A stretch of DNA of 64,000 nt, from the NCBI RefSeq assembly GCF_001761485.1, contig NC_090772.1, positions 62,001 to 126,000 of the forward strand, given 5' to 3'. The notes under the pieces are model-generated. The model ran no database searches. It was given only the letters and a program-made list of their open reading frames with translations, and had not been told where the DNA came from. The stretch is from Yarrowia lipolytica (Eukaryota; Ascomycota; Dipodascomycetes; Dipodascales). This document shows, in pieces, positions 1 through 64,000 of this stretch; positions within the stretch are counted from its first letter, which is position 1, and each line of letters starts with the position of its first letter. A program made the translations under genes and the position numbers.

Positions 1-2620
1 ATACGTCTATATGTTTGTCTACCCTAAGCCGCTTTGCCCTCGTTATGTGATCTTCCCCCTGTTCCCTGGTTTACCCCAAGAAAAAAGGCCGAAGCGGACA
101 GCCTAATACGTCTTGCCTAATAATATCCGCATACGACACATGAGGTGTCCGACCCTGCGACCCAGGCAGACAGCTGCTGTTGACGCCATTTTCCCCTCCT
201 TGTCCTTGTTCGTCCTTTAAGAAGTCGCACTGTACATTCCGTCCAGCCCATATCCGTGGTCTCGGCCCTCCCCCCTTCCCCCCCAATTTTTAGCACTGAC
301 GCTCTTCTCCACACCCTGTCTCAGGTAATTTTGGAGCCCACGGTTCGTCTGGTCTGTGTCTGTGCTTTTTTTTTGCCTCTGTTTTTTTTTTCGCTTTACG
401 GTTTCGGTTTAGACCACACAATGTGTGCATCCAACCCAGTGACGAAAAGTCATAATTCCTAACTGTGATTGAGCTTCCTGGAGCCTTGCCCAGTAGTCGG
501 AAGTACTCTGGGCGCTGAGAATGAGCACAAGCCGTCCGAAAAAATACACACAGCTGAATCCATCTACATCGCTCTCCATCACCGCCCCTCGCACACTTGC
601 ACGGTTGCTCATAGCTCCCAAATTTTTCGATCGCGTGCAGAGTCGTGTGCTTGTGGTCGTAAACTGGCTTTAAATGTACTCTATTTGGAGACATTTTAGT
701 GGCTCACATCAACAAGGTGAAAGGTGGAGTCGAGACGAAATAATCGGACAAAAAGATCGGACAAAAAGATCGGACAAAAAGATCGGACAAAAAGATCGGA
801 CAAAATTATTATTCCACAATAGGGGCGGTGTGATTTCACTGAAATAAACGACACTTGGTCGACAGTCCTATAGAAAACACCTGACCCCCATTGGTCCCAT
901 ATTCTACACCAGTTTCATCGCAATCAAACTTACACCCACTACTGTGACAGCAAAAAGAGAGCACGTGTTACCCTGCAGTCACGTGACCTTTTGAAAATCG
1001 AGTGCAACGTCAAACTCCCAGCGCAAGTCTCAAGTTGTTACTGTACGTTACAGTAGCAGCCGACCATTGCATGCGTACATGCCAGAGGTGCAGGCACCGT
1101 TGTGAGGACAACGGCGGGTGGACGGATTAGGGGGCTGTGGCATTTGGAATATTATCCATCTGGGTCTCGGTAAAATATTGGTGAATAATATCCAGGGATC
1201 GACCAAACACATGAGGCGTTTGTATTGACTCTTTCTTGGGGGCTTATTTTAGAGGTCTCGGCAAATGTATACTGTCGGTACAGTATTGAGCTTTCAGCCT
1301 TGCTATGATTATGCTCTCATCGACCACCGTGCAATTTGCAATGTCCGACCTCCGATGTCCGAGGAATCAGGAAGAAAAAAACGGGTTGGGAAGTTGCTGC
1401 GTTGGTTGGTTGGTTGTGGTTGCCCTGTTGAATGTTCTTTGTTCGCCAATCACGCCGCTGTTTTCACTACAAATGGTATCCTTGTACCGGTACGAGTGCG
1501 CACACGATAGCTAGCTACAAGTAGGTAGCATGGCACTTTTCTCATCCCCACAGGCAGGTCTCCCTGTACTTGGCACTGTCTACAGTAGCCAGTGTGTATT
1601 ATGTGGAGCTATGTCTTAGTTGTACATCCTGTGTGTGTGTGTGTGACTCTGTAAGTTGAAAGTCACGGTTAACATTTCAGCCGGAAAAACCTTTAGAGGA
1701 CCCAGGCAGCGACTTGTATCGCAGAGTCGAGCTATAGCTCTCGAGCTATTGTAATGGCAGCTACGACAGGCGGGTTTTTCTGGAGTCTAAAGAAGTTTGG
1801 CATTTGTAGTGTGTAAATACTGTCATGGCAGTCACAACCCTACCTCAGCCTAAGATCCAAAGAGGAGGCTGTTACAGTGATGCATAGTAGACGTGCCGAC
1901 GGAATGTGAGATACGAGTACCGAATATAGAGTGAAGATACTCGGAGAACGAGAAATGGGGTGGTGTAGGCGATTAGATCTGTCGGATGTTGTACAAGTAT
2001 GTACTGGAACCTCCCAGAACGGTCACATTCCTTCTGCGCGAGTCCTAAATGTTGTCTTGTCTCTCTCTCACTATTGTCCTCAATATGCTGCACCATACAC
2101 AACCAATTCTAGTGCTGCAATCTGATGACAGACGAACAGTATTCGAGAAAGTACAAATAACACTCCATCCAGATAACCTATATATATAAACACGCGAAAC
2201 TGCGACCATTGGCTGCACACACGGCCAATCGACAGTGTGGACACATCTATCTGCGTCCGTGCAGTGGCTCACACTGGATTGTCACAAGTGAACGCAACCG
2301 ACACAACCGAAAACCTAACCTTAGCACTTCCATATTCAGACACAACGCGTTGCGGTCTGGAGTGGCATTGAATGAATTGGTACATGTGGTGCCAAATACC
2401 TTGGTGGATCTCTGATAATTACACAGAAGGTACACAGCACCACATCCTGCTGTAATATGTACGCCCCTTGCACATATTCCGCTCTTACTAAGCATTATCC
2501 ACAGTAACCCTATACTCCCTGATAGACAGTACAAGCTCACACTATACTACATTACCAGTACCTACTCGTACAAGCTACAAGCTACAAGTGCCCGTGCAAT
2601 ACCTAGCTACAAAATCCAAC
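1..2620. other. gene-free left end
   Basis: No convincing gene is seen. All open frames are short, overlap on both strands and lack protein-like composition. The stretch holds a 13-bp tandem repeat (742-806), a short GT run near 1632, and many TACAGTA/GTACTGTAC-type words typical of this genome's intergenic DNA. Confidence 0.6.
742..806. repeat. 13-bp tandem repeat, about 5 units
   Basis: The unit GATCGGACAAAAA is repeated about five times without visible divergence between units. It lies in intergenic DNA, so it is a minisatellite of recent origin. No coding role is seen. Confidence 0.9.
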
Positions 2621-2947
2621 ATGGAATACACACAATATGTCATTCCAGTATCAAGTATACCCTTCTTGATCCGGGTTGCTAGCCCTGCAAATGCCACCGA
2701 AGTCCTGCTCAATGTCTACAGTCTAATCTGCCAGATATTCACAGTATGGGTGACTCAAGGAACCAAATACCATTGGCTGGCACGCGTACCAAGAATCGTG
2801 TCATTCATACATACGTTCCACACCCTCGAAAAGTTCCACATCGCACCAGAAACATCCCCATTGGCGTGGCTTGCAGTTCTCAATCTCATAACAGGAGAAA
2901 TATCGCTGCGGAGATCTAAACGAGCCAACATACCACCACTATCATGA
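2621..2947 (+). CDS. doubtful small hypothetical protein
   Basis: This is a 108-codon ORF starting at an ATG (2621). A longer frame begins further upstream, but the ATG at 2621 is the more plausible start. The predicted protein has a hydrophobic stretch around residues 20-45 and a basic C-terminal end, and no family is recognised. It runs toward the 3' end of the flippase gene (convergent, about 70 bp apart). Codon use is not the strong CGA/CTC bias of the clear genes nearby, so it could be a lowly expressed or species-specific gene, or chance. Confidence 0.3.
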   Translation: MEYTQYVIPVSSIPFLIRVASPANATEVLLNVYSLICQIFTVWVTQGTKYHWLARVPRIVSFIHTFHTLEKFHIAPETSPLAWLAVLNLITGEISLRRSKRANIPPLS

Positions 2948-3018
2948 TACGGGGACAAGTACCATACGTCATATTAATTCTAAGGTCATAATCATTAATG
3001 TACATCATATCATGCTAA

Positions 3019-6000
3019 CTAAAATTTGTTGGAAAAGTCAAACTGGTTGTTGTTGTTGTTGTTGTTGTTGGGGGGAGACTGTCCATATTGAGGATTGGGC
3101 GTGTAGAACTGATCCACTGAGGGAGCAACTCCCGAGCCCATCATCGGGTTGTTGCTGCCCATCTGCGTAGGTGAAGTGGCCATCTGAACGTTGTTGTTCA
3201 CTGGCTGGATTGTGGGTTGGAAAGTGGACTGTTGTGACATCATGGAGAGTCGGTTGGGGTCCGTCTGCATGGCAGCGTTCTGAAGCGCCATCTGGTTGGC
3301 CTGCGTATTGTCCAAGGGGATCGTGTGCATGTGCTCGCCGTTCATGTAGTACGAATCCACGTCGTACATGGACGACTCAATGCCCCGGTTGACGTTGGGG
3401 TTGGGTCGCAGCTGTCCTGGTGACGTCTGGAAGCCTCCCGTGGGAGACATTTGGCCCAAAGGCGCCTGCTGCACATAGCTGGGAGACTGCTGCATGTAGC
3501 TAGCGCCCTGAGGAGACTGTTGCATGTAGCTAGCGCCCTGGGGAGACATGCCCTGAGGAGACATGTTCTGCACAGCAGCCACCTCTTGAGGAGAACCATA
3601 GTGGTCAGGAGTCACTCCAGAGGTGGTAGGGGAGTACGGCTCAGACAGACGAGGGGTCTCGGCGTTTCCATAGGGGGAGTCCTTGTAAGGAGAGTTGAGT
3701 TGATCTCCAAACTTCTGTCCTCCAAACCGATCAGGTCGAGGAGTGGAAGGGTCAAGCATTCCATGGGGCAAATCGAGATCCACCTCGGAGAAGATGGGGT
3801 CCATGTCGTCCTTGTTGTAAGAAGGCACGTAGTTGGGGTTATCGGCAATGAGCTTGGCTCGTCGCTCCAGGTCATCAAAGGCGCCCTTGTGCCACTCCTC
3901 TCGAACAATATCAATGTCCCGAGGTCGGAAGATCTTGTTGAAGGAGAGAACGGCAAAATGGGGAAGCAGAGCTGCCACCACACCAAGCAGAAGAACGGCC
4001 CAGTAGGTGGTGGATCCAAAGACCATGGGAGCAGCCTTGTAGAACTCAATGGAGAAGGTGGAACAGGTGTAGACACCAATCCAGAAGTAGACAAGCAGAA
4101 TCGAAATGGAGAAGATGAGGATCGACACCCAGTCCCATCGGTACTGGTTCATGATGACGTACATGTTGCATGCAATCACACAAATGGACGCCACAGGAAT
4201 ACCCATGAAGAACCGATGATCCATGGCCAGACCATCGGATCGAACCGAAGCGGTGTTGTAGAACATGAGGAAGGGGAAGAAGAAACACACAAGCGACTGG
4301 TACAGGCCATCGACAGTGTATTCGACAAATCGACGCATGCCCCATTCAATACCAAGAATACCACTTCGGTAGAGCTGAGGAACCGCAATGCAAATGTAGT
4401 CGGGCACATCCTGGTCAAGGACACCGAGGAAGATGATCGGCAGAGAAGTGAAGGCCAGGTTGTAGAACATGACAATAGTGTAGTCGTAGAGGTAGGCAGC
4501 ATCAAAGGTATTGAAACATCCGTACCAGAACAGCGTGAACGTGAAAACCAAGTTCTTGTAAAAGAAGTTGGGAATCATTTCAGCCAGACGCTTGTAATCC
4601 CACCGTCCGTGGACCAGCAGTAGTCTGTCCAGGAACCGGAACTGACCAATGGCGTAATCCGAACACATAACGGCCTGACGACCTTCCTCTCCGGCAATAC
4701 CAACTCCGACATCAGCCTCCTGGATCATAGCCACGTCGTTGGCTCCGTCTCCAATAGACAGAGTCATGACTGTAAGAGTGTTCTTCACCAGACGAACGAC
4801 AGCAGCCTTCTGAGCGGGAGAGACTCGACAGCACAGCACAGATCGACACTGTTTGCACAGCAGCAGGAACTGGGTAGAAATCTCCGACTGGAGAGCATAA
4901 GTCAGCGCCTCACCGTCAATGATGACGGCAAAGTTGCCCTTAGGAGGCGAGTGATCGTTCTTCGCAGCCTCAAGCTCCTCATAGCTGCCAGACATGCTAA
5001 AGTACTGAGACAGATACTTCTCGATGGATCGACGAACAGCGGCCTTGGGGGTAGCTCCCTTGGTCGAGTCATTGTCGTCTGTATCAGCTCTGATGACCAG
5101 CAGCTCCATGTCGTTGTTAAGAAGGTTGCAAGAGAAACCAATATTGATGGCGGTCTCGACCTTGTCACCCGTCAAAACCCACAGTTTAATGCCGGCCTTG
5201 GCCAACAGCTCGATGGCTTCGGGCACACCGTCCTGAAGCCGATCCTCAATGGCAGTGCCTCCAATGAGCTCCAGCTCGCATTCAATGCTGGAAGCAACCT
5301 CCTCCATCTTTTCCTCTCGGTCCTCCAGAGAAGCAGAAGCCTCCTCGTGACGCAGGTTCCACTCCTCGTACTCCTTTCGCGACAGTTCTCGCTGAGCAAG
5401 ACACAGAGTTCGAAGACCCTCCTCTGCAAACTCAGAGAGCTGAGCTGCCGTCTCCTGTCGCATTCTTGTCTGCTGGTTGGGCTTGAGACGACTGTAGATG
5501 ACCGAATCAGCACCCTTGCAGAACAGCAGAATCTTGTTGCCGCCCTTGTGAGGCACCTTGACAATGGCAGACATTCGCTTTCGGGTCGAGTTGAACTCCA
5601 GAGTGTTGAGAATCTGGTACTCAGACCGATGACCCTGTCTGTCGACAACAGCTCCTCGCTGAGTTCGGTCAAGGAAGGTGAACCCCATGTCTCGAGCAGT
5701 GGCGACAAGAGCAGCCTCATCGGGAGATTGGGCCTTGAACTCAATTACGTCATCCTTGACCTCGGTGACCACGGAATGACACAGGGCAAGCGCCAACATG
5801 AAATGTCGACACGCCTCTCCCTGGGGACCATCAGAGCCAACATCTCGAGCAAACTCGGACGACACAAACGTCACGTTCTCGTCCTTGAGCTGAGGATTAT
5901 CGTCAATTTTTCGAAGCTCCTTGAGCATGAGCTCTCGATCCTTTGTGATTCGGCCTCGCATCTCTCGAGCCTCCTTGTCCACATCGGCGCCTTGCCGTTT

Positions 6001-8455
6001 CCGCATACCGGCAGTGGCTTCAGTGTATGCCAGACCGTACTCTTTGCCATTGATGGTGGCCTTTTTGAACTCCATAACGTTCTGAGTCAACGTACCAGTC
6101 TTGTCTGAGAAGATGTACTCAATCTGACCGAGATCATCTGAGATATTCCACGACTTTGGTGTACACGGATAATCGATCGGAGCGTAGTACATCTGGACAT
6201 CGGAGTAAATGAAGAATGCCTGGATAGTTTTGACAATTTCAATCGAAATGTAGAGGGAAATAGGAACCAAAGACTGGTACAGAATGAGGGAAGCAAAGAA
6301 AGTGACCAGACCTCCAACAGACGCGTTTCCAGCAATCAAACCAAACTCAAAGACCTTCATCGATGTTCCACTCTTGTCAAAGATGACTCCGTTGACAATA
6401 CCAGAGACGAAACAGATCATGAACAGGAGACCAAAGTTGAGGAAAACCATAACGTTGAGCTCTCGAGACATCTTGGACCGCTTACTGGGAGTCTCACCGG
6501 CGTTGAGCATGATCTTAGTGTCCTCACCGGTGTAAATAACGATACCAATAACCCAGTCAGTGTTTCTGAGCGTGCAGCCTCGCAACAACATGTTGTTGAT
6601 GTTGATGGGCTCCTGGGTGTCCTCCAGAGACTCGTCCTCCTTTCGGTTGAGCCACTTGGCCACACCGTTGTAGGAGTACAAGTTGGGCTGAGGGCCCTCG
6701 GACTCGATTCGGAATCGAGCTCGTTCCAGGTCACGTGAATGCCGAATTCCATCACCGCACTTGAGAGCCTGACGCACCTTGAGGTTGGTCTCACCATCCA
6801 GGTTCTTGGTTTCCACGTAACAGGCACCATCAGAGTCCGAAGTGGACAGAACCACGAGATCGGCAGGCACCTCCACGTCTGGTCGAACACGCACAATGTC
6901 TCCGACTCGCACGTTCTTCCAGTAGTCCGTTTTGAACTTGGCTCGCTCGGGAATAGTGATGAAGGGGTCCATGACCGAGCCGTACTGGGCTCCCAGCGGT
7001 TTCTGGGCCTCTCGTTTGATGGACTCATTGGCCAGATCTGCCTCGCTGGCGAAGGGGTTGTTGTTACCAAAGCCAGACGAAGGCATATCCGACAAGGGAT
7101 AGGCCTGGTTGCCTCGGTTATCTGATGCAATCGAGACGATACTCTCTACGGTTTTGCTGGCGGCCAGCTCCAGGTTGTAGGGCGAGTTGCCCTTGCCGTC
7201 CTTCTCCTTCTTCATCTTCTTTCCCGCGTTGGTCACGGTCCGGGTGCATGCCTTTTTGAATTTTCGCCACAGCGAAATGTGGTCGTCCACGACGTTGTGG
7301 TTGGGCATTTCGCGGAGGATCTGTGTGGGTGTGTTGTTGACGCCCATATCGAGGACTGTTCGTCGCCAATCCTCAATCGCATCTTTGACGGCTGTGATGA
7401 CGATAATCACGATTAGAGGTAGCGTTGCCAGTCCCGGTGACAGCACACCGAAAATGGGGAAGAACTGCGTTAGTATTGGATGTTGAGTGGGAATGTCTGT
7501 TTCGCCTATGACTATAAAGTGACATTGTCTGCGCTGCGCTGACCAGCTGTGCTGCGTGGATGTCTCTTGTGTCCATCCGTCTCTCTATACTCACACCTAA
7601 AATCAAAATGAGCAGGAAATAAATATTGGCCACATTTCGAAACTGGTAAAACAAGTTTTTTGGAATGAAAGTCAATGGCGTGTACTTTGTCGTTCGGATC
7701 TTGTTTCGGGGATAGTCCTCCATAGGGAAACCGGTGTCGGGGTTGACTGCGCTGGGTGGCAATACCTGGTTGAAGTAGATGGTTCTGGGGCCCTTGACAG
7801 GCTTGTCGTTCATCTTTCCCTGGTTTCCACTATGTTGACGAATCGAGTGTTTCCGGTTAAAAATGGACTTGGACCGCTTTGGCCGGCCCTTGGCGTTGTG
7901 TTGTGTGCCCCATCGGTTTCGCTTCATCTTTGTGTTGGACCGTGTGAGCGTCTCAAAGCCCTCGTGGATCCGGTCTCCCAGCTGGTGGAACGGCTTGGAT
8001 AGTCTATTTGAGACCCGCCTCGAGGGGCCCTCATTGGAGTCGTACTCGCCGTCCGCCAGCTCGCTGTCCTCGGCCAGCGTGTCGTCCTCATTGTGTCGGG
8101 TGATGTCGTTGGTGGACGAGAACGGGTTCTGCTTGTCGTCGGGATCGTCGTCCGTGTAGCTCGTGTAATCGTCCAAATACGAGTTGGACGAGTCGTTGTT
8201 GTGGGTGTACACGCGGTTGGTGGTGTTGTTTTTGTTGCTGCTGCTGCGCTCGTCGCGTTTGCTGGGCACGTTGAGCCGCTCCTCGTCCCAGTTGTAGCTC
8301 AGCGCCGGTGAGTTCTGGGGGTCCCGCGTGTACCCTGGAGGGTTACCGCCAATAGGATGCTCATGGGGATGTGTGTGGGTGTGCGCCTTGTTGGGCTTGG
8401 ACACGGACGAGTCCGAATTGTCCTCCGAGTTGTTGAACGATATGTGCGTGGGCAT
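3019..8455 (-). CDS. DNF1: P4-type phospholipid-translocating ATPase (flippase), DNF1/DNF2 type
   Basis: This is a two-exon gene: 8455-7595 (287 codons) and 7464-3019, giving about 1768 residues. The 130-bp intron (7594-7465) has GTGAGT and CTAACGCAG signals. Splicing joins the membrane segment ending ILILG to FFPIFG and restores the conserved first transmembrane hairpin. P4-ATPases move aminophospholipids or lyso-lipids from the outer to the inner leaflet at the plasma membrane or Golgi, usually with a Cdc50/Lem3 partner. Visible hallmarks are the phosphorylation site DKTGT (Asp about 741), the actuator motif DGETNLK, the nucleotide-domain KGADSVIY, the hinge GDGANDV and about ten membrane segments. 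Two NPF motifs occur in the N-terminal region, as in Dnf1/2 endocytic sorting signals. The C-terminal tail is Q/P/N-rich with repeated SPQG units and ends in a poly-Asn run. It is longer than yeast Dnf1 (about 1570), mainly through the tails. DNF1 and DNF2 cannot be told apart here. Confidence 0.93.
7465..7594 (-). other. intron of the flippase gene
   Basis: The 130-nt intron starts GTGAGTAT and ends TACTAACGCAG, with one base between the branch-point CTAAC and the CAG. It lies between codons (phase 0). Reading through it loses the frame within about 70 codons. Confidence 0.9.
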
Positions 8456-11229
8456 CTGTGTTAGGCCTGTTCAGCAAGTGCCGTGGTACGTGTTGTGAGC
8501 GTCTTGGATTTTTTTCGGATACGGTTCGGATTTGCGTGCACACCAAGCTCCGGTATGCATCTGACAGTTTGGCGGAATGTGTCTTTTGGAACCGGTCTTG
8601 TTACCCAGAACCAGGTGGCAATTTAGACACGGGCGAGCGGATTACACGGGTTATTCTTCAGTGGCAAATGTCTCTCAATTTCCATTCCATTCCGTGGTGC
8701 CTCTTCATTGCCACCAGTAAAGAGCTCTCAGCTGCATTTCGGAGATAAACGCTCAGTTGTTCATACTCCTCCCATAGAGGGCGCGGACGACGCGGAATTC
8801 CTGACATCCAACCCTCTCACCGAGTCGGTCTGTCTCCATATTGCCACCCTCCTGCCGCTCAGTATCTCTCTCGGGCATAAAGCCGCAAGACGGGGGCCTC
8901 GAGGGCCAGGTATCCTGCCATACTCACTGTAATCCGTAGCACGTTTCAAGGGCGTCTCAAAGATGACGGCTGTGTAGTCTGCGGTCGGGCTCAAGCTGCG
9001 AAATGGCCCGGTGGAAAAGAAACAATCGTGGTGTGAAAAGAGAAAGTCTGAGCTATACTGGGTCTCTGTCGGCGTTGTCTGTTCAGCCGGAGTGCACTAA
9101 CTCTCATATACTCTTAATACCGCGCACCAGCCACCTGACTCTGAACTCTACCACATAGTGAAGTCCGAGAGGGCATTCCGGCCTAACTATTTGAGTTTAT
9201 CAGTGGTAAAATTTTTGTTGGAGCTAAATAGAGGTATTTGGGACTGTCGGAGGGGTTTGGGGGGCACCGGTAAATACTGATTTTGACAGTGGTTTTAGAC
9301 GTCAGGACAATGGGGACATGGCTAGCACCACATTTCTCGGCATCCAAACGCCCATGTTCCACCTACAAGACGCTCTCGGATCCTCGCATTCGCGCCATAA
9401 GGAGCCAGTGTGCTTCCAGCTGCCATGCAGTGTTCCATGCGCTACACGTGGCGGCTTTGTCCTGGCATCTTTAGGGGTATATATCACGGAGATAGCATGC
9501 AACTTTACCAATCATATTTTGGCGGATGCATTGACTGCCGAAGATCTGATAGCTAGTCTCCAAGTAGCTAGCCGTGGCCCTGGGGGGAATCGGTAGAGGC
9601 GACATGACCCGCCTACCGCAATAGCAACTAGTCAGAACATGTTATATTGCTATACAAACCTTGCTATGATGCTTACTCACAGCGTTTACCCCTCGGCTCT
9701 GCTTCCGCCCCGACCCCTAGCCCTCGGTTAGACTGCTGGCTCAGAAAATGAGCCCCTTCCTTGGCTCTACCTTTGACCGTTGTTGGATCTGCCTCTGCCG
9801 TTGGCATTACGTCATGCAGACAAGCAGTTAGTCAACCTGTGGGCGGTGAGATCATACGTACCCGTGCAAGTACAGTAGTGAGAGTCCACGGCTGAAAGGT
9901 ACGATTTTGGCCTGTGTGGGATGCGTTTGTGGCAATGGAATCTGACTAAGCCAACGAGCCTGAGGTACAGTACGAGTATCAGTTCTTGTATCGTCCGTTC
10001 CACAGTGCTACTGCTTGCGGAAACTTCAATTACGAACATTCCATGGGGCGATTTAGACGCTCCCCGGGCCATGAACACAGCCCCAAAACTGACGAAACGA
10101 GGCAAATGTGTCTCTTGTTCCTCGTTCTGTTTTCCTGATGAGCCGCACTCAGACCCTACAACCTGTAACACGACCGTTTCAACCGTTTCATCGGAAGCTG
10201 CACATTTCAACTCATCCGCATGCAGCCTAACATGGTTTTACGAGACGAGAATGCAGTGCTCGACACGCGTCTGCCGCGCTCGCGCGCAGTGAGTTAATTT
10301 GCCCTGGACTTGACAGAGTGGGAAGTCGACATCAGCAAAGGGAATGCAATCTCGCCGAAGAGAGATAAAAATAGATGATGCAGGGTGAGTGGAGTACCGT
10401 ACGTGTAGGAGCACTCACTCAGATGGCGGAGAAGGGGAGATTGATCTGATAACTTTGTGACACCTCTTCAGGGTCTACCTCCTGTCGTTTCCGCTGGCAC
10501 TAACCAACGTCATGATTCTTTCAGCTGTCAGAAACCAAAAGAAAGTAGCTCGTCTGATCCGTCAGAGTCTGCAAATGACAAACTCATCTAAGCCAATACT
10601 GTACCGTATCGCACCGACGAGTATCGTACATTACTGCGCTTTTCCATAGCCCTCCTCTTTACTTGCATCTACTTGTAGTATTTAGCCTACAGTACAGTAG
10701 AGTTCAATACAGGAACGTCCTTGTGTGTGAGGTCCTCAGACTTCCATAAATAGACCCACGATCTTTCCACATTCCACCCATCTCACCCAACTACAACGTA
10801 CTCTGCGTACTCTACAAATAAAATTGCTCTGTACGATGCTAAATTTAGAACCATTTTGACGATTGGCAACTGCAGTAACATCACAACAATGACCCTCGTC
10901 GTAGATACCCGTATGTAGTGCTGTCTCAATTCATTCCAACAGAATCAGACGCAGAACTGAAATCGAGACTGTGGAGATTCCAAGAGCAACCAAGAGCCCA
11001 ATGGTACAGCAGCAATTTAAAGATTCATAATTCTAGCCAAAATTAGTTCCCTTTTGTCTTGGTAGCCCTTTATCTACCCCACAGTCTTATCATAAGCTGC
11101 TACTGTAGAACGTGAGTGTTGTTTTATAGGGTGGACCTTTGGTGTCCAGATCAGGAAACCAAGGGTTAGGGTGTAAATCCGCATTTTTCACCATGGATTG
11201 GGGCTAATTTACAATTTTTAAAAATTATC
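8456..11229. other. intergenic stretch, no gene seen
   Basis: This is 2.8 kb between the flippase start and the tRNA gene. It contains the flippase promoter side (8456 upward) and scattered short ORFs on both strands that overlap one another. None has a recognisable motif or gene-like codon use. Several TACAGTA and GTACCGTAC words are present around 10,380-10,700. Confidence 0.55.
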
Positions 11230-11301
11230 AGCGATGTGGCGCAGCGGAAGCGCGCAGGGCTCATAACCCTGATGTCCCCGGATCGAAACCGGGCATCGCT
11301 A
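11230..11301 (+). tRNA. initiator tRNA-Met (CAU)
   Basis: This is a 72-nt cloverleaf without intron. The acceptor stem AGCGATG pairs with CATCGCT, the A1-U72 pair is the eukaryotic initiator type, and the anticodon CAT is at 11262-11264. The A box region (TGGCGCAGCGGAAGCG) and the B box (GGATCGAAACC) are intact. The T loop begins ATCGAAA rather than TTCGA, which is diagnostic of cytosolic initiator tRNA. Three GC pairs flank the anticodon loop (GGG/CCC). The sequence closely follows the known yeast initiator. Confidence 0.96.
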
Positions 11302-11311
11302 TTTGTTTTTT
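11302..11311 (+). terminator. RNA polymerase III terminator
   Basis: TTTG followed by six T residues lies directly after the tRNA 3' end, the normal Pol III stop signal. Confidence 0.8.
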
Positions 11312-11973
11312 GGATTACCCAACTTACGCTGTACGTGAGTGTACATACTGCATGTGTTACTGCAGCATGCATCAAATTTTTTTTTTGGCGTCGTCTGTGT
11401 GGGCCCCAAAGTTTTCACTTGTAAGCCTCCAGTTACCCGGCACGTAACCTCACCACTATAGAATGGTAGTTAAAACTCAGGAGACTTTGGAAGTGGAGAG
11501 AGACGATTTCAGCGTTCAGGATTGAAGGGGACGTTGCCACCAACGAACACTGTCCACTAAAACACCGCTAGAGTGTTGGATCCGCCCATTGGCCATACTG
11601 TTACGGCTACATTGGAGTTGTGGCCCATCACGTGCTTTCCCAATACGGCCATAAAGCTTAAAATTGTTACATGAAGATTTTTCCCAAGGCCATTTTTTTC
11701 TGCTTTCTGCAGGTGACGTTCTACATATCCCACAACACAACCATCTTCGACAAACGACCACTCGTTGTTGACGACCTCCAAAACCCCAAAAAAAGACAGA
11801 CAACAATAGATCACCCCCCGCTCGGTATCTATTAGTCTCATAAAATCCAAAAAGCAAAAAAAAATCCAACTTTCTCGCCCCCCGCGCTTTTGTGTCTCTT
11901 AACCACAAAGCCACCCTTTTTTTTCTTAGGAAGTATTCGCTTACGTTTCCTAGTTTAATTTCTGTTCTCAACA
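11312..11973 (+). promoter_or_regulatory. PAB1 upstream region with A-rich and pyrimidine-rich tracts
   Basis: This 660-bp stretch separates the tRNA from the PAB1 start. Its last 200 bases carry several A tracts (about 11779-11793 and 11842-11867) and then C/T-rich stretches, ending TTCTCAACA before the ATG. Poly(A)-binding protein genes in other eukaryotes are known to be repressed by their own product through A-rich 5' leader sequence. The tracts would have this position if the transcript starts upstream of 11780, which is not shown here. Confidence 0.45.
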
Positions 11974-13911
11974 ATGTCTGCTGACGCTTCTCTTGTTGCT
12001 GCCGAGAAGGCTCTCGAGAAGATGACCCTCGAGAACAAGGCCGAGGCCTCCCCTGCCACCAAGGAGGAGACCACCACTGAGGCTGCCCCCGCTGAGGGAG
12101 AGGCCAAGACTGAGTCCTCCGAGGAGAAGGGCTCCAAGGAGGACCAGGGCGACAACGCCTCCCTCTACGTCGGAGAGCTTGATCCCTCCGTTACCGAGGC
12201 CATGCTGTTTGAGATCTTCAACCCCATTGGCCCCGTTACCTCCGTCCGAGTGTGCCGAGACGCCATCACCCGACGATCTCTTGGATACGCCTACGTCAAC
12301 TTCCACAACCAGGCTGACGGTATCCGAGCTCTTGAGGAGCTCAACTACTCCCCCATCAAGGAGCGACCCTGCCGAATCATGTGGTCTCAGCGAGACCCTG
12401 CTCTGCGAAAGACCGGAGCCGGCAACATCTACATCAAGAACCTGGACCCTGCCATTGACAACAAGGCTCTGCACGACACCTTCTCTGCCTTTGGCCAGAT
12501 TCTGTCCTGCAAGATTGCCACCGATGAGTTTGGCAACTCTCGAGGTTTCGGATTCGTCCACTACGAGTCTGCCGAGTCTGCCGAGTCTGCCATCCAGCAC
12601 GTCAACGGTATGCTTCTGAACGACAAGAAGGTCTTCGTTGGTCCCCACGTCCCCAAGTCTGATCGAATGCAGTCTTTCGAGGAGCAGAAGAACTCCTTCA
12701 CCAACGTGTTCATCAAGAACCTTGGTACCGAGATCACCGAGGCTGAGTTTGAGGAGCTCGTCAACAAGTTCGGAGAGACCTCCTCTGTCCACCTCTCCAC
12801 CAATGACGAGGGCAAGCCCACCGGTTTTGGTTTCGTCGACTACAAGGAGCACGACGTTGCCGTCAAGGCCATCGACGGTCTGTCCGAGACTGAGTTCAAG
12901 GGAAACAAGCTCTTCGCCGGCCGAGCCAAGAAGAAGTATGAGCGAGCCGACGAGCTCCGAAAGCAGTACGAGGCCTCTCGACTTGAGAAGCTCAACAAGT
13001 ACCAGGGCGTCAACCTGTACATCAAGAACCTCGATGACACCATTGACGACGACAAGCTGCGAGCCGAGTTTGCCCCCCACGGAACCATCACCTCTGCTAA
13101 GGTCATGGTTGACGAGGCTGGTAAGTCCAAGGGCTTCGGTTTCGTCTGCTACTCCTCTCCCGAGGAGGCCACCAAGGCTGTCACTGAGATGAACCACCGA
13201 CTTGTTGCCGGCAAGCCTCTGTACGTTGTCCTTGCCCAGCGAAAGGACGTCCGACGATCTCAGCTCCAGCAGCAGATCCAGGCCAAGAACCAGATGCGAC
13301 TCCAGCAGCAGGCTGCCGCTGGTGGTCTCCCCGGCCAGTACATGGGCAACCCCGGTGTCTTCTACCCCGGCCAGCCCGGCTTCATGCCTCCTGGACGAGG
13401 TGGAATGCCTTTTGGTGCTAACCCCCAGATGATGATGCGACCCCCCATGCCTCCCCAGAACCAGTTCCCTCCCCGAGGTGTTCCCGGTGGCCCCAACATG
13501 TACGGCGCTCCTCCTCAGGGCTACCAGCAGGGTGGTTTCCCTCCCCAGGGCCCCATGCGAGGCGGCCAGCCTCCCCGATCCGGCCAGCCCGGTCCCCAGG
13601 GTCAGTTCCGAGGTGCTCCCCGACGAAAGGACGGTGAGTCCCGAGTTGCCGACTCCATTTCTAACGCTCTTGAGAACGCTCCTGAGGAGCAGCACAAGCA
13701 GCTCGTTGGTGAGGCTCTGTACCCCAAGGTTCTCGCTGAGAAGGCCATTGATGGTAACGCCGAGTTTGCCGGTAAGATCACCGGTATGCTGCTCGAGATG
13801 CCCATCAAGGAGATTCTCGAGGTCATTGACGACGAGGAGGGTCTCCAGGCTCAGATCAACGACGCCATCACCGCCTACAACGAGTACCTCAACTCTCAGA
13901 AGGAGGAGTAA
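11974..13911 (+). CDS. PAB1: poly(A)-binding protein
   Basis: The 645-residue protein binds mRNA poly(A) tails and links them to eIF4G, translation and deadenylation. It has an acidic/Ala-Glu-rich N-terminus (1-60) and then four RRM domains starting near residues 62, 150, 244 and 346. Each has RNP2-like (LYVGEL, IYIKNL, VFIKNL, LYIKNL) and RNP1-like (GYAYVNF, GFGFVHY, GFGFVDY, GFGFVCY) motifs. A Q/M/P/G-rich linker (about 430-555) follows, and then a C-terminal MLLE (PABC) domain (about 557-640) with the KITGMLLEM core. Length is slightly above yeast Pab1 (577), mainly in the N-terminal extension and linker. It is intronless, with very strong codon bias (CGA, CTC, GAG, GCC), as expected for a highly expressed gene. 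The start is the first ATG, in the context CAACAATG. Confidence 0.97.
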   Translation: MSADASLVAAEKALEKMTLENKAEASPATKEETTTEAAPAEGEAKTESSEEKGSKEDQGDNASLYVGELDPSVTEAMLFEIFNPIGPVTSVRVCRDAITRRSLGYAYVNFHNQADGIRALEELNYSPIKERPCRIMWSQRDPALRKTGAGNIYIKNLDPAIDNKALHDTFSAFGQILSCKIATDEFGNSRGFGFVHYESAESAESAIQHVNGMLLNDKKVFVGPHVPKSDRMQSFEEQKNSFTNVFIKNLGTEITEAEFEELVNKFGETSSVHLSTNDEGKPTGFGFVDYKEHDVAVKAIDGLSETEFKGNKLFAGRAKKKYERADELRKQYEASRLEKLNKYQGVNLYIKNLDDTIDDDKLRAEFAPHGTITSAKVMVDEAGKSKGFGFVCYSSPEEATKAVTEMNHRLVAGKPLYVVLAQRKDVRRSQLQQQIQAKNQMRLQQQAAAGGLPGQYMGNPGVFYPGQPGFMPPGRGGMPFGANPQMMMRPPMPPQNQFPPRGVPGGPNMYGAPPQGYQQGGFPPQGPMRGGQPPRSGQPGPQGQFRGAPRRKDGESRVADSISNALENAPEEQHKQLVGEALYPKVLAEKAIDGNAEFAGKITGMLLEMPIKEILEVIDDEEGLQAQINDAITAYNEYLNSQKEE

Positions 13912-14517
13912 TTGTGTAATAAAATGTGTGGATTATGTGATAAGGATAAGCCAAGTAGTGAGCCAAAACCCGAGCAGTACCACTTGCATAGCAGTGAGTA
14001 TGTACTTGTAGATGAATTATAGAGAGTCATGATTGAGGCCATTGGTAATTGGTTTGTAACTAACGTTGTTGTTGGTCAATTGGAAATATGTTACCACCAA
14101 TGGATTCACAGTGCGCATGTTGCAATACTAAAGTGGTCTGGGAATTGCGATACAGTTGATTCTGGGAGTGTTCAACGACGACAAAGGTGCTGCGATATAG
14201 TGTGCATACGTATGTATAGTATTGTAGTCGCAGCAGTATTCTCAATATCACTAATCTCAACTAAAGATTTCAACGGGGGAAATGGTGCAATTCTCTCAAA
14301 TCACGAATATATCCCTGTTCGACACCAAGACCAAATCAACATGGGCTTTGGGTGTAGAGTAGATCATGAAAGACGGTGTACATAAGGCAGTCGTCCAATA
14401 CTGTACTAGTACAATGGCTCATCAAAGGACTATCGAGTCGGAAACTCATATCATAAATTAATATATACATCTGTTGTGAAAGCGGTTGTGGTCATTTCTT
14501 CCTGTCGCTCAAGGTGG
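13912..14517. other. intergenic stretch between PAB1 and a convergent small gene
   Basis: PAB1 ends at 13911 with an AT-rich 3' region (AATAAAATG just after the stop) likely to hold its cleavage signals. Only short ORFs with no gene-like features are present. Confidence 0.6.
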
Positions 14518-15139
14518 TCACTTCTTTTCATCGGACTGAACGAGGAACGAAGTAATACTATCTGCCTCTTGCTGCCGGATCTCTTCGGCTCGCTCCTGTA
14601 TGAGCTGTTTCTTTGATTTAAGAGGAGTGGCATCCACAAACTTGATCGAAAAGCCCTTGGGTTTCTCCTCGGGTTCAATTTTCTCCACCTGGGTTAGTTG
14701 ATACTGAGAGTGGTAAGCGTAAAGCTAGCATGACGACCAGGATAGGTTTCCAAAGGTCAATCCCACGAGAACAAATGAACTCCATGAGCTGATTCACCAA
14801 CTTTCGCTGCAACAACTGTCTGTGTTGCCACACTGGGGTCAAGGCTTCGGTCGTCTCCTTACCACTACAATCGGAAAGTAATGTCCAGAAGTTCTGTCTA
14901 GCATCCCTTGATTTTCTTGGAGTCTTGATTTTTCTTGGAAGTCCTTGATCTGCCGCAGAAAGTCCTTGGTCATTAGCTCTCGGGCTGCGCCCTCAGCTAC
15001 CTCCTACTGTCATACTCACCAGAACATAATTCTTGTTCATAAGCCACACTCCCCAGACGGCCCCGAAAGTGAGTCCTATCGACAGAGCAACGAATCTGCT
15101 GTTGAAAGTGGCGCCTGTTTTTGGGATCTTGGTGATCAT
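14518..15139 (-). CDS. small spliced single-pass membrane protein, function unknown
   Basis: Two exons, 15139-15020 (40 codons) and 14688-14518, encode 96 residues. The 331-bp intron has GTGAGTAT at its start and CTAACCCAG at its end, phase 0. The N-terminus is short and basic (MITKIPKTG), followed by one membrane segment at about residues 17-34 (VALSIGLTFGAVWGVWL). The rest is a hydrophilic, Glu/Lys-rich tail with probable coiled coil (QLIQERAEEIRQQEA, about 69-83). This architecture is common among small inner-mitochondrial-membrane proteins such as assembly factors or accessory subunits, but no family is recognised. It is divergent from UBC13 across 148 bp. The ATG at 15139 has a good ACAATG context and is the first in the frame. 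Confidence 0.75.
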
Positions 15140-15287
15140 TGTGGTTGTGCGGGATAGTGTCTACTTTTTTTCGCCTCGCCTGTGGCTTGCATTTCATATC
15201 GTATAGTAGGGTTAGGGCTGTCTCTCCCAATATCACGGTTATCTCAACCACTGTGCGTACATTGTTAGCATCTTCAATACACCCCCA
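15140..15287. promoter_or_regulatory. shared divergent promoter
   Basis: Only 148 bp separate the start codons of the minus-strand membrane-protein gene and UBC13, so both promoters must share this segment. No TATA box is evident. Confidence 0.55.
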
Positions 15288-15740
15288 ATGAACGCCCTTC
15301 CCAAGAGAATCAGCAAGGAGACCGAGCGGCTCGTCAAGGAGCCCGTGCCGGGAATCTCCGCTGCACCCCACGACGACAACCTGCGGTACTTCGACGTCAC
15401 TATCGACGGGCCTACCTCTTCCCCCTACGAGGGCGGTACTTTCAAGCTGGAGCTCTTTCTGCCCGAAGACTACCCCATGGTGCCCCCCAAGGTGCGATTT
15501 CTGACCAAAATCTACCACCCCAACATTGATCGACTTGGCCGAATCTGTCTGGACGTGCTCAAGTCCAACTGGTCGCCTGCTTTGCAGATCCGAACCATTC
15601 TGCTGTCCATCCAGGCGCTGCTTGGAGCTCCCAATCCTGACGACCCGCTCGCCAATGACGTGGCACAAAAGTGGAAGGAGGACGAGAAGACTGCTATTCA
15701 GACTGCCCGGGACTGGACCAAGGAGTACGCCAAGGCGTAG
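15288..15740 (+). CDS. UBC13: ubiquitin-conjugating enzyme E2, Ubc13 type
   Basis: The 150-residue E2 would form K63-linked ubiquitin chains with an Mms2-type partner, acting in error-free DNA damage tolerance (PCNA polyubiquitination with Rad5/Rad18). Length matches the family (about 153). Visible features are the N-terminal helix [12 protein letters not shown], the HPN motif (YHPNIDRLG) and the catalytic cysteine Cys87 in GRICLDVLK. The segment around [12 protein letters not shown] is typical of Ubc13. Yeast UBC13 has an early intron; none is needed here. The ATG at 15288 is the natural start because the protein aligns with family N-termini from residue 1. Confidence 0.96.
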
Positions 15741-16440
15741 AGATTAGAGTAATTTATTGAGCATGCCCCCACCAAACAGAGGTCGTAAAACGGAGGTTGG
15801 ACATTGTACCCCTTGAAGGTTGCAGGGTTTCTGATGGAGCCGGAGCTGTTAGGCCAAATGGAAGCCGCAGACTGCAAGTTGGAGATGGCCTTGTGTTTTG
15901 CTGCTGTAGAAGTGGAAGTTGCCCCTCAAGCCTCAAGCACTTACTGTACTGGTCATTAGCCGATTGACTCTCAGCTTAGTTAAGCGACAGCACGATATTT
16001 TTAGTAGGGGTGGCTTCTGTTATAGTGCGATGGTCTCAGATGAGGTCTCATGCAGTAGAGATTGAGTGAACCAAGAAGGTAGATCAGAACTCACAAGCTA
16101 CTGGGGTTCATTCAAAAGCTATTGTATCGTAAAACAGATAGCTGCAATGGATTCTGCAGGCATGAGTTGGTACATTAATGTTTTCAAATCTTGTAAACAT
16201 CTCTCTCAGGGCTTACTGCGTTGGGCTCTCATGCTCCCTTCCGCTGTCCCGCCGAATACTGGACATATCGGGCCAGTATAATACACATGTGGGAAGATGT
16301 CATATACTTGTAACACTCAGCTACAATGTTGTACAGTACAACGGATGCCACATCTGATATCAGTAATATACTGCTATCGATAGAGGTTCAATTCCATCCC
16401 ACAGATATCATCCCGCTCAGCTCCATCAGTCTGCACCAAG
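15741..16440. other. intergenic stretch, no gene seen
   Basis: This is 700 bp between UBC13 and the decayed gene. Short ORFs only. It contains TACAGTA/TACTTGTA words near 16310-16340. Confidence 0.55.
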
Positions 16441-17468
16441 ATGGCCCTCTCGCGTGTGCGAAAGTTGTACCTGAAGATCCCCTACTACCGTCTTGAATAT
16501 GGTCAGTGGATCTCATGGCAGGAGTACACCAATTCGATTTCGAATCGGAGTCCCTTCTACCACCGTTTGGTCACGCCCAGCCCGCCTGAACGTGCGGAGG
16601 AGCCATTACCGAAAGATTTTAGAGCTCTACAGGGAAAAAACACAGCGGGAGTTGAAGGAGTGGAACTTTCACGACCTCGGCCCGACTAATGGCAACAAGG
16701 CCCTTGGTCAGACAGAGAATGGTGGCTGTAAAACTGCAGATTCTACTCTTGCCTCACAGGTATACAGAGCTTACCCTTTCAGACTCCAGCGAAAAACAGA
16801 TATCCGGGCAAGCCTGTATGGCAACAAGGGTTCCAACATCGATGAAGAAGAAGAAACTTGTCTTTTCATTCAGTACAATGATGACACAAGTCAAGAACAC
16901 TTCTTAGAATCGCTGAACGCACCCTGTAACTCCCTTCTGCTTGTAGCAGACAGTAGGACATTTTCACAAGGCGATGCGGGGATATTTTCGATACCTATCG
17001 TGTTCTAAGAGGTGGACAGGCCCTGCTTATTGGCACGAGTCGTCCTCTCCAAACAGCAGACTGTTGTTCCTTCTTGAACATCCAGGTGGTTTGACATGAG
17101 TCGGAAGTCAGGGACTCAGAGTTGCCCGCATTGAAGCCCTTCATCCCTGAAGATGACTGGTACCCTCGATACGGTCTATCTTACCATTATGATGATTTTC
17201 TTATATATGTGGTAGATGTTCAAACCAGACGAGTTCATGATGTGATGGAGAGAGATAAAGTGGTTCATGTACTTGTAGGTGTTTCAGACGGACAATTGGA
17301 TATATTGCAATATGGAAATACGCAAGGGAGTATCTCGCGAAGAAGCGCCAGGAGCAGAATGTGACAATGATGGAAAGCCTGATAGAGAATTTATTGGAGT
17401 ACCCAGACATAGTAGATGCGTGCAAGGGAGAAGCTATAAGGTGGTCTGCTATGCAGCGAGGTCATTGA
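16441..17468 (+). pseudogene. decayed protein-coding gene of unknown family
   Basis: Protein-like stretches occur in succession along the plus strand but in different frames, separated by about four disruptions. The first begins at a credible ATG (16441) with a basic, LYR-like start (MALSRVRKLYLKIPYYRLEY). Later parts include an acidic stretch, a segment with LRGGQALLIGTSRP, one with IPEDDWYPRYGLSYHYDDF, and a C-terminal helix-rich piece ending at a stop near 17468. No GTGAGT...CTAAC-N-CAG pair is found here, so introns of the usual type do not explain the frame changes. No reverse transcriptase, integrase, capsid or transposase motif is seen. I read it as a broken host gene that would once have encoded about 340 residues. 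It ends close to the 3' end of EGD2 (convergent). Confidence 0.45.
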
Positions 17469-17635
17469 GTGAAGAGATCTGATTCTTGACGTGGTGGTGG
17501 AACCAACAAGATCTTAACGATGCGCTGACTAATTATACAATCATGTGGTCTTGGCTTCAATGCTTGTTCCTAATGGCAATACTGTAAATATCCCACTGTG
17601 TTGCTGTATTCAATCAATTACTAATGACTAACTGT

Positions 17636-18360
17636 TTACTTGCAGAGGTCCATGATGGTGTTGACAACATCAGAGTCGTTCTTCTTAAGACCGTTGATGG
17701 CCTTGTTTCGGGAAACGTTGGCCTGCTCCATAACAAGCTTGATGTCGGAGTCCTCAAGGCCGGTGGCATCAGCCTCGGCCTCGTCCTCGGCATCCTCGTC
17801 CTTGGACAGAGAAGCAGCCTCGAGGTCAGCGGTGATGGAAGCGGGATCCTTGGAGGCAAGCTCAGCGCCAACCTCACCGGCGGCAGCAGCCTCGGAGACG
17901 GAGCCGGTCTCGGCAGCAGCCTGCTGGGCCTGGGCAGCGGCGATCTGGGCAGCTCGGGCGGTGGCCTGCATGTCCTCGTGCTGGGCCTCACCGAAGACAA
18001 CGTAGGAGTTGCCGGTGGGGGTCTTGTAGACCTCGGGGTTGGCGATCACGAAGATGTGCTGTCGGGTTCGCTTGAGGACAACTCGGGTGATACCCTCAAC
18101 CTTCTGGAGGTTGAGCTTGGAGATGAGGGCTCGGGCGGCCTTCTCCTCCTTCTTGATGACGATGGTGGAGTTCTCCTCGATCTGGGGGACCTGGTCCTCG
18201 GTAATTTCCTCAATCTTGTTCTCGGCAGACACTGTGTTAGCGAACGAATTAGCGAGCTATGGTGTAGCCACGGGAAGCAAGCGATCTGAACAAGCCATGA
18301 TCTGTCGATATCTCGTCGTTTTCTGCTCAATTGCGGTTTTCTGCGTTGTTTGTACTCACT
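17636..18360 (-). CDS. EGD2: nascent polypeptide-associated complex subunit alpha
   Basis: This is a 198-residue NAC alpha subunit. It binds ribosomes with NAC beta and shields nascent chains at the exit tunnel. The coding exon is 18231-17636, and the first base of the start codon is base 18360 on the other side of a 128-bp intron (18359-18232). The intron starts GTGAGTAC and ends CTAACACAG; joining A to TGTCTGCC makes the ATG in the context AAAAATGTC. The NAC domain spans about residues 15-80 (SKLNLQKVEGITRVVLKR, VYKTPTGNSYVVFGEA). An Ala/Gln-rich linker follows, and the C-terminal UBA domain spans about 160-198 (IKLVMEQANVSRNKAINGL, ending VNTIMDLCK). Without splicing, the frame could start only at a GTG. 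Codon bias is strong, as for ribosomal-type genes. Confidence 0.94.
18232..18359 (-). other. EGD2 intron that splits the start codon
   Basis: The 128-nt intron runs from GTGAGTAC to CGCTAACACAG. It lies between the A and the TG of the initiation codon. Confidence 0.88.
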
Positions 18361-18971
18361 TTTTAATATGGTGATGTGTATATGTTGTGTCGGGAGTGAA
18401 ATTTTCACCACAAGCGGAGTGGGGTGTACATTTGAGCATGGTTACCCGGCAAGGGTTAGGGTCTGCGGTGCGTACCTGAATCCTAAATGTGTGGAGTTGC
18501 GAGGAAATCAAAGGAGGGATGATGAGAGGAGGAAAAGATGGATATATATCATGCCGAGGGAATAAGACATACAAAGACAGAGATGGAAATTGGACATTAG
18601 AATGGGGAGAAGGTGATAGGTGCGGTGTCCATTTCAAGTTACAAGTACAGGACTGTACTTGTAGTGAGTCTGACTGTACATGCACTGTAAATTGCATAAA
18701 GCTCTGTCAGACATTACTTGGATACTTTGCATAATTAGTTGGAATTAGTTGAAGGTGGAATTACGCTGAGGGTTACTTGTCAGTTGTTTCAGTGACTCAA
18801 ACCACACAAAAAGATTGTGAGATTATTAAGAGACAGCTATTTTATGAGTATGTTTTTTTTCGACACTTGCTGTAGACCTGATATTGAGATAATATCTATC
18901 TCGTTGTCATGTAAATTTTACAGAGGCTTGCTCACAAAATTACTTAATACATTACTATACTCAAATACTAT
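18361..18971. other. intergenic stretch: EGD2 promoter and 3' side of the permease
   Basis: The EGD2 5' leader and promoter lie just above 18361. From about 18700 the DNA is AT-rich and probably carries the 3' end signals of the minus-strand permease. No further gene is seen. Confidence 0.55.
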
Positions 18972-20642
18972 TTAACTTGCCTTCCCATCCGACATCTCGG
19001 CATCAGACACCTTCTCCAACACCTTGTCAGCCTGACTAGTGGCCTCGCTCTCAATCTTATCAGCATCCAACACTTCCATAATCTGGCCCTCCAAAACAAT
19101 GCCATTCTTGTAGCAAATTCGTTTCTCGTCTCTCTTGTAAAAGTACAGAATGACCATAGCTCCGATTGCGCAGCAGGCAGCACAAGCAGCACAGGTCCCG
19201 AAACCCTTGGTGAACCGAGGAGACTCGACTGTGGGAAACACCAACACTGAGACCCAGGCCGAAGAAGACTGACCAATCATGTTCATGCAAATGACCACAA
19301 TGGCATACTCCTGAGGATCGTGTCTCATAATGTCACTGACCCAGCCGAATAAAACTGGACTCATGGACCAGGACATGTACTGGAGACAAAAGGCGAACCA
19401 TTTGGCGGACTCCGTGACATCCCAGATGGCGAGAATCACACACCCTATGAAGTTGAACACCTGGGTTATGACTATAGCCCCCCATCGGCACTTGAACATG
19501 TCTGCAAAGACGGAAGCGGAGTAAACATAGACGAAACCGAGACCCGGAGCCACGGAAGACAACTGGTTGATTTTCTGGTTAGTATAGCGTTGGTTCCCGT
19601 CACTGTCTGTCAAACTCTTGAGCCACAGAAGGAAAGACCCCGAGTTGCCGCTGTTGTTGTTGTAGAAAACGGATGTGATGAGAATCATAGTGGGTAGCTG
19701 CCAGGAGGTAAGCAGCGGTTTCCAGAGTGTCCAGTCGGTGAGTTTCTTGCTGGGCTTGGCCTTCTTCTCCGTCACATATGGTCGCATACGTTCTCTGCAT
19801 CTTCGGATCTCGTCGTCAGACAGAAACAGAGACACGCACTTGTCTGGGGTGCCCGGGATCATAAAGTAGCCAATGACAGCCAGGGGCAGTGTGGCAATGG
19901 CGTCGATAATAAACACCCATCTCCATCCCTCAAATCCACCAAGTCCATGGAGATCCAGAGCAGCACTAGCCAGGAGACCGGAACTGAGCAGACCAAGAAA
20001 CTGGCCCATGTAAAAGAAACCAGCTCGTCTAGCAAACTCAGAGGGCTTGTACCATGAGCCCATAAGGAAGTATGCCGTGGGCACGAATCCAGACTCGAAA
20101 ACACCCACAAAGAACCGCAGCACCTTGAGAGCTGCAACCGAGTGGATCTTGCAGCAGAACAGAGTCATGAGACCCCAGCAGAGATCCATGACTGGAAGCA
20201 CAATGTGAAGGGGCACCTTGGGGAGAATGTACATGAACGGCAACTGGAAGATTACCGCTCCAACAATGTACATGGCTTGGACCTGGACCAGATCGTTACC
20301 TTCAAACCCCAGGTCTTCTCTCATGCCACTGACGTACGCATTGTTGACGTTGGTCTGGTCCAGGTACTTGACCCAGTAGACGACGAGGGCATAAAAGGTG
20401 AGCAGCACGTCGAGCTTGCAGATGAGCTTCTTGTCCGAGGCCGTGTCTCGCTCGTCAAACCACTTGAACCACTTGTGGGACGCCCGGTCGTATTTGTTCT
20501 GGCGGTACTCGTACTCGTCAAAGAACTTCCACCACGGGCGGTTGGTTTCGTCTCTGTATTCCAGCTGCAGTTCGGTCTGGTCGGACGTGTTTTCGACCTT
20601 GAGGTCGTCCTCCACGTGACGCAGAGTAGGGATGAATCTCAT
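18972..20642 (-). CDS. MFS permease of the anion:cation symporter family (Dal5/Fen2/Vht1/Liz1-like)
   Basis: The 556-residue plasma-membrane transporter has about 12 membrane segments, a hydrophilic N-terminal region of about 75 residues and a C-terminal acidic tail. The segment KYLDQTNVNNAYVSGMREDL (about residues 93-112) is the signature of the fungal allantoate/pantothenate/biotin permease group. The W.KP..FARRAGFF segment follows the pattern seen after the central helices of this family. Substrates in the family include allantoate, ureidosuccinate, pantothenate, biotin and nicotinate; the substrate here cannot be decided. It is intronless, and the first ATG is at 20642. Its promoter shares the 1.5-kb gap with the divergent metallo-hydrolase gene. 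Confidence 0.88.
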   Translation of the reverse strand: MRFIPTLRHVEDDLKVENTSDQTELQLEYRDETNRPWWKFFDEYEYRQNKYDRASHKWFKWFDERDTASDKKLICKLDVLLTFYALVVYWVKYLDQTNVNNAYVSGMREDLGFEGNDLVQVQAMYIVGAVIFQLPFMYILPKVPLHIVLPVMDLCWGLMTLFCCKIHSVAALKVLRFFVGVFESGFVPTAYFLMGSWYKPSEFARRAGFFYMGQFLGLLSSGLLASAALDLHGLGGFEGWRWVFIIDAIATLPLAVIGYFMIPGTPDKCVSLFLSDDEIRRCRERMRPYVTEKKAKPSKKLTDWTLWKPLLTSWQLPTMILITSVFYNNNSGNSGSFLLWLKSLTDSDGNQRYTNQKINQLSSVAPGLGFVYVYSASVFADMFKCRWGAIVITQVFNFIGCVILAIWDVTESAKWFAFCLQYMSWSMSPVLFGWVSDIMRHDPQEYAIVVICMNMIGQSSSAWVSVLVFPTVESPRFTKGFGTCAACAACCAIGAMVILYFYKRDEKRICYKNGIVLEGQIMEVLDADKIESEATSQADKVLEKVSDAEMSDGKAS

Positions 20643-22108
20643 GAGAGGAGATTGATCTTGGGCTATTGTTGGCGATGGCGATGAAGGTGATGGTTGCCTT
20701 TTGACGACGCAGTGACAACAGGAAAGACTGGTCGATACTGTAGGAGCCAGTCAACGACTGATGGATCAGTATATAAGCACAGATGGTCCCTTAACCCAGT
20801 ATATCTTATCAACAGCGTTACAACGCGGTTGGACGTCATCGTCTTGGCGTTGTCAAGGGGTATAGTCTGGGGCTGTGGAGCTAGTAGCCACTATTAGCTG
20901 CAAAAAGTCCATATGAGTATCTCTGTTGCTGTTGATAAAAGTAGCGCATTTCAGGGTGGATTGAGTCTGTCTCAGACATTCTCAGACATCATCACCTACC
21001 AGCGCATAAATAGGCAATGTTTTTTTTGGATGACTGTAAAATCCACAACACTGCTGATAATCACTCAACAATAACCGCTATCAAACGTTTCACGTCACAG
21101 ATAGCCGCTGGACGTTCCCAACAGTTTGACACATCTGATAGCGGGTAAAGGATCTGGCGCTGTACAGAACGAGTAAAGTAATAGCTCTGGGTCAAGTAGC
21201 TACAGCATAAGACCTATGGCCCTTGGGTAACCACGATCTCCGTGGATAAAGATGCCGATTAGAAAACGCAAACGCGTGAAATGGTATCACGTGACATAAT
21301 CACGAGATATCGCCTGACCCGGAATGGTCCGACGGTCGGAATCACCAGTTCTTTGTTATCCAGGGACCCACTCGGATCGTGTTTAGTCAGTTTCGACTGT
21401 AGGGTAGCGTTAGCGTAGGTGCGTGCATGACCCCTAATTTCAACCATAACTTAGCAGTTGTAGAAAGTCACGTGCCGAGCCGAATAGAACCGAACGTCGC
21501 AAGCAAGTAAACCGAATACGACGGCCCGCACACTTGTCTTTACAAATCGTGCATTTCGTCCCTCCCACGTCCCGTCTCCTGCAGAAATACGACCTCCCAG
21601 CAAGTGTAAGCGGGTTGCTGGGTGCAGAAATACGAGTAGCAAGCAAGTTGAGCCGAGTTGCTGGTCAAAGCAATCGTGAGGTTTTGGATTGGCTCAGCAA
21701 GGCAAGAGGGTATTTTAGGGATGGTTGGCGTGAGCAATTGTGGCCGTCTGAAGGAGATTTGGTCCAGGCATGTTCCATCTATCTTCATATGTTCGTACAG
21801 ATGGTCCCTTGTGGCAGTACATCGGCTTTAGGCGTTAGTGAGCGAGGCGCGCAACACCAGCTCGTATTGTACGAGTAAACTGCATCATTTGTCAGCCCTT
21901 CCATCACACCATGGTGAATCTAGATCTGCACCAAACGCCAAAAACGGACATCTTGCATAATCAGGAGCCGAAAAACGGCGCAGTGCGCATACATACATAC
22001 ATACATACAAACATATATATATATATATAGATATATAGTCGAGCCCTTCTTCCTAAGCACAACATCCCGTCGTAACACCAATACCGACACACAACACAAC
22101 CTTCAGCC
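20643..22108. other. intergenic stretch between divergent genes, with microsatellite
   Basis: This is 1.47 kb between the permease start and the DUF4336 gene start. It holds both promoters. A CATA/TATA microsatellite lies at 21991-22038, and a tract resembling a TATA box (ATATATAG) sits about 75 bp before the downstream ATG. A 114-codon ORF around 21534-21878 is matched by equally long antisense frames and is not taken as a gene. Confidence 0.55.
21991..22038. repeat. CATA and TA microsatellite
   Basis: About five CATA units run into a TATATA tract, 70-120 bp before the DUF4336 start codon. Confidence 0.85.
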
Positions 22109-22927
22109 ATGCCATCTCCATCGCACTACTTCGACCCCGTGGGTGGCAATTGGCGCCATGTTACCCCCAATATCGTGATCCACTCATGTCCCTTTACCCG
22201 TGCCTGTTTGCTGAATTTTGGCGGCCGCATGACCCTCATCAAGTTGCAAACCGAAGACGAGGGCGTGGTTGTTTTTGCACCTACTCCGTACGGCAAGGAG
22301 AGCCAATCTGCGCTCAAGCTCCTGGCTGGAGACACTCCTAACGTCAAGTACTTGGTGGCTCCTGATTTCGAGCATCATATGGCTCTCAAGGGTTGGAAAG
22401 AGGCCTTCCCTCAGGCTCTCATCATCGGACCCGAAGAGCTGCGGGCCAAAAAGAAGAAGGAAGGACTCGATATCGATATTGTACTGAGACCCCAGGACGG
22501 ACACAAACTGCTCCAGGGCAAAACCCTGGCTGCCATTGGGTTTCCCGAGGAGCTGGTGGCCGAGTTTGATGTCATGTACCTTCCCAGCCACCAGAACAAG
22601 GAGATTCTCATGTATCACAAGCCCAGTGAGACGCTGATGGAGGCCGACGCGATTTTCAACACCCCTTCCTATGAGCAGTACAAGGACTGTAGCACCAATC
22701 CCCGTGGATTCATCTTTCCCAACATTATGAACAAGATGGGCTTTGAGGGTTGTCTTCAACGAACAATGCTTCCCAAAATCTACAAGGACAAGTCTGCTGC
22801 TCGGGAGGCGTTCAAGCAGCTTATGGAGCTGGATATTCAGCGGATCATACCTTGTCACGGAGAGCTCATAGAGTTCCCTCCTACTGAGATGCGAGCCAAG
22901 CTTGCCAAGTTGGTTTCCAAGTTGTAG
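22109..22927 (+). CDS. DUF4336 / metallo-beta-lactamase-fold protein
   Basis: This is a 272-residue soluble protein. The pattern matches the DUF4336 family, a metallo-beta-lactamase-like fold of unknown enzymatic role. An N-terminal strand region contains TLIKLQTEDEGVVVFAPTPY. This is followed by VKYLVAPDFEHHMALKGW, with the His pair at 89-90. Then come a central AxFPxALIIGPE segment and a C-terminal RIIPCHGELI, with a likely metal-binding His at 250. The length is typical. No signal peptide is seen. It is intronless, with an ATG in the context CAGCCATG. An enzyme activity is not claimed. Confidence 0.8.
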   Translation: MPSPSHYFDPVGGNWRHVTPNIVIHSCPFTRACLLNFGGRMTLIKLQTEDEGVVVFAPTPYGKESQSALKLLAGDTPNVKYLVAPDFEHHMALKGWKEAFPQALIIGPEELRAKKKKEGLDIDIVLRPQDGHKLLQGKTLAAIGFPEELVAEFDVMYLPSHQNKEILMYHKPSETLMEADAIFNTPSYEQYKDCSTNPRGFIFPNIMNKMGFEGCLQRTMLPKIYKDKSAAREAFKQLMELDIQRIIPCHGELIEFPPTEMRAKLAKLVSKL

Positions 22928-23700
22928 CCCCGAGGAAGTGCCATAGGTTGTATATAGAGGATGTATATTAGTCAGTACAAGTACAAGTATTCTCGACGAT
23001 CTCCCCACATTTCATTCTGTTCTCAAGGACATGCCTGTGGAGCACGTTACATTGCGCATTATATGCATCATTTTATGCGAGGTGTAGACGCCTTGAATGG
23101 GAGCTGTATAGATCTGCCTACAAGTACAAACTCTGGGAATGAGACACGATATAAATACAAGGACTCCCAGTTTTATCAGACGTTCAATTGACACCGATAC
23201 AACAACGCAATGACTCTTGCACGACTGTGGCCCGGCCGGCGAGCGATCGAGGCAAAGAAAGCAGGGTGCAGTGGAGGATGCAGCCATCCCGTCAAGTCTC
23301 CTCCCGATTCTTTTGGACACGCCTTTGATTTGTTACAGGGGTGGTGCTGACCGAGCTGATGAGATACTTTTAATTGTGGTACCAACACGAGACCAATGGC
23401 GATATTGCTGACAGAGTCAGCCGTGTTAGGTTCTGCCCAGAATTGCTCCGATATATACTGCCTTGTTGGTGAGAGTGTCGATTGATCATTAATACTAAAG
23501 GAACAATGACAATCACTCCAAAACCGGACTCAGCTGACAGCACCAGTGACGCTCAACCCAGGTGCAAGTATGTCGTATGACAGCTACAGGTTTGCAGACA
23601 TGGGTGGTTATATAGAGATGGGCTCAAAGACCTGTACACAACTCAAGACATCCGTACGATACCACAATATCGCACCACAACCACGGGTCTACTACAATAC
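22928..23700. other. intergenic stretch upstream of the zinc-knuckle ORFs
   Basis: No clear gene is seen. A 42-residue ORF near 23209 has four Cys and two His residues, but not the spacing of the zinc-knuckle ORFs downstream. A TATA-like GGTTATATAGAG lies about 90 bp before the first knuckle ORF. Confidence 0.5.
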
Positions 23701-23856
23701 ATGACCACAATGGCCAACTCGGAGCAATGCAAGTACTGTCGCAAGTTTGTGTACAAAGCTCTGTGGGAGACACATGTTCAAGAGTGCAAGATTGGAATTG
23801 GGATAGCTGCTCACACGGGGGAGTCTGCTGGTACAAGTCCCAAGACTAAGCGGTGA
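23701..23856 (+). CDS. C2HC zinc-knuckle microprotein, copy 1
   Basis: This is a 51-codon ORF with one zinc-knuckle pattern C-x2-C-x11-H-x3-C (Cys10, Cys13, His25, Cys29). A short polar, Ser/Thr/Lys-rich tail follows. The spacing equals that of UBZ4/Rad18-type ubiquitin-binding fingers and related C2HC fingers, but assignment to that family is inference. It starts at an ATG in the context CAATACATG. It is the first of five nearby ORFs with the same spacing (three plus strand, two minus strand). It has no signal peptide or membrane segment. It is too short for most annotation pipelines. Confidence 0.6.
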   Translation: MTTMANSEQCKYCRKFVYKALWETHVQECKIGIGIAAHTGESAGTSPKTKR

Positions 23857-24418
23857 TGACATGTAATGAATTATGACGGTAGGGTATTGATTGAGGTAGA
23901 GTGTATTGATTAATGTAGAGTGTATTGATTAATGTAGAGTGTACTGATTGATGTAGAGTATCACGATCCCTCGCAGTCTCCATAACTATACAGCAAAGTC
24001 CAGTCAAAATCTTGCAATGAGGTTGATGGCCGTATCGCTATTGATTGAACCTGCGTCATATTGCGTACTCGTACCCGACGAGCCCCAAAAAACCACAAGA
24101 CGAGAACAAAGTCCCTACTGCCAGCCCATCTGACCTCTCGGCTGTGGAATACTCATCTTTACCAGAGGTATAACAAAGCATACAGTGCAAGATCACGTAT
24201 AGTACAATAGTTCCAAAGCAGCCTCCACTTGCCCCACAGTTCAATGTCTCATGGAGTCCGCCATCGATACGGTGAGTACGATGGGTGCGGTGACTTCTAA
24301 CGTTGTTGGAGCTAGAACACTCTTGTGGGACTCGTTTAAATGGGGCCAATCAGTCCTATTTCAGGTGACTACAAGCCGACTCATTCCCAGTTGTACTGTT
24401 CGTCTCCTTGCCCGTCCA
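23857..24418. other. spacer between knuckle ORFs 1 and 2
   Basis: This contains an 18-bp tandem repeat just downstream of ORF 1 and no gene. An upstream in-frame ATG of ORF 2 lies at 24251. Confidence 0.55.
23881..23962. repeat. about 18-bp tandem repeat, 4 units
   Basis: Units of the form GTAGAGTGTATTGATTAAT are repeated about four times with few changes, right after the first zinc-knuckle ORF. Confidence 0.85.
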
Positions 24419-24544
24419 ATGTCAAACACTCAGTCTCTCAAGGCCATCACTCAGTGCGACTGGTGTAGGGAATTCATGACTGTTCGTGAAGAACGACGCC
24501 ACCTCCAGGTGTGCCCCAAAAAGCAAAAAGGCAAGAAAAAGTGA
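24419..24544 (+). CDS. C2HC zinc-knuckle microprotein, copy 2
   Basis: This is a 41-codon ORF with C-x2-C-x11-H-x3-C (Cys13, Cys16, His28, Cys32) and a very basic C-terminal tail of Lys and Gln (PKKQKGKKK). The frame is open up to another ATG at 24251, which would give 97 residues. The shorter start is preferred because the other copies carry 7-12 residues before the first Cys and the extension has no sensible composition. The basic tail could mean nuclear location or RNA/DNA contact (inference). Confidence 0.6.
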   Translation: MSNTQSLKAITQCDWCREFMTVREERRHLQVCPKKQKGKKK

Positions 24545-24711
24545 CTGCTTAAAAAGTCAGGGCCACAGATCGGCTGACCTTCTCTCTTGCTCATCACTAC
24601 ATCACTCGAGCCTAGCAGCCCTACTGTCGGTAGCTCCACTCAACTAGCTCCACAACCTACAAGTAGCTCCACTCAACCTAGATCAACTCATACACTCTCT
24701 TCACTACAACA

Positions 24712-24810
24712 ATGCAGCGACATGAAAAGAAGGGTGTTCGGTGTCAGTATTGTGGAAAGAGTATCCATATCGACGACTGGCATTTTCACAAGGCCAAGTG
24801 CAACACATAG
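24712..24810 (+). CDS. C2HC zinc-knuckle microprotein, copy 3
   Basis: This is a 32-codon ORF, almost nothing but the knuckle: C-x2-C-x11-H-x3-C with Cys11, Cys14, His26 and Cys30. The start has a strong yeast context (CTACAACAATG). The stop follows two residues after the last Cys. It is the smallest of the five. Such a protein would be a minimal zinc finger; whether it is translated cannot be told from sequence. Confidence 0.55.
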   Translation: MQRHEKKGVRCQYCGKSIHIDDWHFHKAKCNT

Positions 24811-25338
24811 AGACTGCTTATTTATTAGTAATTGATGATCATGACTGAAAGGTATTTGATGTACTACAAGTAGCCTGTATCGCATTCAGTACATACTGTA
24901 CTGTACCGGACTATGGTCGAAAATACGCATTCGGTGGACGGTCAAGATGTGTTTCAGAAGAACCGCAGGGTGTGTACTACACTTTCTGTATGAAAGGAAG
25001 TAGGAAAAGATGGAAGATATGGTCGATGGAGTTGAATTGATTTTAGAGCGGTGAGAGAGAAGTGTGGTATCTCCAATACAGCGATAAAACCCCTTTTATA
25101 TTAAGGGCTATATATATATATATATATACAGTTATACAAGTATATCACAACTCACACACCTACAATATACACTACTGTACACTACATGTCAAGTCACACT
25201 CCATGATGCAATATCAAATTATCTTCTCGAAGAGAGCTGGAGGTGATGCTTATGGCCACAACTCAGAAATGCAGAAAACGAGACGAAGCTGAAATGCAAT
25301 AATGCGATAAATGAAATGGCTAGTAAACAATCAATCAA
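24811..25338. other. spacer between knuckle ORFs 3 and 4
   Basis: No gene is seen. A TA run lies at about 25112-25130, with scattered TACAAGTA words. It separates the plus-strand copies from the minus-strand copies. Confidence 0.55.
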
Positions 25339-25575
25339 TCACTTGACGCTCTTGAGCTTCTGATAGTACTCGGAACATGCCTTGATGTGGGTGTCAAACT
25401 CTTTGTAGGGATAATAGCCCTTGCAAATGTCGCACATTTGAAGAGTGTTGTTCAGGTCGTCACTCATGGTGTGGTTGGTGTGATTGGTCTTTTTGGTGGT
25501 TGTGGTTGTGGTTGTGGTTGTGTTGGTGGTGAGAATAGCAGTGGTGGTTTTGTACGTGGTGGGTGTATTTGGCAT
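25339..25575 (-). CDS. C2HC zinc-knuckle microprotein, copy 4, with Thr-rich N-terminus
   Basis: This is a 78-codon ORF, or 42 codons if it starts at the second plausible ATG (25467). The knuckle is C-x2-C-x11-H-x3-C near the C-terminus, with an aromatic-rich loop (GYYPYKEF). The longer form has an N-terminal low-complexity Thr run encoded by a simple repeat of ACC/ACA codons. That run may be an expanded leader rather than protein. The tail is EYYQKLKSVK. Confidence 0.6.
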   Translation of the reverse strand: MPNTPTTYKTTTAILTTNTTTTTTTTTKKTNHTNHTMSDDLNNTLQMCDICKGYYPYKEFDTHIKACSEYYQKLKSVK

Positions 25576-25791
25576 TGAAGAGTATCAAATAAGAGATTCG
25601 GAGAGGGATGATATAGTGGCAGATAAGAGATTGACCCTGATCACTGGGTGAGCGGTGGATCATGAGCTGTAGGTCACAGATGCAAGGTGAAACTGTACGT
25701 GATGACGGGCAATGGGGCTCAAGGCTGACGTTGAAGTTGTGATTTGCCCTCTTTCTCGAAAATTAATATCGAACAGGCCCCGTTTTGAGGC

Positions 25792-25923
25792 TCACGACCA
25801 CTTGTTGATCTTGCCGTTTTTGGCCCGACCCAGCATCAAGAAACAGGCGTCGATGTGCACCCGAAAGTCCTTCTCGGAATACTTGGCTCCGCAATACTGG
25901 CATCTGATCATCTCTTCGGTCAT
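25792..25923 (-). CDS. C2HC zinc-knuckle microprotein, copy 5
   Basis: This is a 43-codon ORF with C-x2-C-x11-H-x3-C (Cys8, Cys11, His23, Cys27) and a tail with LGRAKNGKINKWS. The beginning of the knuckle (CQYCG) matches copy 3 exactly, which argues that the copies are related rather than chance finds. The start ATG at 25923 is preceded by GCCA. Confidence 0.6.
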   Translation of the reverse strand: MTEEMIRCQYCGAKYSEKDFRVHIDACFLMLGRAKNGKINKWS

Positions 25924-25990
25924 TGGCGTACAGTAGGTGGTCAGAACCAAAAACACGAGCTCTTATTTTTCGCTACCAGACTACAGGCCC

Positions 25991-26022
25991 CCATGCCACC
26001 CCATGCCACCCCATGCCACCCC
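25991..26022. repeat. 10-bp tandem repeat, 3 units
   Basis: The unit CCATGCCACC occurs three times in a row with no change. Confidence 0.9.
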
Positions 26023-26898
26023 AGAGGCCCCAAGTCCCACTAACAAAGAGGTGCGTTTTGTGGCCTAGGTGCAGCGCAGCACAAGGGCTGTCTTGCATGT
26101 ACCCCGTCTACGAGTGGTGTGCAACTAATTATGTAATCTTTTGCTGTGAATGGGGTAGTCCATCGAAAAACAAACCGGTGGCAAGTATTCTTGCATCGTC
26201 GTGACACTGGATCGGACCCACTACAAATAGCCTCTTCTAACCTCTTCATTGTTGTTCTCCGCTTAACATTTAGAGTCTCGTATCCAACCTAATTTGGAAC
26301 TTACGAAACGAAGCTCGATCTCGTTCTCGTGATGCAGGCGATGGGGCGGCATCGTCTTCTTTTTTTGTGGAGACAGCTTCTCTGGTGCAAGAGGTAGCAA
26401 ACATGGGTGCAGACAGGGAGAAATACAAGCGCAATGTCTTTGTCTACGTTTTCTTCTCAGTGTCTTGATCCGGAAGGGTCTAACAGAACTTGCAGGTCTT
26501 TCAACCCCAGAGCATGAGTCAGCTTTGTTAAGACGGAATAATACACCGCAGCCTCAACAGAAATGGTTTGTAGGGGACAAAAAGAGATGGATCTGCTGGG
26601 TGCTGAACTGGGCCTCTCGCAAAAGTCTAGGGCACCCTAAGCGATAAATATACCACTTTTCTATTCTTGAGCATACAATATTCATCGGCCGGAGTAAAGT
26701 ATTTTCCCATAAAAAAAAGAATAAAAGAATAAAAAATAAAAAAGTATAAAAAGGATGAAAAATCGAGAATGAACCATTAGAAAAATAATAATAATCCACG
26801 CAATGAATTGGATATGGATGGGGAAAGATTGGGGTACGAAAATAAAATAAAATAAAGAGTCTTGAGAATGTTGGTCCAAACAGATTGATTGACTGATT

Positions 26899-26995
26899 GA
26901 GCACTGACTGAGCTCCCTAACTGTGAGCACTGATTGAGCTCCCGGACTGAATGAGCACAGAGTGAGCTCCCGGCCTGAATGAGCACAGAGAGATT
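26899..26995. repeat. imperfect tandem repeat, about 27 bp
   Basis: Units containing GAGCTCC..ACTGA..GAGCAC are repeated about three to four times with modest divergence. Confidence 0.8.
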
Positions 26996-27581
26996 GAACT
27001 ACTATGTAGGATTATGTTCAAGATGTAAACTTCGAGAATGATATGCCGCGCGCTGCTTGGCCTAGTACAGCTTTGGCAGCATTCTTCGAACCAACTTCAA
27101 GTTTGGATATAATTTGATTTGATTTGATATAATTGATTGTACTGCTGTACAGTATTACCAGTATTGTATTGATTCAACCAAGCGGCCATGACAAGAGCAA
27201 GATGAAGTGACAAAGATATTTGCAGCCTCGAACTCATCGAAATGCGCGCACACCGAAACGAGCACCTAAATGTTTATCTGTGTATGGTTTATTGGACGCC
27301 AATAACCCGGCTTATTGCAAGTACAGTAGGTCAGTATATAGCTGTAACGGATTATTAGAATATTTTTTCTTCTTCCTGGAATAAAAGAAAGCTAACTCGA
27401 ATTTGACACGGATTGACAAGTACGGGAGCCAATAGTACAGTATGTATCCGTATAAAGGTGGCACACGGCTCACTGTGCTATCATAGAAACTGCTGTCTGA
27501 TACCCCAGTGGAACTACAAAAACCACATCATCTGGTTTCTCTCACTCTACAGCAAGTTGTTCGTTAATGCAATAAATTAAT

Positions 27582-29396
27582 CTACAAATACTTTTGCAAC
27601 CACTCCACTTCAATGGCTGATGCAATGTCCATTCTCTGGACGTTGAGAGTGACCTTTCGCTGCACATAGTCATCTCGAATGCCGTACACTTCTCCCTTTG
27701 AAGCTCCTGTTCCTCCCTTGGAAGCTCTTCCCTTACCATTGATACCCAGGTTCTTCTTGCCACAGATACCGGTGATGTTGATAACCGAGTACGACTCCAG
27801 TGCGCTACAAACATCGAGAAACTCGTTGAATGGCAACGGGGACAGCATGCGGTGTTTCTTGCAGCTGCTGGTGTAGTGATCAAAGAGTCTCTGGATAGTG
27901 AGAGGCACATCGACTCCAGAGGTTATGGCTTCAATGGAGAGCTGCTTTTCGGCAGACGCCACTGTGCACAGGACGGCCTTTTGCTGGAGATTGAGCATCT
28001 TGATTCGCTGTGAGTTATTTCCTCCAAACACCTGGCTGCATACTCTTGCCATGGTTGCAATTGAGACGACTGGTTTAGAGACTGTAGATGGGTCGTTTTG
28101 AGCCAGTTTCTGGATGAACTCTTGTTCAGAGATTTCCAGAGCCTTCCGACAAATGTCAAAGGCCTTTCTCAGGTCTCCAGTGTTTGCCGATGCTTTTCTG
28201 GCACACAATTGGATCGCAGCAGGGTGGATGGCCATGGTGGTTGGGGCCACAGCAGGTGTCTTGTCTGTAGGAGTGTGAGGAGGGGTTAGAGTGAGGGTAG
28301 TAGGGTCAATTTGAGTCTTTTTGGGTGTGTTCAGGGGGGACAGAATCAAGTCTTCTTCCTTCTTAACGACAACCTCTTTTTTCAGGGAACTGTGCTCCCT
28401 GGAGAACTCGTCTGATGCCTTCACAATACGAGACTTGATGATGGAGGCAATCTGAACCGCGTCATAGGGCTTGAATTTCAACAGCTGAGGGTAGAAATTA
28501 TTCGCCTTGAGTCGTGGCAGAAATCTATCAGTCAAATCCAGAGCATTAGCAATACCAACGAGAATCAACCGCGAACCCTTGCAGAAGGCCCATTCGAAAA
28601 TGCGAAACAGAATGTCCTGATCTCTAGTCATGATATGGTCGATCTCGTCGAGCACCACGATTGACGTGCCTCGCTCAGCAAACTCTTTAGAAGTCTGGCA
28701 CATGAATAGCTCCTCGAGTTTCGCCACACTTTTGTCAAACGAAATGTCTGCGGACAAGGCCTCATTCTCCTCAACCCCACTCAACTGTTTGTAAATGAGG
28801 TTCATGATGGCTCGCGCGCTCGGAGCCAGCATGCAGTTGATACTAGCAACCTTGATTCCCTCCTTGCCCCGAAATACCTTGTCCATGACTCTCTGAAGGA
28901 GGGCCGTCTTGCCTGTACCTGGAGGTCCACTCACGTACAGTGCAGCACCAGGTTGAGAGTACTTTGCCTGCAGTCTGCCTTCAAAGTAACGCAGCAACGT
29001 TGCTTCCTCAACTTGTCGACCAACCATTTCCTGGTCAGCAGCCAGGATGTGTCCCTTGCTTCCTCGAGAAAACATGCTCTTGATTTTGTTCAACTCGACC
29101 AAGTGGGGATGAAGCGGAGGTGGTGATGCGAAAGACGACCCTGAAGTGGCCGAGGAATCGGTGAATGGATCACATGACTCTCTCGGAGGAGACAACACAC
29201 GAACTGAGTCGTCCTCAAAACACTCCACCTTGCGTCGCTTCAAACACAAGGGTTCCGTGGACACCCCTCTGTCCACCTCTCCAACCTGCTGACCCCCCAT
29301 ATCTTCTCCCTTGTTCACCTCGAGCTCCTTGAGAGGCACCCGGATGGGCTCCCGTCGCACTCGCTTCTGTGGTCGTTTCGGTGTTGCAACTGCCAT
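27582..29396 (-). CDS. CDC6: DNA replication licensing factor, Cdc6/Cdc18 type
   Basis: This is a 604-residue AAA+ ATPase of the Orc1/Cdc6 group that loads the MCM helicase at origins in G1. Walker A is GPPGTGKT (about residues 157-164) and Walker B is VVLDEID (about 247-253). Sensor-type residues follow in a region with LILVGIANALDLTDRFLPRL, typical of Cdc6/Orc1. A C-terminal winged-helix region contains LQQKAVLC and FLDVCSALESYSVINI. Possible CDK sites (TPKR at residues 5-8, LSPLNTPKKTQ in the middle insert) fit known cell-cycle control by phosphorylation. The long insert between the AAA+ core and the sensor II region is low in complexity. Length is close to fungal homologues (513-577). Orc1 is excluded because there is no BAH domain. 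It starts at the first ATG and no intron is seen. Confidence 0.9.
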   Translation of the reverse strand: MAVATPKRPQKRVRREPIRVPLKELEVNKGEDMGGQQVGEVDRGVSTEPLCLKRRKVECFEDDSVRVLSPPRESCDPFTDSSATSGSSFASPPPLHPHLVELNKIKSMFSRGSKGHILAADQEMVGRQVEEATLLRYFEGRLQAKYSQPGAALYVSGPPGTGKTALLQRVMDKVFRGKEGIKVASINCMLAPSARAIMNLIYKQLSGVEENEALSADISFDKSVAKLEELFMCQTSKEFAERGTSIVVLDEIDHIMTRDQDILFRIFEWAFCKGSRLILVGIANALDLTDRFLPRLKANNFYPQLLKFKPYDAVQIASIIKSRIVKASDEFSREHSSLKKEVVVKKEEDLILSPLNTPKKTQIDPTTLTLTPPHTPTDKTPAVAPTTMAIHPAAIQLCARKASANTGDLRKAFDICRKALEISEQEFIQKLAQNDPSTVSKPVVSIATMARVCSQVFGGNNSQRIKMLNLQQKAVLCTVASAEKQLSIEAITSGVDVPLTIQRLFDHYTSSCKKHRMLSPLPFNEFLDVCSALESYSVINITGICGKKNLGINGKGRASKGGTGASKGEVYGIRDDYVQRKVTLNVQRMDIASAIEVEWLQKYL

Positions 29397-30750
29397 CGTT
29401 TTGTGTGTATTGAAAAGGATGTGTCGAAAGATGTTACGTGCGCCCTCCCACTTATATCAATTACATGTCTGTTTTTGGCTTAATGAAAAACGCTAATTGT
29501 GTGCAGATGCGTTGACGCGTCGGAATGAGCAAAAACGCCAGGAAAACGAAACCAAATCGGGCCATTGCGCGTTCCATTGGAATGGTCACGTGATAAACCA
29601 TGGCTTCGACGCGTTGCACCGGAAAACCGTCCCCAATATCCTTCAATAGGCGCCCTCATCTTTGCGCCCCTACCGTCAATCCAATTAATGCAATGCACCA
29701 GCCTCAATTCTCACCAGAATAAAGTTGGAGGTGAAGGGAATGTGGGTGAGAGAGAGAGAGAGAGGGAGAGAGAGAGAGAGAAAAGGGAAGACAAGAGCAT
29801 CAACAAGAGAAGAGATGGAACCCGATATATATGACAGTACACTTGTACAATCACGTGACCCCTCCATCCGATGTCGCATATTACTCGTTATCCACTCTGC
29901 GCTTCAACTACGAGCCGCTATCCTCTTCATACAGCACATGCGTCAAAGCAAAACACGCGAGGTCACCTACCAGACCGTGCAGACGTGACCCACGCAGGAG
30001 GGCGACGCGTGTTGGGACAAGGGAGAGAAAGTGGAATATTGGGGGAGGTGAAATGGATAGGCAAAAACGGACGAAAATAATAGGACAAAATAATGACCAT
30101 ACTAAACAGGGACTGAATATAAGACCAAATAAGACGTTTCAGCGTTCTTTTATACTCTCTCGAACGATTTATATCTATGGTAAGACCATATCAAACGCTT
30201 CTTGAAGCACACCACCAAACATGGCTGCACATGATTGACGCAGATCTGGGCTGATGGAGGGCGTGGAGAAAGGATGTGGATAAAGAGCAGTGCTGTGCAA
30301 ATCACGTGATACAAATCGAGTGTCGATTTCCATGGTCATTGTTTCTACTAGCTCTGAGAGTTGTACCTGTTGTGGGCTTCGTTGGTCTGCTGTTATTGTA
30401 TGGCCAGCCTCCTCCACTTGTATAGTTGCAGATGTAGAGGATAAATATTATAGAATATCGGGGTTCATTTTAGACAGTATATAATAATGGCAATCTTCAA
30501 ACAAACTTACTGTATATAATGTAGTTGTATTTTCTCATGGATTGTCCAAGTGATGTGCTGAAATACGATACTTGTTGCCCTGCGATGTTTGCACAATGTA
30601 TACTGAACAACAATTCGGTCATTTTTTAAAAAAATGACAAGCGGTGGGAAAAAGTGCATCAATAGATTTGGGAGAACATTCCGAGTCCAATGGTAGTATG
30701 ATATTTACATTTCATGGTGCAAAACAGTATTATTTTCTCATTCTAACACT
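29397..30750. other. intergenic stretch, no gene seen
   Basis: CDC6 promoter side. It includes a GA microsatellite at 29748-29782 and a TATATATGACAGT tract. Two ACGCGT (MluI cell-cycle box-like) words lie at 29514-29519 and 29609-29614, within about 220 bp upstream of the CDC6 start codon. ACGCGT is the binding word of MBF-type regulators of G1/S genes in yeasts. No other gene is seen. Confidence 0.55.
29514..29614. promoter_or_regulatory. two ACGCGT boxes upstream of CDC6
   Basis: ACGCGT occurs at about 29514 (TTGACGCGTCGG) and again at about 29609 (CGACGCGTTG), 120-220 bp upstream of the CDC6 start. In yeasts this word is the MluI cell-cycle box bound by MBF and is common upstream of G1/S replication genes. 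A regulatory role here is inference. Confidence 0.5.
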
Positions 30751-31447
30751 TCAAGATTGTTCTCTATTTTGTTCAGTAACCTCGGGGCTGATTCGGCCTG
30801 TCTTGTCGGGCACCTTTTCAGTCCTGTGGCCCACAAAAGTAACAAACACAGACCAAAGTGACCATTTCTGAAAAGACTGCTTCACTCTCTCTAAACGAAG
30901 GAATCTGTGGACGATTGAGGACTGACACATGTCAGTGCTGACCGTCACTTGTGTGCTCAGCAAAAAACAGTATTCAAACAAGACAAGCCATATCCAGAGA
31001 GCAGTCAACATACCGTACTCGGCCATTGCCTCAGAAAAGACATTCTAGGCCTCATAATCAAACCATAGTCGAGGGTCTCAGGCCTGTGAATACCAGAGCC
31101 GACGACAGCAGACAAGATAGGTACACTTGGTTGGGCATACAAACATCAGACAAAAAGTCTTGATTGGTCCTTCACTTCATCTGACATCAATCTAGCGCCG
31201 TGCCAGCAGCCATGAAGCACAAGCCGATGTAGAGAACCGCAGTGACCAGGCCAAGAGTTGTAATCCGAAGTTCTTGACGGTTCTTGAAGACGGTGGTGGT
31301 TAAATCAGGGTGGAGAATCCCAGGAAGATGACGACGCTCAGAGAAAATATACCCCAGAGTGCGATTGTTTCTCCATGTTCTTATAAGACACTCAATAGAG
31401 CCGATACAACCCAGCGAGCTCCAAGAACAATTGCGACGAAAAAGCAT
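30751..31447 (-). pseudogene. decayed membrane-protein gene, unknown family
   Basis: On the minus strand several hydrophobic, protein-like stretches lie in different frames. They include FVAIVLGARWVVSALLSVL and a piece ending LYIGLCFMAAGTALD before a stop at 31187. Further down comes MLTALWIWLVLFEYCFLL with an 80-residue polar tail to 30751. Each looks like a transmembrane segment, but no continuous gene and no usual intron signals are present. I read it as the broken remains of one or two host membrane-protein genes with several disruptions. No family is recognised. Confidence 0.35.
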
Positions 31448-32364
31448 ACACGCAAGGGAAAAATTACTACATCATTGTGAATCATGATGGGGACGATGGA
31501 TGAAGGGGCGTATTTAGTTCCGTAATGATCACTGGCTGAAGAATGTCTTGAGTGGAGACGACAAGAGAGAGTCAGCCAACAGACGGCGATCTTCTCAATT
31601 AGGTCTAAATTCCTGTCTGAGCCTTGGCTTTTGTTGGAATTCTCATGAACGGAAGAAGATGTTCCGAAGCCACAGTGTTATTCCTTGACAGTGGTCTCTG
31701 CTATCAGTGACCCAAGGTGACCGCTTTTTCGGTTTCGATCTATTCACCGCAGAAACACTCCTTGAAGGGTATACTGTCTTCAGATCTGATCAAAAGAAGC
31801 AGATACTCAAACAATAGAGAGCATGAGTGAATGAGTTTGGTTTTTTGGTGATGATAGGGAAGACGATTAACAAACAAAGCCAGAACAGACTGGGTCTTCA
31901 TCAAGGTACCGGGTGACGTGCCAGATGCACTGAGCTAGATAGATCCCTTTTACCACCTAGGCTGTACATTAGACACCGCCTAAGCTGTACCCTAGATCGC
32001 CTTGATAGCTTCTGGGCTCATACTTGAAAGAGTCGAGGACAAGTAGCCTTAGTCGAGTTGAACTGTCTCCGCGGTACTTCCACACAACACCGCAAACTGT
32101 GATACTAGAGACAGAGACAGTCTAGCAAATGAATATACTTGTAGACAGGTGGAGTTAGAACGTGGGTGGATCTGAGGTAGTTATTTCAGACCATAGGCTC
32201 TTGGTCAGGTAGTGAATTCATAATATGGTTATAGCTGAAGAGTTGTGCCATGATACGATCGAAGAGACTTTCAAGACAGGCGTCACCGCCCTGCGTGTAG
32301 CCTGTTAAACTAACGTGAACTCATATATTTCCATCAGAGTCTGTATGGTGAACTCAGGTACAGT
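31448..32364. other. gene-free stretch between two relics
   Basis: No intact ORF is seen. A few coding-like fragments on the minus strand may extend the relic at 30,751-31,447, but support is weak. Confidence 0.45.
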
Positions 32365-32756
32365 ATGTTATGTACCATCTACAAGTACTGCCCTCCTCAG
32401 TCTACCTTTTGCAACAGGTTTGGAGGCCTGAAGTTCAACACCAGAGAACAACTGCTCAGTACAGTCACCAGAGCAATGCTCATAAGCGTCCTTCTACTGG
32501 GAATTGCCCATGTGATCTGGTACGGAGTAAGAAGCACCATTCGGTCGCCTCAGCTCCAAAAGAAATCCCGGGACTTACTGGTCGGTCTCTCAATGCCAAA
32601 CCGTTGGCTACAGCAGTCGTCTTTGTCGGCGTAGTCTCTACCTCGACAAGGAAGTTCTCGTCTTCCATCTTCTTCAAGCTGTGGATGTTTTGCGGCCATT
32701 CTCATGAGTCCTCTGGTTTACTATTCTTCCAACAAATGAAGGTGAGGGCTCGCTAG
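32365..32756 (+). pseudogene. decayed membrane-protein gene, plus strand
   Basis: Protein-like stretches lie in successive frames of the plus strand: a polar start, a hydrophobic segment (AMLISVLLLGIAHVIWYG), a second one around PLATAVVFVGVVSTSTRKF, and a C-terminal hydrophobic piece (AAILMSPLVYYSS) before a stop. About two disruptions separate them. The first hydrophobic segment and the residues before it faintly resemble the relic on the minus strand at 31,187-31,300, so the two may be remains of related genes in opposite orientation. This is only a by-eye impression. Confidence 0.35.
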
Positions 32757-33039
32757 GTCCATTATTAGTCATATGTAGATTCACTGGACACCAGACTACA
32801 TTAATCGTCCCCCATCCTACCATACTGTAGAGAGTCATAACCGTTGATGATGTACTGCTAGGAGTAACACATTATCGTATTGACAGGTGTAACAAGTGCG
32901 ACTGCCAGCACAGTGGCAATCCCACAAGACTTCAGTACGTACGCAAATTTAGAAACCATGCGACGATCCGGTACACGATGGGTCCCTGGACCCTCTTGTG
33001 ATCTAAAATGGATATAATACATTCATCAATAAATACCAA

Positions 33040-33763
33040 TTACCAAGGGGTGGCGGCTGGGTTAGTTTTGTCAAACGAGAGAGTTTGGTGGTTGCTTCGA
33101 GTGTTGGTGAGGCACGGTAAACGCCAGATGAGAGAACACAACAGAAAGAAGCACGTTCCAACTGGAGTCACCTCAACATAAGGGATCCCAGGTGCACAGA
33201 ACAGAGTCAGATTAAAAAACACAGTCACACAACCAGAGTCGCTGAATAAGTCATGATACAGAGATACCCAAAGGTCGGAGATGTCGGAAGATAGGTCGGG
33301 TCAAGTCGAGTCCATGGTACTCCAAAGAGAACCATAACAAACCTACTTCCAGCCTACCATATCCCATCACTCCTCTGTGCACCCATCTGATTCACCATCC
33401 TGATTGTGTCAAGTCTTCCTTCTCTGTCACCATCCTGTTGGTGTCACATTCCCTTGTGTGTGACCACAGTCTCCAACATCGGTATCACGTCACCTAATCA
33501 AACCACGGCTAATCACTTGTGACCACACTGATCACACGTGATCGCTCGCGTGACAGGCAAACGCCAAATCACTTTTAATACTCACCCTGCTGAGTAGGCA
33601 ACAGGTTGAATCGCTTCTTGAGAGTGACTCGCTGTCGAGAGTACTTGTCGTCGGGAGAGAATCGGGCGGGGTGGGCGCTCTTGGTAATCTCGCCAGACTC
33701 GGTGGTCTTCTTGAGAGTATAGACCCGCTTGCCGTCGCTTCCAGTAGTGTACATAAGATGCAT
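33040..33763 (-). CDS. NOP10: H/ACA ribonucleoprotein subunit Nop10
   Basis: This encodes 64 residues in two exons, 33763-33586 (59 codons plus one base) and 33056-33040 (17 nt). The 529-bp intron has GTGAGTAT and CTAACCCAG. Nop10 is a core protein of box H/ACA snoRNPs that guide pseudouridylation and rRNA processing, bound to Cbf5/dyskerin. The signature [20 protein letters not shown] is intact, and the start MHLMYT is the family start. An in-frame ATG 17 codons upstream is ignored. If not spliced, the frame would end three residues after the donor (62 residues, ending GEY). With splicing the end is TQQAATPW at 64 residues, the same length as human NOP10, whose tail is TQQPRPVL. This favours the spliced form. 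Confidence 0.9.
33057..33585 (-). other. NOP10 intron (529 nt)
   Basis: The intron begins GTGAGTATTA and ends ACTAACCCAG. It is the longest of the four introns found in the window and sits next to a 17-nt last exon. It contains an imperfect direct repeat with the word CACCATCCTG (plus strand, near 33395 and 33430). No box C/D or H/ACA element could be identified with confidence. Confidence 0.75.
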
Positions 33764-34267
33764 TTTGAGGTGTTGTGTTGTGGTGAGATGGAGAGCTTTG
33801 ACAAGATTTTTCATGTACCAAAAAAAAATTGTCCCAGTGCGCAGAACCTTAACTTTATTGGAAGGTGAAGAAGATATTTGTAGATGTTACCGATGGGCTA
33901 CAAGAAGGGAGATAATGGAACTATGAGTAGATAATATGAAGGAGAAATCCCCAAGGTACGACCTGGTACTTTTAAAATATCAGTTGCATCTCTACAAGAA
34001 GACATACATTGAAACAACCGAAAATCACCCCAAAAAGAGATACTAATGTTAATAAAAGTACCCATATTTGCTTTAGAGATCATTTTAATTCCCATATATG
34101 TTGAACAAATCAATTTGAGTAGCTACTCACTCTACAGCTCTCTTTTGACTATTACCGTCCACTTCTAGATCACGTGACCTAAAACCTTAATGCCACACAC
34201 TTTCAAACTCTAAGCAGACGGTGCACAACATGACGAAACCACACTAACAACGCGACTCAACACAACA
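33764..34267. promoter_or_regulatory. divergent promoter region of NOP10 and DAD4
   Basis: The 504 bp between two divergent start codons must hold both promoters. A CACGTGA word (CGTG E-box like) lies near 34171. No other gene is seen. Confidence 0.5.
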
Positions 34268-34498
34268 ATGGAAAATCCCCACGAAAAGGACCAGTCCGAC
34301 GCTCTTGCGCGCATCATTTCTGGCGTTTCCAAGCTCAACTCGTCCATCGCACGCGTCAACGAGATCCAGGAAGAGGTCTATTCACGCAACCTTAACCTCT
34401 CGGTGGTGTCTGAAATCATGCAGAACTACCAGGCCTCGGTGGATTACTATTTGCGAGAAAGTGGAGCCATGAAAGAGCCGTTCAAGAACGATGATTAG
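34268..34498 (+). CDS. DAD4: DASH complex subunit Dad4
   Basis: The 76-residue protein belongs to the DASH/Dam1 ring complex that couples kinetochores to microtubule plus ends. It starts MENPHEKDQSDALARII, matching the conserved start of fungal Dad4 (MENPHE). It is mostly helical with a heptad pattern (coiled coil about residues 10-50), and has the conserved NYQASVDYYL segment near the end. Length is as expected (about 72). The ATG context is CAACAATGG. It is intronless. Confidence 0.92.
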   Translation: MENPHEKDQSDALARIISGVSKLNSSIARVNEIQEEVYSRNLNLSVVSEIMQNYQASVDYYLRESGAMKEPFKNDD

Positions 34499-34745
34499 CA
34501 GGTTTACGTGACCGACAGTATGGATGGCTGCGGCTGTTTCTTTAGTCAGCAAACATATGAGCTGTGTGCTGTACGGGTACAGTACTGCGGACGGCTACGG
34601 GGCAACCCAGTCACGTGGTATGTTGACTGTGAGATGCGGTTCTGGCTACTTTCTCTGCGACGTGATTCTTTTACCGCATATGTATTTATATTTATTGATC
34701 TAATGACATCAGTTGTGATTATGTGGAGTACCATACCATATCAAC

Positions 34746-34839
34746 GCAAGAACGGCACAATAACAGCACAAGAACGGCCCAAGAACGGCCCAAGAACGGC
34801 ACAAGAACGGCACAAGAACGGCCAAGAACGGCCAAGAAG
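34746..34839. repeat. 10-bp tandem repeat (CAAGAACGGC)
   Basis: The word AAGAACGGC with short variable ends recurs about eight to nine times. Confidence 0.88.
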
Positions 34840-37800
34840 GACATTGTACTCGTACAGTAACAATAACATATATTACCAGCATTGCAAGGTAATATTCTAG
34901 CGACAAGAGGTACTTTGCTTTACTGTATGTACTTACACTACATGTTTTACCCACACGAGTTCGATACAGTTATACAATCTACTGTAAAGTACTGTACTGT
35001 AAATTCCAAGTAAATTGTCAACTATGAATTCACGACTGTGTCCGAGGAAACTACGAGAATACAGAATATCATTAGTCTAGGTGGCATTATTATTATGAAT
35101 CATTTGAAATTGTCTAATAAAGCCATTAATTGGCTAAACAAGCCAAGTCTCTTGCCATTCTGAACTTCCTCAGCGAGACTTCTCTTACTTCTCCTGAATA
35201 GTACGCTCAATTAGCTTCAAGTAAACGACAACAGTAAACTCTACAATCTCAGACGAGGTTGTACAAGAAGCTCCAAAATGCGCATGAGACACAGTCTCCG
35301 AGGGCCAGAAGGAACGAATGGCACTCATGTGGATTGGACTGGTCCACTTCGGCGGACATGAAGATGAGCATTACATAATCGGGTCCAATAGATAATCGGG
35401 TCCGATACATTCGGCTCCTCTTGGACCTCCCAAAAGCAACTTCCAAAACTCAAGCTCCAAGATGAAAGAGAAAATTACCAGTCTTTCAAGTCATACTCGT
35501 AACCTGTCGCTAATAATCTAAGGGTGTTTAAAGCGCTTTGCAGCTCCTCCAGAATCCGGGTCCATTGCTCCTAATGAGATGCAGCAAGCGGACACTTCTC
35601 CGGCACCGAACCACCTGTGCATGAGTTGGAATTCTATTTTTAGCTTGGCGCTAAAGCAGCCATGATAAGTATCTGTTGAATGGGTGAGTACTGGATTTAG
35701 CGACTCCACTGTTACGAGCGGTTACAATAGATATAAGTATTTGCTATGAATGGATGTATTGGTATAAAAAGATGTATTGGTTATGAGTTGAATCATGCGG
35801 GGTTTCATTGGTGCTCGCCTATTTTTTTCGATTGCAAAAAAGCAAGGCTGTGATCCTTCCATCACATGTGTCTCACTGGATGGTACCGTATTTTACAGTT
35901 GTTTTGAGCGCCACTTTGAAGGGACGCCAGTAAAAAGGCATAAAAACGCAACAAATACAAGTACCGTATCAGTGTCCATTATATCGGCCTAATTATATGT
36001 ATTTGGGGATTTTTTCGGATTTAAAATACCCCCATTTGACACCCTTTGGGGGCTCCCATACCCTCCCCACACAAGCTTTGCCCAGACCAATGATAACAAG
36101 TGAGTGGGTCTGACACAACAGATGCCAAGAGCCAAGATATGAAGGGTGCCAAAGTTAGATAAAAGGGTCTAGATTCTGTCTATGGGGTATGAGAAATAGG
36201 AAGACCGTCTTGGGACGGATATAATAGCGAATTTTCACGCCGTCTCCAAACATAAAGACCTGGAAATCCTACACCTCGGCTCCATGCAGTGTCTCCCACA
36301 CGGCTTGGAAAGTTTTCGATAAGGTGACAAGTTGGGCGGTTGAAAAGAGACTCGGTCGGGTGGGGTGATGAGACAATGCCGGTAGTGAGGCTAAAGAGAC
36401 CATGTATCGATAGCACAAGATTTTACTTAGAGATGGAAGATCTGAGCACCCTCTCTTTCTGTGGGCATCGGAGCTCGCCCCGGGGGTTGTACTGTGGTTA
36501 GAGATGCTGCTCTTTTTATAGTGCCTGCCGCAGATTCGGCTAATATGCTTGTAGCTTAACGCAAAAGCGGTTTTTTATATTTTGGTGGGAAAGGGGCGTC
36601 TAAAAATCGATGTCGAGGAGATATCGGGACAGAAAAGGCACGAGTGGGAATGGGGGAGTCGGGGGAGTACTGTGAAATTGACCGTTTGGTTCTCCGACAA
36701 TTATTGGGCGAGCTGAGTAGATGCCCGTACAGTGATGGATCTAGCAGGCAAAGTGCGCACAGGAATCAACGGGAGCATCTTAAGGACACTAACCGAAGAG
36801 CTTCAAAGGCCGCAGTTTGTAGATGGAATGAAAGGACAGTTGAGAATACAGTTCGAGTACAAGTGCAGTATGTCGAGTCCATCATTAGTTTCTGAATGAC
36901 ATGCTACAGTAAGTACACTGTACATACTTTTACCGGTACTGTACTCGCTTAGGGGACCTTTTTGAAGTTCAAAGGTATTACGAGCGCCATTGCCGAAGAC
37001 CAAAATGATCAACTAACAATATGTTGAATCTACAATCCCTCAGTATTGATAGACTCATCCCTCCATAGCTATGATAATCGGGTTTCACAGCCAGATGATG
37101 TGCATGCAGCTATGCGTTCTATGCAGTCACCGAGACAGGGCTTAAACCGGACGTGGAAGTTCAGAGCAAGTCGAATGTGATTTTAAACAGTCAGTGTTTG
37201 TGTTTGAACTTGTCAAAGTCCATTTTTTTTTGACGCTCTCAGGCCCCTGTTATACATACACTCCTGTCTTCATGTCTATATAGCACAGCCGATGGAAGGT
37301 TAATAATAAGCGAGGTCGTAACTCTACTGTTCTGGGCTTGAATTGAGCGGGGGAAAACGCAGGATATATAAACAAGCAAGAACGGTCTCCAAAATGAATA
37401 TCTAACATGTGGAGACCGTTCGTCTATGTAGTCAAACCACAGACCCTCTCCCCAAGATGATATGCACCGCCATGCATGGTTGCTTGTGTTGCGACAAATA
37501 AGCTTCGGGCTATTTTTTTAAGCTCCCAAATAAAGTTCCACTTGCTTGGATATATGGGATCTTCTTCGCACTTGTTGTCATCACGAAAAGGAGTCGCTTA
37601 GCTACCAAACAACCACAGGAGGAGTCGGTCACACAGCGCGAGAACACCCAGACAGGAGGCCATACGACAGCCAAGATCTCTCTCAAGCGACACAGACGCA
37701 ATCACAAACCGAACACAAACAGTTTGGAGCACAAACGCAATCGACAAAACATAGTCATAAGAACAACAACGACTTGTTCAGAGACTCCGCCACTGACATC

Positions 37801-37850
37801 CACTGCATCAAGTGACATAGATACCCTATCACTGTACACCCCGTTCACGA

Positions 37851-37920
37851 CACAGTCACCGTCACAGTAACAGTAACAGTCACAGGCACAGTCACAGTCA
37901 CAGTCACAGTCACACACACA
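37851..37920. repeat. hexanucleotide repeat CAGTCA/CAGTAA before NHA1
   Basis: About ten ACAGTC or ACAGTA units lie 40-110 bp upstream of the antiporter start codon, probably inside its promoter or 5' leader. Confidence 0.88.
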
Positions 37921-37958
37921 CCTTTTGCACCACACAACTATCTACATAACACATAACC

Positions 37959-40520
37959 ATGGGTTGGGACCAGCTGGGTATCGATGACGCCCATCTGGCG
38001 TACGCCATCATCGGAACCTTCACCATGATCTTCTCGGTGGTGTCGCTGTTCGTCAAGGAAAAGCTCTACATTGGTGAAGCGACCGTTGCCACCCTCTGTG
38101 GTCTCATTGTCGGCCCCCATTGTCTCAAATGGTTCACTCCTGACACTTGGGGAAACACCGACTACATCACCCTAGAACTCAGTAGAGTCTGTCTGGTCAT
38201 CCAGATCTTCGCCGTCGCTGTCGAGTTGCCCAAAAAGTACATTTGGAAACACGCACTGTCGGTCTTCTATTTATTGTTCCCCATCATGGCCTTTGGATGG
38301 CTCATTTCGTCGCTCTTCATCTGGGCGCTCATCAAGGACCTGCGGTGGAAGGAGGGTCTCGTCATGGCCGCTTGTATTACTGCCACCGACCCCGTTCTGG
38401 CCTCTGCCGTTGTCGGTAAGGGACGCTTCTCTCAGCGACTGCCTACCCATTTGCGAAACCTGCTCTCTGCCGAATCCGGATGTAACGACGGTATGGCCTT
38501 CCCCTTCACCTTCATCTCCCTCAACCTGATTCTGCATTACGGTAACGCTGGCGAAATTTGCAAGGAGTTCTTTGTCATCACCGTTCTCTACGAGTGTATG
38601 ACTGGTATCTGTCTCGGTATTGTAATTGGATGGGGAGGACGAATCCTGATCAAGTTTGCCGAGAGCCGCAATCTCATTGACCGAGAGTCATTTCTGGCCT
38701 TTTATCTGGTCCTGGCTCTCATGTGCGCTGGTTTCGGTACGATTATCGGTGTCGATGATCTCCTGGCAGCTTTTGCTGCTGGCACAGCCTTCTCCTGGGA
38801 CGGCTGGTTCGCCAAGGAGACTGAGGAGAGTCACGTTTCCAACGTCATTGATCTGTTGCTCAACACATCCTTCTTCGTCTACTTTGGCTCTGTTGTGCCG
38901 TGGGCAGACTTCAACAACAAGGAAATCGGCCTCGATGTCTGGCGACTCGTTGTGATTGCTGTTCTGATTCTGCTTTTCCGACGAATTCCTGCAATGCTTA
39001 TTCTCTCACCACTGGTGCCCGATATTCGAAACTGGCGTGAGGCTCTCTTCTGTGGCCATTTCGGTCCCATTGGCGTCGGTGCGGTTTACATGAGTTTGAT
39101 TGCCCGAGCCGAGCTTGAATCTGGAACCCCCTCGCCTCGCCGAAAAGAGGACTGGCCAAAAGAAGGACAACCAAACTGGCTAGCGGTGCAAACTATCTGG
39201 CCAGTATGTACGTTTCTCATCATTTCATCCATTGTGGTCCATGGTTCGTCTCTCTTTGTTTTCTTCCTCGGTAAGCATGTGTCAAACCTGTCCATCACCA
39301 TCAACTCCACCACCACTGCTGGCGATGAAAGTCACATGTGGATCTCGCGTCTTCCCGGTATTGGCGACAATGGCCGAACGATTTCCATCTCTCGAGTTGA
39401 CACCAGGGAGCCCGGTATGATTACCTTTGGAGAAAAGAAGAGGCTGGCCAAGCAACGAGAGCGAGAGGCTCAGACGGAGAAGCATGGCGATGAGGCCAAC
39501 ATTTCGTCCGAGTCTACCGCCAAGCAGCGAAAGCCCCGACGACGAATGTCCAAGGATCCTCCCGTCAACCAGCCTCTTTCTCTTGGCCAGGGACGGGGAC
39601 GAGAGCATATCGACACGTTTGTGGAGGGCGATCACGTTATTCAAGAAAATGATGACGGTGATATCGTCGCCGAGTACGATCAGGAGAAGGCTGGAAGCAG
39701 TTCTGGCACAGACGGCGACGACCAGAGTCCCCATATCACCGACCGAAGACATTCGCATCCCCATAACGTGGCGGCTGGTGGACACCACCATCTGCACCAC
39801 GAGAGGGTCAAGGCCGTGGCTTACAAGATTGACGACGAACTGATTGTCGAGAACGAGGATGGTGATATTCTGAAGCGGTACAAGATCCGACAGAAGGGCC
39901 ACGGACCTGACTCACCCAACGAGGAGTTTGTCACTCCCAAGCACGAGGGCGGTGTCACCAAGTTCTTCGACAGAATCTTCCACAAGAACTTCCAGGACAT
40001 CAAGGACATTCACAAGGACAAAGCTCCAGCGACAGACTTTGTGGATCTGGAGAAGAACGAGCCTCTGGACGTTGCTCTGGCCCGAGACGGTATTTTGAGC
40101 GGCGTGGAAGACCATCCTTCCGAGGGTGCTGTTCAAGGTACCACCACCATTTTGCATCCCACTCACACCCCCTGCAATGATGAGGTGTGTCTGGACGACC
40201 CTCTTCAACGGGCCACCATTGTGGAGGGTTCCCTGGAACGTCAGGACACTTCTCGATCACGACGCAGCAGCCGGGGCTCGCTCACGTCGTTCCGACTGGG
40301 ACGACGGGACTCCAAGGACGGGACTCCTACCCCTGGTCCCTCAGAGTCCGACATTCCTGAAGAGACTCCTGCCGAGAAGCGGCGACGAATGAGTGCTCTG
40401 GGTCTAGGCAACTCTGCCAAGGACGACGATGATGAGGAGGAGCAGACTGTTGTGCATCCCATTCGGGAGGATGAGGAGGACGCTCCTCGGATTATGTGGG
40501 GCGATACGGTGAGAGGATAG
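37959..40520 (+). CDS. NHA1: plasma-membrane Na+/H+ (K+/H+) antiporter, Nha1/Cnh1/Sod2 type
   Basis: The 853-residue protein exports Na+ and K+ in exchange for protons, giving salt tolerance and pH/volume control. The N-terminal half (about 1-430) has 12-13 membrane segments of the CPA1 fold. Conserved motifs include TATDPVLAS (Asp144) and SAESGCNDGMAFPF with the Asn176-Asp177 pair of the ion-binding site. FGPIGVGAVY is also present. Directly after the last membrane segment comes the conserved cytosolic region HVSNLSITI. The tail (about 430-853) is long, acidic and basic by turns, with a His-rich stretch (HHHLHHERVKAV), as in fungal Nha1 (985 in yeast). It is intronless with ATG context AACCATGGG. 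With the SAT4/HAL4 kinase at 62 kb, the window holds two genes of cation homeostasis. Confidence 0.95.
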   Translation: MGWDQLGIDDAHLAYAIIGTFTMIFSVVSLFVKEKLYIGEATVATLCGLIVGPHCLKWFTPDTWGNTDYITLELSRVCLVIQIFAVAVELPKKYIWKHALSVFYLLFPIMAFGWLISSLFIWALIKDLRWKEGLVMAACITATDPVLASAVVGKGRFSQRLPTHLRNLLSAESGCNDGMAFPFTFISLNLILHYGNAGEICKEFFVITVLYECMTGICLGIVIGWGGRILIKFAESRNLIDRESFLAFYLVLALMCAGFGTIIGVDDLLAAFAAGTAFSWDGWFAKETEESHVSNVIDLLLNTSFFVYFGSVVPWADFNNKEIGLDVWRLVVIAVLILLFRRIPAMLILSPLVPDIRNWREALFCGHFGPIGVGAVYMSLIARAELESGTPSPRRKEDWPKEGQPNWLAVQTIWPVCTFLIISSIVVHGSSLFVFFLGKHVSNLSITINSTTTAGDESHMWISRLPGIGDNGRTISISRVDTREPGMITFGEKKRLAKQREREAQTEKHGDEANISSESTAKQRKPRRRMSKDPPVNQPLSLGQGRGREHIDTFVEGDHVIQENDDGDIVAEYDQEKAGSSSGTDGDDQSPHITDRRHSHPHNVAAGGHHHLHHERVKAVAYKIDDELIVENEDGDILKRYKIRQKGHGPDSPNEEFVTPKHEGGVTKFFDRIFHKNFQDIKDIHKDKAPATDFVDLEKNEPLDVALARDGILSGVEDHPSEGAVQGTTTILHPTHTPCNDEVCLDDPLQRATIVEGSLERQDTSRSRRSSRGSLTSFRLGRRDSKDGTPTPGPSESDIPEETPAEKRRRMSALGLGNSAKDDDDEEEQTVVHPIREDEEDAPRIMWGDTVRG

Positions 40521-40877
40521 ACTGTTTGAAAACCACGATCACTACAGAAAAAAAAGTATAGATGTTCTAGTACATTGCAATGTTTTATTAGTAATTGAAT
40601 TAACACACCAAGCATGTTGGAGTGCTAGCGAATCGTAGGCATTCACTGAACTGTCTGAATACGAGACGTGGCAGACATCGCAGCTGCTTGTCTTTAACCA
40701 ATAGCCTAACTAGAAGTGACTCCATGTGTTTGATCTGAGGGCGGTTGACCTCCAGAGTTTTACTGAGAATGAAAACTGAAGAATGTATATAAATAATGAG
40801 AGGAATGAGAGTATTACAATGTGGACTTGGGGTTCTGCGTCTGTTCTGGGAGTCATCTGTGATCAATTAAAAAAGAC

Positions 40878-41206
40878 TTTTTTTCTGCATATACATTCAT
40901 TTAATTATAACTTTGCTTTGAAAGAATGACCTTGAAATGAATGTACTGTACTGGAACTGGAACATTTACAACAGTTCAACTCCTTTCAACTATATTTCTA
41001 GACGCTCTAATGTCCTACTTGACTCGTTCTCAAGCAGGAAAGCAGGTATCAGAATAATTAAAAAGTATTTAAAGAAATAAAATGAAGAAGACCGCCTCTT
41101 CACCTCTAATAACCGAGCAGTTTTAATAATATCTCTACAGTTTTTTTTTTCTTCTGCATATACATTCATTTAATTATAACTTTGCTGTGAAAGAATAACC
41201 TTTGAA
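40878..41206. repeat. direct duplication of about 55 bp, copies 270 bp apart
   Basis: The segment with TCTGCATATACATTCATTTA followed by ATTATAACTTTGCT and GTGAAAGAAT-like sequence occurs at 40878-40936 and again at 41151-41206. The copies differ at only a few positions. Each is preceded by a T tract. Confidence 0.85.
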
Positions 41207-41630
41207 CAGTAGCTTGTCGGTGGTGTTGGCCCCGGTGTCTACCACGTTAACTCTTTAGTAGAGCATACTTGGCAGATAATTTAGGAATATAAACTGCGGT
41301 TCACAGTTGACAATGCCCGAAATATCATTGAAATAATGTGTATTGAAGATATCCAACTCGACATCTATAAATTACACTAAAATATGTTTCAAAACACTGA
41401 AATATGTCTCATAATACTGAAATATATCTCATAACAGATTTTAGTATAGCTCACAAACACCTCTGGAAACCTGATTTTCGGTGCTGAAGCGTGTCACTTT
41501 TAGTGGTCGTTGCACTTGCAAAATACTTGAACCCCAACAAAACTTTGCAGGCTTGAATCCACAACATATGCAGAAAAAAAAAAAAAAAAAACAGTAACTC
41601 CTTTCACCTTCTGGTTCTGAGTCAGAAATT

Positions 41631-41945
41631 TGAAATATATACTAAGCTATATACTGTAGAAAATATATAACTACGCTATATAAAAATATATATAAGCTAT
41701 ATAAAATATATACTAAGGTTATATAAAATATATACTCAGCTATATAAAAATATATACTAAGCTATATAGGAAATATATACCCAAGCTATAAAAAAAATAC
41801 ATAACTAAGCTATATAGAAATATATTACAAAAATATAATAGAAATATATACAAAATTATATAGAAATATATACAAAAATATATATAAAAATATATACAAA
41901 AAAAATATAGAAAAATATTACAAGACTACATAAGAATATATAATC
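41631..41945. repeat. AT-rich tandem array (AAATATATAC-TAAGCTATATA)
   Basis: Units of about 20-26 bp made of TATATAC and AAGCTATATA words recur more than ten times and decay toward the right end. The array is more than 85 per cent A+T by eye. It is flanked on the right by the promoter of the zinc-module protein. Confidence 0.85.
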
Positions 41946-42301
41946 CCTCGTCACTCAATTGAACCACCCAGAGCCCCCACAAATTCGCCCAACTCCCCCA
42001 CCTATGTTCAGTTGTCGGAATTAGATTCACTCTCACTGCTCGTTATGCAGCAGTAAATGACGGAGACAGGGAGCCGAAATACCTAGGGAACAATTGGGGA
42101 CACAAAACCACAGTCATTTGACGTAATGTTGGAGTGGGACACAAAAAAACTCCATATATATCTCCTCCTAATGCCTCCTTTCATCTTTCCTTAATCTACA
42201 CCGACTAATGGAAGTGTGACTCTCCTGTTATCAGATTGAGTTTGTATATTTTTCCTATAGGCACTGCCTTACAAGTGTCGCTCGACCCATCACGACGCCA
42301 T

Positions 42302-43843
42302 ATGGAAGAAGCAGAGATCAAGACCGCGAGTCGGAAGCGCGACGCTGACGCTATTGAGGCGCCAGAAAACAAGTCAGATAAGGCGACAGATTCAGAGTCT
42401 TCAGGACAGACAAACCCTCAGTCTACTGGTCAAGCAGACCCACAGCCAGCCGGACAGACCGACTCACAATGTACAACCCAGTTATCCGACAATCTGGAAA
42501 CAGTTCTTCAAGAAGAACTCAGCAACCAGTTTCTCCAGCCGGTTCAAAAGAAGCCGCGAACGTCGTCAGACATCCCGTTTTCGCGCTTCTCTTCTCCGCA
42601 CGACTTTCACCATGTTCTGAACGACTGGGCCATGCAGTCGAATTTCGCCTTTACCACGGGCAAGGAACGCAACTCAGACAGATCAATTGCCATCACTTAT
42701 ACATGTTGTCGATCGAATGTGGATGGGAAGGCTTGTACGTTCGAAGTCCGGGGAAAAAAACGCAAAGACGAGGACTTTTGGACCCTTCATAAGGTGGACG
42801 TGAAAGGAACAGGCCATAACCATCCTACAGGAGACGAAGAACTTTCAGCAGACCAACAAAGTCTAGTTGATTTGGCTGAACGACAGCGACTGTGTGACAT
42901 TCCCTCTTTCTACCATTCGTCTCTACCTCCGCGGTTTGTAGCCTATTCTTCGTCAGATGCTCTGTATACAGGTCTCAACGACTGGGCTCGTCACCAGGGC
43001 TTTTTCTTCAGACTGGGCACCAACTGGGCGACGAAATCGGGCAATGAGAACCAGACGTATTACTGTGGTATCTCTGGGTGCTCATATTCCATCACAGGTA
43101 TCAGATTGGCAGGCCAGAAGTCGTGGGCCATCCGATCGTACAATGCTCGTCACGTGGAACACAATCACGAGGGAGCCAGTGTCAAGAACAGAGAGCAGGT
43201 CACTCCCGTGTCTCTGCCACCCATAGCTGACAAGTACGCTTCGTTTTCGGCTCTCCACGAAGCTCTCAACGGTTGGTCTGTGACCAAGAACTTTGCTTTC
43301 AAGACCGGGACTTCTTCCACAGGTCACACCAACGGACTGGTGAGCAAGTACATGGTGTGTTGTATGGCCAGCGATACCGGCGATCCCTGTGAGTACAGCA
43401 TTATCGTCAAAGAAGCCAAGGATGGGACGTGGGCTGTCAGCCAGGCCATCAAGGCGAGAAAGGAGCATAACCATAGCCTGGAGGACGAGTTGACAGGCCA
43501 ACAACAGCTTCTTTTGGAGGCGGCAGAGACTCGGAGGATTATTCAGATGCCAGAATATGCGCCTGAGCATCTTCCGTCGAGAACAGTAACTTTTCCAGAC
43601 CGAGAGAAGCTGTTTCTCCACCTGGAAAAGTTTGCCAAGGCCCGAAACTTCAGGTTTGCAATCAAGCGGAGCAAGAAGGAGAAGAATGGCCGGCTGCTGG
43701 TGAATTACGAGTGTGCAAAAACCAGAAAGAGTGCTACAAAGTGTCCCTATCACGTGTATGCTCGGGAAAACAAGGACGGGGTCTGGAGTGTGTCGTACCC
43801 GTACAATTTGAAGAATGAGCATAATCACGACTTGACCGTTTGA
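42302..43843 (+). CDS. protein with four tandem WRKY/GCM1-like (FAR1-like) zinc modules
   Basis: The protein is 513 residues from the ATG at 42302. A longer frame begins only at a TTG and is not used. The acidic, Gln/Ser/Thr-rich N-terminal part (about 1-85) carries a basic cluster. Four modules of about 80-90 residues follow. Each has a pattern F-x-x-x-x-(L)-(N)-W/F-(A)-x-x-x-x-F-x-F, then a Cys pair or single Cys, a second Cys about 7-12 residues on, a Trp, and an ending E/G-HNH. This is the zinc ligand pattern (C-C-H-x-H) of the WRKY-GCM1 superfamily, found in FAR1, Aft/Rcs1-like regulators and MULE transposases. Linkers after modules 1 and 3 are alike (L-x-x-QQ-x-L-x-(D/E)-x-A-E-x-x-R), suggesting duplication of a two-module unit. 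No transposase catalytic domain is present, so it is probably a host DNA-binding regulator. Targets are unknown. Confidence 0.82.
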   Translation: MEEAEIKTASRKRDADAIEAPENKSDKATDSESSGQTNPQSTGQADPQPAGQTDSQCTTQLSDNLETVLQEELSNQFLQPVQKKPRTSSDIPFSRFSSPHDFHHVLNDWAMQSNFAFTTGKERNSDRSIAITYTCCRSNVDGKACTFEVRGKKRKDEDFWTLHKVDVKGTGHNHPTGDEELSADQQSLVDLAERQRLCDIPSFYHSSLPPRFVAYSSSDALYTGLNDWARHQGFFFRLGTNWATKSGNENQTYYCGISGCSYSITGIRLAGQKSWAIRSYNARHVEHNHEGASVKNREQVTPVSLPPIADKYASFSALHEALNGWSVTKNFAFKTGTSSTGHTNGLVSKYMVCCMASDTGDPCEYSIIVKEAKDGTWAVSQAIKARKEHNHSLEDELTGQQQLLLEAAETRRIIQMPEYAPEHLPSRTVTFPDREKLFLHLEKFAKARNFRFAIKRSKKEKNGRLLVNYECAKTRKSATKCPYHVYARENKDGVWSVSYPYNLKNEHNHDLTV

Positions 43844-45461
43844 CTCTTTGGCAGTTTGGTAATGTATTATTTATTGACGAACCTGCAGGATGCTCGGGTA
43901 CGAAGTATGCGGTGCCTTTAGACAGATGGTGAGGAAGTGGGTATGTAGTTGGAGTTAGATGGCACGGGAGACCGAACACAACCGCAACCCTGCTACTTGT
44001 ATTCAAAAGCACCAACTTTCAAGACAGGAATTGGTGAGCTGGGTCATGGCTAGCTTGTTCAAGTTCAGAAATCGAGATCCGTCTATGGACTAGGCATTAC
44101 AATACCGTAGATAGATTCATCTGGTGCTAGATCCACTGACTACAGACTGACAACCGTTGAGTCGCCTCGTGGACGACAGGAACAGTCAACTATAGCTCTA
44201 CCCTGAGGGTCGACCGATGGATTATTCACTCTTCAACCACTCTACAATACGACATTGAATTCCGTCTCGGACTTACACCCACTTACCAAGAGCTGGAACC
44301 CTTTCAGCCACTTTCCAGTCTATAACCTAACCATATCTGTTCGTCTGAGCAATGGATGAGGTATTTACCGGACTACTGGACGGTTAATAAGATAATTGGC
44401 ATTACTACAGTACATACCGGTCATAGTGCATCTCGCTGTAACACACCTCGCGACAGAACCAGACTCCAGAAACGATCGCTCAACGACCGAGATTGTCTGA
44501 CATCCAACGGCTCTGGCTCAGCTACGGCACTGGTCCGTCAGCCACAGTGCTTATCACACGGCACTGAGTTTATTCGGGTGGGCCATATGCAAGGGTCTGG
44601 AGCAGTGGTAGCAATAGTGCCTTGAGCTCGACATGAGGCAAGGGGGGAACGAGTAAGACACAAGAATGAGTAAGCGACAAGAATGAGTAAGCGACGAGAA
44701 TGAGTAAGCGACAAAACATGACTAAGTGACAAGAAATGACTAATTTGACTGCTTTCGAGCCACTTGCTCACTGACACTCTGTCTGCCTCGACCGTTAGTT
44801 TAATATTCCAATCTCGGGCCCTATCTCCCAACAACCAAGCCTTGTCTGGAGCTTGGCGAGCCCATTGTACCTGCATGGTGGGCGGAAGGAGGGGCGAGTG
44901 GGATGAGATTGTGATTGGTTGAGCATCGAGTATTTGGCAAATGAGTGCTGATTGGATGAACCGGTTGCCCCGGCAACAGTCCATGGGGAGCCGCTAGCCT
45001 CCTCTCTCCCCTCCAAATGGCCTCTCTGGCTCCACCGTCGGTCTCCCTCTCCCCTCCTGTTTCAGGTCTAACTTTGCGCCAATGCAACACGGTCGGACCT
45101 TTGGGGAGGGTGACTAGAGCTGTAGACGGGCCGAAAAGAGGAGAAGACGCTTTCAGGTCGATCAGAAGGTATCAAAAGACGACTTTCCTGGGGGTTTTCA
45201 CCGATTCTTGTTTTCAATCTCCACATGGTTCCACTAAAACCTCTCCATACAGCTCCCCGTAACAGTACATCCCCACATGACGATCAATCATGTCTTACAG
45301 TAGTACAGACTCTGTATACTAACTCTTGCCATGTGAACTTACCTCGTAGACAAGCTCCAAGGTGGGCCGAGCACAGCTGTGCAAGTCCGGTACTTAAACG
45401 GCTCTCTAGCCCCACCATCTGTTCTCCACACCTGGCCCAGTCTACTTTCCCCCAGATCAAG
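43844..45461. other. intergenic stretch before the carboxypeptidase gene
   Basis: This holds a tandem repeat (44650-44741) and no gene. Frames around 44.5-45.2 kb overlap on both strands and have no recognisable motif. The last 200 bp is the carboxypeptidase promoter. Confidence 0.5.
44650..44741. repeat. tandem repeat of GAATGAGTAAGCGACAA type
   Basis: The 17-bp unit recurs about five times, with growing divergence to the right. Confidence 0.85.
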
Positions 45462-46787
45462 ATGCTCTTTCCACAACTCCTGCTGGCCACCGTGGCCATG
45501 GGATTCTCCCTAGAGTCCATCCCCAACCGATCTCTCTCGTCGCAGAAAAACAACGGCCTCGGTCTCGACACCGTCACCGAGTACACTGGCTACCTGACCG
45601 CCAACGAGACGGAGCACTTTTTCTACTGGGCGTTTGAGTCGCGAAACGACCCCAAGAACGACCCAGTCATTTTGTGGCTCCAGGGAGGCCCCGGCTCGTC
45701 CTCCGAGCTCGGAAACCTGTTCGAGAACGGCCCCTCGCGAATCGGAAAAGACCTCAAGCCCATCCACAACCCCCACGCCTGGAACAACAATGCCACCATC
45801 GTGTACCTGGACCAGCCTGCCGACGTGGGCTTCTCATACACCGACAAGCCTCATTCGGTCGTCAACAGCGCCCAGGCCGCCACCGAGGTGTACAACTTCC
45901 TCGAGCTCTTCTTCGCCAAGTACGACCACTTGCCCAAGAAGCTGCACGTGACAGCTGAGTCGTACGGAGGCCACTACGGACCTGCCACCGCCTACGAGAT
46001 TCTGCAGCACCCCGACCGGTCTTTCACTCTGGAGTCGCTCGTGGTCGGCAACGGCATGACTGATCCCCTCAACCAGTACACCGAGTACGGCCCCATGATG
46101 TGCGGCAAGGGCGGCGTGGCTCCTGTGGTGGACCAGAGCACGTGCCAGCAGGTCGACGAGGCCGCCAAGGAGTGCATTCCTCTGATCCAAAAGTGCTACG
46201 ACACCGGAGCTCCTCAGGACTGCGCCGACGCCGTCAACAACTGCAACGACAATGTTCTTGGTCTATATCCTTCTTCTCTCAACCCTTACGATGAGACCAA
46301 GCAGTGCGAGCAAGCTCAGGACGATGGCTGCTACACCGAAACTGACTACATGACGGAGTGGCTCAACCTGCCCTCCACCCTGGAGGCTATCGGAGCCAAG
46401 CACAACTGGACCGGTTCTTCTGGAACCGTCTACAACGACTTCACCGAGACCTCTGGAGACTGGATGCTGCCTGTGGTGCGAGACATTCCTGCCATTCTCA
46501 AGGAGGTGCCCGTGCTGATTTACGCCGGCGACAAGGACTGGATCTGCAACTGGCTGGGCCAGAAGAAGTGGACCGAGGCGCTGGAGTGGCCCGGCAAGCA
46601 GGGATTCAACGACGCCCAGTTCAAGCCCTTTTCCGCAGGCGGAAAGCAGGCTGGTGAGGTGCGAAACTACCAGCAGTTCACCTTTCTGAGAATCTTTGAT
46701 GCTGGACATATGGTTCCCCATGACCAGCCCGTGGCTACTTCGGAGATGATTAACCGATGGATGAGTGGAGATCATCAGCTGGAGTAG
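45462..46787 (+). CDS. serine carboxypeptidase (S10 family, carboxypeptidase Y-like)
   Basis: The 441-residue protein runs from the ATG at 45462, where a clear signal peptide begins (MLFPQLLLATVAMGFS). An in-frame ATG at 45225 would add 79 residues without signal-peptide character and is not used. S10 enzymes cut single residues from peptide C-termini at acid pH, in the vacuole or outside the cell. The catalytic Ser is at 167 in ESYGGHYGP, the Asp in GDKDWICN (about 357-359) and the His at 416 in AGHMVPHDQP. The oxyanion motif WLQGGPGSSS is present, as are NxT/S sequons such as NET, NAT and NWT. It has only a short pro-region compared with yeast CPY (532 residues, 91-residue propeptide), so it is a short-form relative rather than the PRC1 orthologue for certain. 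It has the codon bias of an expressed gene. Confidence 0.92.
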   Translation: MLFPQLLLATVAMGFSLESIPNRSLSSQKNNGLGLDTVTEYTGYLTANETEHFFYWAFESRNDPKNDPVILWLQGGPGSSSELGNLFENGPSRIGKDLKPIHNPHAWNNNATIVYLDQPADVGFSYTDKPHSVVNSAQAATEVYNFLELFFAKYDHLPKKLHVTAESYGGHYGPATAYEILQHPDRSFTLESLVVGNGMTDPLNQYTEYGPMMCGKGGVAPVVDQSTCQQVDEAAKECIPLIQKCYDTGAPQDCADAVNNCNDNVLGLYPSSLNPYDETKQCEQAQDDGCYTETDYMTEWLNLPSTLEAIGAKHNWTGSSGTVYNDFTETSGDWMLPVVRDIPAILKEVPVLIYAGDKDWICNWLGQKKWTEALEWPGKQGFNDAQFKPFSAGGKQAGEVRNYQQFTFLRIFDAGHMVPHDQPVATSEMINRWMSGDHQLE

Positions 46788-48634
46788 GGTGATGATTTAC
46801 AAGATTCTAACTGACTTTGCTTCTCATTAATAAATGTCATTTTTCTTTTGATTAAGCAGTATTTTCGTGTTGGTGAACTGTATTTTTTATGCAAACGGGG
46901 TCCGAAAATTGCGTCAAAACAAAGCAAAATATATCGTAGATTGAATATAAGCGTTATGCATACCTTGGAAAGACCGGTAATGCCGATTGAAACAGTTTGA
47001 CGGATAACTGGAATACGACAACCGAATCTCTCATTTCTTCATCGGCACACATGTTTGATTTCAGGAAGGTCTTTCTGAGGTGAAATCAAGCTCCACCTCT
47101 CAGAAAATCCACCAACAATATTCAGCTAAACGTGCTTGATACTAAGTAACATTTCAACATCATAAAAACGTATACTGTACATCTGATAACCGTCTCACAC
47201 TCGGAGCTGCGAGCAATTGCCAGCATTCCGCAAAGCCCAAAAGTCAGCGCACTTTCCCGCAAGAAAGCGGGTATTTTTGTTCCTGACACAAACAGACTCA
47301 CAAGGAGTCGTCGCAAGAACAACTCCATCTACAAATACCGTTAGTCGTTTCGGAACTCTCCGAGATGTGCGTCTGGAATGGTAGAGTTTCATGCAATGCT
47401 GGAGGCTAAAATGAAGACAATAGAATAAGCGAAAAGGTGCAAGGAGACATCAAACTGGACTGTTTTGTACCGCAAGTGATGGAAATTATTTCATATTCCC
47501 ATTGAGTACCAAAGTACGAGTCGAATCATATAATTTTTACCCTCATTTGCCTTACAAAAAGTGGTCGAAACAGGGGCGTTTTTTGGGCTCCTTTTTTACC
47601 ATGAGTCTCGTAAATGAGTCAACCCAACTTTGCGGTACAAGACGACTTTACGACAAGTTTACAAAACAACTCTACGACTCGACAAACGGAACGGCGTCAA
47701 AAAGTCGGTGAATTCCGACCTGAATTCGTTCGAAGAAAGCTCCGAATGGTACCTCATTGGGATCGGCTAGCAATCTCCTTTTCATATTCAGTAATGATGC
47801 CGCAGAGTGGGGTTTTCGGTCTCCTCCTTATCGTATTATCGGGATTTAACATTTGTCGTGAAATTTAGACAGGACAGTCTTCGGAGTGAGAGAGTAAACG
47901 CCGCTCTTTCTCGCCCATAAACAATGTTAGACGAAGATAAAAACAACCAATATATTCTGCGCATCAATATTGAAATACAAAAGTGTTGTTATTTTCGCTA
48001 CTGCGTATCGCGTTGGCGTTCTATGTTCCCTTGAACACCGGTCCCTTTCAATATACATTCACCCAAGAAAGCATAAGTCGTTCCGACGCTTTTCCGGAGG
48101 CAGGCGACAAAGAAACGGCTAGACAAACTCCTGTATGGGTGGCGCAGAGATAGACCAAGATACCATGGTTTAGGGCGTCCTGCTTCCATTCACCGTTCGG
48201 ATCAACTCAGAAAGTTACATCTCGCTTCAGGTGTCTTTGGATGAAGGCTGGTGAGGTGAGAGAATCCGACCGGATATGTTGAGCCATCGTGGAGCGGGAC
48301 ACTTTGACCAATTAAAGACCAGTTTGACCCCGTTCTGCACGCTCAAAGATGGCCCAATCAACGGATATCCAGTTGGATTCTCTCATCGTGACCTCCTCTT
48401 ACATCTAGAGCTCATCCTGATCTGCTCTAGCGTATGTACATTCAATACGCACTTCTCACCAAACTCAATCCTTCCGTTTGCATTTCGGAAGCAGCGGGAC
48501 GCCGAAATATCGTCGGAGACACTCTTGTAGTGGCTGGAGGATGTTTGTGCCACTCCAGAGATGCTATATAAAGACCCGGCGGCTACCACCAATAGGTTAG
48601 TTAGTCACAGCCCTCTCCACTTCCCAAAGATACC
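46788..48634. other. intergenic stretch, no gene seen
   Basis: This is 1.85 kb. An ORF of 84 codons near 47614 has a normal ATG but overlaps another frame of similar length and shows no motif. The last 100 bp has GCTATATAAAG, a likely TATA box for the downstream transporter (about 48561). Confidence 0.55.
48561..48572 (+). promoter_or_regulatory. TATA box-like element of the MCT transporter
   Basis: GCTATATAAAGA lies about 65 bp before the start codon, in the right place for a TATA element. Confidence 0.5.
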
Positions 48635-50056
48635 ATGTCAATGACCAGCGACGAACAGATCATTGACCACAGCGTCCAGCACGACGCCGAGAAGACCCCA
48701 ATCTCCCCTAATGCCACCCCTGCTGTTTCTGACAACGAAAACCGGGGCTCTGACATCGAAAAGTCTCAACCTGCAGTCACAACTGAGCCCAACGGAGCCA
48801 CAGCTGACGCCCCCAGTGCCGACACAGTAGCTCCAATCCCCCCTCCCGACACCGGACGCGCCTGGCTGGCCATGATCGGAGCCTCGTTCGGTCTCTACTC
48901 CTCGTTCGGCTACATCAACGTCGTGGGTCTCTACGAAGCCTACTACCTGCACCACCAGCTGAGCCACTACTCGGCCTCCACCATCTCGTGGATCACCTCC
49001 CTCCAAATCTTCATCCTCTTTGTGGGAGGAATTTTCTTTGGCCGAATCGCAGAAATGTACGGCCCCCAGAAACTCGCGGCTTTCGGAACCGTGTTCACCA
49101 TCACAGGAATCATGACCACCAGCGTGTGCAAGGAATACTGGCACTTTCTGCTGGCCCAGGGCATCTGCACAAGTATCGGTAACTCCGCCATCTACTACGC
49201 CTCGCTCCTAGCAGCCACCACCTGGTTCCAGAAGAAGCGAGCTCTGGCTCTCGGAGTGGTGGTTGCCGGCTCTTCTCTCGGAGGTACCACCATGCCCTTC
49301 ATTTTCACCAAACTGCAGCCCCGAATCGGATTCCCTCAGACCGTCAGAGCGATCGGATACCTCATGATTGGCGTCTGCGTCATTTGCACTCTGCTGGTGT
49401 CGTCCAGATTCCCGCCCAACAAAAAGCTACGAAAAGAGTTCTTCAACCTGCGGGAAGAAGTGCTCGTACCCTACACCAAGCCCTCCATCATTCTCGTGAC
49501 TCTGGCCATGTTCTTCTCCTTCTGGGGGCTTTTTACCGCCATCGGATACATGTCTACCCATGCTATTGCCCATGGAATGTCCGAAGAGACCGCCTACTAT
49601 CTCGTGTCCATTTACAATGGTTCTTCTCTAATCGGGCGAATTCTCCCGGGATTTGTGGCTGACAAATTCGGCTCCTACAACATGCACTCCATTTGCACCG
49701 TCATCTGTGGAGTCTTCCTTTTAGCCATGTGGATTCCAGCGAAGACGAACCCTGTGATTATTGCATTCAGCTCCTGCTTCGGAGTCATTTCTGGAGCTAC
49801 GGTGTCGCTGTTTCCGGCTCTGGTGGCGTCTATTACTCCGCCTACAGAGGTCGGTAGACGGATGGGCGTCGTCTCCTTCTTCTACTCCTTCTCGTCCCTC
49901 ACAGCCATGCCCATTGCCGGCCAAATTCTGCACAGCGATAACGACAACTTTACTGGTCTGCAAGTTTGGGCTGGAGTCACCATGCTAGTTGGAGGATTCT
50001 GCGTCTTTGCCAGTAAGATGTGTATTGAGGGCAAAACCTGGAGAAGCAAGTTCTAG
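48635..50056 (+). CDS. MFS monocarboxylate-transporter-like permease (Mch/MCT family)
   Basis: The 473-residue protein has a cytosolic N-terminal region of about 75 residues rich in Asp, Pro and Thr. Twelve membrane segments start with GRAWLAMIGASFGLYSSFGY, close to the MCT signature (D/G-x-G-W-x-V). The loop after the sixth segment is short. Motifs include WFQKKRALALGVVVAGSSLGG and GRILPGFVADKFG. Fungal Mch proteins resemble animal monocarboxylate transporters but for several the substrate is not lactate or pyruvate; one is a riboflavin transporter. The substrate here is unknown. It is intronless. A second Met three codons in could also start it. Confidence 0.87.
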   Translation: MSMTSDEQIIDHSVQHDAEKTPISPNATPAVSDNENRGSDIEKSQPAVTTEPNGATADAPSADTVAPIPPPDTGRAWLAMIGASFGLYSSFGYINVVGLYEAYYLHHQLSHYSASTISWITSLQIFILFVGGIFFGRIAEMYGPQKLAAFGTVFTITGIMTTSVCKEYWHFLLAQGICTSIGNSAIYYASLLAATTWFQKKRALALGVVVAGSSLGGTTMPFIFTKLQPRIGFPQTVRAIGYLMIGVCVICTLLVSSRFPPNKKLRKEFFNLREEVLVPYTKPSIILVTLAMFFSFWGLFTAIGYMSTHAIAHGMSEETAYYLVSIYNGSSLIGRILPGFVADKFGSYNMHSICTVICGVFLLAMWIPAKTNPVIIAFSSCFGVISGATVSLFPALVASITPPTEVGRRMGVVSFFYSFSSLTAMPIAGQILHSDNDNFTGLQVWAGVTMLVGGFCVFASKMCIEGKTWRSKF

Positions 50057-50904
50057 GAAAGCTCGAATCAAAGCGTGATCGACTACAAGGGTGGCCATTC
50101 GAAGCAAGTGTTCCCAGTGGCTCATGCCACTGTACAGTCCAACCACCGTTCACACAATCGCGATACTATACAAGTCAAACTCTTTGTCGATCTCCTTGCT
50201 CTGATAAGACCTAGGACCCCTCTGAGACACCACGCCCAGCGGCTAGTACATACAATCTTTAACAGAATATAATACATCCGGCCATGTTCTCCTCAGCGCG
50301 AATTGACGAACATGGCCTTTGGACAACTCTCCGCGGCAAACCCGGGGTATCAGATGTGAGTTTTAGAACCACCGTATTGGCGCTACTCGTACTCGTACCA
50401 ACTCGCTTTTTGCTCTAGTGTCACGTCGGAATCCGAGCCCCGATATTTGTCAGACTACTACAGGGAAGGTCGAGCCAGATTTAGTGCGGCTGAAATTCAA
50501 TTTGAAAAGGTGACAATCGGGGTTAGAGCGGTCGGAGATAGAGCAGATTCAGTGCCTATTAAGTCAGACGTATTATTGCTACACTGTCGTCCGTTACTGC
50601 GTTATTACCGCTCCTACCCCTTATCGTAGTCGTATATATAATTTCCTTACTTGTCCGACACGGCTAATGTAGGGTGCGTCAGTGCAGCAAACATGCACAC
50701 GTACACATCAGGTATGCACTGTAGCTTGCATATTGCGGAAAAAGTACCCCATGCAGATCTCTCGAAACGTTAGCAGTGAGCGAGACAAAGGGACTTTTGC
50801 ATTTGTAGTAAACTAAGAGTCACCTCCTCAGCGCGATAGTATCGTGACTCTTGAATATATAGACATGCACAGATGCTCCTAATTTCCTCCACCCCAAGCA
50901 CCAT
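50057..50904. other. intergenic stretch between two MFS genes
   Basis: This is 0.85 kb with no gene seen. It includes GCGATAGTATCGTG, a short palindrome near 50831, and TATATA words near 50630 and 50855 in the promoter of the next gene. Confidence 0.5.
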
Positions 50905-52440
50905 ATGACGGAAGAAAAGCTGGCGAGTACAACCATTAACCCTACAGATACAGTCTCAAACACCGCCGTCTCAAACACCGCCGTCTTAACATGCCCCGAT
51001 ACTCCCGCCTCCTCCGCCGACCTGGAGAGCCTTGTGTCTCTGTCGGATAAAGACCCATACAGCCGGTTTCCGTTCCGCCAAAAATGCATCTTCACTCTGG
51101 TAGTGGCATGTGTGTTTTTCCAGCCGTTTCTGGTCGCCTACGGACTCATGCCCGCCCTGGACAAGATTGCCGAGGAGTTCAACGTCAGTGACACGGTGGT
51201 GATCATTGGAAACGCGCTGTTCTACATTGTACAAGGCCTGTCGGTCTTCTTTGTCGGCCCCGTGTGCGAAACATATGGACGCAAAGCCGGTCTGCTGACG
51301 TGCTGCTTCTTCTTCTGTGTCTCGGGTATCGGCTTAGCCCTATCTCCCAACCTCGCCTGCTACTACGTCTTCCGAGCCATGTCAGCAGTTGGAGGCAACT
51401 CCACCTTCTCTGTGGGCGTGGCGGTGATTTCGGACATTTGGAAACCCGAACAGCGGTCCAAGGCCGTGGGATGCTGTCTGGCAGGCACCCAGATTGGGTC
51501 GTCTTTAGGACCGGTGCTGGGAGGCCTCATTGTCATGAAATCCAACTGGAGAAACATCTTCTGGATGCAATGCGGTATTGGAGGTCTGGCAATGACGATT
51601 GTGGCTGTCGTAATGCGAGAAACCAAACCCAACACACCCTTTTCACAGCGAAAACCGGGCCAATGGTTTTTCCCCTTACATTGTACCCATATCCTCAAGG
51701 GCTTCGCCAAGAAGCATATCATGATGGTCACTGTGTCGCTCATTTTCGCTCTCTACATCAACGAGACCCTCATTGTCCCTATCGCCGCAATCATGAAGCC
51801 TCGCTTCAACCTCGAGAATGAGCTCATTCTGGGTCTCTTCTACGTACCTCAGGGTATTGGCTACTTCTTTGGATGTCTGTTTGGAGGCTGGTATGCCGAC
51901 TATCAGGTGAAAAAATGGGTCAAAATCAAGGGCAGAAGAGTGCCGGAAGACCGACTCCGAAGCGTCATCATCTTTACTCTGATTACAGGTCCCCTATTCA
52001 TGATGCTCTACGGATGGTCTCTGAAGAAGGAGTTTGGAGGAATGGCTCTGCCTATCGTAGCTATGCTCTTGACAGGCTTCTCGCTCTCCATCTACTATCC
52101 CAGTGTCAACGCTTATTATGCAGACTCCACTCCCGATCTCGGAGGCGCTGCGGTCATGATCAACTACTCTGCTCGAAACGTGGGCTCGTGTGTGACGGCC
52201 GCCAGTACCCTGACTGCAATCAACAACATTGGTATTGGGTGGGCAGCTACAATTGCAGCGATTGTATGTATTTTTGCTGCCCTTCCGCTCCTCTTTTTAA
52301 TCTACCGAGGGGAGGGTATTCGGGAGGCCGAGTATGGTAGAACCAAGGTTCTGCTTGAGGAGAAGGAGAAAGCGGAGGAGGATCCATGCAACAAGAATGT
52401 TTGTGTGGGTGAGTATGGTCCAATGAGGGCAGAAGCATAG
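50905..52440 (+). CDS. MFS drug:H+ antiporter-like protein (DHA1 family)
   Basis: This is a 511-residue protein. The N-terminal 60 residues are Ser/Thr-rich with a perfect seven-residue repeat (VSNTAVS-type, coded at about 50953-50990). Twelve membrane segments follow. The DHA1 motif pattern is present: GPVCETYGRKAGLL after the second segment, YVFRAMSAVGGNSTFSVG, and GSSLGPVLGGLI in the fifth segment. DHA1 exporters pump drugs, polyamines, organic acids or bicarbonate-related compounds. The exact substrate cannot be read. It is intronless and ends 83 bp before the end of the convergent minus-strand gene. Confidence 0.88.
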   Translation: MTEEKLASTTINPTDTVSNTAVSNTAVLTCPDTPASSADLESLVSLSDKDPYSRFPFRQKCIFTLVVACVFFQPFLVAYGLMPALDKIAEEFNVSDTVVIIGNALFYIVQGLSVFFVGPVCETYGRKAGLLTCCFFFCVSGIGLALSPNLACYYVFRAMSAVGGNSTFSVGVAVISDIWKPEQRSKAVGCCLAGTQIGSSLGPVLGGLIVMKSNWRNIFWMQCGIGGLAMTIVAVVMRETKPNTPFSQRKPGQWFFPLHCTHILKGFAKKHIMMVTVSLIFALYINETLIVPIAAIMKPRFNLENELILGLFYVPQGIGYFFGCLFGGWYADYQVKKWVKIKGRRVPEDRLRSVIIFTLITGPLFMMLYGWSLKKEFGGMALPIVAMLLTGFSLSIYYPSVNAYYADSTPDLGGAAVMINYSARNVGSCVTAASTLTAINNIGIGWAATIAAIVCIFAALPLLFLIYRGEGIREAEYGRTKVLLEEKEKAEEDPCNKNVCVGEYGPMRAEA

Positions 52441-52522
52441 AGGTACGGCTGGTCGATGTTGGTATGAGGTAGACATGTAATTAATGCTTTTTATGATAGT
52501 AATTATTGTTACATTGAACTGG

Positions 52523-54103
52523 TTACTGGATTTGACCTCCGCCTCTGGCAATAATTTCATCTTCACAGGCTTCCGGGTCGTACATTCTTCGATGGTACTC
52601 CAGTAGCATGTAATAGAGAGACAGCTCAATCTTCTTGCGGGTGGCTCGGTATCGCACATCTCTAGCTCCCCGGGAAGCAAACGCCTGGCCCACTGCGGTC
52701 GTATGTCGTTCACTGAGCAGTTTGGTTACCACCTCAGTATCGTTTCCAGACAGTTGAACAGGGATAAAAGAGACCCAGGCATTGGTGGTGTACAGATCGA
52801 GCCAGGTTCTCCATCTGCTTGCTCTGAGGACGGTAGATCGTGACTTGAGGGCCCCCAGAAAGGCGTGATTATCGAGACTTTTCTTGGAGAACCTTTTGCC
52901 CTTGACAGACACCGTTGCAGCGGGCTCTTTGGTGTCTCTAACCAGAGCCTTTTGGTACTTGAGGTAGCCCCAATCACCGGCCTTAACTCGGCTGACTCCG
53001 CTATTCTTCTCCATGTGATAGATGTCCCTCTCAGGCTGATAGTTCATGCTGAGCTCGGGGGCGTAAAAGTCGTAGGAAGGGTAGACGATATCCGAGTGCA
53101 TGGAGGAAGTGAAGTCTGAAAAAACAGGAAGCATTGTGATGGCAGAAACAACAGGGGTCTTGCCCCAGTCATTTCGAATGTAGCATGCTTCACTGTACGT
53201 CAGAGGGGATCCGCCTCCGAGAAGTCCGTCTCGAAACACCCCTCTCAAAGCTTCAGCCTTGATACCAGCACACATTTCTCCGACATAGCGATCAAGATCA
53301 TAACCCTCAGGCACAGCCCAGAGAGTGCCTTTAGTCAGCTCTTTTCGCAGCTCCTTGAGCCGTTTGGGAAATTTGAGCACTCGGGGGAAAGGTTCCACAT
53401 TAAGAGCCAGTTCCATGTCGGGAAGATACTTGCTAACGGAACCGACCATTGTCATGAACCCATCGAGTGTCCGTTGGCTGACGTCGGACAGTTTTGCCTC
53501 ACTTGATCTCTCTACCGTTCCATTGGAGATTCTGATTCCTTCGATTCCCGGTCCTTTGAGCGCCTCTTTGAGGGCAGCTTGGAGGTCTTGCCCTTTGGGC
53601 AGCTTTTTGATCTGCTGAGTCACTTGGTCTACCAGCAGTTCATCCCATTCTCCCTTGGCCAGTGCTCCGAGGTACATTTCCTTGAACTGCGGTGGAGGAC
53701 ATCGTCCCGTGGTGGTCTTGTAGGACTCTCTGGCTTGTTCGAAGGAGAACTGTGCAGGCGCTATCATCTGTTCTTTGGCAATGGCGTGGAACATGCCGTT
53801 GACCAGAGGCGGCAGTTCGTCTTGGCGGGGAAAAGAACGGGTGTAGGGGTCGGTCATGTGTTTCATGTAGTGATTGAGCTGGTTGTTGAGCTCAGGGGTG
53901 TCATCTGGGTCCCAGCGTGTGTTTCTGTAGGGCAGAAAGAGATGTTCGGGGTTATCTCCGTCCTTGCGCAGCAGTCGGAACTGGTACTCCACGTCCGATG
54001 CTCGGATGAGCTGTGTGTAGTTGGGCGCCTTGATGAAGAAGTAGGAGCAGAGGGTGAGCACCGTGAGGATTCCACAGGTGAACAGCACCAGTTTTGGTAC
54101 CAT
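52523..54103 (-). CDS. type II membrane protein resembling GT90/CAP10 glycosyltransferases
   Basis: The 526-residue protein has a short cytosolic end, a signal anchor (residues about 4-24, LVLFTCGILTVLTLCSYFF) and a lumenal domain, which suggests the Golgi. The middle has TGRCPPPQFKEMY. Further on is PVFSDFTSSMHSDIVYPSYD, which fits the conserved PVFS...SDI..P block of the CAP10-like GT90 family. Near the end, AVGQAFASRGARDVRY followed by YYMLLEYHRRM matches the C-terminal helix region (ARx(V/L)LR...Y...LLEY.R). The family's usual WRG(S/R)TTG motif is not visible, so the enzyme may be divergent or inactive. Fungal GT90 proteins act in cell-wall or capsule xylosylation. The start ATG is the first in the frame. 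Confidence 0.65.
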   Translation of the reverse strand: MVPKLVLFTCGILTVLTLCSYFFIKAPNYTQLIRASDVEYQFRLLRKDGDNPEHLFLPYRNTRWDPDDTPELNNQLNHYMKHMTDPYTRSFPRQDELPPLVNGMFHAIAKEQMIAPAQFSFEQARESYKTTTGRCPPPQFKEMYLGALAKGEWDELLVDQVTQQIKKLPKGQDLQAALKEALKGPGIEGIRISNGTVERSSEAKLSDVSQRTLDGFMTMVGSVSKYLPDMELALNVEPFPRVLKFPKRLKELRKELTKGTLWAVPEGYDLDRYVGEMCAGIKAEALRGVFRDGLLGGGSPLTYSEACYIRNDWGKTPVVSAITMLPVFSDFTSSMHSDIVYPSYDFYAPELSMNYQPERDIYHMEKNSGVSRVKAGDWGYLKYQKALVRDTKEPAATVSVKGKRFSKKSLDNHAFLGALKSRSTVLRASRWRTWLDLYTTNAWVSFIPVQLSGNDTEVVTKLLSERHTTAVGQAFASRGARDVRYRATRKKIELSLYYMLLEYHRRMYDPEACEDEIIARGGGQIQ

Positions 54104-55709
54104 TTGGGTAGTGCGAGATGGTGGTTAGGCGTCGATTAAGTGTCTGTAGATGTCTGAGAGAGACGTGAAGAATAGAACGTGGAGAACAGAGCGGGGAGCA
54201 CCGTTCACATCTCTGTCAGACAGCCAACCTTGACAGGGGTAACGAGAGCTACGGGAGAGGCCGAAATATTAGAACCAAACTGAACTGTCCTCCAAGCAGC
54301 CAGTCATGCGGCTGTACTATTTTAGTGTCTTGGAAAGGGCAGTCGTCGCAACTAGCCACGAGCAGCCACACAAATGGTCTTCTACCCGGACGCGGTCTCC
54401 CTGCTTCTTCAATCAACCGGCAGAAGGACCGTTGGGCAGCACATCACTCGGACGATCGCTCCATCTGTCGTCGTAAACCCGTCTCACTTGTCCAGGGTTC
54501 ATGTCGTTTAAAATCGAGTTTATCTCGTTTGGTGGTTTTTCCTGCATATTTGACGTGCTTCTTTTTTTAGCGAGGGACCGCACCAAGTCGGGGTAGCACT
54601 CGACAACTGCACTAGAGAGGTTATGGAGAATGGTGGACAACACTTCGGTCAGCAGAATCAACGTCACATGGGCCAGAGAAGAAGATATATCTCGAAAAAC
54701 CCCCAGAGACCCGTCGGTTGCGCGACAAACACAGTTACGGAAGATCGAAGCGCACATCTGAAAAGTGAGACATGACAGGGGGTGCAGCAACTAGGGACAA
54801 GGGTGTACCGGGTATGCGTGCGCAAAGGAGCTGTTTGTGTGAGACTGGAGAAAGACAAATGGCTGCTTTTGCGCAGTCCGGTCCCCTTTTCGGTATTCAC
54901 TGGGGCGGTGTACTACGGCAGCGACCACTCCACCTGCTGCATAGATCAGTCACCATCACCATGGCGACATCATCGCAGCCAGTCTGACAGCAGTAGTTCA
55001 ACCTTGTGTCTATGCTCCAGACAAGGAAAAGTAGACCGTTGGATCGGTGCAATAGACCGGAGGTCTGGCTGCATAGGTATGTACACACATCCTGACACAT
55101 GGACACATTCCAAGACATGCCTCAAGACCTGGCTAGGGGTTGAGACAGCTGGAGTGCATATGCTGGAGGGCATAGGACTGGCATGAGGGACTACTCGAGT
55201 ACGATAGGATGATTACTGCTAGCACGAGTACAATAGCATAGTGATCGACAGAGACAGTCAAGCCACGCCGTATTGCACTGGCCATGCTTTTGCCATGGTG
55301 CTGCTTTACACTTCTTTCTATCTCCATCTCCATGGAAAGTTCGCCCCGCTGTTATGGAGGGGTACAGCACGTTTCACCGTGGAAAGCAGCCCTGGAGGTG
55401 CGATAGTTGCGGTTGAGAAGCAGTTGACAAGGTCCAATCGAGGGTTATGAGTCAGCGTACGAGTATGAGTGTTGAGGACAGTACGAGCACAGCACGAGTA
55501 CAGCACGAGTACAAGGGTCGTAAAACCGTATGTACTGTTACTAGGATAGAACTTTCCCATCCCTATTCGGACCCAGACCCAGACCCAGACCCAGACCCAG
55601 CTTGACATTCTTGGATATGCTCACCAGGATGATTCATATGAATCAGCTCGCACAACTGTTTGATTCTATCCATCCAAGTGTTTGTTCGTTTCGTCTCGAA
55701 GACACCCGT
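54104..55709. other. intergenic stretch, no gene seen
   Basis: Promoter side of the GT90-like gene (54104 upward). Short overlapping ORFs only. Tandem repeats lie at 55450-55515 (ACGAGTACAGC type) and 55570-55600. Confidence 0.5.
55570..55600. repeat. GACCCA hexanucleotide repeat
   Basis: Five GACCCA units run in a row with no change. Confidence 0.92.
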
Positions 55710-57331
55710 CAGTGGAATGTCTGGGGACGCCCTCCAGAAGACGCCCTGGCACCCCCAAGTGTTCCCTGACGACGTCAACCATGAGTATCTACCATATGAA
55801 CCTGATCGGAGAGATCGCTGTGCTGGATAATGTAGAAATGTCAGCCAATATTAACAATTCACCCATACAAAGAATTCTCCCTCTCTTTCTCAACATGATG
55901 AAAGTCGCAAGGACTACTTGGAAACCTCAGCATCTCCAATATTCTTCAGATTGAAAGAAACCAAGGAGGAATTAACTCACCTGGCGACACAAAAACACTT
56001 GCATTATACAAAGAGTATCTTTTCTCGCTCCATTACTCTCATGTATGCACTCCCGTTCTCTCAACAAGTTAGGTAAGTAAACTGGTTTTTTAGTCGAGTA
56101 TATAAACGAAAACGGATGTCAGTACAACTCACGAACGATATCCTCCTCCAAACTCCTTCAATTTGGTCCAGTGAGAAATCTGATAGTGACATGAGACTGA
56201 GACGAATTCACTATCAGATTTCTCATTCAAAAAATCACTTCACTTCCCCAGAACAGCTACTCCTGAGTTCACTTACTAAGCTATCAAAAGAGCTGTTCCA
56301 ACTTCCCCAGTTTTCATCCGATCAGGAATATTCAACTGATGACTGATTACTATGGTTCTAACAATACAATATCTCTCTTTTATCCTATCTCCCAGTTGGT
56401 TATATACCCTGTGGTGTAGACCTCTACTCTACAATCAAAACAACACATCTCAGTAGAGCCCTTTATAGCAGAGTAGAGAGATGAGCAGAGTCATTTATAG
56501 AAAATTAGAGAGATTATCCCAGATACAAAGTTTCTACTAGATAGTACCTCCTGGTAGGTCTTCTCAATTGATCAGAGTCGTAGATCGGATGAGGACTGAA
56601 GAAGTTAGGGGACTCACGTAGATCTGAATCAACTTCCACACAGCCGCTCCAATTTGATCAATATCAATCAGATTTTAACACTAGCTATTGAAATGCATTG
56701 AAGAAGAGTGATTGGCATCCATCTTCTGTACGATTTTTGTCACATGACTTCTCTAGCGTTCTTCTAAGGTCTCGTGTCTACTTAGATGTTCCGCTACAAC
56801 TCTCTCATTTGTGGCGATTGACAAGGTGGAATCGACTTTGAAAAGAAGAATAGATACATCGGTACACTGGTATGTCGTCACCAGCTTCAGTCTGATTTCG
56901 CCAACGCCCCGAGAGGTATACAGTATACCTTCAAGGTAGAGAAACTCGAGAGGAGCGAGAAGAGGGTATCTGTACAGTTAAAAAGCAGTAAATTGGGGAG
57001 TGAAGTACTAGCGAAGTCACTTGACAAAGGGAAAAGTCGTTGTTGCTGCTAGAGACTCAATTGTAGGATCTGGAGGTGGAATCTGTTGAGATGTTCAACC
57101 TACAGGAACACAGGTCTCAACTGCTGCGTCCACCGGGTGTTTATAAACGAAGAGGAATATGAGTTTGTGGATATCCAGGAAAAGTACAAATGTACATTGA
57201 ATGTTCTGAAAACAATGGCAATCTCCGACGAGGATCTGCAAGTACAGTTGTGTAGTCATTCGTTGTGTAGTCATTCGTACATCTGGAAACACCCGAAATG
57301 GACCTCTCACAAGCCATGTTGTTGTCAATAG
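55710..57331 (+). pseudogene. decayed coding region of unknown family
   Basis: The plus strand has several protein-like stretches separated by breaks (roughly five or more). They include one with QVFPDDVNHEYLPYEPDR and one with SPIFFRLKETKEELTHL continuing to FSRSITLMYALPFSQQV. Others contain TSPEQLLLSSLTKLSKELF and INEEEYEFVDIQEKYKCTL. Long stretches between them have no coding look. A GTAAGT follows FSQQVR but no matching CTAAC-N-CAG is found. No family is recognised and no transposase, reverse transcriptase or capsid motif is seen. I read it as a broken gene, or several pieces of one. Confidence 0.35.
56172..56225. repeat. perfect 18-bp inverted repeat with 18-bp loop
   Basis: TGAGAAATCTGATAGTGA at 56172-56189 is the exact reverse complement of 56208-56225, with an 18-bp spacer. 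As RNA it would fold into a strong hairpin. It lies inside the decayed coding region. Confidence 0.93.
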
Positions 57332-58384
57332 TTATTAAAACAGATTAACCGGTCTAATTATCAATTATATCCCAGTTTTTATCTTCATTGACTTGATTCT
57401 TGTCCTCTTTCAATGCACACTCGATAGTGAGACATGTCCAGATCATAGGTGCTGCACTACAACGTCTAGACCACCAAAAAGTAGCCAAGATGGACTGTGG
57501 AGTCATTAAATTTCTTTTTTCAACTCTTTGACCAACTTCTTCTTGTCTGCTCCTCAACTGTGATCCTTTTAACTGCACTTTAACTCCTCCAACAACTCCA
57601 CCGATACCGCACCTACTACTACAACGAGCAGCAGAGTCTGCCCCAAGGTCTAAGAATAACGACCAACTCCAACATGACCTTCTTTGAGGGAGTTCGACGA
57701 CTACCGACCCCTCTATAGATCACGTGTGATTGACAGAGACAGATGTCATAGGCATAAGTACATACTCCAAGTACACTGTAACGGCACAGTATCTGTAGAT
57801 ATTTTTGCGGTAGTAAGAACTTCGACATTTACACGTGACATGTATCATCAATGACAGCAGATACAACTCTCTCTACCATCAGAATACTCTCATATCCTGA
57901 CAATGATGGTATTCCTCTTCAACTATAATCCCAACTAAATCTTGTACCAATACTTAATTATATTGTTAGCCCATCCCTTCCACTCCCTGCCTTCCAAAGT
58001 CCCTCAGGACAAGCTCAAAACTCACTACTCAAACGATATTCCCTTACAATCGCCACAAAACCCCCCCTTGAATTACTTTGATCTCTCATCTCTTTTTTCC
58101 CTCTTGCTCCCCTCCCTTCCACCCCCAGACTTCCCCAACTGCGAAGATCCAACCCAAAAAAAGCCATCACGTGACCCACAACATCCGGCCGATCATTTTG
58201 ATATACTTTTAGCCCTCTTTCTGTTGTTTGTTTTCCGCTTTCCATGGATATCGGGTTTCTTTCGGTTGCTTGTTTACTTCTGGTTTGGCCCAGAGTCGCC
58301 GGTAGGGTAACTGCAGGGTAACTGATGAGCCGAAAAATGCACTTGAACGTGCACTTGAAGGTGCAATTTTGAGCGCTTAAATCA

Positions 58385-58626
58385 AATAAATATCAATTAA
58401 ATATCAATTAAAAAAGAATTAAAAAAGAATTAAAAACAGAATTAAAAAAAGAATTAAAAAAATCATCAGCTGGACAAGATTACACAAAAAAGAGAGAATA
58501 CGCAAGAAAAATTAGGAAATTCACCTCAATTATTCACGTAGTTTTGAATTCCTCTTTTCCAATTTCCCCCATTTTTTTCATATTTCCCCCATTTTTTTCA
58601 TATTTCCCCCATTTTTTTCTTATTTT
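58385..58626. repeat. AATTAAAAAAG and TTTCCCCCATTTTTTTCATA tandem repeats
   Basis: Two different simple arrays lie close together: about five AATTAAAAAAG units (58385-58462), and three units of a 21-bp word built from TTTCCCCC and ATTTTTTTC (58562-58621). Confidence 0.85.
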
Positions 58627-59899
58627 CTTTCAATGTATTTTATTTTATTTTTTTTAAATATATTTATTTTTCCGCCATTTTTGGTTCGTACCTAAACCTA
58701 CACTATCGCCAACAAAGTTGAGCAAATGAAACATGATGTAATGGGGGGAAAAATGAGGGCTAAAAATGCAACAAAATTCGACAAAATTAAATACGCTTGC
58801 ACAGCCTTGTGCAACGCCAAGGCCAAGGCTGAGGTGCCCCGCTGGACGGCGTGTCTCACGTGCTGCCACCAGATACATGGCTACTGTGGCGGGCCACATC
58901 GATAATGTCGCCCCTTACATGGCTCATGTGGTGCCCACTACCCAGCCTCCGTGGTGCCCTTATACCTACGACACAGGTGAGGTAATTTCCCAATGTGTTC
59001 AGGAGCATTCCCGAACAGAACAGAGGGGCTATTAGAGTTGGACGAGGGGGGGGGCCGAGAGCACCTTGAGGGTGTCAATAGGGGCAAATGTGGTCGAAAA
59101 AACCAACCTGCTTAGTAATATTACAGGCGGCTAAAGGTGCCAGGCCTTTTTAGCCGATTTTTTACCGAATAATAATTCACTGTTAAAAGGCTGAAATTCG
59201 TCAAACCTTATTTTCGCCACTTTAGCCGCCGTTTAGCGCCCGTTTAGATGGTATTTCATAATGGCATTATTGGTCTATAGATGCGCGGTGCAACGTCAAA
59301 TTACGGTCTCAGCTAATGCGCGCAATCAGGAGAGCGTATTGCAGTGTCTGTGGGGGGGTGTTAGTGGTGAACTCGGCTTGTCACGACACTGGTGGCGTGA
59401 TGTTCACCCGTGACATGGCCGGAGCCGTGGCGGGAACAGTGCCCGTGTGGTGCCCGCGACATGGGCGGCGCGGCCCGTTACATTTCCCGGGTGGTCACCA
59501 CATGGGCGGTGTGGTGCCTACCACAATTGCCATGTGATTGGCGTTACTTTTGTTACCTTGTAACTTTTGTTACTGTTGTTATGGGCTAACTATCGGGGTG
59601 GGCAATCAGACACGTGATGGCTTGGTCTGTTGCCACGAGTTCATTCCGGTAAGACACGCATACCTTGGCCGCATACAGTTGTTGTCATTTCGGAAACGCA
59701 CCACTTTGCACGAGGGCTGTGGGGAAAAGACAAAGTTGAGAAAAGAAATTCCGACGAAATCGGGCAAAATCCGCGGGGGTGTGGAGTGTGTGGGTGCAAA
59801 ATGGCGCATAATTGTCGATATTTTGGCGGCTTTTTACCTCCCGTTTAAGAGCTGGTACTAGTGACGTTAGAGTTGATTGAAATGTCACGTCTGACACAG

Positions 59900-59966
59900 C
59901 CGAAAATTGCGAAAAATGCGAAAATGCGAAAATGCGAAAATTGCGAAAAATGCGAAAAATGCGAAT
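59900..59966. repeat. GCGAAAAAT tandem repeat
   Basis: About seven to eight units of GCGAAAAAT or GCGAAAAT are present. A related GATTTTCGCC array (reverse-complement flavour) lies at 60857-60889. Confidence 0.88.
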
Positions 59967-60239
59967 AGGGGTATTGAAAAGAGAACCATTTTGAAGGGAA
60001 TAATCTGAGGATTATGATAAAAAAAATCCGGCATTATCACCTGAATTAATACGAATATTACTTTATTATTCCCAAATATCCATCCGCCATCTGTCATTAA
60101 CTTTCATTCATACTTTTACGAAACTTTAAAAAGTGCCAATATATGGGGCAAACTCTGTGGGGCACAGAATTCGGAGCCCAGAGAGTAATCCCAGGGCTGG
60201 TAGAAATAGGCATGGATTAGCCTTTTTGGCTTCTGAGAC

Positions 60240-60301
60240 AAAAAAAAAAAAAAGAAAAAAAAGGGAAAAAGGGAAAAAAAGGGAAAAAAAGGGAAAAAAA
60301 C
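60240..60301. repeat. A-rich polypurine tract (GGGAAAAAAA units)
   Basis: A run of about 60 purines with GGGAAAAAAA units repeated about four times, all on the plus strand. Confidence 0.9.
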
Positions 60302-60856
60302 AACTGGAGATGAGGGTTTGAGAATTTTGCTGGCGTCGGAAATGGGAGATATTGGCAGTGTTTGGAAGTCGATATGAGGATGGATTTCACTGGTAATATT
60401 TTCTTTGCTTTTTTGTGGGTTTTATTTGTATTTAGCTGGGGTTTTTTTACCTGCGATTTTCGCCCAATTTCTGCTATTGTCGCCCAATTTCCCTGATTAT
60501 CCTCCCGAACTTCTCCAGTCCCATTTTTGCACTTTATTTATTTAGCATTTTCGGGGAATATTAGTTGCAAAATCGATATCTCCATGGCCAGGGCGTCGAA
60601 AAAAAAACCAAGACAACAGCCCGACGAGTCACGCCCCAACCTATCTGTCCACACTGGTTTTTACCCGGTAGAACCTCGCCTCGATGGTTTCGTCCATTTC
60701 CCCTGGACCAGTGACTTGGCCATGCACAAGGTTGCAGAGCAATAGGCGAGCGTTTTGCATCTGTCGAGCCCAACAGGAGCTGCCATAAACCGAGCAAGCG
60801 AGAGATTGGGCCGGAAAAATGGACATGGTTGATGTTTTTCCGTCGACTATTTTGCC

Positions 60857-60889
60857 CCGATTTTCGCCGATTTTCGCCGATTTTCGCCG
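60857..60889. repeat. GATTTTCGCC tandem repeat, 3 units
   Basis: Three perfect 10-bp units are present. Confidence 0.9.
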
Positions 60890-61613
60890 CCCGTCCAACC
60901 CCCTGATTCCCCATCTCAACCCACAACCCACCGCCCGCCCACCTTCCCCCTGACCCATGACATCATCGAATCCCGTTTACATTATTTACATTGGCACCTT
61001 TAGACTTGTATTGTACGTCGACGTGAAGTGAAAGTTGCTGAGACCAAGTTTGCGTCTAAAGTTTGGGGCAAGACAGGAGGGGAAGGGCGTAGAAAGGGCG
61101 AGAGACGAGCGGTGCGAAATCCAAGACGATATTCGTGCTCTGTGCGACGAGCGCTACAAAACGGTGTGTTTTACCCAGCAATCCCGTCTCGTTTCCGCCC
61201 GTTAACCGGCCCTTTTTCTGTCAACCTAGTCTCAGCCTCGTGCGGAAAGTCTATAGTGGTTGGCTCAGCTCCCCGCGACCTGCCGCAACCAATATCACCG
61301 GGGAAAAGACAGTATATAAGCGCGGGGGGAGGGGTGTTTGGAGAGTGAAAATTTTGCAAAAATTGTCGTCTTTGCAAACCCACCGGCCGTTGATTTCCCG
61401 CTATTTTCCAGCGATAGTTGCCGTCGCTTTCGCCCCCCGTTCGCTTTTGGCGTGCATTTTCTTGAAAGTTTTCTAGCGACGTCAACGTCATCCAAAAAAA
61501 ATCGGCGAAAATCGCCATAAATACAACCGCCATCAGAGGTAGCCATCCAGATTTCCCGCGGGTTTCTAGCGCCTCTCCCCGACCACCCCCATCGCCTTGT
61601 CGTGTCCGCTACG

Positions 61614-63613
61614 ATGGGAACTCAAATTTTTGAAAAAAACTCTGCTGCTGCAACTTGTGCTACTCGACCCAGTGCACCCTACGGTTCCTCTCATCCACAT
61701 CCCCACCACCACCACCACCAAACCCCCCACGCTCCCCCCTCGCCGCCACGGTCGCCGCCACACATGAAATCCGACGTGATGGAGTCTGAAGCCGACGACA
61801 AGGAAAAGTCCGACTTTTCGTCCAAGGCCGCCAAATTTGGAGCTTCGTTGCTGGGACGCAAAAAGCTGGCTGTGAACACCACCGCCAAGGAGGGAAAGTC
61901 CGCGGGGTCCGTGTCGCCACCGGTGGCCACGCCGGTGGACAAGATTGCGCCGCGGGTGAGCAACTCAAGCGTGCGGTCCTCCGGCGCGGGCGCTGCGTCT
62001 GCAGTGGCCCATGCTGCGTCTGCCGCCGTGCGACCGGTGACTGGAGCTGTAGGCTCGACGGCCGCCGCCAGTGAAGATTCGCCTCCCCCACCGCGCTGCG
62101 CGAATTGCTGCTGGTACGGGAGCTGCTCCGCCCCGCGGGTGTGCGATCCCATCGACCACCCCGGCCGCGCTGAACCGCTCTTCCGATCTCAACCCCCTCG
62201 CCGCTGCCCAGCCCCATCTGTGGACCCACAGCTGCCCCCTCGGGCCGCATTCCGCCCGCCGACTTGCGCGACGTGGGCTCGTCGGTGCGAAGCAGCAGCC
62301 GCGCATCCAGCAGCACCACCTCGCTCACACTGAAGGAGACGCCCAATGCAGGCGCCGCACCCACCTCTGGTGGAGTTTCGGCCGCCGCCAAAAAGGAGCC
62401 CACCAAGCGGTTCTTCGCCTACGACAACGGCACCCACGAGCATTGCCTCAAGGCCGCAAAACGTCACGAAAAGATTGGCAACATGATCAAGGATCTGCTG
62501 GGCGCCAAAAAGCTGCGAGATGAGGCCGTCTCTGCCGTGCCGCAGATTCTCGCTGGCGCCAACGCCCCCAACGGAGGTAACGGCGACCTGCCCCCCTCGC
62601 TCATGCACGGTTTCCTCAAGCAGATCAACGATCCCAACTCGCCGAACCCCCAGGTGCAACATGCCCACCCTGCACCCGAAAAGGACGGAAAGAACCCCTA
62701 TGTTTGCAACCATCCGGCCACGACATCGGGCTCATTCCTGGAGAAGTACGGTCGCTGTCAGGAAGTGATTGGAAAGGGCGCCTTTGGCGTTGTGCGTATT
62801 TCACACAAGGCGGCTGATCGGAAAAGCGGCACTGCGGAGCAGCTGTATGCCGTTAAGGAGTTCAAGCGCCGGCCCAACGAGACGGAAAAGCACTACAACA
62901 AGCGGCTGACGTCCGAGTTCTGCATCTCGTCGTCGCTGCACCACCCGAACATCATCCACACGCTGGATTTGTTGCAGGACGCCAAGGGCGACTACTGCGA
63001 GGTGATGGAGTTTTGCTCTGGCGGCGACCTGTACACTTTGATTCTGTCTGCCGGCAAGCTCGAGTTCACCGAGGCCGACTGCTTCTTCAAGCAGATCATC
63101 CGGGGCGTCAACTATATGCACGACATGGGTGTGGCTCATCGGGATCTCAAGCCGGAAAATATTCTGCTGACGCTCAAGGGTACGGTCAAAATTACCGACT
63201 TTGGCAACGGCGAGTGTTTTCGAATGGCGTGGGAAAAGGAGGTGCATCTGAGTAACGGGCTGTGTGGCTCTGCTCCTTACATTGCCCCCGAGGAGTACCA
63301 CGAGAAGGAGTTTGATCCGCGACCGGTCGACATTTGGGCCTGTGGAGTCATTTACATGGCGATGCGAACCGGCCGACATCTGTGGCGAACTGCCAACGCT
63401 GAGGAGGACGAGTTCTACACCCGGTATCTGCAGGGTCGAAAGGACGAGGATGGTTACGAGCCCATTGAGCATTTGAAGAGAGCGCGTTGTCGAAACGTGA
63501 TTTATTCGATTCTGGACCCTGTTCCGAGTAGACGGATTACGGGCAAGCAGATTTTGAATAGTGAGTGGGGCCGGGAAATCAAGGTGTGTGAGGCGGGTGA
63601 GACGGGTCATTAA
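61614..63613 (+). CDS. SAT4: protein kinase of the Sat4/Hal4-Hal5 type (frame break in N-terminal half)
   Basis: The kinase part is in one frame, open from about 62174 to the stop at 63613. It contains the Gly loop [10 protein letters not shown], the VAIK-type Lys in YAVKEF, the catalytic [11 protein letters not shown] and the activation segment DFGNGECF. The segment [19 protein letters not shown], followed by [11 protein letters not shown], is characteristic of the fungal Hal4/Sat4-Hal5 kinases. These support the Trk1/2 potassium transporters and salt tolerance. A plausible N-terminal part (ATG at 61614, His/Pro/Ser-rich, then [18 protein letters not shown]) is open in another frame to 62333. 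Between about 62040 and 62264 coding character seems to move between frames. No GTGAGT...CTAAC-N-CAG intron fits, so this is an indel, a sequence error in GC-rich DNA, or a non-standard intron. Intact length would be about 660 residues. Confidence 0.85.
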
Positions 63614-64000
63614 GAGCGGCACGAGTAGTGTAGCAGCTACACGTGCGCTTTTGATCCTATCACTTCTGTCAGATGACTGGATCTAACTAGTCTCGCTTCA
63701 GTGACACCGTTTGAGAATGTTCTGTTGTTGGTTGTTCATTGTTCAATTCTGTTCATGTTCTGCTGGTAGTAGTTAGCTCAAGCGCAGTCAGCGAGAAAGG
63801 GAAGCTGGCGTTTTTTATTGAAAAGCCGAAAGGCACGCATATAATTGGAATTAATCGCATATTTATCGGACTGTGGTCTTGGGTCCAGGAGTATTCTAGG
63901 GCCATGAGCTACCTTGGTCAGTAGCTGAGTCGGTGATGTAGACAGATGTCCAGGGGGTTCTCCCATTGATCTACTCTCAGTTGGACAGCCACTACAACTA
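63614..64000. other. 3' flank of the kinase gene, right edge
   Basis: No gene is seen. It probably contains the kinase transcript's 3' end signals (T/G-rich from about 63715). Confidence 0.55.

Follow-up and report, generated by a model that had tools for sequence, protein, structure and literature searches.

Five small open reading frames (ORFs) located within 2.2 kb of Yarrowia lipolytica DNA are probably real protein-coding microgenes. They would belong to a family of Yarrowia microproteins, each a beta-beta-alpha C2HC finger that stands alone; the family would have spread by duplication, and its products would probably play an adaptor or competitor role. The ORFs were found in a 64-kb window, i.e., the whole stretch of DNA that was analyzed.

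A cluster of five single-finger micro-ORFs

The original prediction placed one C-x2-C-x11-H-x3-C finger in each of five ORFs, and both the coordinates and the presence of exactly one finger per ORF proved correct. Three ORFs are on the plus strand: micro-ORF 1 (23701..23856, 51 aa), which has a close relative, P0015; micro-ORF 2 (24419..24544, 41 aa, with a Lys-rich tail), which is nested in a longer open frame that starts from the ATG at 24251 (97 aa); and micro-ORF 3 (24712..24810, 32 aa). Micro-ORF 4 and micro-ORF 5 (25792..25923, 43 aa) are on the minus strand. Though all five frames are present, that of micro-ORF 4, predicted to span positions 25339..25575 (78 aa, minus strand, with a Thr-rich leader encoded by CA-rich DNA), more likely begins at an internal Met at 25467 (MSDDLNN...). 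The resulting 42-aa product (25339..25467, minus strand) would consist of one C2HC finger and a conserved tail, EYYQKLKS. This start is preferred because the relatives of micro-ORF 4 have a Met in register or close by: the Met of P0013 is in register, there within a longer annotated frame; that of P0014, the annotated start, is two residues nearer the finger, and that of P0017 is four residues nearer. A leader similar to the Thr-rich leader of micro-ORF 4 is also open in P0013. At the gathering threshold, Rfam retrieved nothing but a tRNA in the window.

A stop-to-stop scan of the window in six frames found the exact finger pattern five times, always at 23.7-25.9 kb and nowhere else. In first-order Markov sequences of the same composition, the mean number of occurrences was 0.103 in 64 kb (never above 2 in 300 replicates) and 0.0103 in 3.6 kb (never above 1 in 3000 replicates), compared to the five observed in 2.2 kb. 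The claim that chance would not produce five such ORFs in so short a stretch therefore stands. No occurrence was found in a 200-kb sample composed of 20 pieces of 10 kb taken from contigs C1 and C2 only.

Further members in the Y. lipolytica genome

Searches of the genome retrieved at least nine further single-finger micro-ORFs, located on contigs C1, C3, C4 and C5. With the window five, there are at least 14 distinct loci in Y. lipolytica CLIB89/W29, and the suggested fast-diverging microprotein family appears genuine and larger than first claimed. A second cluster, with three members whose finger starts are within 1.8 kb, is present on C5. The matches that first led to several members were weak (E from 0.004 to 0.05). 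When ORFs 1 and 3 and members C3:1660k and C4:2957k were searched against the genome, each retrieved only itself at E up to 10, and so did ORF 4 at E up to 0.001; ORF 5 retrieved itself and C4:2957k at E 0.02. A search of the genome with the Pfam profile PF13913 gave 11 matches, of which three are single-finger micro-ORFs (L003, L004 and L007), six are in long C2H2-type ORFs and two (L009 and L011) lack the pattern at the match.

All 14 members have a Met 5-12 codons ahead of the first Cys; as a baseline, a Met is encountered before a stop within 15 codons at 17% of random positions. As a set, the 14 members follow Yarrowia codon usage: their synonymous codon score exceeded the scores of 1159 small ORFs (p 3.4e-8; p 1.4e-4 for the window five), with unremarkable scores in three members (72nd, 72nd and 82nd percentile). 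A profile built from the nine non-window fingers assigned the window five scores of 8.7-21.3 bits, whereas 32 decoys with chance motifs averaged -0.1; three of the window fingers were unmatched by any decoy and two were matched by one. In the reverse test, eight of the nine non-window fingers were unmatched by any decoy, and the ninth was matched by one.

Four members have close database relatives, which come from other samples and species, and the six relatives retain 24 of 24 zinc ligands. The database search found no relative of ORF 5, and none of ORFs 2 and 3 was present among the matches listed. The coding status, family membership and conservation of the micro-ORFs are thus supported computationally. 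No description of the family was found by title or abstract opening among the literature matches listed, mainly freely accessible papers.

One can argue that ORFs of 30-66 codons are frequent (1159 in 264 kb) and that the five ORFs are a statistical oddity of intergenic DNA. Such a chance origin is extremely improbable, being ruled out by four tests: the excess of the exact pattern over Markov sequence, the codon usage of the 14 members, the profile cross-tests between window and non-window fingers and the database relatives, which contradict it because they keep all four ligands.

The public two-finger gene model

Among the matches listed, the sole named public protein for the window cluster is YALI1_C00874g, an 83-aa Y. 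lipolytica NCBI protein that fuses minus-strand ORFs 5 and 4 and is labelled "uncharacterized". The ORFs could accordingly be exons, the minus-strand pair giving one spliced two-finger protein and the plus-strand ORFs behaving likewise. The annotation that contains this model is described as having RNA-Seq among its evidence (PMC5014426), and P0014, a protein of Yarrowia sp. B02 derived from what is described as RNA-Seq-hinted gene finding (PMC8091737), is also two-fingered. Yet the implied 333-nt intron (25463..25795, minus strand, GTGAGC...ATGAG) contains no CTAAC, CTAA or TAAC, while in an earlier set of Y. lipolytica introns over 92% are reported to carry CTAAC (PMC2911113). A one-base variant of the branch point, ACCAAC, is located 8 nt ahead of the acceptor triplet, and one-base variants of ACTAAC are allowed by a 2026 intron census, as described there (PMC13309789); however, a motif as good as this occurs in 9.8% of random 43-nt stretches. 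The CTAAC-N0-4-YAG arrangement is absent from both strands at 23.5-26.0 kb. In addition, the junction deletes the Met of ORF 4 that is matched in register in P0013 and lies near its counterparts in P0014 (two residues) and P0017 (four), and each of the 14 members has its own Met just upstream of the finger. We therefore consider the exon reading unlikely, the implied intron not real and the fusion model YALI1_C00874g wrong.

Duplication and divergence

Duplication, proposed as the origin of the cluster, is supported by two pairs of paralogues: the two members of one pair, on C1, are 59% identical over 37 aa (E 4.7e-11), and those of the other, adjacent to each other on C5, are 43% identical over 30 aa (E 2.9e-4). 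The C1 pair differs at 27 of 42 third positions versus 27 of 84 first and second positions (Fisher p 0.001). Within the window, homology is suggested by profile similarity and by one 21-nt DNA match (81%) between the end of ORF 2 and that of ORF 3, besides which no DNA repeat at 21-28 kb links two of the five ORFs. Minus-strand ORFs 4 and 5 gave a dN of 0.87 and a dS of 0.64, with no sign of constraint. Divergence is saturated among most paralogues, and the NG86 method gave no dS in four of the eight pairs shown.

The statement that the sequences around the finger differ widely captures the much divergence observed but not a residual similarity: the position-specific identity of non-ligand residues exceeds that of position-shuffled fingers, the observed value being reached by 12 of 5000 shuffles for the window five and by 0 of 1000 for all 14 members.

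The finger type and the ubiquitin-binding question

Hydrophobic core positions are occupied in 13/14, 14/14, 13/14 and 12/14 members; with Cys counted as hydrophobic, such residues are found at Cys2+4 in 14/14, at His-3 in 13/14 and at His+1 in 12/14. The spacing of hydrophobic residues from Cys2 to His agrees with the broad C2H2/C2HC beta-beta-alpha finger, and for this reason the label "zinc knuckle" used initially is wrong. The retroviral-type zinc knuckle is C-x2-C-x4-H-x4-C, and the spacing here is x2, x11, x3.

We assigned no Pfam family label since no listed cut-off is passed by any of the 14 members. The most frequent weak match is zf-C2HC_2 (PF13913), seen in five of the 13 members compared when E values of up to 1 are allowed, the best being 5.2e-5; none of the 14 reaches its 27-bit gathering score, the best member having 23.3 bits and the best match of the genome search 22.9 bits.

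As originally noted, the ligand spacing equals that of the UBZ4 fingers of WRNIP1 and RAD18, and it does so in 14/14 members. The microproteins could thus be ubiquitin-binding UBZ4 fingers, which would shield ubiquitin chains or compete for them. In line with this, the family profile, built from an alignment whose adjacent C5 row had two pre-Met residues and lacked the last two (as also in one Pfam comparison), ranked the WRNIP1 UBZ second (3vhs, E 2.7e-4) and the RAD18 UBZ ninth (5vf0, E 0.005) in the best 60 of 109 solved sequences, and C3:2704k was closest to RAD18 among the six solved sequences listed (E 0.017). The residues that contact ubiquitin tell otherwise. WRNIP1 is reported to bind ubiquitin via Pro21-Val22 and Asp37 (PMC4370504), which by counting on the 3vhs sequence we placed in the C-x-x-C loop and at His+2. 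Pro is present at Cys1+1 in 7/14 members and Asp at His+2 in 1/14, but the two occur together in 0/14; Lys or Arg is found at His+2 in 10/14. The D(-4)-A(0)-L(+3) helix set described for the FAAP20/Pol eta group (PMC4267625) is likewise seen in 0/14, and no member passes a UBZ Pfam cut-off. In contrast, long ORFs of the same genome contain two UBZ4-like fingers, one over the PF18279 cut-off and one below it, that have both CPVC and HLD, with H-x4-C; a genome search with PF18279 gave three matches, a 355-aa frame over the cut-off, a 639-aa frame below it and one known member. Since the needed residue combinations are absent from all 14, the sequences do not support a WRNIP1/RAD18 or FAAP20 mode of binding to ubiquitin, the defining contacts of UBZ4 do not place the members in that class, and the UBZ4 reading is weakened and appears decidedly unlikely.

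Possible nucleic acid or nucleosome contact

DNA or RNA contact had also been guessed: a single finger with a basic helix end and tail could dock on either nucleic acid or on the acidic patch of histones. Besides the frequent Lys/Arg at His+2 (10/14), strongly basic tails in several members (the 24419 ORF, C5:1040k and C3:1305k) and weak Pfam matches to the Sgf11-type finger (C4:2957k, E 0.0037; C1:1332k, E 0.08) agree with such contact. Both Sgf11 matches are, however, below the cut-off, and lone C2H2-like fingers are rarely DNA-specific by themselves. Because net charge spans -4 to +8 and 4/14 tails are net negative, a nucleic acid role common to the family would not be general. This reading is doubtful, the basic residues of several members notwithstanding.

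A candidate shared promoter element

A candidate shared promoter element, TGGGGC, is located at -78 of micro-ORF 2 (24341..24346, plus strand) and at -109 of micro-ORF 5 (26027..26032, minus strand). GCCCCA/TGGGGC was present within 400 bp upstream of 9/14 members versus 8/51 ORFs that encode at least 300 aa (p 7.5e-4), an exploratory result in that one set of 14 sequences served both to discover the element and to test it, and the upstream DNA is partly shared, with 12 distinct sites among the 14 counted.

Discussion

We propose that the product of each microgene is a single, free-standing beta-beta-alpha C2HC finger, preceded by a short N-terminus and followed by a short tail that is frequently basic. 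The family would have spread by local duplication, giving rise to two clusters, and by dispersal, retaining zinc ligands and a hydrophobic core while the surface diverged. The folded finger would use its variable surface and its tail to bind a partner protein, and the members probably act as small protein-binding adaptors or competitors, possibly co-transcribed via the TGGGGC element ca. 80-125 bp upstream; folding, partners and co-regulation are what we infer here. A bolder version, which we put forward tentatively, is a genus-specific, jointly regulated set of single fingers with a fixed zinc fold and member-specific recognition surfaces, i.e., interchangeable interaction modules switched on together by TGGGGC. 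If true, eukaryotes would have in it a microprotein family specialized in partner diversity and derived from no known parent protein.

A well-studied industrial yeast thus appears to have a family of small genes with no fewer than 14 members, and scans for ligand spacing combined with codon bias can expose microprotein families that gene prediction misses or fuses. The case corrects a probable gene-model error and offers targets for knock-out and pull-down; if the family members are co-regulated adaptors, they would be a tractable system for the origin and diversification of new single-domain regulators.

Of known fingers, UBZ4 of WRNIP1/RAD18 (3vhs/3vht, 5vf0, 2mre) shares the ligand spacing and has a compatible beta-beta-alpha core spacing, being among the best single-finger matches in the solved structures listed. 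UBZ4 fingers form part of larger repair proteins and use Pro-Val and Asp for ubiquitin, whereas the Yarrowia members are whole proteins and none combines Pro and Asp. Sgf11, whose finger type (PF08209) is weakly matched by two members, has a SAGA-binding helix, for which members of 30-65 aa have no room. Haloarchaeal C(P)XCG micro-proteins and Brz are also zinc-finger proteins of less than 70 aa (PMC11241148, PMC2253796) but, compared by their description, carry archaeal C(P)XCG motifs rather than C2HC. Plant and animal microProteins are likewise small single-domain proteins (PMC6003976); as described, they are related to larger proteins, whereas the Yarrowia members have no identified parent protein.

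Five Micro-ORFs with One Probable Zinc Finger Each

The original prediction placed five small ORFs, each with one C-x2-C-x11-H-x3-C finger, at 23.7–25.9 kb of the window, and translation bore this out. The ORFs, here numbered 1 to 5, occupy positions 23701–23856, 24419–24544 and 24712–24810 on the plus strand and 25339–25467 (with the preferred internal start; up to 25575 in the original prediction) and 25792–25923 on the minus strand. Across all six reading frames of the 64-kb window, taken stop to stop, only these five ORFs contain the exact motif. Simulated first-order Markov sequences yield 0.103 motifs per 64 kb when modelled on the window and 0.0103 per 3.6 kb when modelled on the 3.6-kb stretch; with five observed against the latter figure, the view that the motifs exceed chance also held. 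The exact motif was absent from a 200-kb genome sample from contigs C1 and C2 only. The flanking genes look ordinary and encode an E2 ubiquitin-conjugating enzyme (15288, plus strand), an MFS transporter (18975, minus), a DUF4336 protein (22109, plus) and a Cdc6-like ATPase (27585, minus).

Several local features accompany the ORFs. A 19-bp unit (AGTGTATTGATTAATGTAG-like) occurs in head-to-tail copies at 23881–23956, shortly 3′ of ORF 1. The 97-aa frame that contains ORF 2 (24251–24544, plus strand) has GTGAGT at 24272 and CTAAC at 24297, upstream of ORF 2, and could possibly reflect a 5′ intron or an upstream ORF. A 21-nt match (81%) between 24531–24551 and 24800–24820 spans the stop codons of ORFs 2 and 3 and is perhaps the trace of a duplication.

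Dispersed Members and Kinship

Searching the genome with a Pfam C2HC model turned up three further single-finger micro-ORFs, on contigs C1, C3 and C4. Protein searches of the genome retrieved a second C1 member, which completes a paralogue pair (59% identity, E 4.7e-11), an adjacent C5 pair (43%, E 2.9e-4), weakly matching members on C5 (E 0.034) and C3 (E 0.05), and one more C3 member (E 0.004) present in two copies 60 kb apart. The stretches carrying these copies, in the 2703884 and 2764342 regions, are at least 3090 bp long and identical at 3090/3090 bases, so either the duplication is recent or one copy is an assembly duplicate; PMC5014426 gives chromosome C as ~94 kb longer in CLIB89 than in CLIB122. 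A second cluster, with three finger starts inside 1.8 kb on the same strand, lies on C5. The census, made by single-protein queries and library families only, stands at no fewer than 14 distinct loci.

Identity by position outside the zinc ligands averaged 0.146 among the 14 fingers against 0.063 after shuffling, a value reached by 0/1000 shuffles; for the window five it was 0.125 against 0.064 (reached by 12/5000). A profile of the nine non-window members scored ORFs 1 to 5 at 21.3, 8.7, 10.3, 20.0 and 15.2 bits, while 32 chance motifs used as decoys averaged −0.1 bits with a maximum of 12.8, ORFs 2 and 3 each being outscored by one decoy. With the two sets exchanged, eight of the nine non-window members exceeded every decoy. 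Judged by the scores against decoys, ORFs 1, 4 and 5 are clear members of one family, and membership is probable for ORFs 2 and 3; the most diverged members could conceivably have converged on a common fold instead.

Evidence for Coding

A methionine stands 5–12 codons ahead of the first cysteine in all 14 members, while one precedes any stop within 15 codons at 17% of random positions. Since some members were retrieved with a Met-bearing query, we considered separately the eight that were not (five found through the motif and three through the Pfam finger), and the methionine is present in all eight. In synonymous codon choice, scored with a table trained on 39 ORFs of at least 400 aa, window included and antisense frames kept in, the window five fall at the 92nd–99th percentile of 1159 small ORFs, a set containing some window ORFs (p 1.4e-4). 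All 14 as a set outscore it (p 3.4e-8), with three not distinctive (72nd, 72nd and 82nd percentile). Differences between the C1 pair number 16, 11 and 27 of 42 by codon position, a third-position excess (Fisher p 0.001), and the C5 pair has dN 0.61 and dS 2.19. ORFs 4 and 5 gave no sign of constraint (dN 0.87, dS 0.64); the remaining paralogue pairs are too diverged for dN/dS.

Database searches linked ORF 1 to P0015, ORF 4 to P0013 (Yarrowia sp. C11, plus one further Yarrowia record), P0014 (Yarrowia sp. B02) and P0017, the C3:1305k member to P0016, and the C3:1660k member to P0010 and the identical P0009. According to PMC8091737, C11 and B02 are probably two novel Yarrowia species, B02 being early-branching. 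Across the six non-identical relatives, 24/24 zinc ligands are kept and finger identity is 14–19 of 20. All three relatives of ORF 4 retain its tail, EYYQKLKS, which therefore probably functions too. The protein database search gave no relative for ORF 5, and among the matches listed ORFs 2 and 3 had none besides the window's own 97-aa frame; this frame (P0012) and the 78-aa frame containing ORF 4 (25339–25575, minus strand; P0004) are themselves database entries. P0014 carries, after its ORF 4-like part, another finger that had no match among those listed in the W29 genome search; this finger may be genuine or the product of another fusion.

The Public Gene Model

The Y. lipolytica model YALI1_C00874g joins ORF 5 to ORF 4 through a junction that we could reproduce, a 333-nt intron (GTGAGC...ATGAG; 25463–25795, minus strand). 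Were the two ORFs truly spliced into a two-finger gene, this intron would lack CTAAC, an element that is present in >92% of the introns of one Y. lipolytica set described in PMC2911113 and adjoins the 3′ site, and the junction would delete the Met with which ORF 4 is proposed to start. In relatives, that Met is in register in P0013 (inside a longer annotated frame), two residues off in P0014 (its annotated start) and four off in P0017. A one-base branch variant, ACCAAC, does lie 8 nt ahead of the acceptor triplet, but an equally good motif occurs in 9.8% of random 43-nt stretches. RNA-Seq is named in PMC5014426 among the evidence used by the annotation authors, a point in favor of the fused model. 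Because the variant is near the acceptor and a newer census admits one-base variants (PMC13309789), we raised our estimate for the fused gene slightly; it still appears unlikely, and we judge the fusion to be a prediction artefact.

A Candidate Promoter Element

GCCCCA/TGGGGC occurs within 400 bp upstream of 9/14 members and 8/51 ORFs of at least 300 aa (Fisher p 7.5e-4), the 14 sites counted being 12 distinct ones, as clustered members share DNA; window sites lie at 24341–24346 and 26027–26032. Six of the sites lie between −78 and −124 against 0.42 expected, a range picked after the sites were seen. The best upstream 8-mer reached p 2.8e-6 among 4666 tested. Since the element was found and tested on the same sequences, with a post hoc range and shared DNA, we treat co-regulation through it as a lead only.

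Comparison with UBZ4 Fingers

Hydrophobic residues occupy Cys1+2 (13/14), Cys2+4 (14/14), His−3 (13/14) and His+1 (12/14), positions that match those of a beta-beta-alpha finger. Against solved structures, the family profile ranked the multi-finger Aart first (its score adds up a number of weak finger matches), the WRNIP1 UBZ4 second (E 2.7e-4), the C2HC/C3H-type protein 9y6s_4E fourth and the RAD18 UBZ4 ninth, the other ranks to ninth being RING-ligase, TRIM or C2H2 entries. In PMC4370504, ubiquitin contacts of the WRNIP1 and RAD18 fingers include Pro-Val and Asp37, which by our own residue count fall at the C-x-x-C loop and His+2. Ubiquitin binding was raised as a guess in the original prediction, but the contacts used in this manner of binding find no counterpart here: Pro and Asp occur jointly in 0/14 members, and 10/14 have Lys or Arg in place of Asp at His+2. 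The FAAP20-type ubiquitin-binding residues described in PMC4267625 are absent as a set from the 14 members. These missing residues argue against UBZ4 membership. The putative role we favor is that of a protein-binding adaptor, with contact to nucleic acid or nucleosomes as second choice. Weighing the structure ranking and hydrophobic core against the missing ubiquitin contacts, we propose that the micro-ORF fingers probably fold like a UBZ4 finger, though they are not classed as UBZ4; in contrast, both Pro and Asp are present in a pair of UBZ4-like fingers that long ORFs of the same genome encode, one of them above the Pfam cut-off.
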